Virus record (IMG/VR): IMGVR_UViG_3300042349_000296
Span: 1 to 36,004 of that record
Reading direction: 5' to 3' (one strand)
Source of the DNA: a virus
DNA: 36,004 bases
Position 1 is the first letter of the stretch. Each line of letters starts with the position of its first letter. Positions 1 to 36,004 of this stretch are shown here, one piece after another. Made by a program: the position numbers and the translations under genes. Under the pieces are notes generated by a model. That model was not told the DNA's origin, ran no database searches, and worked only from the letters and a program-made list of their open reading frames with translations.

Positions 1-296
1 ATATCAAGTTCTTCAAATGTATAAAGAATAAAAGCACCAGTTTTAGCTGCAAGTGCTGAATCTCTTTTTAACTTATATTTATTACGAATATTATGACCGA
101 TTGCAGAAATTATCTCTACAAAATATATTGAATTTCTATTTGGGCCTTTCTTAGGTCTTGTATACAAATAGACAATAGAGATAATATTATCAATATATTC
201 TTCTGGATCGATTGTCAATAAATACTTTAGTGGATTTTTTTGTGATATCTCCTTATTCAATCTGCTTCGTATCGAATCTACCAGATTCTTACGCAT
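1..296 (-). CDS. Partial gene; N-terminal region resembling a T7-type (N4 RNAPII-like) RNA polymerase
   Basis: The gene starts at an ATG at 296-294 and stays open to the left edge, so only the first 98 residues are visible. Residues around 22-60 read LLTIDPEEYIDNII, then a stretch ending EIISAIGHNIRNKYKLKRD. This lines up by eye with the T7 RNA polymerase N-terminal segment that reads FLQEIKPEAVAYITI and, about 20 residues later, ASAIGRAIEDE. The protein begins much further in than T7 polymerase does. That would suit the small subunit of the two-part N4 RNAPII, but no catalytic motif is in view. CGGAG about 11 bases upstream is the likely ribosome site, and the preceding small ORF ends 2 bases before the ATG, so translation may be coupled. 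The family call is inference from short similarity; the reading frame itself is solid. Confidence 0.5.
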   Translation of the reverse strand, partial: MRKNLVDSIRSRLNKEISQKNPLKYLLTIDPEEYIDNIISIVYLYTRPKKGPNRNSIYFVEIISAIGHNIRNKYKLKRDSALAAKTGAFILYTFEELD

Positions 297-298
297 TA

Positions 299-427
299 CT
301 ATCTAAACTCCGAAGTTAGAAGCCACAGTACAAATGGAATAAATTTAAACCAAAATATAACTTGGAAAAATAAGAATAAGAATGTTTTCAGCAATGTTAA
401 GGTTATATAGAAGAATTCATTTAGCAA
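299..427 (-). CDS. Small hydrophobic membrane protein, 42 aa, TTG start
   Basis: A 42-codon frame starts at TTG (427-425), five bases after a good ribosome site AAAGGAG, and ends in TAG at 301-299. The product is almost wholly hydrophobic (for example TLLKTFLFLFFQVIFWF and FIPFVLWLL), enough for one or two membrane helices. It follows a 13-base T tract and sits 2 bases before the next start. An ATG eight bases further in another frame would give only five codons. No family is recognised. Short length and a non-ATG start keep confidence moderate; the strong ribosome site and coherent hydrophobicity favour a real gene. Confidence 0.45.
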   Translation of the reverse strand: MLNEFFYITLTLLKTFLFLFFQVIFWFKFIPFVLWLLTSEFR

Positions 428-444
428 GATACTCCTTTAAAAGG

Positions 445-499
445 AAAAAAAAAAAAAGAAGGTAAGAAATAAACGAGGCCTCCCGCTAGGGAAGCCTCG
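445..499 (-). terminator. Hairpin terminator of the 98-aa gene, followed by a 13-T tract
   Basis: On the minus strand CGAGGCTTCCC (499-489) pairs with GGGAGGCCTCG (484-474) around the loop TAGC, which holds the TAG stop of the upstream gene. The stem is 11 bp with one G-U. TTTATTTCTTACCTTC follows and then 13 T at 457-445. Confidence 0.75.
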
Positions 500-782
500 G
501 ATTTTTACAAAGATACGTATAGTACATTCCTAAAAATTCTCTATATAAGAAATTTCCCTGTTTCTTTTCTAAAATTCTACGACATGCATCAACTTTATAA
601 AACCAGTTTAAATATTCATCTTGTTTTCTCCTTTCTCTCTTTTCTTCCTTTAAAATCTTGTCAGTTTCTTTAGCAATACTAATTATTATTTTAGGATCTA
701 CTGGAGAACGTTCTAATACAAATATTTGTTTAAAAATACTTTTTGAATTTCCTTTTGATTTCTTACTTGATTTCTTACTCAT
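486..782 (-). CDS. Small basic protein of unknown function, 98 aa
   Basis: The product begins with a serine- and lysine-rich stretch (MSKKSSKKSKGNSKS), then a mixed charged region with EEKRERRKQDEYLNWFYK near residues 46-63. It has no signal peptide or membrane segment, and I do not recognise a family. The start at ATG 782-780 lacks an obvious purine-rich ribosome site. Instead a run of 12 T (808-797) lies about 15 bases upstream, which could act as a U-rich ribosomal protein S1 site; that is inference. The stop lies in the loop of its own terminator. It is flanked by terminators on both sides, so it looks like a self-contained unit at the end of the lysis region. Confidence 0.65.
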   Translation of the reverse strand: MSKKSSKKSKGNSKSIFKQIFVLERSPVDPKIIISIAKETDKILKEEKRERRKQDEYLNWFYKVDACRRILEKKQGNFLYREFLGMYYTYLCKNPRLP

Positions 783-796
783 ATAAACAAGCTCTG

Positions 797-853
797 AAAA
801 AAAAAAAATAAGAAGAAAAAGAAAGCTCCCTTCCCTTTTTAGGGGGAAGGGAG
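797..853 (-). terminator. Hairpin terminator after the spanin-like gene, with a 12-T tract
   Basis: CTCCCTTCCC (853-844) and GGGAAGGGAG (835-826) form a perfect 10-bp stem with an 8-base loop, starting 11 bases after the stop codon of the spanin-like gene. A T-rich stretch follows, ending in TTCTTA and 12 T at 808-797. Confidence 0.8.
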
Positions 854-863
854 TTTTAAAGAG

Positions 864-1322
864 TTAACGATTTACAACTACATAAGGTTTTTTAACCTTT
901 TGTAGTGCAGCCATCTCTGATTCAAGCTTAAGCATTTGCTGCTTAAGCCTTTGAATCGTTACCTCATTTTCTTGTGCTTCCTGCACTCGCAAAGAGGAAG
1001 AGTACTTGTACAAATCCACTGAGGTTTTGTACTTTGAAACCGCCTTATCTTTTTCTGCGATTTCTTTCTCCTTCTCTGCGATTTCTTTCTGATGCTCTCC
1101 TCTCAATATTTCTACTTCTTTTCTAATCGTTTCTTCAAACTTCTTAGCCTCACTTTTTTGTGACTCCAAGGCAGTTTCATGCCTTGCGATCTCCTTTGCA
1201 TGATCTTCCTTGATGTCTCCTACGAGCTCTTCCCTAAAGTCGTTACCCTTCTTCAAGCCAGCTTCATAACCAGCTGCAATCGAAAGGATCAAGATGAGTA
1301 CAGCCAATACAAACTTAAACAT
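864..1322 (-). CDS. Spanin-like (Rz-type i-spanin) coiled-coil membrane protein, 152 aa
   Basis: Residues 3-20 form one N-terminal membrane helix (FKFVLAVLILILSIAAGY). A long, highly charged coiled coil follows, with the near-repeat EIAEKEKEIAEKDK around residues 80-93. One inner-membrane anchor plus a periplasmic coiled coil beside holin and endolysin genes is the layout of an i-spanin, which joins inner and outer membranes at the last step of lysis. I found no lipobox-bearing o-spanin partner overlapping it, so the call rests on architecture and context. The start has GAAGGAG seven bases upstream. The ribosome site begins only a few bases after a hammerhead ribozyme (1340-1392), so cleavage would leave this mRNA with a short 5'-hydroxyl leader. 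A strong terminator follows. Confidence 0.6.
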   Translation of the reverse strand: MFKFVLAVLILILSIAAGYEAGLKKGNDFREELVGDIKEDHAKEIARHETALESQKSEAKKFEETIRKEVEILRGEHQKEIAEKEKEIAEKDKAVSKYKTSVDLYKYSSSLRVQEAQENEVTIQRLKQQMLKLESEMAALQKVKKPYVVVNR

Positions 1323-1339
1323 AACAATCTCCTTCGGTT

Positions 1340-1392
1340 AAGTGTTTCGCTCTTTCGAGCTCATCAGCATGAGCACACACTCATGGACACTT
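1340..1392 (-). ncRNA. Type III hammerhead self-cleaving ribozyme
   Basis: Every conserved part is present in order on the minus strand. Stem III 5' arm AAGTGT (1392-1387) is followed by C17 (1386), giving the preferred GUC cleavage triplet. Stem I is CATGAG (1385-1380), loop TGTGTG, CTCATG (1373-1368). The core CTGATGA is 1367-1361. Stem II is GCTC (1360-1357), loop GAAA, GAGC (1352-1349). GAA (1348-1346) leads into the stem III 3' arm ACACTT (1345-1340), whose first A pairs with U16.1. All three stems are fully Watson-Crick (6, 6 and 4 bp). Stem III is open, which defines type III. Cleavage is expected between 1386 and 1385. Hammerheads are known from phage and bacterial genomes; activity here is inferred from the sequence match only. 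Confidence 0.93.
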
Positions 1393-1804
1393 CACAGTGT
1401 TGATTTCGTCTTTTCACTATTCTTTTGAATAGTATACTACTTCGGCTTGCGCTCAAGTAGATCTGGATTTAACTTCTCAGTTATTTCCAGAAGACGTTGC
1501 TTTTAATAAATACAGTTGTTACACTAGCAACTTCTGTATTTAAGGAAAGCATACCTGATTCTCAGAGTCGGTTGTACTTGGATACAATACCTTCTGAGTG
1601 ACCTTTCCAAGAGGTCTACGATTCTGGTGGATCAGTACCAGTTACGTCTACACTTTCTTAGGGCAGTAGCCGCCCACAATTGATTTCTTAGGGCTCAATT
1701 GCATCATGCCCAGTTCTTTATTTTGGCGGAACCATTGCCAGATTTAATTTTATCGTTTCACAACGATATGGATAAATCACTACCAAGAACCCTTTTTGAT
1801 TCTC
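1386..1804 (-). ncRNA. Candidate large structured non-coding RNA, about 419 nt, 3' end set by the hammerhead
   Basis: This gene-free interval lies between a promoter-like element and the hammerhead cleavage site. Helices found by eye, in order: a three-way junction closed by GTTCTT (1790-1785) with AAGAAC (1718-1713), holding GATTTA/TAAATC (1778-1773/1746-1741) plus a 7-bp GUGA-capped stem (1768-1751) and TGGC/GCCA (1740-1737/1727-1724); two tandem H-type pseudoknots (1711-1677, 1675-1648); hairpins 1641-1624 and 1616-1600; a composite stem CTCAGA/TCTGAG enclosing TTGTA/TACAA (1598-1561); hairpin 1541-1508; TCTGGA/TCCAGA with a GAGA tetraloop (1491-1462); CTACTT/AAGTAG with a GCAA tetraloop (1460-1437); a 7-bp AAAA-loop hairpin (1433-1416); and ACACT/AGTGT with a GUGA loop (1400-1387). 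No ORF of useful length covers it. I do not recognise a known RNA class. The 5' end at 1804 is inferred from the promoter alignment. Confidence 0.7.
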
Positions 1805-1827
1805 ATATAAGATGCTGATTTTTCCGC
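1803..1827 (-). promoter_or_regulatory. 25-bp promoter-like element, copy 1 (before the structured RNA)
   Basis: Reads GCGGAAAAA at the 5' end and ATCTTATATGA at the 3' end, with a more variable six-base middle; this matches copies 2 and 3 over the same 25-bp length. It starts 14 bases after the terminator of the preceding gene. If transcription begins at the G after TATAT (1804), the transcript opens with a small hairpin, AGAATC (1803-1798) with GGTTCT (1791-1786). This copy also lies in a long inverted repeat: the 14-base arm ending at 1846 is repeated inverted at 1804-1791. Read-through RNA could therefore fold it into one large hairpin. The size and conservation resemble promoters of single-subunit phage RNA polymerases; that assignment is inference. 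Confidence 0.6.
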
Positions 1828-1840
1828 ATTTTATAAGAAT

Positions 1841-1862
1841 CAAAAAGGGGTCTTTCGACCCC
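1841..1862 (-). terminator. Rho-independent terminator of the 70-aa holin-like gene
   Basis: GGGGTC (1862-1857), loop GAAA, GACCCC (1852-1847) followed by TTTTTG. It is a perfect 6-bp GC-rich stem with a GNRA loop, starting 5 bases after the stop codon. Confidence 0.85.
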
Positions 1863-1867
1863 ACAAA

Positions 1868-2080
1868 TTATTTCAACTTTACGTCATAAAGACGCAAAGC
1901 GAAATAAAATGGAATTATGCTAAGCATAATCCCAATAACACCTGTCGCAGGAAGTGAGTATTCCATTGGAATACCTTGAACCTTGCCCACGTACCCGATC
2001 CCTGCTCCGATTGCCATTGAGAATGGCATAAGAAGCAAACTACGCCAGAATACACTCCACCACACTTTCAACATTACCAT
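1868..2080 (-). CDS. Two-helix membrane protein, candidate holin or antiholin, 70 aa
   Basis: The 70-residue product has two hydrophobic segments, about residues 12-32 (WRSLLLMPFSMAIGAGIGYVG) and 44-64 (PATGVIGIMLSIIPFYFALRL), with a short linker and a basic C-terminus (YDVKLK). Small size, two membrane helices and its position between a wall hydrolase and a spanin-like gene fit a class II holin or an antiholin. No sequence family is recognised. The start ATG at 2080 follows AAAGGAG by eight bases; a second ATG two codons later is also possible. It has its own promoter-like element (2123-2147) and terminator (1841-1862), so it forms a one-gene transcription unit. A holin of a different type is at 3827-4369. 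Confidence 0.6.
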   Translation of the reverse strand: MVMLKVWWSVFWRSLLLMPFSMAIGAGIGYVGKVQGIPMEYSLPATGVIGIMLSIIPFYFALRLYDVKLK

Positions 2081-2122
2081 TGCTGGTCTCCTTTAAAAAG
2101 TTGAAAGATAAGCTTTTGCCTA

Positions 2123-2147
2123 TCATATAAGATACCCCTTTTTCCGC
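2123..2147 (-). promoter_or_regulatory. 25-bp promoter-like element, copy 2 (before the 70-aa gene)
   Basis: GCGGAAAAA (2147-2139) and GTATCTTATATGA (2135-2123), with the same 25-bp length as the other copies. It begins four bases after the stop codon of the SleB-type gene. A transcript from the G at 2124 would begin with the hairpin GATAGGC (2124-2118), loop AAAA, GCTTATC (2113-2107). The ribosome site of the 70-aa gene follows about 15 bases later. Confidence 0.65.
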
Positions 2148-2151
2148 GTTT

Positions 2152-2550
2152 TTATCCGTAGAAAATATGGCCTTTCCAACGACCAAGATAAGCAAAACCC
2201 TTAGTCCATCTTGGTTTTCTTTTTACAGAATGAAAGTGTGTTGCATATCTAAACTGTTTTGGAACAGCATCAATAAACAACATCCACTTTTCTACTGTAA
2301 TATAAAACTCAATAGGTACAAATTTATTTTTATATTTCTGATAACCATCGAATTGACTGTCTTTTTGTACTACTTCGCAAACTGATGAATCACTTAATTT
2401 AGCTCTATTTAAAATTACCTTAGCTACAATAAGTGAACCAATCATGCCTTCTCCACGGCTTTCACCATAGAGTGTTTTGACTAAACAATCTGTGTCAGTA
2501 TCTCCAAAAGCTTTTAAGGAGATTAAGAATAAAATTACAAACAACTTCAT
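2152..2550 (-). CDS. SleB-type cell-wall hydrolase with N-terminal signal, 132 aa
   Basis: Residues 1-16 are a signal peptide or signal anchor (MKLFVILFLISLKAFG). The rest matches the SleB/Hydrolase_2 fold: LVKTLYGESRGEGMIGS at 23-39 holds the candidate catalytic Glu30 in YGESRGE, followed by VILNRAKLSDSSVCEVV, a QFDGY motif and the closing GRWKGHIFYG. Members cleave peptidoglycan glycan strands as lytic transglycosylases. Export by the signal would place it in the periplasm without a holin. The ATG at 2550 is chosen because GAGG lies nine bases upstream; a longer frame back to 2685 would have to translate the T25 tract and a terminator. It follows the 25-base T tract and ends four bases before promoter copy 2. 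Confidence 0.8.
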   Translation of the reverse strand: MKLFVILFLISLKAFGDTDTDCLVKTLYGESRGEGMIGSLIVAKVILNRAKLSDSSVCEVVQKDSQFDGYQKYKNKFVPIEFYITVEKWMLFIDAVPKQFRYATHFHSVKRKPRWTKGFAYLGRWKGHIFYG

Positions 2551-2563
2551 TATTAACATCCTC

Positions 2564-2616
2564 AAAAAAAAAAAAAAAAAAAAAAAAATAAGAAAAGGAA
2601 CCCCGAAGGGTTCCTT
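2564..2616 (-). terminator. UUCG-capped terminator followed by a 25-T tract
   Basis: AAGGAACCC (2616-2608), loop TTCG, GGGTTCCTT (2603-2595) is a perfect 9-bp stem closed by a C(UUCG)G tetraloop and overlaps the stop codon of the 34-aa gene. TTCTTA then leads into an uninterrupted run of 25 T (2588-2564), far longer than termination needs. The run ends one base before the ribosome site of the SleB-type gene. Confidence 0.9.
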
Positions 2617-2719
2617 AGAAGGCACCACCAGAGTAACCCTGGTAGTACCCATCCCGGTACGCTTTCTCGATTTCTTCTCGAGCAAGCCACTTTACAAACC
2701 GCTTCCAAAGTACTTTCAT
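2615..2719 (-). CDS. Small protein, 34 aa
   Basis: ATG at 2719-2717 follows GAGGAA with six-base spacing and the frame runs 34 codons to TAA. The product is basic and amphipathic at the N-terminus (MKVLWKRFVKWLAREEIEKA), then AYRDGYYQGYSGGAF. The GYxxGY-type end is common in tiny phage proteins, but I recognise no function. The stop overlaps its terminator, which supports a real, independently ended gene. It is the last gene of the GC-richer cassette that starts at promoter copy 3. Confidence 0.6.
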   Translation of the reverse strand: MKVLWKRFVKWLAREEIEKAYRDGYYQGYSGGAF

Positions 2720-2808
2720 TTAAATTCCTCGTGTAAATAGGATGGGCCGTTCGGCTGGCCCTTCGCCCGTATTGAGTAACAGACTTACGAAGTCCGGCTG
2801 TCTACTGA

Positions 2809-3189
2809 CTAGCTTACAAACTCCCAGTGGGAGAATGTAAAGCCATTGCCGCGCAGTTCTCCCTCTTTTGCAGGGGCAGGAACAGACACCGGCAACGCAA
2901 GCTCTGGCAAGTATTTGCCATTACTACGATACCGTATCTGTTCCCTCTGCTTGAGGTAACGCACAGCAATGTGCGCTGGAAAGACTCCAGCAACCATGTC
3001 AGCACCATGCTCATCAATCAGCTCGATCAGCTGATCGAGTGCAGCATGAGATTGTGCAGCAAACGTGAAGTTCACGTTAACTACATCAATCTCTTCGCCA
3101 CTCCAGCATGGGTACGCTTTGAGAGCAACCAATTGCTCTTCAGTCAAAGCGTGACGCGACAGCCACAGTACGCATTTGCGCTGTGACAT
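2809..3189 (-). CDS. Conserved-looking phage protein of unknown function, 126 aa, GC-rich
   Basis: The product starts SQRKCVLWLSRHALTEEQL and continues EEIDVVNVNFTF, then a helical stretch with LIELIDEHGADMVAGVFP. This looks like a compact alpha/beta protein. I recall similar short phage proteins with a VLWLSRH-type opening, but no function. The start is strongly supported by AAAGGAGG seven bases upstream of ATG 3189. Base composition is about half G+C, clearly above its neighbours, and several + strand frames are open over it; these are shadows caused by composition. Its leader holds two back-to-back hairpins (3205-3249). It is the middle gene of a three-gene cassette between promoter copy 3 and the UUCG terminator. 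Confidence 0.75.
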   Translation of the reverse strand: MSQRKCVLWLSRHALTEEQLVALKAYPCWSGEEIDVVNVNFTFAAQSHAALDQLIELIDEHGADMVAGVFPAHIAVRYLKQREQIRYRSNGKYLPELALPVSVPAPAKEGELRGNGFTFSHWEFVS

Positions 3190-3204
3190 TTCTGTCCTCC
3201 TTTG

Positions 3205-3249
3205 TGATACGAAATTGTATCATGTTGCCTACCTTGTTAGATAAGCAAC
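3205..3249 (-). promoter_or_regulatory. Two adjacent leader hairpins before the 126-aa gene
   Basis: GTTGCTTATCT (3249-3239), loop AACA, AGGTAGGCAAC (3234-3224) gives 11 bp with two G-U pairs. TGATAC (3222-3217), loop AATTTC, GTATCA (3210-3205) gives six perfect pairs and ends just before the ribosome site. There is no T tract, so these more likely stabilise or process the mRNA than terminate it. That role is inference. Confidence 0.5.
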
Positions 3250-3262
3250 CTGCTACAATCTA

Positions 3263-3382
3263 CTATTCTCCATATGCCCAGCGGGCATTGTAGTCATGCA
3301 CTCTTGCTGCCCATCTCAGGGGCAAAAAGGGCAAGATGGGATGCACAAGACAATTGTGCACAATGTCTTTGAGCTTAGTCAC
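3263..3382 (-). CDS. Small phage protein, 39 aa, GTG start
   Basis: GTG at 3382-3380 lies seven bases after AAAGGAG and opens a 39-codon frame: TKLKDIVHNCLVHPILP, then FLPLRWAARVHDYNARWAYG. The HNCLVHPxLPFLP and RWAxRxHDxNARWA patterns look like a small protein family I recall from many phages, with no known role. A longer frame back to 3556 would run through the endolysin terminator and promoter copy 3, so I reject it. It is the first gene after promoter copy 3, and its leader holds the hairpin GTCC-AAGT-GGAC next to the ribosome site. Confidence 0.65.
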   Translation of the reverse strand: MTKLKDIVHNCLVHPILPFLPLRWAARVHDYNARWAYGE

Positions 3383-3435
3383 GATTGTTCTCCTTTGTCC
3401 ACTTGGACTGATTGAGACAGGAGAGATTCCTATCT

Positions 3436-3460
3436 TCATATAAGATACCCTTATTTCCGC
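3436..3460 (-). promoter_or_regulatory. 25-bp promoter-like element, copy 3 (before the GC-rich cassette)
   Basis: GCGGAAATAA (3460-3451) and GGGTATCTTATATGA (3450-3436), the same 25-bp length and ends as copies 1 and 2. It follows directly on the endolysin terminator. A transcript from the G at 3437 would open with the hairpin AGATAGGA (3435-3428), loop ATCTC, TCCTGTCT (3422-3415), before the ribosome site of the 39-aa gene. Confidence 0.65.
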
Positions 3461-3496
3461 AAAATAAACCCTGCCAGATTTGCATCCGACAGGGTT
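3461..3496 (-). terminator. Terminator after the endolysin gene, GNRA-capped
   Basis: A continuous 13-bp stem (3496-3484 with 3479-3467, with three G-U pairs) is closed by a GCAA tetraloop and followed by TATTTT. It starts 7 bases after the endolysin stop and ends where promoter copy 3 begins, so it separates two transcription units. Confidence 0.85.
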
Positions 3497-3503
3497 ATTT
3501 TTA

Positions 3504-3830
3504 TTATCGTGATCTTTCAAAGTGAGGCTGATCTTTAAATGATTTCCAGTTACCACCCCATTTATTCTTAGGGTTTAATGATTCCCAGAAATCACCTAGC
3601 TCTTGTGGATAACAAAGCTTTCCATCTTTTGTAAAGTGAAGATCAATAGCACATTTATCAATATGCCTACTGTTTAAAGTTTTTGATCTCTTAGTTTTTA
3701 CATAAATCTCTTGTTGTTCTAAAGTTCGTTGTAATTCACCACCACGAATTTTATAACCAAGTTTAAGAGCTTTAGCGCCTAATCTTAAAAGATCTTCAAA
3801 GAAAGCTTCTTGCTCTTCTCCAAGAGTCAT
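3504..3830 (-). CDS. Endolysin, M15-type peptidase, 108 aa
   Basis: The product is a compact zinc peptidase of the M15 (VanY / phage T5 endolysin) type, which cuts the peptide stems of peptidoglycan. Visible motifs are GGELQRTLEQQ at 30-40, SRHIDKCAIDLHF at 54-66 with zinc ligands His56 and Asp63, and QPHFE at 101-105 with His103 as the third ligand. About 110 residues is a normal length for a single-domain enzyme of this kind. There is no signal peptide, so it needs a holin. The ATG overlaps the holin stop by the ATGA arrangement (3830-3827), which ties its translation to the holin. A GNRA-capped terminator follows. Confidence 0.88.
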   Translation of the reverse strand: MTLGEEQEAFFEDLLRLGAKALKLGYKIRGGELQRTLEQQEIYVKTKRSKTLNSRHIDKCAIDLHFTKDGKLCYPQELGDFWESLNPKNKWGGNWKSFKDQPHFERSR

Positions 3831-4369
3831 GACACTTTACCTTTCATCTCATTGATAACAGTAGATAACATTCTATCTTTACCTTGAGAAGACTTACTAG
3901 AACCATAGAAGAATGAAAACATTTGTGCTATTATAGTACCAAGTAAGAAGCCAAGAATAGTATCAGCAAATCTTACATTAGCATCAGGTATTTCTATAAA
4001 TGTAATACCTAAAATATAAATAGTACAAAATGTGCTCCAAGCTATTGCAAAGTAATAAATAAATCTTTTACTAAAAGTATCTTCTTGACTTAATGCTTGT
4101 ACTTGCATATTACGAGCATCTTGATCTGAGGCTAAACCTTCTTGTAAATATTGTAAAGAAAGCTGATCATCATTCTGTCTAAGTCTGATTAACTCTTCTT
4201 CATGATCCATTTCAGCCTGGCGTAATGCTGTAAAGTCAGCACTAGTTAATTCAGGTTTTGAGAGATCAATACCTGTCTTTTCAGATACCCAATCTTTACC
4301 TTTAGCTAATACAGCATTACCTAAAAGATTAAGTCCCTGGCTGAGTAAGGTTGCTACTATTGGAAGCAT
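3827..4369 (-). CDS. Probable holin, two C-terminal membrane helices, 180 aa
   Basis: Start is the ATG at 4369 (MLPIVATLL) with GAGG six bases upstream; the frame could open 19 codons earlier, without a comparable site. Residues 5-20 are hydrophobic. A charged helical region follows (about 45-95). Two membrane helices lie at about 103-125 and 135-155, and the protein ends FFYGSSKSSQGK plus a short basic tail. A DTILGFLLGTIIAQ helix followed by a GSSKxS motif is, as I recall, seen in phage holins beside endolysins. It would permeabilise the inner membrane for the M15 enzyme, whose start overlaps its stop. The upstream 59-aa gene overlaps its first 41 bases. Confidence 0.72.
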   Translation of the reverse strand: MLPIVATLLSQGLNLLGNAVLAKGKDWVSEKTGIDLSKPELTSADFTALRQAEMDHEEELIRLRQNDDQLSLQYLQEGLASDQDARNMQVQALSQEDTFSKRFIYYFAIAWSTFCTIYILGITFIEIPDANVRFADTILGFLLGTIIAQMFSFFYGSSKSSQGKDRMLSTVINEMKGKVS

Positions 4370-4508
4370 CGTTAGCCTCTTTTTGTTGTGCTTGAACTTG
4401 ACCAACAACCTTATTAAGAAGTACATTTACTTCTTTGAAAGGTCTTTCGACTAATGCATCTATAATACTTTGAACTTCTTTTTCATCCAATACAATAGTA
4501 TAAGACAT
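4329..4508 (-). CDS. Small conserved-looking protein before the holin, 59 aa
   Basis: ATG at 4508-4506 with AAAGAG six bases upstream opens a 59-codon frame ending in TAA at 4331-4329. The product opens SYTIVLDEKEVQSIIDALVE and continues RPFKEVNVLLNKVVGQVQAQ: a short strand, then two helices ending in a Q-rich stretch. I recall tiny phage proteins of this shape (VxLxxxEVQxIxxAL...PxKxxxxLxxKLxxQ) in the same place upstream of holin genes; their function is unknown to me. It overlaps the holin start by 41 bases in another frame, which suggests coupled translation. Confidence 0.75.
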   Translation of the reverse strand: MSYTIVLDEKEVQSIIDALVERPFKEVNVLLNKVVGQVQAQQKEANDASNSSNLTQPGT

Positions 4509-4573
4509 AATATCTCTTTCCTTATTAATGAATAAACTGCCTATAAATTACAATAATAAAGGGGGCAGTCCTA

Positions 4574-4589
4574 GGGTTAATTTAACGGG
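4574..4589 (-). repeat. 16-bp repeat with a GTTAA-A-TTAAC palindrome, copy 1
   Basis: On the minus strand CCCGTTAAATTAACCC, 10 bases after the stop codon of the 122-aa gene. An identical 16-mer is at 32397-32412, just after the RNA polymerase stop. The core is a near-perfect palindrome around one A. Confidence 0.6.
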
Positions 4590-4598
4590 ATAGGATAA

Positions 4599-4967
4599 TC
4601 ACTGAACAATTTCAACAAAGCCGGTTTCTGGAGTATAGTGCAAGCTATGTCCAGCATTTATAGCCATACTTGCTAAAATAAATTCATCTCCATTTGAAAT
4701 AATTTTTATTTTTGTGTTATGAGTAACTGTATCTATATTATGTACACTAAGGAAATCAATTGCTCGCCCAGGAACTTCAAGAGGCGCTGGACAGATTGTA
4801 ACATTAGTTGTACCATTTGTATCTGCCTTAAAACTCTTTTGAATTGACGGTATTCTGCCATCTAAGGATATTTTATCAATTACTGATACAAATACTTTCA
4901 TTGCAGTTGTACTATGTGCTTGTCCAAGCGAAATTGCTAAAGATTCTTTAGGCGTAATTATTAACAT
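4599..4967 (-). CDS. Small beta-rich protein, probably tail-fibre associated, 122 aa
   Basis: The product is mostly short beta strands: ISLDGRIPSIQKSFKADT, NVTICPAPLEVPGRAI, KIKIISNGDEFILASMAI, and it ends HSLHYTPETGFVEIVQ. There is no membrane segment or catalytic motif. Location after the fibre genes and before the lysis genes suggests a small virion decoration or fibre accessory protein, which is inference. The ATG at 4967 follows AGGAG. A structured, GC-rich spacer (4968-5101) lies upstream. Confidence 0.65.
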   Translation of the reverse strand: MLIITPKESLAISLGQAHSTTAMKVFVSVIDKISLDGRIPSIQKSFKADTNGTTNVTICPAPLEVPGRAIDFLSVHNIDTVTHNTKIKIISNGDEFILASMAINAGHSLHYTPETGFVEIVQ

Positions 4968-5101
4968 TTAATACTCCTGTATTAATTTTTAGACTATTGA
5001 AAATAGTCACTTCCAGGGGCCACAGAGACAGACGCAGAGTCAGCCCATGGCCAGGATAATGGGTTACCACTTACCCTGGCACACGGGCACACTCCGGCTG
5101 T
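4968..5101 (-). other. Structured, GC-rich spacer between the 111-aa and 122-aa genes
   Basis: CCAGGGTAA (5079-5071) pairs with TTATCCTGG (5059-5051) with one G-U to give a 9-bp stem. GTGTGCC occurs twice in 5080-5095. A perfect 7-bp hairpin with a three-base loop, GACTATT-TTC-AATAGTC, lies at 5007-4991, about 30 bases before the next ATG. G+C is well above the flanking genes. There is no ORF and no T tract after the hairpins. Confidence 0.45.
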
Positions 5102-5437
5102 TTATGGGCCAGTTTCGGGCACTACCGCCTGATCTCTAGCTACAGCCAATTGCATATATAATGAATATAGAATATTATAAAGGTCTTGATACATAATTTC
5201 TTCACCTGTTGGAAGTCCTGTTACTGGATCAAGTATATTTATAACTCGAGAGGGATCAGAAAATGATTCTTGTAAAGCTCCTTTTGGCTCTACTATCATT
5301 TTACCATTTCCTAAATCAATCGCTTCCTCTTCAAGAAATATTGCTAACTTATCTCCTTGAATTGGGTTTCTAAGTTCAACTTTATAACATCTTTGCCATG
5401 CAGTACCTACTACAGACGTTTCTTGATAATTTGCCAT
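5102..5437 (-). CDS. Conserved-looking phage protein beside the tail fibre, 111 aa
   Basis: The product starts ANYQETSVVGTAWQRCYKVE and continues NPIQGDKLAIFLEEEAIDLG, with an ILDPVTGLPTGEEIMYQDLY stretch and a helical end (YNILYSLYMQLAVARDQA). I recall similar roughly 110-residue proteins next to tail-fibre genes in other phages (NYQETSVxGxxWxRC opening, LDPxTGxPTG middle). Their role is not known to me; virion component or fibre-assembly factor are both possible. The start has AGGAG seven bases upstream and lies 15 bases after the fibre stop, so it is in the tail operon. Confidence 0.75.
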   Translation of the reverse strand: MANYQETSVVGTAWQRCYKVELRNPIQGDKLAIFLEEEAIDLGNGKMIVEPKGALQESFSDPSRVINILDPVTGLPTGEEIMYQDLYNILYSLYMQLAVARDQAVVPETGP

Positions 5438-5451
5438 ATTATTCTCCTATG

Positions 5452-8400
5452 TTATGCAAAGCTACCTTGAGTAGCTGATATTCGTTTAATACTGTAGTAA
5501 CTTCCCGTTAATGGGGTAGCACTACCCGCACTACAAGCTATTTGTAAGTTAAATGTTGTAGCTGAGTTAGTATGTACTTTTCCTTTTATAAAATATACAT
5601 GGTTAACCCCAGCTGATAAGCTAGCTGTAGCTCCAAAAGCTATGCTTGCAAGGTTTTGAGAAGAAGTACTTAAAGATTGAGGTGTTCCGGCTCCTACACC
5701 AGTTGCTGGAGTTCCTATGAGTCGAGCAAAGATTAAAGTAGGTGCTGAAGACGCCAATAAAGTAAAGGTGACTGTACCTGCAGTAGTCTTTGTAAAATAA
5801 ACATGAAACTCAACATCATAAACAGAACTTGCAGCTAAGTTTATAGCACTTGTAGCACCATAAAAGTTAGCTGCTGGAGTAGTTATTGCCGTACCGTTTG
5901 CTGCTAATCTACGTATATGGTTTATACTTACACTACCTCTTCCAGAAGTAGTTTCTCTAGTAGCATAGAAGAAACTACCATCATACTCAACTCTGCCAGC
6001 CGCTGCAGTAGTTAAGTTAGTTCCAGAAGCAAAAGTTAGAGGTGCAACTGTTGCTGTACCAGTAGTAAGAGTAGTTGTAGCACCAGATACAGTTATTCCA
6101 TTTGAAAATGTAGTAAGTCCAGAAAATGTATTTGTAGCATTAAGTAGCGGTATAGCAGCACCAGAGGTACCTACTGCATTTCCACTTAATAAACTTGCAT
6201 TTAAATTAGGCACAACTGTATTAGATACAACTGATAAAGGCGCAGTTCCAGTAGTTACAGTACTAACTAGCTGTCCTGTAGTACTAATATTTCCGGGAGC
6301 ACTTAAAACTCCTGCACTACCAAAACTCCACGTATATGCATTATTTGCTGATTGAATACTTACAAAAGAATTGACATTCGTACCTGAATTAATAACAAGC
6401 CAAGGTGTTGATATATTAAAAGCCCCTTGAGTTATTGTAGCAGGTACTGTACCAAAGTCTTTACTATGAATCTTAATTAAACCGTTACTCGCTACTCCTC
6501 CTGTTTGTGCCGCAAGAACTTCTAAAATACCGTATATATCTGTAGTAGTATCCGAAGTGGCACTACCAATATTTATATTTGTAGTAGAACCAGATACTCC
6601 ACTTATACCAATATTTATAGTTTTTGTTGCAGCACTGACGGTAGCTCCAGTGCCTAAACCATAAGTCCCACTTCCCGTAGAAGTTCCTACAGTTACAGTA
6701 CCTCCACTAAAAATAGTATTACCACTAAAAGTATTTACACCATTACATAGCGGAATAGTTGCTCCACTTGTTCCTATAGAGTTACCCGCTAATTGACTAG
6801 CATTTAAATTAGTAACTTGAATAGTAGATGCGACTGTAAACGGGGCTGCAGCAGTATTATTAAATGCTACGGTTTGACCAGCAGTAAAAGTTGCTCCCCC
6901 ATCCGCTGTAATGGAACCCTTTGCTGTAAGTCTTTCTGTGAAAAATATACTAGATCCAACGGTTGCTGTATACTGCGCTGTTCCAGTAGATCCTACTGTG
7001 CTTCCACTTTCATACGTTATAGTATGCGACCCATTATTCGCGTAACAATCTATCTCTATTTGATATTCTGTATTTGCAAACTGATTTTGTATTTGAATTT
7101 CATAAGAACCTACTGCAGTTTTAACAGCACGTATCCTATCACTCGGTCCTCTAACTACACAATTGTCAGGAGTATCTGCAGTAGTTGACTCGGTACGTAT
7201 ACATGCAACCATGTAAGTTTCAAAGTCAGCGTTAACAGAAGTAGTAGTAGCATGGTTTGCATTTGGATCTACAACTCGTATTCTAAAACCTACTGTAGAA
7301 AAGCTAATATTAGCTAATGAAGCAACTACTATTCTTCTCCAAGTACCAGCAACGTCACTTCCAAAATCTAAGTTTATTTTATAAGTTGGAAAGTGTTCAT
7401 TTCCATGATTAACTCCTTTTGAAAAAGTAGCTAATCCGGAAAAGGTTTGAGCCCCTGTCCAAGTATTAGTTCCACCAAGATATGCAACTGTTCCGCCAGC
7501 ACCAAAAGCAACAGAACTAGCATCAGTACCTGTAAATGTTAATGTATTTGAAACAGTTAATGTCTTAGATGTAGTACCACCAGCTATTGTAAAGCCGGTT
7601 GCAGCTGCTGTTAAAGTAAGTCCATTATATGTCTTGCCTGTTAATGTTGAAGCAATCTTATTATCAGCAATAACAGTAGCATTCCAAGTACCTGTTCCAA
7701 TTGTACCTACAGTAGTTATATTAGCAGAGCCTGCCCAAGTAGATAAAGCTGTATTTTCTACGTTACCAATAGATAGCATTGTTCTTGCTGTTGCGGTGCT
7801 TAATACTTCAACGTTTCCTGTAGCTGCTGTATTTCTTCCTAAGAAAGATGCAGTGGCCATTTGAGCCATCATAGAAAGGGTAACAGCATTAGCAGCAATT
7901 GTCGTAGCAAAAGAACCTGTACCACTACCAGTAACGTTGCCTGTTAGTGTTATAGTTTGGTCACCACTATTTGTTCCAGTTAAGCCTAAATCAGTCTTAA
8001 GTGTAGCTAATGTTTGTACTTCAGGATCACCTGTAGCAGCAGTCTTTCTATAAAATACAGTACCCGTTGCTACATCTGCCATCATAGCTAAAGTAACGGC
8101 ATTGGCAGCAATAGTGGTAGCAAATGATCCAGTACCACTTCCGGTAACATTACCTGTTAACGTTATAGTTTGATCACCAGTATTAGTTCCTGAAATAGAT
8201 CCAGTATTTGCTATTGTCAATGTTGTACTAGCATTTGTAAAACTTAAAGTACCACTATTCGTACTTATTGTAAGTGTTCTTCCTGCATTGTTTACACCAG
8301 TACCCCCATATGTAGATCCTATTAAAGATCCTTGCCAAGTACCTGTACCTATTGTACCTACTGTTGTTATATTTGCTGAACCTGCCCATGTTGATAGTGC

Positions 8401-11400
8401 AGTATTTTCAACATTACTTAATCCAACATCAGCTTTAGCTATAGCACTCCAAACAGGAGCAGCACTTATTGTACCATTTCCTGTTTGATTCAAGAACATT
8501 TTGGTAGTAGTTGTATTACCAGCTAAGAATGTAGTATCATTTACAGCATTTTGATAAGGCAATGAACCTAACAAGCCACCAGTAAGATCTGCTGCAGCTC
8601 CTACTGAAGGAGCAGCCCATGTACCATCTGCTCTAAGGAAGTTAGCAGTGCCTCCTCCGCCTATATTACTATTAGTAGTAAGCAATCCTGTTTCATCAAT
8701 TGTCATTTTTACTGTTGGAGCAGCTGTAGAAGATCCTGTATAAAATTCAAGGTTAGCTCCTACAAAACTAGCGCCTACAGCGGTTACTTTAGAACTTATT
8801 CTAGCTGCTTCTACAAATGCTGAACTTAATGCTCCAGAAAATCTTATATTACCTAAAGCATTATTTACAACAACGTTTCCGTATGTATTGATACCTGATG
8901 CAGAACTTGATCTTACAAATTCAATATTACCTGAACCTGTAGCAGCACTATTCCAAAAACCAATTATCATACCAGCATTTACAGCAGTTTGGCTATGCAT
9001 TTGAATTAAAGAATTGGCTGTTAAATAGCTGCCAGGAAAGTTTAATTCAGTATTGATTGTAAGTATGCCAGGAATATAAACAGGTCTATTTGTACCAGGT
9101 GTAATACTTAATGCTAATGCACCATTAGCTGTAAAATCTATTCTACCTGTAACTGATTGATAAATACCAGTATTAGGATTTCCTTCAAAGAATAATGACG
9201 GAGCTGTTGCACTAGTATTAGTTGGTATTTGTAGTTTAGCTGCTTTTAATGCTAATGTAGCGCTTGAATGTGTGTATTGAATACCAGCAGTGCCAGAGTT
9301 AGTAAGAATATCAATATTATTGGTTCCGCTACCTGTTTGAGCACTTAAAGCATTTCCTATAATAATGTTGTTACTACCAGAAGTAACATTAGTTCCAGAA
9401 TTGTAGCCTATTATTATATTATTAGTTCCAGTATAGGTTCCTCCAAACCCCGTAACGTTACCTGCGCCATTTCCTATTACTATAGAGCTAGATGTACCAG
9501 TAGCATTAGCTCCTATTACAATAGCTGAACTACAGTCATCTATTCCTATAGCTTGCGAACCAACAAAAGTATTATATTTAAACCCCGCAGTAAGAGCTGA
9601 AGACCCGGAAGATTGACCTATATAAACAGAGTAACCAGGTAAATAAGTACTAGATGAATTAATACTTGCTCCTATAAATACAGAACCAGAACTTACTGTA
9701 GTAGCCACATCTCCAATATTTGAACCAACTAGTATGTTGTAGCTACCTATAGAAGTACAATTATTTAGTATTTGATAACCTATAGCAGTATTTCCAATTG
9801 AAACACTAGTGGCTAAACTAAGGGTCCCCGATCCTATCAAGGTTTGTCCAGTTACTTGAACATTTGATGTATAAGTCTTCAGTACATCTTTTCCTAGAAG
9901 AATATTATTTATTCCTTTTTTTATTAAGGGACCTGTATCTCTTCCTATTGCAATATTATCGTTACTGCCTCCTAACGCGTTTACACTGGCCAAACTTTTT
10001 AAAGCATTAGTGCCTATTGCTACATTATTGGATTTAGTTGACGTACCTACTTGTGGAGACTGTAAAGCATATTGTCCAAAAGCTAAATTATTATTTCCAT
10101 AAGTAGAATCTACTCCACCGGTGGTTGTATCACCAATAGAATAATTATCTTGATTAGCATTACCAAATATTCTTACACCATCTCCTGTATCAAATAGGAC
10201 AGTATCACCAGTTTTTAATTGACCTCTAACTGTAACATTAGTATATTCAGCATTTCCATTACCTTTTATTTGCCAACCATAATATAAAGTATAAGTTAAG
10301 CCAGTAGGTGTACCAATTGCTGTTACTATTGCTGTTCCATCTTGTTTTGTCAATGTAAATGTTGTAGTTCCATTTGTAGTACTTATTTTATATGTAGTTG
10401 GATTAGTATATCCTGTAATGCCACCAGTGCCTCCTAATGTACCACTTATTGTAACAAGCATACCTGCATATAATGTGGTTGTAGCACATTGAAATGCACC
10501 AGCAATACTTGTAATTTGAACAGAAGAAAGAGTTGTACCTGATCTAAAAGTACTTGATTGTATTACTGAATTTACATCATTTAAAGTTATAGTATGAGAA
10601 CCAATTGTGCCTGCTACTAATTTTGCAGCAGAAATTTCACCTTCAACCCATCCTCCACTTATATAATATTTTGTAACTTTTGTTCCAGTAGTTGTATCAT
10701 ACCAAATATCTCCATTTTGGGGAGTTGATGGTGCGCTTGTTCCAGTTGTAACTATATTTTTAGTAGCGCCTGCAGCAGCAGTTGACTTATCTAATCTAAC
10801 TACATTTATAGTATCTTCATAAGCAATTGAATTATAAGTAACAATACATTTAATTCTTGCTCCAGATGCTGAACCAAAAGCAGCAGAAGTTAATGTATAA
10901 GTTGCTGTTGTTACGGTATTAGTGCCATCTTTAGACCATTGGTATGTTTGCCCAGTCATTCCTGTACAAACTGCTGTAAATATAATATCTGTAGATAAGC
11001 TAGCAGTACCATCTGTAAATGTAAATACAGCTTCTCTATTAGGACTTAAAGATACTGTAGGTCCAATATTACCTTGTTTACCTTTGGATAAAGAAAACTT
11101 TTTAGTTAAAGTCGTACCTTTTTTAGTTGCCGTAATTGTTACATCACCAGTATCTTGAGATAAAGCTGAGATTGTATAAATTTGGTTATAAGTTCCTGAT
11201 TGTGTTGTAGTTGTATTGTTCTCTGTTTTAGTAAATGTCCAATTTGCTGTATCATCTACAGTACCTAAATATACTGAGGCAGTGGTAACAGCATTGGTAA
11301 ACACTCCACTATTTCCACTAGAGTCAGTAGGTACAACAAAAGCTTCTTTTGTAAGTACCATTGTAACATCATCGGACAGATCAACTACTGTTGTTTGACC

Positions 11401-11424
11401 ACTACTTGTCAATATATTTGCCAT
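5452..11424 (-). CDS. Large tail fibre, 1990 aa, with YadA-like repeats
   Basis: The N-terminus (MANILTSSGQTTVVD) is nearly the same as that of the next fibre upstream (11432-13339), so both probably dock on the same tail-tip partner. Immunoglobulin-like strands follow. Residues about 440-690 hold many NNIAIG / NNIIIG units (for example SNNVAIGTNAL, TNNIIIGYNSG) like the left-handed beta-roll of YadA-type trimeric adhesins. The middle carries two pairs of near-identical repeats (7682-8416). The low-complexity Ser/Thr/Gly composition is typical of trimeric phage fibres. The C-terminal 160 residues look like a separate beta domain ending SYYSIKRISATQGSFA and may bind the receptor. No S74-type cleaved chaperone motif is seen. 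Confidence 0.85.
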   Translation of the reverse strand: MANILTSSGQTTVVDLSDDVTMVLTKEAFVVPTDSSGNSGVFTNAVTTASVYLGTVDDTANWTFTKTENNTTTTQSGTYNQIYTISALSQDTGDVTITATKKGTTLTKKFSLSKGKQGNIGPTVSLSPNREAVFTFTDGTASLSTDIIFTAVCTGMTGQTYQWSKDGTNTVTTATYTLTSAAFGSASGARIKCIVTYNSIAYEDTINVVRLDKSTAAAGATKNIVTTGTSAPSTPQNGDIWYDTTTGTKVTKYYISGGWVEGEISAAKLVAGTIGSHTITLNDVNSVIQSSTFRSGTTLSSVQITSIAGAFQCATTTLYAGMLVTISGTLGGTGGITGYTNPTTYKISTTNGTTTFTLTKQDGTAIVTAIGTPTGLTYTLYYGWQIKGNGNAEYTNVTVRGQLKTGDTVLFDTGDGVRIFGNANQDNYSIGDTTTGGVDSTYGNNNLAFGQYALQSPQVGTSTKSNNVAIGTNALKSLASVNALGGSNDNIAIGRDTGPLIKKGINNILLGKDVLKTYTSNVQVTGQTLIGSGTLSLATSVSIGNTAIGYQILNNCTSIGSYNILVGSNIGDVATTVSSGSVFIGASINSSSTYLPGYSVYIGQSSGSSALTAGFKYNTFVGSQAIGIDDCSSAIVIGANATGTSSSIVIGNGAGNVTGFGGTYTGTNNIIIGYNSGTNVTSGSNNIIIGNALSAQTGSGTNNIDILTNSGTAGIQYTHSSATLALKAAKLQIPTNTSATAPSLFFEGNPNTGIYQSVTGRIDFTANGALALSITPGTNRPVYIPGILTINTELNFPGSYLTANSLIQMHSQTAVNAGMIIGFWNSAATGSGNIEFVRSSSASGINTYGNVVVNNALGNIRFSGALSSAFVEAARISSKVTAVGASFVGANLEFYTGSSTAAPTVKMTIDETGLLTTNSNIGGGGTANFLRADGTWAAPSVGAAADLTGGLLGSLPYQNAVNDTTFLAGNTTTTKMFLNQTGNGTISAAPVWSAIAKADVGLSNVENTALSTWAGSANITTVGTIGTGTWQGSLIGSTYGGTGVNNAGRTLTISTNSGTLSFTNASTTLTIANTGSISGTNTGDQTITLTGNVTGSGTGSFATTIAANAVTLAMMADVATGTVFYRKTAATGDPEVQTLATLKTDLGLTGTNSGDQTITLTGNVTGSGTGSFATTIAANAVTLSMMAQMATASFLGRNTAATGNVEVLSTATARTMLSIGNVENTALSTWAGSANITTVGTIGTGTWNATVIADNKIASTLTGKTYNGLTLTAAATGFTIAGGTTSKTLTVSNTLTFTGTDASSVAFGAGGTVAYLGGTNTWTGAQTFSGLATFSKGVNHGNEHFPTYKINLDFGSDVAGTWRRIVVASLANISFSTVGFRIRVVDPNANHATTTSVNADFETYMVACIRTESTTADTPDNCVVRGPSDRIRAVKTAVGSYEIQIQNQFANTEYQIEIDCYANNGSHTITYESGSTVGSTGTAQYTATVGSSIFFTERLTAKGSITADGGATFTAGQTVAFNNTAAAPFTVASTIQVTNLNASQLAGNSIGTSGATIPLCNGVNTFSGNTIFSGGTVTVGTSTGSGTYGLGTGATVSAATKTINIGISGVSGSTTNINIGSATSDTTTDIYGILEVLAAQTGGVASNGLIKIHSKDFGTVPATITQGAFNISTPWLVINSGTNVNSFVSIQSANNAYTWSFGSAGVLSAPGNISTTGQLVSTVTTGTAPLSVVSNTVVPNLNASLLSGNAVGTSGAAIPLLNATNTFSGLTTFSNGITVSGATTTLTTGTATVAPLTFASGTNLTTAAAGRVEYDGSFFYATRETTSGRGSVSINHIRRLAANGTAITTPAANFYGATSAINLAASSVYDVEFHVYFTKTTAGTVTFTLLASSAPTLIFARLIGTPATGVGAGTPQSLSTSSQNLASIAFGATASLSAGVNHVYFIKGKVHTNSATTFNLQIACSAGSATPLTGSYYSIKRISATQGSFA
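7682..8416 (-). repeat. Internal duplicated modules in the large fibre gene
   Basis: A 28-residue unit starting NVENTALSTWAGSANITTVG is encoded at about 8332-8416 and again at 7682-7766. A 34-residue unit starting GDQTITLTGNVTGSGTGSFA is encoded at about 8079-8180 and again at 7864-7966. The protein copies are almost identical while the DNA differs at many third positions, which implies an old duplication kept by selection. Confidence 0.8.
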
Positions 11425-11431
11425 TGTAACC

Positions 11432-13339
11432 TCAACTTACACTATTTAATACGTCATCTGCGTAATAATCGCATTGTAAAAATGATCTTACTGCCATAGA
11501 ATCAGCTGTTAATAAAATACCAGGCCCAGCGGTAGCATCTGCGGTTGTTATACGTCTTAGTTTTCCACTTAACATTGATGCATTACTTACTGGAAAATAA
11601 GCATTTGCTGCAACAGTAGGTGCTGTATTGTCATCTTCTTTAGTAAGCCAAAGCTTGGTACAATCTTTTGGTAACCTTACAACTACGTTTGTAGTACTAG
11701 CTGATGCTACTTCGTAATATCGATAAAAACCTCCTGAGGCCGCTTTTACTCTAATTATATCTCCTGCTGCTAGACCAGTTACAGATACTGTACATGTAAA
11801 TGTTAAAGTCCCTGGTGTCCACGCAGTAGTTCCACTTAACGTGTAATCAGTTGCGCCAGTATCTAAAGTTAATTGCCTTGTTACGATACCTTGATTTGCT
11901 TGAGTAGAACACCAAAACATTTTCCCACCAGCAAAGTCACTTGTTGCTTGAGGCGGATATGCTTGTCCAGTAGCTGAAGTATCTAGCCATGTATATTCTA
12001 CTGTTGGTGTTGAATCAATTGTTATTGATGTAGTACCACCACCAGATGCTACAACATAATATCTTTCTCTTGCACCTAAGACTACTTTTACCAAATCACC
12101 AACTGAAGCTGTAAATGCTGTACCTAATGTAAATACTGCTGATGCACCTGTTGTATGAGAAGAAATAGTAGCTACACGTGTGGTATCAGGAACAGCTGCT
12201 CCTCTTTGACCACTATTTGTTATATAGCTCCATTTAAATGATGTGGTTTTTTGTGTTAAGTTCCAAACACGACTACCTCTAAAGGGAACTGGATATAAAT
12301 ATGTTGAACCGCTTGTATTTTTAAAAGAAGTAGTCGTTGTTGATCTGACCTCTACTCTTACAGGATCTGTCTTATCTCGTATTGTTATATAACCATCATA
12401 TGTGTCTCCTAATGATGAATCTGTAATTACACATTTTAATAATAAAGTTCCATTTACTGCAGCATCATAAAATACTACAGCCGCTGCATCTGATGCTGTA
12501 CCATCTGTAGGAGCATAAATTGAAACTGCATTTATACTACCAGTGATTACCTGTCCACCCGTTGCTAATAAGTTAGTGGTATCATTAAAATCACTGTTTT
12601 GAACTGCAGTACTGTTTTTAAATCGCCAAAAACCTTTTGCTACATCTAGGTTGTTATGATCTAACTGATCACTTGCTGCAAAAGGATATGCAAACCACTT
12701 GTATGTTAAATTTGTAGTATCTTTAGCACCACCTCTGTAAAGTTCTGCACCTACACATCCATAATTCATGCTTCCAGTTGAGCTATCTACTGACGGAACT
12801 ACAGTATCGTTTCCAACAAACTTTATATAAGTAGCGTTTGTACCTAATATTGTTAGTGTAAAAGGTATTGCTATTTGTATTTTTTGTTGCAAACTCGTTC
12901 TAGGATCAGTATATATTGCTTCAAAATAAATTGTTCTTATTTTTGTAGTAGCGTCTACAACTAAGTTATTTGCTATGCTTAAAGTTGGAGCATTTGTAAC
13001 TACAGAGGTTATACCAACAGCCCAAGAGGGCGTTGCTGGAGTTCCGTTTAACTCTGAACCACCAACAGTTGTACCCCATTTTGCGCTACTAATTGTAATA
13101 GTGCCAGTTTGCTCTACTTCGCCCGAAGTACCTGCAATATAAATCTTTGGTGTTAAAGTTAATGCAGTTCCACCAGCACCTGTATTTCTATTCGGATTAA
13201 ACTGGGGATTTGCTGAGCTATCGTATGTTTGCGATATACCATTAGCAGTATCTGAATATATCCATTTTACATAAGCAACAGTTGAGTCAAACTCATCTAA
13301 AACTGTTGTTTGTCCTGAACTAACAAGTAAATTAGCCAT
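11432..13339 (-). CDS. Tail fibre or tail-tip protein, 635 aa
   Basis: The N-terminus MANLLVSSGQTTVLDEFD matches that of the 1990-aa fibre, while the rest differs. The body is beta-rich with immunoglobulin-like stretches (LTPKIYIAGTSGEVEQTG, AAAVVFYDAAVNGTLLLK) and two similar units containing a glycine-rich YYVVASGGGTTSITID and a YRYYEVASASTTNVVV strand. These look like tandem domains. Its ATG overlaps the stop of the gpJ-like tip gene (TAATG at 13339), which ties its translation to that gene and supports tip attachment. It ends seven bases before the large fibre. It could be a short fibre or an adaptor; no enzyme motif is seen. Confidence 0.75.
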   Translation of the reverse strand: MANLLVSSGQTTVLDEFDSTVAYVKWIYSDTANGISQTYDSSANPQFNPNRNTGAGGTALTLTPKIYIAGTSGEVEQTGTITISSAKWGTTVGGSELNGTPATPSWAVGITSVVTNAPTLSIANNLVVDATTKIRTIYFEAIYTDPRTSLQQKIQIAIPFTLTILGTNATYIKFVGNDTVVPSVDSSTGSMNYGCVGAELYRGGAKDTTNLTYKWFAYPFAASDQLDHNNLDVAKGFWRFKNSTAVQNSDFNDTTNLLATGGQVITGSINAVSIYAPTDGTASDAAAVVFYDAAVNGTLLLKCVITDSSLGDTYDGYITIRDKTDPVRVEVRSTTTTSFKNTSGSTYLYPVPFRGSRVWNLTQKTTSFKWSYITNSGQRGAAVPDTTRVATISSHTTGASAVFTLGTAFTASVGDLVKVVLGARERYYVVASGGGTTSITIDSTPTVEYTWLDTSATGQAYPPQATSDFAGGKMFWCSTQANQGIVTRQLTLDTGATDYTLSGTTAWTPGTLTFTCTVSVTGLAAGDIIRVKAASGGFYRYYEVASASTTNVVVRLPKDCTKLWLTKEDDNTAPTVAANAYFPVSNASMLSGKLRRITTADATAGPGILLTADSMAVRSFLQCDYYADDVLNSVS

Positions 13340-16300
13340 TATCCTAAGACCTCTAAATCATATTGAGAAGGTTTGTAAGCCAAAATCCTGATTTGAGATT
13401 GAAAATCAATTTCATCAGGGTGTACAGAAATTGAAAAATCTTGTGGAGCAATCTTAGTATTGTCTAATAAACCATCTACTAAAATTTCACCCGCAGTTAA
13501 TCCTGTATTTACACATATAAAGATTTTCCCATCTTGAAACATATTTTCGTAAACAGTATCAGCAGGATAAATACCAGCTGTATGTTTTAATGTAATTATT
13601 GTTCCATTTATTATAGATGTTTTTACTTTGAAAAACATAAAAATATTATTCACGTTATTTACAGCTTTTATTAAATCATTTTCATCTAATGTAATACTAG
13701 TACTGAGAGTTATTGTAAACGACTGTGTTAATGAATTATATACAGTGTTGCTAGTAATTATTTTTGAAGTAGGTACTCCGCCAATTTTTCTTAAAAATCC
13801 ACCAGGAAGTCCACTATATGTATTTAATAAATATCTAAACTGCCATCCTTTTAAATTAGTTAAATTTTGACTTTTATAGTACATATCAGGCCAGAATAAT
13901 TTTGGCGTTCCTTCATTATTAGCAAATTTATTGCTAGTATTTGATAATATTTGTACAGTATAGGGATCATCATTATCACTCACAGATATTGTAGCTTCAT
14001 AAATATAATTAGTTATTGTATCTTTAATTTCTACAAGAAATACAGCTGAACTTACTACTGCTGCATTTGTTAATACAAGTGCTTTTCCATTTGCTGTAAA
14101 TGCATTTGCAGTTGGAAGATTAACACCAATTTCAGCAAGAGTAGGTGTAGCATCAGCTGTAACAGCTGCTGGGCTTCTTAATCCATATTTTTTTGTTCCA
14201 CTTCCTGAAACAGGTACAGCAGGATCATTATTTACAGCTGTATTGATATAGAATCCAGGAGGATTTGTAATATCTTTCCATCTATAAACTAGATTATCTA
14301 CATATTCTGAATTAGGATCTTTTCCAAATACCTTGGCTGAAATAGCAATAACGTCAAGTTCATTTGGAGGCACTTGATTTAAAATAGTTGGTCCTGAAAA
14401 CTTTACAGAAGAAATACTAGAATAGAAGAATCTATCTGAAAAAGTATATCTAATTAAAGGCCAAGAAGTTCCCTTATCTAAATCTAACCATTCAGATATT
14501 GCACCTCTAGAATCTACAGTTACAACAGCAATTGTGTAAGTACCATCAATAGGTGGAATTCTAAATTCTAACGGAGTGTAATCTCCTAATGCATTAGCCC
14601 TAACAGTACCTAAGTCTTGCCAAATAGTTGTAGAAGTAACTGCTGCAATGCTATCAGCCGTATATTTTATCAAATAAGATCGAGCATCAGCTGTTCCTGT
14701 CCATTTTAACGTATAATAAGAAGTTCCATCAACGGTACTACCTTCAATGATTGTTAAATCAGAAGCTTGTCCAATACTTTTCTGTTCATAATACTGAATA
14801 GGATAAGTAAGTACAGTATCTTTAACATTCCATGCTAAGAAATTAGCATCAAACTGAAAACCAGAAATAGTAAGAATACCACCTTCTTCAGATTCGATAG
14901 AAGTGATTTTTAATAATATATGAGGTATATTATAAACCTCACTTTCAAACCCTACAATATCTCCTGGTTCTACCGTAAATAATCTAATATTTGTTTTAAA
15001 TGAATATACAACAGTACTTCTAGATGCTCTTACTTTTTGTTCAGCTACCGCTAAGGCATGAGGATAATCGGTTACACCATTTTCAAAGAAATCTGCTTCT
15101 AGTCTTTTTTGATTGTCTTCATTTAAATATGTTTGATATACAACATCTTGAATATATTTACAATTAGTATAAGTACTAGTCGCAGTTGCATTTTCTAGCA
15201 AAATCCCTGTGCCATTACCTACCAGTTTTTGAGCTAATTGTCCAATCATTGTTCCTGAAGATGTATACAGAATTGTATAAGCAGGTAATATGAAAAGAGC
15301 TGGACTACCATTTGCTGTAAATGTAATATTTTTACTATTATTGGTTGTTGATATACTTACTTGGTAGCCACTATACATTAAATTAAATAAGCTAGGTTCT
15401 TTTTCAGGCCAATGAACTACATCTTCTTTAAACTCTAAATCTTCATTTAAATAGCGTACAGTAGCATAATTTAGTTTACTATCTACTGATGGCCAGCTTA
15501 TTTGTACATCATTTCCGGATAGCAGGTCATCATCTGTTATTTCAGCTACGACTACGTCTTCAATCCAATATTCAGTAGATAAAGGATTTTCATAATCATA
15601 ACCAACATTAGCACTAGTTAAAGGATTTTTATTTTGATTTGGATTTTTAAGAGATTTAAATAATCTTAATTTTGGAGTTAACCCTGAAGTATCTGTTACT
15701 TGTACTACTTCATCTGTTTCATAAATATCAGCTGCACTCCATAATCTAGGATAGGAAAGCTGAAGCTTATATTTTCCAGAAGACCAAATCAAATCAGCAA
15801 GATACATTGTATCTAATATTTTTTCAATATTGTCTCGAAATGAATTTGCAGTATCTAGTGTTAAGTTACATTCAAATAGTCTAATATGTCTTGGTTCTAC
15901 AAGCATAGACCAAAAATTACTAGATTTAGCATAGTTATTAACTACAATTCTTGAACATATTTTTTCAGCTTGATAGAATGATTCATAATCAATTTGTTCT
16001 TTTTCAAGACCCATTCCATAATCTTCGTTTCTAAGGTACTCTAACAATACTCTAGCCGGATTATTTGAGTAAGATTTTTCTTCAATTTCTCCAATATAAG
16101 ACGTTCCAAAGAAATCTAACTTAGCAACATCTCTTACCTTTAAGCCCTCAATTAGTGTTTGAACATTTGGAGTGCCATTAAATTGAGGAGAAGTTCTATT
16201 TAGCTTAAAGACACCTGTAAAGTAAGCATTTTTAGAAAATCTTGCATTAGGTCTATTTCCATTTTTTGTACTTACTTGCTTACCTTGATAACCAATTGGA

Positions 16301-17826
16301 AGATTTGTAAAGCTAGCGTTTGCTAATGGACAAACTTGATCTCCATCAGGATAATAATATAACATTAGTCCAAATGTAAAATCAGGAACATCAATGGCCC
16401 TTTCATCAATAAAAGGATAGACTATTCTATTGATTCCAGCAAAAGATATTTCTTGTTGCAAAAAGAAAAATTCGTTTGCATTAGAAACATTGTCTGTAGG
16501 CAAGCCATCATTAGCACCTAAGTTATTAATACCGCCTCTTTCTCTTGCAGGAAAATCTACACCATACACTGAAAAAGTTTGAGCGGCTCCAGATCCATTT
16601 CCTTTTAAGCTCTCAGCATACAAAGGAGTAGCCCCATCGTAGCCTGTAACTCTTCTTGTGATATAGATATGATCTTCTTTTGGAGCTGTATAGGTAGTTG
16701 TTGTACCTGAAACTGTTTTAGGAAATTCCATCCACTTTTCAGTATTTTTCCTGTTTACATATAAAGGCTCTGGCCCCATTGTAGTTGAGTTATACGGTTG
16801 ATTTACTAAACTCCAGCTTCCACTAACCCAAGTAGGATCACTATTAACTAACCGCCAACCTATTCCTGGACCATCTTTTGGAGTATTAGATGCGTAGAAA
16901 ACGGTGCAAGGTGATTTTTGTGTTGTAAAATTTAAATTTGTTATCTTACTTCCTGTTGAATAAAATTTCATTTTTACAAATGCACTAAAGTTAGCTCTTA
17001 GTGATAAATCCATCCATCCAGCATTTGTACCACTAATTCCTGAAAGGTTGCTCCAATAGCCTCCATACCTTTGAGCATAAAGACTAGCAGTAGTAGTAGA
17101 CGTTCCAAAAGTTCCTACTTCAATATTATTTCTATAAAACTTTACATTACCGACAGGTTGAACAGAATTACCATAACTCTGAGTACCAATGGCATATTCT
17201 ATTTTAAATTCATCTGTAACAGCAAAGGAAGATATAAGAGTTCCAAATTGTATTGCTGTACCATTATACCAAAAAGGTTTTACGCCAGTTGCATCAAATT
17301 TAAAGCCATAATCTACAGGACCTGTTAAAGAATTGTCTGTAGAAAAGCCAACATCATATTGCTTAGCACTTGCACTGTTATAGCCTGGTCTAAAGGATAC
17401 TATTAATTTTTCATTATAAGAAATTTCAGAGGTTACAGCAACATCCCAGCTATTATTGGTACTTGTTTTTTCAATTGTGTACGATGTATTAGAAATATTA
17501 TTTACAACAACAGTTCCGCCTGCTGTTACTTTTGAAACTAAAGGAATTAAAGAAGTTGTTGGAGCTTCTGTAGGAGGATTTGCATAAGCATATCTAGTAT
17601 TTACATTAAACCAAACTCTAGTTCCGCCTACTTTGTTTCTACCAAAAGGTAAATAAACAGATCTCGCTTCACCTTCTTCTACAAACTGAAATCCCTTTGC
17701 AGCTTCTGCTCTTGCTTGTGCTTCTTTTCTTGCTTTATTTTGAGCTTTAACCATTTTTATTTGTTGTACTGTACTATATACAAATGATACAACACTAACA
17801 ACAAAACTTACAACTGTAAATGACAT
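13339..17826 (-). CDS. gpJ-like central tail-tip / host-specificity protein, 1495 aa
   Basis: Size, position after the hub gene and internal motifs fit the lambda gpJ / phage tail-tip group. The N-terminus has a hydrophobic helix (VVSFVVSVVSFVYSTVQQ), then a basic A/K/R-rich helix. Residues about 590-770 contain LLEYLRNEDYGMGLEKEQID followed by YESFYQAEKICSRIVVNN, the signature stretch of this family, then a beta-rich region. A fibronectin-III-like domain lies near residues 1025-1110 (SYYTLKWTGTADARSYLIKY). Further immunoglobulin-like regions follow up to the C-terminus, which in this family often decides receptor choice. It forms the tip to which the two downstream fibres probably attach. 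The ATG follows AGGA, and the stop overlaps the next start. Confidence 0.82.
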   Translation of the reverse strand: MSFTVVSFVVSVVSFVYSTVQQIKMVKAQNKARKEAQARAEAAKGFQFVEEGEARSVYLPFGRNKVGGTRVWFNVNTRYAYANPPTEAPTTSLIPLVSKVTAGGTVVVNNISNTSYTIEKTSTNNSWDVAVTSEISYNEKLIVSFRPGYNSASAKQYDVGFSTDNSLTGPVDYGFKFDATGVKPFWYNGTAIQFGTLISSFAVTDEFKIEYAIGTQSYGNSVQPVGNVKFYRNNIEVGTFGTSTTTASLYAQRYGGYWSNLSGISGTNAGWMDLSLRANFSAFVKMKFYSTGSKITNLNFTTQKSPCTVFYASNTPKDGPGIGWRLVNSDPTWVSGSWSLVNQPYNSTTMGPEPLYVNRKNTEKWMEFPKTVSGTTTTYTAPKEDHIYITRRVTGYDGATPLYAESLKGNGSGAAQTFSVYGVDFPARERGGINNLGANDGLPTDNVSNANEFFFLQQEISFAGINRIVYPFIDERAIDVPDFTFGLMLYYYPDGDQVCPLANASFTNLPIGYQGKQVSTKNGNRPNARFSKNAYFTGVFKLNRTSPQFNGTPNVQTLIEGLKVRDVAKLDFFGTSYIGEIEEKSYSNNPARVLLEYLRNEDYGMGLEKEQIDYESFYQAEKICSRIVVNNYAKSSNFWSMLVEPRHIRLFECNLTLDTANSFRDNIEKILDTMYLADLIWSSGKYKLQLSYPRLWSAADIYETDEVVQVTDTSGLTPKLRLFKSLKNPNQNKNPLTSANVGYDYENPLSTEYWIEDVVVAEITDDDLLSGNDVQISWPSVDSKLNYATVRYLNEDLEFKEDVVHWPEKEPSLFNLMYSGYQVSISTTNNSKNITFTANGSPALFILPAYTILYTSSGTMIGQLAQKLVGNGTGILLENATATSTYTNCKYIQDVVYQTYLNEDNQKRLEADFFENGVTDYPHALAVAEQKVRASRSTVVYSFKTNIRLFTVEPGDIVGFESEVYNIPHILLKITSIESEEGGILTISGFQFDANFLAWNVKDTVLTYPIQYYEQKSIGQASDLTIIEGSTVDGTSYYTLKWTGTADARSYLIKYTADSIAAVTSTTIWQDLGTVRANALGDYTPLEFRIPPIDGTYTIAVVTVDSRGAISEWLDLDKGTSWPLIRYTFSDRFFYSSISSVKFSGPTILNQVPPNELDVIAISAKVFGKDPNSEYVDNLVYRWKDITNPPGFYINTAVNNDPAVPVSGSGTKKYGLRSPAAVTADATPTLAEIGVNLPTANAFTANGKALVLTNAAVVSSAVFLVEIKDTITNYIYEATISVSDNDDPYTVQILSNTSNKFANNEGTPKLFWPDMYYKSQNLTNLKGWQFRYLLNTYSGLPGGFLRKIGGVPTSKIITSNTVYNSLTQSFTITLSTSITLDENDLIKAVNNVNNIFMFFKVKTSIINGTIITLKHTAGIYPADTVYENMFQDGKIFICVNTGLTAGEILVDGLLDNTKIAPQDFSISVHPDEIDFQSQIRILAYKPSQYDLEVLG

Positions 17827-17835
17827 ATAATATCC

Positions 17836-18516
17836 TCAACTATTTGGAGTATTTCTACCCCAACGTAACTCTTGCGTTCTTCCTCCTAGTGTAATATCTT
17901 CAAAACAAGTATCAACAACGCTAGGTGGCAATCGTTGTGCCAATGACATTGTTGTTGTATAAAAAGAGTTTGTAGCATCCAAGGCTGCCATTGGTGAAGA
18001 ACATTCTAATTCAAAAATAATACCTGATTCATCTGATAACATATATGTTGGTTTATCAATTGCACCTTGATAAAGCAATACAAAGTCAGCAGGATCTAAT
18101 ATAGGAGATAACGGTAAATAGGTTGTTCCATTAGAACTTGTTACGCTAATTGGATTACCATTACTATCAGTCATTGTATTTAAAAAGCCTGCTCTAAATC
18201 TAACTTTACCATTAGAAGAGGCAGAATCACAGTATTGTCTAAATATAAAGTCATTATCAGCAAATTTTAGCTTAAATGTGCTCTTATCAATTGATGTTGA
18301 AGTTTTTGGCTGATCAACTGCCATTAATCCGCCTGAGTTTGTAAATGTAACATTATAATTTACAAAAGTTTTTATATAATCATTTATTACGGTAACAGAA
18401 TAAGGTAAAGTAGTAATATGATATTCTGTTTGTCCAAAAGTAATATCTAATAAGTGAAATGTACTATAAAAACCTTTTTCTATAAAATCAAGAGCTAATG
18501 AACTTAATTTTTTCAT
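17836..18516 (-). CDS. Tail hub-like protein (DUF2163/DUF1833-like), 226 aa
   Basis: The C-terminal half reads PADFVLLYQGAIDKPTYMLS and DESGIIFELECSSPMAALDA, then SLAQRLPPSVVDTCFEDITL. This pattern, with a conserved domain about 'x-G-x-I...I-E-C-S-P-M' and a closing aromatic/Asp motif, is what I associate with phage tail-hub proteins encoded just before gpJ-like genes. The N-terminal half carries a beta-rich stretch with an ITFGQTEYHITTLPYSVTV opening. It begins inside the end of the cupin gene (29-base overlap) with GAGG seven bases before ATG 18516, and ends nine bases before the tip gene. The family name is from memory and moderately sure; a tail-tip role is well supported by location. Confidence 0.65.
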   Translation of the reverse strand: MKKLSSLALDFIEKGFYSTFHLLDITFGQTEYHITTLPYSVTVINDYIKTFVNYNVTFTNSGGLMAVDQPKTSTSIDKSTFKLKFADNDFIFRQYCDSASSNGKVRFRAGFLNTMTDSNGNPISVTSSNGTTYLPLSPILDPADFVLLYQGAIDKPTYMLSDESGIIFELECSSPMAALDATNSFYTTTMSLAQRLPPSVVDTCFEDITLGGRTQELRWGRNTPNS

Positions 18517-18976
18517 TTTTGAGCCTCATTTTCTTATGTTCTTCATTATCATTTCCAAATAATATTTTAGAACCTCCAATAACCCATTCATCTTCAATTT
18601 CTTCTACAGATCTCTTATCTGTATGCATTATATTGATAAATACACTATCTTCAAGAGCTAAAGCAACTTTTTGTGTATAAGGTGGTGTTACAAATACAGA
18701 AGATGCTTTATGTACTTTAACACCATTCTCCATTAAGATTTTAACAGAGCCTTTAGATAAAATATTTACAGTTTCTTTTTTATGTATTGCACCGATAGAT
18801 AGTGTATTTGCTCTAAGAAATATTTCTCTTATATAAATGCCATTAGCAAATGTATGAGTTAGTCGAGGAGCTTCTATTGGAAAGTTTTTATAAGTTTCCA
18901 TAAATAATTGAATATTTCGTAAATATTCTTCTTCAGAAACAACTGTTGATTTTCCTGATAATGTTACATGTTTCAT
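18488..18976 (-). CDS. Cupin-fold protein inside the tail operon, 162 aa
   Basis: Residues about 45-125 fit a single cupin (RmlC-like) beta-barrel: GIYIREIFLRANTLSIGAIH, then KKETVNILSKGSVKILM, VFVTPPYTQKVALALEDSVF and INIMHTD. Only part of the metal-binding histidine set is present (His70, His118 region), so activity is uncertain. I recall cupin proteins of this shape in several siphophage genomes, with no settled role. The start overlaps the stop of the upstream tail gene (ATGA at 18976-18973) and the end overlaps the hub gene, so it is made with the tail proteins and could be a virion or assembly factor. Confidence 0.7.
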   Translation of the reverse strand: MKHVTLSGKSTVVSEEEYLRNIQLFMETYKNFPIEAPRLTHTFANGIYIREIFLRANTLSIGAIHKKETVNILSKGSVKILMENGVKVHKASSVFVTPPYTQKVALALEDSVFINIMHTDKRSVEEIEDEWVIGGSKILFGNDNEEHKKMRLKNEKIKFISS

Positions 18977-19632
18977 AAAGCTTCAACCATCCTTACTGTA
19001 ATTATATCAGTAAGAATACCATCTTGATAACTTAATCCTAGGTTTGTATCTTTATCATAGTAAGCACGCATTGCAACTCTTTTGTCATAAAAGACATCTG
19101 TATTTGCAGGAACAGTAATCACTAGCTTAGGAGCGATAGTAATAATATTTTGTCCACTAGACAAAACACTATTGGTTACTAAATAAACTTTACTGTGATT
19201 AGCAAATCTAATAAACTCTCCTAAAGGCAGTATTCTAGTTCCCCAATCTGACAATCCAGTAGGATCATCAATAGTAATTGTACTAGTACCTGCTAAAGCT
19301 TGTGCTTTTACGTCTATTGCAATATTGTTATCAAATTCATAGACACCTCTCCTATAAATCTGAGGCATTCTGATATAAAAAGGCGTATGATGTGCATTTA
19401 ATATCGTATGTATTAAAAGCTCATGAGAAGTTTCTGTGGGCATTATCCCAGCCGAAAGTTCCCATCTTTGAATATTTGTAACACTCGTAACCCTTTTTAA
19501 ATTAATTGTATCATTTGCAAAAGAGGGTTGGTTACTAGTTATCTGCAAAGGCGCTGTAAAAACACAATCTAACTCGTCCAAGTTTCCAGTAAGTGAGTTT
19601 ACTGCAACACTTGATTTCAAAATTCCGTACAT
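18973..19632 (-). CDS. Distal tail / minor tail protein, 219 aa
   Basis: The first gene after the tape measure, where distal-tail or lambda gpM/gpL-type proteins are found. The product opens MYGILKSSVAVNSLTGNLDE, followed by beta-rich regions (NLKRVTSVTNIQRWELSAG, FYIRMPQIYRRGVYEFD) and ends YQDGILTDIITVRMVEAL. The ATG at 19632 is chosen because GGAGG lies five bases upstream; the frame can begin four codons earlier only at a TTG. It is followed by the cupin with a 4-base overlap. I do not recognise the family with confidence; the role comes from gene order. Confidence 0.65.
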   Translation of the reverse strand: MYGILKSSVAVNSLTGNLDELDCVFTAPLQITSNQPSFANDTINLKRVTSVTNIQRWELSAGIMPTETSHELLIHTILNAHHTPFYIRMPQIYRRGVYEFDNNIAIDVKAQALAGTSTITIDDPTGLSDWGTRILPLGEFIRFANHSKVYLVTNSVLSSGQNIITIAPKLVITVPANTDVFYDKRVAMRAYYDKDTNLGLSYQDGILTDIITVRMVEAL

Positions 19633-19691
19633 TAAAACCTCCAAAGAAATTGCTGCTAGATAAATAAAATACCATATACGCAGCCTTGTTG

Positions 19692-22600
19692 TTAACGCTG
19701 CCCTTTTTCTCTGTTATGAGAATTAACACCTGTTGCGATATTAGGAATCATTTTCTGTATTTCTGTTCTAGTTTGTCTAGATACATCACCAGTAATATTG
19801 ATGTTAAATATTTGTTCTGATTTCATATTAGAAGAGTTTGAAGTATTAGGCTGATTATAACTAGGCGTAGATAACATTGAATTACCTACAATACCACCAT
19901 CAGCATATTTACTTGCATTAATCATTTCTAATAAAGGTAAGAACTTTTTAGTTGATGCTGCATTTATTACAAATTCACCGTTAGAAAGCCAAGCAGCAAT
20001 AGAATCAGATGTACCAGTACCTGAACCAGAAAGTTTTCCATTAGGGAACATTGAAGCTCCACCATTTGCAAAACTTAATATACCACCTCTTGCTCTTTTC
20101 TTGGGTAGTGTACTCATATCAATACCTAAGCTATCCATTTGATATTGCTTAAAAGTACTGAAGCCACTTACGGCTAATCCAGCTAGTCCTAGTACAAAAC
20201 CTGCTTTATCAAACTTAGCCTTACCACCTGATGAGCTAGCTAACATTGTAAGAATACCAGCAATACCAGTAAGACTTGCAACAGTTCTTTCAGTAGTTCC
20301 AAACAATGTATTAGTAATTCTTGACCCTAATGTTTCACTTGTCTTCTCTTCAGCGTCAATCTGCGCTGCACCGGTTTCTCTGGTAGCATCGGCAACTCCT
20401 GTGAGAGGGTTACTTCTGCCACCGCCTGCAGCCCCTGGGACACCCGGAACGCCAGTCTGGAGCTGAGTCACCCATTTGCCGAACTCAGTCACAGCGGCAC
20501 CCATGGAAGCCACTACAGAATTATCTGCAAGAGCATTACCGGTATCCTGACCGAAATTGAAAATTCCAGCTCCAAGTTGTTTTAAACCTCCCATTAACGG
20601 CGAATTCTCACCAATGATAGGATCTAATAAGCCTTGAGTGAAAGTATCAATTACAGTATGAGAAAAATTAAGAAGCAGTCCTTCTAATTTTTCTTTAACA
20701 TCAGTAGGATCTTTAAAGATATCTGCAACTGTTGAATATACTGAATTTTGGACATTAGATGCAAAAGCTTCGGCGGCTGCAGTAACAGGATTATTTTGTG
20801 GAGAATTTCTGGCAAGAAGTTGACCTACTCTTTCAGTAATTCCTGTAATCTCTGTTTGCAATTGGCTTCTTTGATCTTCTGGTAAATCTTTCATTTCTTT
20901 TGTTTTCTTTTCAAGCTGTGCTAAATATTCTTCTAATGTATTTCTTTCTATTTTATCAAGCATGTTAGCAGTAAATTCGTCTAATGATAAACCAAACTTA
21001 CCTAATCTAAGTGATAAGAAAGTGTTTGTACCTTTGAATCTAGCTAAGGATGCTTCTGTATTTACTTGTATTTGTTCTAGATATTTTTCAATTGTTTTGT
21101 TTAAATCAGGAATATTAAGATTAGCTGCTCCACTATTTAATTTAGTTAAAGCATCTTTAGCACCTTGTGCAAAGTCAATAGTAGCTTTTCTTTGCATATC
21201 ATCCATAGCCATAAATGCTAATTCAGATACATCTGCACCTACAGTAGCAAATAAAGCTTGATATTGAAGAAAAGGTCTATTTAGTGCTTTAGCAATTTCA
21301 GCAGAATATGTATTAGTATCTTTATCTATTTGAGCTACTAAGGCATCAAATCTTGCTTTAGTATCAGGGGCATTAGCAGGAAGAGTAGCTAGTTGAGATT
21401 GCTTTCCAGCAATACCAATTGCACTATCTGATAATGTTTGCCTTAATACTTGAGGCAAGGTTGCAAAAAGATCTTCAGTAATATTCAATCTAGGTAAAGC
21501 TTGCTGTATAATAGCAACAGCATCTTTAAGATTAACTGGAGCAACAGTTAGTCCACCAGCTTGAATACCACCTTCTCTTAAAGTATTAGCTAATTTATCA
21601 ATTACTTCTTGCAATTGATTTCTAGCTAATCTGCCTTCAAAAGAATCTCCACCTTTTGCAGCTGCATCTTTAAGTTGATTTCCTTGATCTATTAAAGTAG
21701 CAATACTTTGCATTAAAGCCGGATTTGCACCTTTAAGGGATTCAGAGTCTAAAGTTATATTTAAACCTTTTGCAGCTTTTGAAAGTAAAGCTACACTAGA
21801 TTCTAAAGAAGTAGTTGCTTTTAACTGTCCTGCAATAGTACTACCTTGAGCTAATGTATTTGTACCTAATAAGCTTCTTTCTAAATCAGGTAAAAGATCA
21901 GCAAAGAATTTTTGCATTTTAGCAAGAATTGCTTTTAAAGTATCCATACCAGATAATTCAGTAGTTACCTTTACTTCACCATTCAAACTAGGTAAAACTG
22001 TTGTAGAAGCTTCACCATTAGCATTTCCACCTGTTGGAAGAAATCTTGTATCTTTACCTGAATTAATAGCATGCAATAATGGCATGTTTTTAGCGGCAGA
22101 TTTAGCATTAATAACAAATTCACCATTAGAAAGCATTGCCGGTATTTTATCATCAGTAGGCCCACCAGGACCACTTAATTTACCACCTTCAGCAAAAGCA
22201 GGAACATTAATTATAGAAAATATTTCATCTTCAATTTTACTTGACTTATTTATTAAACCATCATCTAATAAATCAAAACTATCATAATTAGATGTATATA
22301 TCTTTTCTAAAGCTTTACTAAAAAGCGATGCTGTATCTTCAAAATCTAATTCACCTTTAATCTTTTTAATCTTTTTAAGGTGATCTATTTCAGCTAGCGT
22401 TATTTGTGAGCTTACATAAGATTCTATACTAAATCTAATAGTTTCTAAATAAGCTTTTGTATATAAATTAGGATCATATTTACTGCTTGCTAGTTTATTT
22501 GCAAAAGTTTCTGATAGTAATATGTTATCTTTTGCCCCTAAAACATTATCAATATCTTCTATATTATTTTCGGTTAAAACATCATTTAATTTATATTTTC

Positions 22601-25600
22601 CAAAAAAGTTTTTTCTGATAAGATCAGCAAAATCCATAGCATGCCCTATTTCATGATTATATACAGCAGCAATATGTGATGCTTGATCTGCGGTTTTTGC
22701 TAACTTAAGAGATTTACCATAAATATAAGGATAAAATAAAGCACTATCTAAATCTTTAGGATTGTCTTTTAAAAATGTAAAGTAAGCGTCTATACTACTT
22801 TTACTTGTAGTATCAAAATCTAATGGAAAACCTGAAGCATTTAAAAAATCTACTTTACCCTTTTCAATTGAATTAGCAGTAGCTTGTGTAATAATTTCAA
22901 TTAAATCAGAATCTTTATTTTTTATTTCTAAGTTTTCCTTAACATTTTTTAATTTTTCAGAATTAATGCTACCACCTTCAGCGAATTTTGGAACATTTCC
23001 ACTATTTATAGCGTGTAGTAAATCTCTGTTTTTTCCTGCCGACTTAGCATTAACAACAAATTCACCATTAGATAGTAAAGCAGGTATTTTATCATCTTTA
23101 GGGCCACCAGGTCCACTGATCCATCCTCCAGTTGCTTTTTCTACTGGATATGTAGGAATATCTGTACTTAAACGAGCTGACCCTGATATGGTTGGCTTTT
23201 GAGAAGAATCAGAGTAATTAAGACTATTAAATGCGTTATAAATAGCGCCTTGTACTAAATTCTTAAAGGGTTCTCCAATAGTCTTAATAAAACTATCACC
23301 AAGACCTTTTCCACCCTCCACTATTTTATCTGCTGTCCAACCTGCTCCTTCTACAAAAGTTTTATAAAGTTCTTTGTTATATTTCTTTTCAGCTTCACTT
23401 AATCCAGGATTGTCATAGCCTCTCCTAAGTGCATTTATTTCAGGCCTTGTAGCTACTGTAGCTACTATTTTTTCAAACTCATCTCGACTTACTTGATTTT
23501 GTCTAAGAACTTTACCATATTGATTTGCAGTTTCAATATCTGGTTTTACTTTAAAATTAGTTGCAGCATCTTGAATAAGTGATTCTCGTTCGGGTTTATA
23601 TGTAACAATACCTAGATATTCTAAAAAGTTAAGAATCATATCTCCAATTTTAGAAAAAGCATTTAATAGTTTGTCTCCAAATTCTATAAATTTAGTAACA
23701 GTTTGTGTAAGAGCATCTACTGCAGTACTGATCCAACCTACTGTTGTTTCGATCCATGCGGGAGCATTTTCCCTAATATAGTCGTAACCTTCTTTAATTT
23801 TACCCCCAAATTCTTCAATACTTGTCCGCCAACTTTCAGGTAATTTTTCCCAATAAGTGTACAATGCTAAAGCAGCTGCACCAACTGCTAATAATACAAT
23901 ACCAGGTATTGTCGTAAATAAGGCAGCAAAAACACCAACTACTGCAGCTTTAATTAACCCTAAAGCAGCAATGATACCATAGCCTGCTGCTGTACCGATA
24001 GCAGCACCTGCTGATTGACCTGCAATTACCGAAGCAATTCTAACACCTATTTTCTGCCAAGCAGGAGCAGCATCACCCATTGCATTAGCAATTTGGTTAC
24101 CAATTTCAATACCAGCAGCAGCGCCTACAAAGCCACCTATTCCTGCTAAGCTGTCAATAACACCTGAAGTAAATGCACTACTTGTATCACCAATACTTTT
24201 ATCAAGAGTTCTCTTTGAAGAAGTTGCTTTAGCTAAAACATCTCTTGTTTTACCTTCCTTTTCAGTAGCCTTATTTAAATTTGTTTGACTTTTATTAGCA
24301 GCTGTAGCTGCTGCTTGAGCTGTTCTAAGTAAGTTAGCAAATAAAGGATTTGTAGAAGTAAATCTTGGATCTACTCTAGATACAGTGCCTCGGGAAGAAA
24401 CACGGCCTATTTCTATAATTTGTCTAGCAGTTGCACTACCAATTCTATTACCAGATGTATCTCTTAATCTTGCAATAGCGGCAATAGTTGTTCTAAATGC
24501 TTTTTGATTGTTTGTATTTGCAGTTGTAAGAGTACCTGGAATTGATTTTAAATTTTCATTCAATCTAGATATTTTTGATTTAACAAAACTTCTTTCAATT
24601 GTTTTAGCAATTGTGCCAACAATTTTATTAGGTGCTGTTGCTGCACCTATTGCAACGTTTCCTGCAAATTCTCTTCCTTGTGGGAATAATAAACTTGTTT
24701 TTGCTGCTAAAGAAAGAAAATCTAAAGGTTTATCTAATACAGCAACTTTTGATAAATCAACTTTACTCAATAATTGACTTGTTTTATCTACACCTTTTTT
24801 AAAAGATTCAAGAAAATCTGTTAATGATAGCTGTACACTATTTAATCCTTTAGCTAATTTATCTTTATTTGTTACAAAAAACTCTTTTAACTTTGATGTT
24901 AATTCTGTAAACTTTTCTCGAAACTTTTCTATATTTGAAATATTTTGATTGTTTTGAGGAGTCCACTCAAAATTAGTTTGAAATGCTTGTGGTTGCAGAG
25001 AGGGGCGCATTAGTGAGACAGGCGGAATAGGCGCTAATTGAATGTTTTGATTAGCCTGATTATTTACATCTAAATTAGTTAATTTTAATGTCTCTTCTCT
25101 TCTTCTAATACTACCACCAAGTATTGAAAATAATCCATTTGAAATAATTCTAAGAAAAGTATCAGCAAGATTTAAAAAGAAATCACGAAGAGTATCTTCA
25201 TCTATAATCTTTGCTGTAAACAAAAGAGCAGCTGATGTAAATATGCTAATAAGAACATTTCTTAAAGTTCCATCAAAAAATAAAAACAGTAATCCTGTAA
25301 TACTTGCAACTAATGTTGCAATTGCAGGAACTCTCTTATCTCTTGGAAAAGCATTTATTATATTTTCACCAGGAAGGCCTGATGCCATTCCAGGCCTTCC
25401 TACATTAGCAGCAGTATTTATTGTTTCTCCGAAGATAGTTCCAGGAACTTTGTCTTGTACTCCAAATACCTGTTTTAAAGTTCTTAATAAAGTTGTAGTA
25501 CCATATTTTTCATCTAATTTTACTTGTATTTTTTCTTTAAATGCATCATATTTACCTTGAAAATAAGTTTTAATTCTTTCAAAAATATTAGATAATTTAT

Positions 25601-27281
25601 CTGTAAAGTTTTCAAAAATAGTTTTTATTTTATCAAAATTATCTGTAATTGTCTCAAAAGTATCTTTAACTTTTCCAGGTGAGGTTAATTTTGTTGAGAC
25701 CTTTTTATAAATATTACTTTGCTTTAAAGATTTTATAAATGAAGAATTTTCAAGATTTAGTTTATTAAATAATGCAACAATACCTGTTACAACAACAGCA
25801 ACAACTCCTAAAGTTTTAATAAAGCTAAATAACGAATCAATCCTAAAAATTTTAGAAATATTTAAAGATGCAAAAGCTCCACCAACTATTTTTATAAATG
25901 TTTTAATAATATTTACAGGAGCCCCTAAAAGTTTTTTAAACCAAACAATCACTCCTTCAACTAAATCTGGAATATAAGAATTACCAATTACATCATCATA
26001 TAATTTGTAAAAATATTGTCCAATTTTAGTACACCAATCTAAAATATATCTTTTTACTTTTTCAAAACCTACAAATAAATTTTCAATATTTATTGTTGGT
26101 AATTTACTTACAATTTGTTTAAAACTTTTTTCAAAGAATTGCTTTACATTTTTAATAATAGCTTTTAATTTATCAATTAATGAACTATCAAAATTTACAT
26201 TTTTAAAAATTTCTTTAAAGTTTTGAACAAATTTTACACCTAACTCTTTTGCTGCATTTGCTCCAATAACAACTAAATCAGTTAACAATACTCCAATTGC
26301 AACAATTGCAGCTGTCCATCCAGTTAGATCAATCCCTGTTTTTTCAGAGAAAGCAATTCCAAAATCATTTAATGTTTTACCTAATTCTTTAAATGCACTA
26401 ATACTTTCAATTACAAATAATACTATTTTATTTTTAAGTATTAATAATTTTAAATCAAATGTCTCTGCAAATTTATAAATTCCAATAGCTATATCGTTAA
26501 TATAACTAGCAAAACCACCTCTAGAATTTGAAATAGATTTGTTGACTTTATCAAATAAAATAAATATAGAATTGCCTAAGTTTTCAAAGGCTTCTGAATA
26601 AGTTGCACTTAATTTACCAAATCTATCAAAAACTAATTTTTCTTGATTAAGAAGCCCTTTAAACATGCGAACTCCAGATATTTCACCTGCAGCTCCCATT
26701 TCTTTAAGCTTTCCAACGCCTACACCTAAACCATCAGCAATTGCTTTTGCAAGTCCACTTGAGTTTTCTAAAATTGATTTTAACTCGTCACCTGCAAGTA
26801 CACCTGATCCTAGTGCTTGTCCTAACTGCATAATTGCAGCTGAATCTTGAGCAATACCAGAACTTGTAGATTTTACAGCTTTTGCTACGATTTCGGTAAA
26901 CCTAGCAACATCTTGTTGAGAAGCACCCAATGTCTTAGCATTTTGGGCTGTCTTAGAATATAAGTTTGTTACTGCTTCTAAGCTAGATCTTGTTCTAATA
27001 GCTATGCTTTGTGTTTCTTTTAAAGCTTTATTAAAATCTCCTTGAGCACTATAAACAATCTTTAATTTGTTTTCTAAAACAGTTGCTCTATCTGAAAGAT
27101 TAGTAAATGCCTTAAAGGCTTGCAAACCAACTAAACCTAAGGTAGCTATCTTTGCAAATTTACTAAAAGAGTTTGAAACATTCTCTGTGCTTGTTTTTAT
27201 GCCGTCTACTGATTTTCTAAGCTTTGCAAGATCATCTTGCGCTTGTTTTGAATCAGAGACTGTCTTTAGTACAATCGCCAT
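19692..27281 (-). CDS. Tape measure protein with embedded HEXXH peptidase-like domain, 2529 aa
   Basis: By far the longest gene, after the tail chaperones, as tape measures are. Residues 1-250 show the usual helical start (DDLAKLRKSVDGIKTSTENV, LVGLQAFKAFTNLSDRATVL). Hydrophobic stretches lie near residues 490, 660 and 1095-1140, the last in a Gly/Ala-rich region (IPGIVLLAVGAAALALYTYW), and probably enter the inner membrane on ejection. The tape-measure motif GPGGPxDDKIPAxLSNGEF-V-NA occurs near residues 1400 and 1718 and a variant near 2431. Between the first two lies a domain with HEIGH at 1543-1547. A GC-rich patch (20360-20560) encodes GVPGVPGAAGGG. The length suggests a long tail, if about 1.5 Å per residue holds. 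ATG 27281 follows GAGG. Confidence 0.93.
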   Translation of the reverse strand: MAIVLKTVSDSKQAQDDLAKLRKSVDGIKTSTENVSNSFSKFAKIATLGLVGLQAFKAFTNLSDRATVLENKLKIVYSAQGDFNKALKETQSIAIRTRSSLEAVTNLYSKTAQNAKTLGASQQDVARFTEIVAKAVKSTSSGIAQDSAAIMQLGQALGSGVLAGDELKSILENSSGLAKAIADGLGVGVGKLKEMGAAGEISGVRMFKGLLNQEKLVFDRFGKLSATYSEAFENLGNSIFILFDKVNKSISNSRGGFASYINDIAIGIYKFAETFDLKLLILKNKIVLFVIESISAFKELGKTLNDFGIAFSEKTGIDLTGWTAAIVAIGVLLTDLVVIGANAAKELGVKFVQNFKEIFKNVNFDSSLIDKLKAIIKNVKQFFEKSFKQIVSKLPTINIENLFVGFEKVKRYILDWCTKIGQYFYKLYDDVIGNSYIPDLVEGVIVWFKKLLGAPVNIIKTFIKIVGGAFASLNISKIFRIDSLFSFIKTLGVVAVVVTGIVALFNKLNLENSSFIKSLKQSNIYKKVSTKLTSPGKVKDTFETITDNFDKIKTIFENFTDKLSNIFERIKTYFQGKYDAFKEKIQVKLDEKYGTTTLLRTLKQVFGVQDKVPGTIFGETINTAANVGRPGMASGLPGENIINAFPRDKRVPAIATLVASITGLLFLFFDGTLRNVLISIFTSAALLFTAKIIDEDTLRDFFLNLADTFLRIISNGLFSILGGSIRRREETLKLTNLDVNNQANQNIQLAPIPPVSLMRPSLQPQAFQTNFEWTPQNNQNISNIEKFREKFTELTSKLKEFFVTNKDKLAKGLNSVQLSLTDFLESFKKGVDKTSQLLSKVDLSKVAVLDKPLDFLSLAAKTSLLFPQGREFAGNVAIGAATAPNKIVGTIAKTIERSFVKSKISRLNENLKSIPGTLTTANTNNQKAFRTTIAAIARLRDTSGNRIGSATARQIIEIGRVSSRGTVSRVDPRFTSTNPLFANLLRTAQAAATAANKSQTNLNKATEKEGKTRDVLAKATSSKRTLDKSIGDTSSAFTSGVIDSLAGIGGFVGAAAGIEIGNQIANAMGDAAPAWQKIGVRIASVIAGQSAGAAIGTAAGYGIIAALGLIKAAVVGVFAALFTTIPGIVLLAVGAAALALYTYWEKLPESWRTSIEEFGGKIKEGYDYIRENAPAWIETTVGWISTAVDALTQTVTKFIEFGDKLLNAFSKIGDMILNFLEYLGIVTYKPERESLIQDAATNFKVKPDIETANQYGKVLRQNQVSRDEFEKIVATVATRPEINALRRGYDNPGLSEAEKKYNKELYKTFVEGAGWTADKIVEGGKGLGDSFIKTIGEPFKNLVQGAIYNAFNSLNYSDSSQKPTISGSARLSTDIPTYPVEKATGGWISGPGGPKDDKIPALLSNGEFVVNAKSAGKNRDLLHAINSGNVPKFAEGGSINSEKLKNVKENLEIKNKDSDLIEIITQATANSIEKGKVDFLNASGFPLDFDTTSKSSIDAYFTFLKDNPKDLDSALFYPYIYGKSLKLAKTADQASHIAAVYNHEIGHAMDFADLIRKNFFGKYKLNDVLTENNIEDIDNVLGAKDNILLSETFANKLASSKYDPNLYTKAYLETIRFSIESYVSSQITLAEIDHLKKIKKIKGELDFEDTASLFSKALEKIYTSNYDSFDLLDDGLINKSSKIEDEIFSIINVPAFAEGGKLSGPGGPTDDKIPAMLSNGEFVINAKSAAKNMPLLHAINSGKDTRFLPTGGNANGEASTTVLPSLNGEVKVTTELSGMDTLKAILAKMQKFFADLLPDLERSLLGTNTLAQGSTIAGQLKATTSLESSVALLSKAAKGLNITLDSESLKGANPALMQSIATLIDQGNQLKDAAAKGGDSFEGRLARNQLQEVIDKLANTLREGGIQAGGLTVAPVNLKDAVAIIQQALPRLNITEDLFATLPQVLRQTLSDSAIGIAGKQSQLATLPANAPDTKARFDALVAQIDKDTNTYSAEIAKALNRPFLQYQALFATVGADVSELAFMAMDDMQRKATIDFAQGAKDALTKLNSGAANLNIPDLNKTIEKYLEQIQVNTEASLARFKGTNTFLSLRLGKFGLSLDEFTANMLDKIERNTLEEYLAQLEKKTKEMKDLPEDQRSQLQTEITGITERVGQLLARNSPQNNPVTAAAEAFASNVQNSVYSTVADIFKDPTDVKEKLEGLLLNFSHTVIDTFTQGLLDPIIGENSPLMGGLKQLGAGIFNFGQDTGNALADNSVVASMGAAVTEFGKWVTQLQTGVPGVPGAAGGGRSNPLTGVADATRETGAAQIDAEEKTSETLGSRITNTLFGTTERTVASLTGIAGILTMLASSSGGKAKFDKAGFVLGLAGLAVSGFSTFKQYQMDSLGIDMSTLPKKRARGGILSFANGGASMFPNGKLSGSGTGTSDSIAAWLSNGEFVINAASTKKFLPLLEMINASKYADGGIVGNSMLSTPSYNQPNTSNSSNMKSEQIFNINITGDVSRQTRTEIQKMIPNIATGVNSHNREKGQR
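22080..23125 (-). other. Zinc metallopeptidase-like domain in the tape measure, flanked by repeats
   Basis: HEIGH (22655-22641, residues 1543-1547) lies in VYNHEIGHAMDFADLI, a good HEXXH zinc-peptidase helix. Glu1591 in LLSETFANKLA, 44 residues after the second His, could be the third zinc ligand as in gluzincin-like enzymes. The domain is bounded by two close copies of the GPGGPxDDKIPA-LSNGEFV-NAKSA repeat, at about 23035-23125 and 22080-22180. The same motif in a weaker form is at about 19940-20035. Confidence 0.65.
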
Positions 27282-27300
27282 GATTCTCTTTCCTCAATTT

Positions 27301-27334
27301 TATACCCAGGATCCATTATAGAATCCTGGGTATA
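27301..27334 (-). promoter_or_regulatory. 12-bp intercistronic hairpin before the tape measure gene
   Basis: TATACCCAGGAT (27334-27323) and ATCCTGGGTATA (27312-27301) form a perfect 12-bp stem with a 10-base loop, starting right after the stop of the gp10-like gene. No T tract follows on the coding strand (AAAATTG), so it is more likely an RNA processing or stabilising element, or a weak attenuator, than a full terminator. Confidence 0.5.
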
Positions 27335-27658
27335 TTATTCAACATCAACAATTTTGCCTACGGGATCACCGTATCTAAGTGCAACACTTTCTATAAAATA
27401 TGCAGGAGCTTGAGTAGAACTTCCTTGGTTTAAATATTGAATATACTCAGTTGTATTTTTAATATCAATTCCAGTTAAGGATTCTTCAGACTTCCAAGAA
27501 TCTCTTGCAAGACCTGTATCTACAGGTGTTTTAGCTCTAAGATCTCCTATCATATTTTTTACTGCTTTTTTGGATTCTTCTTTTGTTAATTTAGCTCTAT
27601 TTCCTTTTAATTTCTCAAATTCTTCTTTAATGTTTATCAAAGATATTTTTAATGGCAT
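27335..27658 (-). CDS. HK97 gp10-like tail completion protein, 107 aa
   Basis: The product contains MIGDLRAKTPVDTGLARDSW (about residues 36-55), a beta stretch and EYIQYLNQGSSTQAPAYFIE (about 71-90). The TPVDTGxLxxSW and YxxYLNxGSSxQAPxxFI patterns are typical of the HK97 gp10-like family that acts in joining heads to tails. Such genes usually come before the tail tube gene; here it lies between the chaperones and the tape measure. Its ATG overlaps the stop of the chaperone frame (TAATG at 27658). A perfect 12-bp hairpin follows its stop. Confidence 0.75.
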   Translation of the reverse strand: MPLKISLINIKEEFEKLKGNRAKLTKEESKKAVKNMIGDLRAKTPVDTGLARDSWKSEESLTGIDIKNTTEYIQYLNQGSSTQAPAYFIESVALRYGDPVGKIVDVE

Positions 27659-27996
27659 TATAAATCCTTTAATATATCTAATTTATGACCACCTTTTGCA
27701 CTTAACATTCCAGCAAACATTTTAGAACCTTTAATACCCTTTAAAGGATTTTCTTCTCTTTCAATAGGTTTAAAAATTGCAGCAAGTGAAGGATAGATTT
27801 GGTCTGGTTTACGTTTATCACCTGCTATTTGCATTATCATTGCAAATCTTAAATCCTCACGCCAACCAAAAGGTCTTCTATCAAAATAATCAATCCATTT
27901 TAAGAATTCATCATAAGTCATTTCATTTTGTAATTCATATGCTGTTTTGCCTAAATGAAAAGCTAGTTCGTATAGAACAAACTCTTCATCAGACAA
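27658..27996 (-). CDS. Tail assembly chaperone, downstream (gpT-like) frame, 112 aa
   Basis: The product reads ELAFHLGKTAYELQNEMTYD, then EFLKWIDYFDRRPFGWREDL and RFAMIMQIAG. This HLGKTxxEL...MTxxEFxxWxxYFxxxPxG..DLR pattern is the signature of the T half of lambda-type G/GT tail chaperones. It could begin at a TTG (27996) just after the upstream stop, but it is in the -1 frame relative to 27999-28313 and is joined to it by a GGGAAAA slip site, so it is probably made mainly as a fusion. The fusion would be about 218 residues. GT-type proteins load the tape measure and recruit tube subunits. Confidence 0.8.
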   Translation of the reverse strand: MSDEEFVLYELAFHLGKTAYELQNEMTYDEFLKWIDYFDRRPFGWREDLRFAMIMQIAGDKRKPDQIYPSLAAIFKPIEREENPLKGIKGSKMFAGMLSAKGGHKLDILKDL

Positions 27997-27998
27997 TT

Positions 27999-28313
27999 TT
28001 ATTTTCCCGCTTCACCTTGGGGAGCAATACCAGAAAATTTCATAATTTCATTAGAAAGTTTTGATAATTCATCCATTGGAAAATTATCAAAGTCTTGATC
28101 AGAAATTTCTGAAGCGCCTTCAACAGATAACTTGATTACATGTTTAAGAAGATTAAAACCTTCAGAATCATCTGTTGTAATATTTTTTGCCTTGTCTTGG
28201 ATTTCCATAACTTCAGAAACACTAAGTTTACAGATTTTTACATCTTCACTCATAAACTTAACGCTTTTAGTCATTTTACGACCAACAAGTGCTTGTATGC
28301 CAGATACGGCCAT
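27999..28313 (-). CDS. Tail assembly chaperone, upstream (gpG-like) frame, 104 aa
   Basis: Start is ATG 28313 (MAVSGIQALVG) with AAAGGGG eight bases upstream; the frame opens 15 codons earlier without a good site. The product opens with SVKFMSEDVKICKLSVSEVM and continues with a helical acidic region (LLKHVIKLSVEGASEISDQD), the form of G-type tail chaperones. It ends GGA AAA TAA, and the heptamer G-GGA-AAA directly before the stop lets some ribosomes slip back one base and enter the 27658-27996 frame. Location between the tube and tape measure genes fits. The 75-aa gene upstream ends one base before this start. Confidence 0.8.
   Translation of the reverse strand: MAVSGIQALVGRKMTKSVKFMSEDVKICKLSVSEVMEIQDKAKNITTDDSEGFNLLKHVIKLSVEGASEISDQDFDNFPMDELSKLSNEIMKFSGIAPQGEAGK
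28002..28008 (-). other. Programmed -1 frameshift site GGGAAAA
   Basis: In the zero frame the bases read GC-G GGA AAA TAA; the heptamer G-GGA-AAA fits X-XXY-YYZ. After a -1 slip the frame reads GGG AAA ATA AAA TTG TCT GAT, which continues into the gpT-like frame. Lambda G/GT uses the closely similar GGGAAAG. The stop codon directly after the heptamer would favour slipping. Confidence 0.85.
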
Positions 28314-28314
28314 T

Positions 28315-28542
28315 TTATTCCCCTTTGAAATCGTCGGAATGTTTAGATTGGAAGTCATCTAATTGCTTCCTCATTGTATGTAAGAAAGATAGTGTTTGAA
28401 AAATTTCTTGAGATTTTTGTTGATCATCTGCAAATTCACCAACTCTCTCAAAAGTTTTTCTAATACTGATATCAATACTTTTTCTCATATGTTTTGCGGT
28501 TGTACGTAAAACATAGCCCATACTAAATGGTTTATTTTCCAT
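28315..28542 (-). CDS. Small helical protein between tail tube and chaperone genes, 75 aa
   Basis: The product is charged and mostly helical: SMGYVLRTTAKHMRKSIDIS, IRKTFERVGEFADDQQKSQE, then a Lys/Asp-rich end (KHSDDFKGE). There is no membrane segment or recognised family. ATG 28542 lies in an AT-rich leader (ATAATATGG) after the terminator-like hairpin of the tube gene. The gene ends one base before the chaperone ATG, whose ribosome site lies inside its last codons, so the two are probably coupled. A tail-assembly accessory role is inference from position. Confidence 0.6.
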   Translation of the reverse strand: MENKPFSMGYVLRTTAKHMRKSIDISIRKTFERVGEFADDQQKSQEIFQTLSFLHTMRKQLDDFQSKHSDDFKGE

Positions 28543-28556
28543 ATTATTCTATCCAA

Positions 28557-28608
28557 TAAAAAGGGCTGTATGTTGGTGCATACAATTAAGTCTACCAAAA
28601 CACCCTTT
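28557..28608 (-). terminator. Terminator-like hairpin after the tail tube gene
   Basis: AAAGGG (28608-28603) pairs with CCCTTT (28565-28560), and inside is a perfect TGTATG-CACCAA-CATACA hairpin; TTTTTATT follows. Genes downstream belong to the same tail set, so it may only partly terminate, making tube protein more abundant than the rest. That is inference. Confidence 0.6.
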
Positions 28609-28615
28609 ATTTTAA

Positions 28616-29194
28616 TTAAACAGTGAAAGCACCATAGAAATCAGATTGAACAGTGATTGTAACAGTGGCTGTATTAGCATCCGTTAACTGCGGATTTACA
28701 AGTAAAGCCTCAAACTTACCAAACCAGAAGTATTGGCTGTTTTCAACTGTACCCAATCCTCCAACACTAGAAGCATAGCTTGCCGGTGAATTGTTTAACA
28801 GAGAAAATCTGAAAACTCTTCTTACACCATCGCCAATCATATTTCCCAGATAGTTTGCTGTCTTTTGCCAATCAGTACCTATATAGTTTACTGTAATCTC
28901 CATTGAAGGAGAGTCAGCTTGACCCTGAATTTGCTGAGAAGTCTTTTGACCATATACCGGAACGTTTACAATATTCGGAGGCGTTCCCATTGCAGGGAAT
29001 TCCCTTACGTTTTTAATACGAATAAATTCACCAGTAGATGCTGTAGGGGTAGCGCCATTATTTAGCTCAGCAGCAAAACAAAGCTTAAAATTTGCTTCCG
29101 TAGGTGATGCAAATGCTGCGTTTGCTTCAGATGTGTCAACACAAACTGAAAGATCTGAATACAGACCAGCGCCAATAGTCGAAATATGTGCCAT
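28616..29194 (-). CDS. Major tail tube protein, 192 aa
   Basis: Length, position after the tail terminator gene and before chaperones, and beta-rich composition fit a tail tube subunit. Visible stretches include FIRIKNVREFPAMGTPPNIV, VPVYGQKTSQQIQGQADSPS then MEITVNYIGTDWQ. The last, a loop followed by a strand ending in W, is usual in tube proteins of this fold. The C-terminus is regular strand (TATVTITVQSDFYGAFTV). The tube forms the hollow tail whose length is set by the 2529-aa tape measure. G+C is somewhat higher than in its neighbours, as for the capsid gene, and a terminator-like hairpin follows; both suit high expression. Confidence 0.82.
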   Translation of the reverse strand: MAHISTIGAGLYSDLSVCVDTSEANAAFASPTEANFKLCFAAELNNGATPTASTGEFIRIKNVREFPAMGTPPNIVNVPVYGQKTSQQIQGQADSPSMEITVNYIGTDWQKTANYLGNMIGDGVRRVFRFSLLNNSPASYASSVGGLGTVENSQYFWFGKFEALLVNPQLTDANTATVTITVQSDFYGAFTV

Positions 29195-29196
29195 TT

Positions 29197-29589
29197 TTAA
29201 AATACTCCAAAGTGTTTGAACGGTATACTATAAGAAGATCTATATAAAGCACGATTATCAATATCTAACCCTAAGTATGATAATCCACTAGCAAAGAACT
29301 GTGTATTGACAATTTTTTTGCCAGACAAATATAGATCTAACTTATCTGCAATTCTAGTAGCAGCTTTAGGACCACTACCAGCAGATGTAAATATATCTAT
29401 AATTAATATACCTGAAACTGAATTAATATTTATGCCTTCGCCTGAAGGAATAATTGAAACTCTTATATATTCACTTCCTACATTTAATGCAATAAAATTA
29501 GATGGAAATGTTTTAATATTCTCTGCTTGCCATGAAGCACTACCAAATATTGAAAAAATATTTTGTTCTAAATCTTGATATTTATTCAT
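29197..29589 (-). CDS. Tail terminator-like protein (DUF4128-like), 130 aa
   Basis: The product opens with a helix (MNKYQDLEQNIFSIFG), then FIALNVGSEYIRVSIIPSGE and GILIIDIFTSAGSGPKAATR, IADKLDLYLSG, and ends in strands. A helix, then 'xYIRVSIIPSG', 'GxLxxDIFTxAGxGxxxxxxIADxLxxxL' is the tail-terminator shape (lambda gpU / SPP1 gp17 role) of the DUF4128 kind as I recall it. It caps the finished tail and joins it to the head. It starts at the last base of the stopper gene and ends two bases before the tube gene. Confidence 0.7.
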   Translation of the reverse strand: MNKYQDLEQNIFSIFGSASWQAENIKTFPSNFIALNVGSEYIRVSIIPSGEGININSVSGILIIDIFTSAGSGPKAATRIADKLDLYLSGKKIVNTQFFASGLSYLGLDIDNRALYRSSYSIPFKHFGVF

Positions 29590-29939
29590 TAGTCCTCCTT
29601 GTAGATTTCTAATGAATAAATAAAACCCGAATCATTTATAACAGGGCCAATACGCCAAGATTCACCAGAAATTAATACACTATCATAAGCTTTAATATCT
29701 CCAATGTCTTTTGATTTTACTAACAATTGTTTCATCTTTGAATTTTTATTTTCTGATCTCTTTGTGATATCAGTAATAACAATCTTAGATGTTACTGAAG
29801 TAGTTGTGCTACTAGCAGTATTTGTTTGAAAATTAAAAGATGTAGTATTAGTCCTAGTAAAAGTTCCATCAATTGCTAAATCTTTTAAAGCAGTAAAAGC
29901 TAATTTAAGTGAATTATCAATTAATTTTGTATAACTCAT
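29589..29939 (-). CDS. Head-tail stopper-like protein, 116 aa
   Basis: Following the connector gene and before the tail terminator, this is where head-closure (SPP1 gp16-type stopper) proteins lie. The middle is Ser/Thr-rich (FNFQTNTASSTTTSVTSKIV), then strands and the end ILISGESWRIGPVINDSG-type pattern (DSVLISGESWRIGPVINDSG), in which a 'xxGxxWRI' strand and a closing 'FIYSLEIYKED' strand form a small beta-barrel. Its ATG overlaps the connector stop and its stop overlaps the terminator start. The family is not clearly recognised; the call relies on order and fold. Confidence 0.55.
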   Translation of the reverse strand: MSYTKLIDNSLKLAFTALKDLAIDGTFTRTNTTSFNFQTNTASSTTTSVTSKIVITDITKRSENKNSKMKQLLVKSKDIGDIKAYDSVLISGESWRIGPVINDSGFIYSLEIYKED

Positions 29940-30412
29940 TAGTTAGCTCTCCACCAACTATAATTGCCTCCAACATCTAATAGAGGTCTTATAGCTCTTT
30001 TAACAATTCCTGGTATTAAGTTAGGTCGTCTAATAGTACTTAAAGATATTGCACCTATTGATATTGAATCAACTAATCCAGTATCATCTTGTATATTATC
30101 ATTATTTAGTAAGTGGTATGCTAGTTCATAAACAGCTGTAAGAATACGAGTTGGAACTCCCTCTAAAAGAACAGAAGCTCCAACTCGCGGATCAAAATAC
30201 TCACCATCTCGAGGAAATGAAAGAGTTTGGGAATCACTTACAGCTGTGCCAATCCATCTTTGATCATCTAGAATAGCTGTAGCAGTAATAAGTGCTTGTC
30301 CTTTTTGAGTAGAATCGGCACTTGTCCAAGCTGTTACATCTAATCTATCTGCAAAGTATAAATCAGCTTCAGCAACAGTTGCATAAGAATTGGTACCCTT
30401 AATAACTGGCAT
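29939..30412 (-). CDS. Head-tail connector / adaptor (DnaT-like family), 157 aa
   Basis: The product opens VIKGTNSYATVAEADLYFAD and continues KGQALITATAILDDQRWIGT, with LSFPRDGEYFDPRVGASVLL and RILTAVYELAYHLLNN. This SYxTVAEADxYF...ALxxATxxLD...WxG...LxxPR...xxVxxAxxELA pattern is what I know as the 'DnaT-like ssDNA-binding' phage family, encoded just after the capsid gene and thought to form the head-tail adaptor ring. The name reflects weak similarity to DnaT; its place here argues for the structural role. Start ATG 30412 has GGGAATAC upstream. It is the first gene after the capsid gene. Confidence 0.75.
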   Translation of the reverse strand: MPVIKGTNSYATVAEADLYFADRLDVTAWTSADSTQKGQALITATAILDDQRWIGTAVSDSQTLSFPRDGEYFDPRVGASVLLEGVPTRILTAVYELAYHLLNNDNIQDDTGLVDSISIGAISLSTIRRPNLIPGIVKRAIRPLLDVGGNYSWWRAN

Positions 30413-30432
30413 AAGTGTATTCCCATTTTACA

Positions 30433-31620
30433 TTAAGAGTGGAAAACAGGCAGAATACCAAGTTGTAAGGCCGAGTTCGTCTTACGTGCCCATGTACCAG
30501 TCGTGCTAGCCAGCGTACCAGAAGCAACTGAAGCCAGCGCCTTAGGTGTGCTACCTTCAACAGCATACATGTATTCTGCATCAGACGGGAACGCAGCAGT
30601 GCCACCATTCCAGTTGTAGCCAGCCGGAGCCAATACATAGCCCCAACGATACCAGATTGAAGTAGTACCGCCACCCTTGTAAGCAGCTGCCTTTCTTTCA
30701 ATTTCGGTAGGCTCAGGAATCATGAGAGATTCCATTGCTAATGCACCCGGAAGTACGATGAAGCTTGTCTTGGTACCAACGATATCAACACCAGCACCAG
30801 TGTTGATCTTCGTAAGTTCAGCTGAACTAAAGCCTTGTGAAGCTCTTGTTTGAATCAGACGGAACTTACCTTGGAAGATTGTGTTGAACATAATGTTACC
30901 ATCAACAACACGATCTTGATCAACCAGGTTTGCAGAACGTAACGAAGCCATCATTTCAGGCGAAGTAATCAGATAAGCATATTCCGGCTCATAATCTTTA
31001 AATGCCATACCAATAGCTTGCAGGAAACCTTCTGCACGGGCAGCACCTTGAGCAGTTGTAGTAGCATTAATAACAGCTTTTGCTGAACCAAGATCGACAT
31101 AAAAGCCATACTTCTTATCAGTAGGATCGTTGTCAAATGTTTGACCACCAAGACCTGTTGCACCTGAACCAGCTGCAGCACCATTAAGAGCTTCTGCAAG
31201 AGCAACACCACGAAGTACAGAAAGAATAGCATTATGCTCATCTTGTGCACGAGTTTCACCAAAATCACGACCGATTTTAGCAAGACCATCTTGTTGTGTT
31301 ACAACTTGCTGAAGATTAACTTTAGTTGCACCATGCGTACGAACAGTCTTTACATATGTCAGATAATCTGAAGCATATGTAGTGCCTGAACCATCAGTTG
31401 AATCAGTTAATGATGCAATGTTAATAGTAGGTGTTAACGGCTTGAACCAACGCATTTGACCGATAAAGGTCTCAGTGTCAGTTACGATTTGCGGGTTACC
31501 ACTTACAATGCCAGTACCCGAAAGCTTACGAGCAGTCGTGTAGGCTTCGTCAGAATAACCACCAAGAGCTTCCTGAAGTACAAAGTTGCTTGCACCTGAA
31601 AGGTTTGTAATAACGGCCAT
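30433..31620 (-). CDS. Major capsid protein, 395 aa
   Basis: Placed directly after the scaffold gene and before the connectors. The product looks like an HK97-fold coat protein of about the usual length: an N-terminal helical arm with FVLQEALGGYSDEAYTTARK, a long spine-like helix around LAKIGRDFGETRAQDEHNAI, then A-domain-like sheets, TSIWYRWGYVLAPAGYNWNG near the C-terminus, and a helical end. I see no N-terminal delta domain for proteolysis beyond the usual arm. Base composition is distinctly richer in G+C than the flanking genes and codons look biased, as expected for the most highly made virion protein. GAGGAA precedes the ATG. The exact coat subfamily is not identified. Confidence 0.85.
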   Translation of the reverse strand: MAVITNLSGASNFVLQEALGGYSDEAYTTARKLSGTGIVSGNPQIVTDTETFIGQMRWFKPLTPTINIASLTDSTDGSGTTYASDYLTYVKTVRTHGATKVNLQQVVTQQDGLAKIGRDFGETRAQDEHNAILSVLRGVALAEALNGAAAGSGATGLGGQTFDNDPTDKKYGFYVDLGSAKAVINATTTAQGAARAEGFLQAIGMAFKDYEPEYAYLITSPEMMASLRSANLVDQDRVVDGNIMFNTIFQGKFRLIQTRASQGFSSAELTKINTGAGVDIVGTKTSFIVLPGALAMESLMIPEPTEIERKAAAYKGGGTTSIWYRWGYVLAPAGYNWNGGTAAFPSDAEYMYAVEGSTPKALASVASGTLASTTGTWARKTNSALQLGILPVFHS

Positions 31621-31642
31621 TTAAAAATTCCTCAATAAGCAC

Positions 31643-32308
31643 TCAGGCTTTTCTTAGTTTGCCTTCTTGTGCAAGTTTTATTACTTCCTCTTGTGACATT
31701 TCAAAGAGTGATTTCTTTTTAACATCAGCAACAGGAATACTAGTAGAACTTGTACTACCACCACCTGAAGATACTTTAACTTTGAAAAGAAAAGCATTTT
31801 CGTCGTTATCAGCGAAGGCCTTTACAAAGTCTTGAATTGAGATTCCAGAACGGTGAACCCAAAATCCTTGATCATTTCGAACAAGTTGTCCAACAATTTC
31901 TTTTTGCGCCATTTCCAACGCATTTGCATTTCGAAATTGTAAAGTAGAAAGAGAATTTCGAACTTCTATATTACGAGTAAGTTCAATATTCTGTCTTTCA
32001 AGCTTCTCCCTGGCTTCACGTTCTTCTTTGAGTCTTGCTTCATAAACTTCTTTATGCTTGCCTTCTTCCTCTAACCGCTTTAATTCTGCTTCTCGCTTTT
32101 CTTTTTCAATCTTTTCAAGCTGATCTTTGTAGCGATCTCTTTCACCATAAGCTTTGTCTAAATTAGACTTGATAGGCTTAAGTGCCTCTTCAATACCTTC
32201 TTTAACAAGCTTTGAAATTAAATCACCATCAGCTTTTTGTTCAGCTGTTAACTGAGTATCTTCAGCCGTATTTTGATCAATTTCTTGATCCAAATTTTCA
32301 GTAGTCAT
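31643..32308 (-). CDS. Capsid scaffold protein, 221 aa
   Basis: The start is ATG 32308 (MTTENLDQEI), seven bases after AAAGGAAG; a TTG seven codons earlier lacks a ribosome site. The product has an acidic, disordered N-terminus, a long charged coiled coil at about residues 55-125 (AYGERDRYKDQLEKIEKEKR onward), a small folded region (LVRNDQGFWVHRSGISIQDF), a Ser/Gly linker and a helical C-terminus (LFEMSQEEVIKLAQEGKLRK). This is the usual form of a scaffold that guides capsid assembly through its C-terminal helix and leaves before DNA packaging. The capsid gene follows after 22 bases. Confidence 0.75.
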   Translation of the reverse strand: MTTENLDQEIDQNTAEDTQLTAEQKADGDLISKLVKEGIEEALKPIKSNLDKAYGERDRYKDQLEKIEKEKREAELKRLEEEGKHKEVYEARLKEEREAREKLERQNIELTRNIEVRNSLSTLQFRNANALEMAQKEIVGQLVRNDQGFWVHRSGISIQDFVKAFADNDENAFLFKVKVSSGGGSTSSTSIPVADVKKKSLFEMSQEEVIKLAQEGKLRKA

Positions 32309-32341
32309 TTTATCTTCCTTTGAGTACAACTCATTATAGTT

Positions 32342-32394
32342 TAGGATACAATCCTATTTAAAAATTCATAGGGAGAATCTTTAGAGATCTCCCG
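32342..32394 (-). promoter_or_regulatory. Two hairpins between the RNA polymerase and scaffold genes
   Basis: GGGAGATCT (32394-32386) pairs with AGATTCTCCC (32381-32372) with one bulge, around loop CTAA; TATGAATTTTT follows, so it may be a weak terminator or processing site. A second, TAGGAT-TGT-ATCCTA (32356-32342), is a perfect 6-bp stem with a three-base loop, 34 bases before the scaffold ATG. Confidence 0.5.
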
Positions 32395-32396
32395 CT

Positions 32397-32412
32397 GGGT
32401 TAATTTAACGGG
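32397..32412 (-). repeat. 16-bp repeat with a GTTAA-A-TTAAC palindrome, copy 2
   Basis: Identical to the 16-mer at 4574-4589. It lies six bases after the stop codon of the RNA polymerase gene and before a hairpin. Both copies thus directly follow a gene end on the same strand. Confidence 0.6.
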
Positions 32413-32418
32413 GTAATA

Positions 32419-35400
32419 TTAACCCACACCATACCATCCTCTATCATCAAAGAAATCTTGAGGTATTTCTTTTAAGATATCTTCTTCAGTTAATATATCT
32501 TCTAGCTTTAAAACTTTACCATTTATTTTTGAAACACCAGGTACTGGAATTAATCCTGTCTCTATTGCTTCATTTAAATATTGATCGTAAAGTTCATCTG
32601 GAAGACCTCTTGCTTTCATTTCATCTAATGTCATTTTAATAACATTTTTCTTAAGCATTTCAGCATAAATCTCTCGAAGCGCTTGTCTAGCTTTCAACAT
32701 ATCAGCAGCATTAGTGACAAAAGCATCATGAACTGTTGAGGTTGGAATTTTATTTTCTTTTCCCCACATATGAAATCTTTTAACAATCACAGCATCATTA
32801 GAATGGTTACCATTTACAGCAAAAGCTGTTCTTGCCTTTGTTGCATCAGCAATATCATTAATTTTACCTGTCTTGTTAGCTATTTGATCCCACCAAGAAG
32901 CCTCTGTTTTTTGGGCTACTTGTAAAATATTATTTACCCAATTACCATCTTTATCTTTATAAATTAACCTTTCTTCAAAAGTTTGAGTAAAATTTTGTTC
33001 TATTATTTTGCCATCAAAATTTACCCAAGGAACATTAGTCCATGATTTTGGCATTTTATTTGCATAAAACATTTCAAATTCAGTTAATTTTTGTTCTTTA
33101 CCTAAAGCTGCCTTTTTAATATCAATACTTGGAACTTTAATTTCAAATTTAAGAAACTTAGCTCCTGTTCGTCTATACTCTCGTGTTTTACTTGTCAAAT
33201 GCGTTCTAGGAATGTTTGACTTTACACCTAATAAAATATCAGCTAAATTTGAATTAGGATTCCACCAGCCAAATCTTTTAAGTAATTTTTCTCTAACAGG
33301 TTCATTTGCCTTTATCCCAACTGTTCTACTGATGTAATCTGGTAAAATATAACCTTTATCTCTATTTCCTCTTAATGCTAACTTTGTTATTTTTACCCAA
33401 TCAAAATCGGCATTTGAAGGCTTAGCATTTGCTAAATAATCTTCTGCAAGTCTACCAAAATACTTTGTAAAATATTTTAATACAGGTACTTGTTCAGAAA
33501 GATATTCACTCATAATACTGGCAATAGCTTTAAAATCATTTGGAGTAACAACTCTTTCATATGATAACGACATCTTTTCTACAAGATCTTTTGTTTGAGG
33601 TTGTAGAAAATAAAGCTGATCCATAATTTCATCACCTGGATCTAATCCTTTGTTAAATATATCTTTAACATTTTGTCTAAGTTGTCTTAATTCTAAAGCC
33701 GTTTCAGGATCAAATCTTTCATATTTTGCAATCTGAGCACTGATTTCATTTAATACAATATCTCTATCAGATGCTTTTACAACAAGTGTATTGCCATCTT
33801 TTTCTAAAACTTTAGATAGCTTACCTTCTACGTTAAGAACACCTGTTCTTTCGCCTGCACCATAAAATGTAACCATATTCTGAGCTTTTGCAGCTTTTCT
33901 CAAGTCTTTTTCTGATAATCCAAATTTCTTATTAATCTCCTTGAAACGAGGATCATTATAAGTAGCTGCTGCAATCTCGTCATAAAGTCTTCTTTTCTGA
34001 TTAGTAGGCACTACGTTAGAAAGTTCAGCTAACTGTTTATTTCTTGTTGTTAATGCAATGATTTGAGCACCAGATGAAGAAGCGTCTTGTTCTAATGCCA
34101 ATGCTGTTCTATATCCTCGAAGATTCTCCAAATTCTTTTTGCTATATGGATCCGTAGCAATAGTCCTAAAAATATCTTTAACTTGGTCTGTCATCTTAGC
34201 ATTCAAGCTAGCGGTAATATCCTCTATAGACAGTTTTTCTGCATTTGATATACCTGCAGCTTTAGCGGCAGCAGAAGCAGCTTCTCTATTTGTCTTACCG
34301 AAATATATACTAGACTCATCTTTAATAATAGTATCAGCACCAAACCTATTAACTTTTAAAGCTCTCTTTTGAGCTTCAATTGTAATATATATTTTATTTT
34401 TCGAACTAACACCTAATGACCTTAAATGTTCTTCAAAGAATTCACCTAATTCTTCTACAATTTGCCAAGAAATGTATTGATCTGTATTTCCTTTTGATCT
34501 CTCTAAAAATTTTCGCTTATTAGCAGCGATTTCTTCTGCAGACAAAACGTTTCCAGTTTTATGATCATATGTTTTGTACGTAGCTCTCTCAAATCTTTCT
34601 TTAGTTAGTTCTATATCATCTGTATGTAACCAAGAAACAGCCTTTTCTAATTTATTTTTAGAAATCTTACCGGTTGAGGCTAACTCTATTATCTCAGCTT
34701 GTGACTGCAAAATTTCATCGATTGTACCAATATATTTAGGATCGCTTTTTATGTTTACATCAAGTAATTTAATGAGTCCTGCAACATCTTTACGCTCATT
34801 TAAAAGAGATTCCGTAACTTTAGTCAAGGGCATTCCACTCTTGGCCTTACTTACAAGGTAATTATCTATTTTAGCTGTTTCAATTGCAAATCTTAAAAAT
34901 TTGCCCATATCTTCGCCATCAACTTGATGCAATGCTTCATTTTCAAGAATAGCTCTAATGTCATTAGGTTTACCTCTTAACATCTGATTACCAATCTTTA
35001 CAAGTTCTGGTCGAAGTCTTTCAGCAATTTTCTGACGACCTGTTATTGATAGTGAATTATATCTACCTTCAAAATTATCATTAAGACCACCTAAGAAAGA
35101 ACCAATTTGATCTTGAAAGTTTCTAAAATTTTCAGGACTAAAATTCTTTTCTTCAGCAGTATTCAAGAATGGACGAAATGTTTCTCCTGATTGTGGTCCA
35201 ATAAGGCCTCTATCATAGATACGTGCTCTATGATCTACAAATGGATGATTAGAAAATGAGTTACCACTTTTTCTTAACCAGTCCATTGCTTTGAAACGTT
35301 CGTATGCATCACCTCTTGAACTGATATATTTTTTATATTCATTCAAATCATTATAATATTTAGCTTTTCCTCGGTCATCTTCAAAATATAAAAGTTTTTG

Positions 35401-36004
35401 AGTGAAATCATAAAAGTCTTCATCAATTTTATATTTTGTTTTAGCTGCCCAATTCAAAGCATTTACAAGATCTTTATCAACAAATTCTTCAGGGAAATCA
35501 CTAAAACTACTAGTAGATGTAATAGGGATTCTTGTATCTTCATATCCTAAAATACCTCGATCAATAAAATACGTTTTATAACCTTCTCTAAAAATTAATC
35601 TATTTTTATCATTAGTTACACTAACTCGTAATCCTAGTTCTACTTTACGGGTTAGTTGAGCATAATCCTGTATTCTAGGATCAGTAACACGAATATTATA
35701 AGATAAAGTATCATAATAAGGACCAAAATATTGTCCACTTAATCTACTTTTCATACGTCTCTTTTGTACACCAAAAGTCTCTATTTCATAAAACTTTTTA
35801 GCAGAAGACGTCTCTAATATTGCTGTACCTAAATCAAACCACTCCTTTCTGTTACCATTTAAGTTTGCTAAGTTATAGAGGTCTCTACCCAAAGCAACAG
35901 CTAATTGATCTTTATCTGGTGTATCTGCTAAACCTAATCTATTTGCAAATTTTAAATAAAACTGTTGTAATTCAGTATCCGTTAAACGTTTCCAAATTAA
36001 GGGA
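32419..36004 (-). CDS. Single-subunit T7-family RNA polymerase, 5' end beyond the window (virion RNA polymerase-like)
   Basis: The frame is open to the right edge: the TTG at 35892-35890 is only an internal codon, preceded by in-frame sequence containing WKRLTDTELQQFYLKFANRL. Counting from that TTG as residue 1, DHRAR (220-224) followed by IYDRGLIGPQSGETF matches the T/DxxGR motif. DASSSGAQ (603-610) is motif A with metal-binding Asp603. RKAAKAQNMVTFYG (665-678) is motif B with Lys669 and Tyr677 at the T7 spacing. STVHDAF (1052-1058) is motif C with Asp1056. The C-terminal stretch LPDELYDQYLNEAIE resembles the T7 end. DxxGR to A (383 residues) and B to C (386) are far longer than in T7, so there are large insertions. 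It is transcribed just before scaffold and capsid genes, which suggests it may be packaged like N4 gp50; that is inference. Confidence 0.92.
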   Translation of the reverse strand, partial: PLIWKRLTDTELQQFYLKFANRLGLADTPDKDQLAVALGRDLYNLANLNGNRKEWFDLGTAILETSSAKKFYEIETFGVQKRRMKSRLSGQYFGPYYDTLSYNIRVTDPRIQDYAQLTRKVELGLRVSVTNDKNRLIFREGYKTYFIDRGILGYEDTRIPITSTSSFSDFPEEFVDKDLVNALNWAAKTKYKIDEDFYDFTQKLLYFEDDRGKAKYYNDLNEYKKYISSRGDAYERFKAMDWLRKSGNSFSNHPFVDHRARIYDRGLIGPQSGETFRPFLNTAEEKNFSPENFRNFQDQIGSFLGGLNDNFEGRYNSLSITGRQKIAERLRPELVKIGNQMLRGKPNDIRAILENEALHQVDGEDMGKFLRFAIETAKIDNYLVSKAKSGMPLTKVTESLLNERKDVAGLIKLLDVNIKSDPKYIGTIDEILQSQAEIIELASTGKISKNKLEKAVSWLHTDDIELTKERFERATYKTYDHKTGNVLSAEEIAANKRKFLERSKGNTDQYISWQIVEELGEFFEEHLRSLGVSSKNKIYITIEAQKRALKVNRFGADTIIKDESSIYFGKTNREAASAAAKAAGISNAEKLSIEDITASLNAKMTDQVKDIFRTIATDPYSKKNLENLRGYRTALALEQDASSSGAQIIALTTRNKQLAELSNVVPTNQKRRLYDEIAAATYNDPRFKEINKKFGLSEKDLRKAAKAQNMVTFYGAGERTGVLNVEGKLSKVLEKDGNTLVVKASDRDIVLNEISAQIAKYERFDPETALELRQLRQNVKDIFNKGLDPGDEIMDQLYFLQPQTKDLVEKMSLSYERVVTPNDFKAIASIMSEYLSEQVPVLKYFTKYFGRLAEDYLANAKPSNADFDWVKITKLALRGNRDKGYILPDYISRTVGIKANEPVREKLLKRFGWWNPNSNLADILLGVKSNIPRTHLTSKTREYRRTGAKFLKFEIKVPSIDIKKAALGKEQKLTEFEMFYANKMPKSWTNVPWVNFDGKIIEQNFTQTFEERLIYKDKDGNWVNNILQVAQKTEASWWDQIANKTGKINDIADATKARTAFAVNGNHSNDAVIVKRFHMWGKENKIPTSTVHDAFVTNAADMLKARQALREIYAEMLKKNVIKMTLDEMKARGLPDELYDQYLNEAIETGLIPVPGVSKINGKVLKLEDILTEEDILKEIPQDFFDDRGWYGVG

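Follow-up and report, generated by a model that had tools for sequence, protein, structure and literature searches.

A gene-free stretch on the minus strand of a phage genome is most economically read as a discrete structured RNA that acts in trans, with its 5' end set by a promoter and its 3' end set by a ribozyme. We estimate a probability of roughly one half (about 0.52) that this RNA is transcribed together with the spanin-like gene behind it, released by a hammerhead ribozyme as a molecule of ~420 nt, and then persists and acts in trans; release as a ~420-nt molecule is its most likely fate. This reading is supported by the fold z score, three pseudoknots, the hammerhead core, the order of the unit, hammerheads and structured RNAs in related phages, and compensatory base pairs between two relatives (L228 and L201). 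The fold and the borders of the RNA are well supported.

The window, meaning the whole stretch of DNA analysed, is a virus record of 36,004 bases from a phage of an uncultured group. Its capsid protein shares 55% identity with the EBPR siphovirus 1 capsid protein and about 41% with the one from phage DSS3_VP1, and 541 contigs in IMG/VR are related to it. One related contig was assigned to a gammaproteobacterial metagenome bin, a weak hint at the host. DSS3_VP1 itself carries a group I intron (L005 5201-5417, 93.9 bits) that separates two pieces annotated as terminase. The genes surrounding the RNA all lie on the minus strand and together form a lysis region, and the unit runs in the order terminator, phage-type promoter, RNA, type III hammerhead, spanin-like gene, terminator. 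The main features are as follows:

32419-36003, minus strand: single-subunit (T7/N4-type) RNA polymerase domain protein, extending past the contig edge (Pfam RNA_pol E 1.1e-14; phrog_414 E 3.2e-22)
3504-3830, minus strand: peptidase M15-type endolysin
2152-2685, minus strand: cell-wall hydrolase
1868-2080, minus strand: small membrane protein
1847-1862, minus strand: intrinsic-terminator-like hairpin (GGGGTC GAAA GACCCC TTTTT) that would end the upstream transcript
1790-1851, unstranded: near-perfect inverted repeat spanning the promoter, arms CCCTTTTTGATTCT / AGAATCAAAAAGGG (direct reading, self-match, long hairpin in cmscan)
1803-1827, minus strand: 25-base phage-family promoter GCGGAAAAATCAGCATCTTATATGA (motif count against shuffles, and relatives)
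1386-1804, minus strand: structured non-coding RNA of about 419 nt (gene-free, fold z)
1339-1393, minus strand: type III hammerhead ribozyme that would cut between 1386 and 1385 (Hammerhead_3, 45.2 bits, E 2.1e-8)
864-1322, minus strand: spanin-like protein of 152 aa, an N-terminal membrane helix followed by a charged coiled coil
826-853, minus strand: terminator-like hairpin closing the unit after the spanin-like gene

The 152-aa protein yielded no confident family match, and we call it spanin-like on the strength of its predicted membrane helix and coiled coil.

To begin with the stretch itself, no minus-strand frame within 1386-1804 is open for more than 35 codons, and the sole open reading frame of at least 50 aa that touches it is a plus-strand frame overlapping its edge (1179-1403); the sequence-only reading that it holds no plausible gene is thus upheld. 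The strong folding noted in that reading was also confirmed. The minus strand from 1804 to 1386 had a minimum free energy of -128.6 kcal/mol (z -6.9, about -6 to -7; 0 of 100 shuffles equalled it), against z scores of -1.8 to +0.9 for eight equally long coding controls from the same window, and z fell to -8.0 when the ribozyme was folded with it. The plus strand likewise folds strongly (z -6.7), which perfect hairpins would lead one to expect; promoter, ribozyme and gene direction fix the RNA strand as minus. The stretch had been described as rich in G+C; its value of 0.39 does exceed the 0.34 of the whole window, but the adjacent 1805-5451 stands at 0.38, so the enrichment is only slight.

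At the 5' border, where a promoter-like start had been proposed, we found that GCGGAAAAATCAGCATCTTATATGA occurs three times in the window (0 expected in shuffles), is present in most fully retrieved relatives, and lies at no fewer than about 157 distinct places in related contigs, mostly shortly upstream of a gene. Transcription would start at about 1804-1800. Since the window encodes a single-subunit RNA polymerase, the promoter is likely read by the phage's own polymerase, and the 32419-36003 protein is the candidate reader. By analogy with N4, this protein could be a virion polymerase; its gene adjoins the scaffold and capsid genes. Through the inverted repeat, the RNA begins with the complement of the upstream terminator tail. 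L253 (about 11785-11830) also has a long inverted repeat across a phage promoter, so that a new transcript there would start with the complement of the preceding transcript's tail.

At the 3' border, the proposal of a ribozyme-set end agrees with a predicted type III hammerhead in which every core base is present (CUGAUGA, stem II GCUC-GAAA-GAGC, GAAA, cut after GUC). Stem I has 6-7 bp, stem III has 5 bp and is open, and the cut site is of the NUH type. The score of 45.2 bits misses the RF00008 gathering score of 48.5 by 3.3 bits, and we call the ribozyme a hammerhead because its core and stems fit, not on the Rfam cutoff. Stem III and the 3'-terminal hairpin of the RNA are mutually exclusive, with the hairpin slightly favoured (-16.9 vs -14.6 kcal/mol, secondary structure only). 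The hairpin could drive product release or could act as a brake on the ribozyme. Both the score below the cutoff and the slight preference for the hairpin count against our best explanation. The earlier claim that the RNA is a product in its own right holds in part: a promoter on the 5' side and a predicted hammerhead on the 3' side make a discrete product likely.

The arrangement at this border also bears on the strongest rival, a long structured 5' leader acting only in cis, whose fold and hammerhead would govern the spanin-like mRNA in its timing, stability or translation, with the released piece as a by-product. The unit has two parts, with the RNA immediately ahead of its one gene; a ribosome site follows just downstream of the ribozyme, and the competition between stem III and the leader hairpin could serve as a switch. 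Relatives also have hammerheads between ordinary genes, as do prophages in general (PMC3088659), and a gene's leader would present a similar picture to what we observe. Against this, cutting would take the leader off the mRNA, and leaders behind the same promoter are mostly 20-60 nt long, compared with 420 nt of pseudoknot-rich RNA here. We consider a cis-only leader somewhat unlikely and favour a trans-acting RNA over a leader of the lysis gene.

Within the RNA, we assigned the following parts, from 5' to 3':

1741-1778, minus strand: 5' hairpin GAUUUA..UAAAUC with a GUGA tetraloop at 1761-1758 (predicted structure)
1713-1740, minus strand: pseudoknot 1, UGGC AAUG GUUC C GCCA AAAUAAA GAAC (pseudoknot scan)
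1677-1711, minus strand: pseudoknot 2, GGGC AUGAUG CAAUUGA GCCC UAAGAAA UCAAUUG (pseudoknot scan)
1648-1675, minus strand: pseudoknot 3, GGGC GG CUAC U GCCC UAAGAAAGU GUAG (pseudoknot scan)
1600-1616, minus strand: hairpin GACCU[CUUGGAA]AGGUC, with a loop complementary to the loop of the hairpin that follows
1561-1598, minus strand: hairpin whose loop UCCAAG is complementary to CUUGGA
1499-1550, minus strand: long hairpin GCUUU..AAAGC
1407-1496, minus strand: four-way junction domain, a closing helix and three hairpins with loops GAGA (1478-1475), GCAA (1450-1447) and AAAA
1387-1400, minus strand: 3'-terminal hairpin ACACU GUGA AGUGU, the final 14 bases ahead of the cut (predicted structure)

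All four GNRA hairpins that had been read by eye are present (GUGA 1761-1758, GAGA 1478-1475, GCAA 1450-1447, GUGA 1395-1392). A junction near the 3' end had been drawn as three-way; the junction is there (1407-1496), but a four-way drawing fits better. Two elements were absent from the sequence-only reading: the run of three abutting H-type pseudoknots (1740-1648) and a pair of perfectly complementary 6-nt loops in neighbouring hairpins (1611-1606 with 1582-1577). The motifs were spotted by eye before the thresholds for both were fixed, and energies in the pseudoknot scan come from simple stacking terms.

The pseudoknots measure 28, 35 and 28 nt, and the second and third have their first stem and the start of the linker in common. 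Under the same strict rule, 0 of 1000 dinucleotide shuffles contained three (mean 0.27, maximum 2). Such a run raises the idea that the RNA is a decoy, diverting a host defence that binds or cuts RNA; its tandem pseudoknots might, for instance, soak up a type III toxin, and phage PhiTE does evade ToxIN by means of 36-nt pseudo-ToxI repeats (PMC3475682). Here, however, the units differ in sequence and length and, unlike ToxI, are not sequence repeats; Rfam returned no antitoxin RNA match, so that membership in the type III antitoxins (ToxI and kin) was rejected; and the pseudoknots make up only about a quarter of the RNA. We regard a decoy as very unlikely.

The complementary loops CUUGGA and UCCAAG could form a kissing-loop pair. 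Under strict criteria such a pair appeared in 5 of 3000 shuffles; under a loose rule that allows short stems it appeared in 110 of 200, which is not significant, and because more than half of the shuffles have one, the pair is suggestive only. A special case of our best explanation builds on it: the RNA would form a homo-oligomer through its complementary loops, as do GOLLD, ROOL or the phi29 packaging RNA. The loops sit in adjacent hairpins that differ greatly in length, which seems an awkward geometry for contact within one molecule, a relative (L201) has a similar pair of hairpin loops (CUAGCA and UGCUAG), and kissing loops join chains in GOLLD and ROOL (PMC12286853). On the other side, neither sequence nor model matches the GOLLD or ROOL families, the RNA is shorter than GOLLD, and the reading rests on one statistically weak loop pair. 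We find an oligomer of this kind quite doubtful.

Taking the trans-acting RNA as the preferred reading, we propose the following course. The RNA stretch and the spanin-like gene would be co-transcribed from the phage promoter, probably late in infection and probably by the phage single-subunit RNA polymerase. The hammerhead would then cut the transcript at 1386/1385 into a ~420-nt RNA with a 5' triphosphate and a 2',3'-cyclic-phosphate 3' end, and a spanin-like mRNA that starts with a 5'-OH. Once cleaved, the ~420-nt RNA could close its 3' end into ACACU-GUGA-AGUGU, using the hammerhead stem III strand, which would promote product release and protect the end. The RNA would persist as a compact particle of three stacked pseudoknots, the junction domain and two hairpins, the loops of which could kiss within or between molecules. 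It would most likely act in trans, as a structural RNA or as a ribonucleoprotein scaffold.

We then searched for known families and homologues. The RNA matched no Rfam family, the GOLLD, ROOL and OLE covariance models included, even at an E value of 10. This bears out the view that it belongs to no recognised family, and a possible kinship with GOLLD, ROOL or OLE was not borne out. A tmRNA and a tRNA were both rejected by ARAGORN and Rfam, and ARAGORN found no tRNA anywhere in the window. No homologue was detected by blastn on phages and plasmids, by blastn and nhmmer on about 3 Mb of related loci, by blastn including loci added later, or by DNA searches of 34 and 48 whole records. A single-sequence covariance model of the 3' 175 nt, which is weak and omits pseudoknots, found nothing in 2.1 Mb and 50 whole records. 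Overall, these searches covered more than 100 related records, many of them fragments, and near-identical records may escape them. The best match (L364, E 5.5e-4) is short, reads as coding and has no promoter or hammerhead nearby, and the pattern GCCCTAAGAAA, found twice in viral contigs, belongs to unrelated repeats. As no homologue was found, the window RNA itself has no covariation support, a point against our best explanation.

Evidence from relatives comes instead from comparable borders and sites. Hammerheads recur at transcript boundaries across related phages: type III hammerheads with a loop much like that in the window follow stop codons in L196, L202 and L176, type I hammerheads occur in L124 and L277, and three further type-I-like motifs were read by eye in G004. 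L188 has, on its reverse complement at about 2320-2440, a phage tRNA (anticodon TGT) whose CCA lies no more than a few bases ahead of a type I hammerhead, and the ribozyme may help form the tRNA 3' end. Phage hammerheads have been proposed to divide long transcripts into units (PMC3088659), and release of the window RNA is plausible because the boundary hammerheads of its relatives fit this proposal. A compact pseudoknot motif, AGACCTGAG(C/T)AGGTCTTTAAAANGCTC, was also seen at transcript ends before hammerheads or promoters (L196, L202, L176, L185 and L228), with apparent covariation in its second stem.

Comparable sites in relatives hold different structured RNAs, behind the same promoter in L228 and G004 and in the same promoter-led unit in L201. 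We call these RNA B; the three copies are:

G004 (L185) 2350-2880: about 475 nt
L228 14603-14250, minus strand: about 350 nt
L201 4700-4980

The copies share sequence (that of G004 in part) and contain a pseudoknot, and RNA B has no Rfam match. Of 59 predicted pairs compared between L228 and L201, 7 differ at both positions yet still pair, in a comparison of two sequences only. No canonical hammerhead was found at the RNA B 3' end; the G004 RNA ends in a weak GAAA/stem pattern, which has no CUGANGA core and was not counted. We rejected membership of the window RNA in RNA B, as its similarity to the L228, L201 and G004 copies consists of short chance-level matches only.

Further structured RNA candidates lie in L191 and L246 (z -3.0 and -4.2). 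The long leaders of G011 and L178 read as coding, and those of L327 and L340, non-coding behind the promoter, fold no or barely better than shuffles (z -0.4 and -1.8). L340 (reverse complement, 9427-10080) carries, in three copies, a module with tandem pseudoknots (ACCCACCUAUGGGUUAAAUAGG) behind a promoter-like element. The 20-nt pattern CCCATCTGAAATATGGTGGG was tried as an RNA B marker and proved to be a hairpin of wide occurrence, with exact copies in many phage contigs that seem unrelated (L277, L278, L279-L288, L201, L228 and L185), often just past stop codons. It is preceded by an H-type pseudoknot ending in GGAA in L228, L277, L278 and G004, and had no Rfam match in the contigs tested. 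A broader idea, which we hold to be improbable, is that large ornate RNAs have arisen as a set in this phage group, with the window RNA as one class; the phage polymerase would make them in the lysis region, one or more would be trimmed by their own hammerhead, and complementary loops would join them into RNA particles that act late in infection.

Finally, we compared the RNA with known systems. Like ToxI and phage pseudo-ToxI, it places short tandem pseudoknots on a single transcript, but these are of unequal length, are not repeats and lie within a larger fold. RNA B resembles it in sitting at a comparable place downstream of a promoter of the same type, in size, in having a pseudoknot, in lacking an Rfam match and, in L201, in its complementary loops; it differs in having no sequence similarity to the window RNA and no canonical hammerhead at its 3' end. 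The occurrence of other structured RNAs at comparable places in this phage group, together with a compact size that suits in vitro work, makes the window RNA a tractable case for the function of such RNAs. GOLLD and ROOL are likewise phage-encoded, long and non-coding, with pseudoknots and complementary loops, and GOLLD levels rise during lysis (PMC12286853). In contrast, the window RNA lacks an Rfam match, measures ~420 nt where many GOLLD RNAs exceed 800 nt, has no tRNA in its window, has a 3' end predicted to be set by a hammerhead, and adjoins a spanin-like gene. Large structured phage RNAs of this sort are few, and the window RNA adds one with borders defined by a promoter and a ribozyme. 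As with the prophage hammerheads that flank genes (PMC3088659), the ribozyme is an intergenic phage hammerhead expected to split a long transcript, here of type III with a canonical core; unlike them, it would free a large non-coding RNA and not just an mRNA, which suggests that phage hammerheads may serve to trim non-coding RNAs, perhaps tRNAs, to length.
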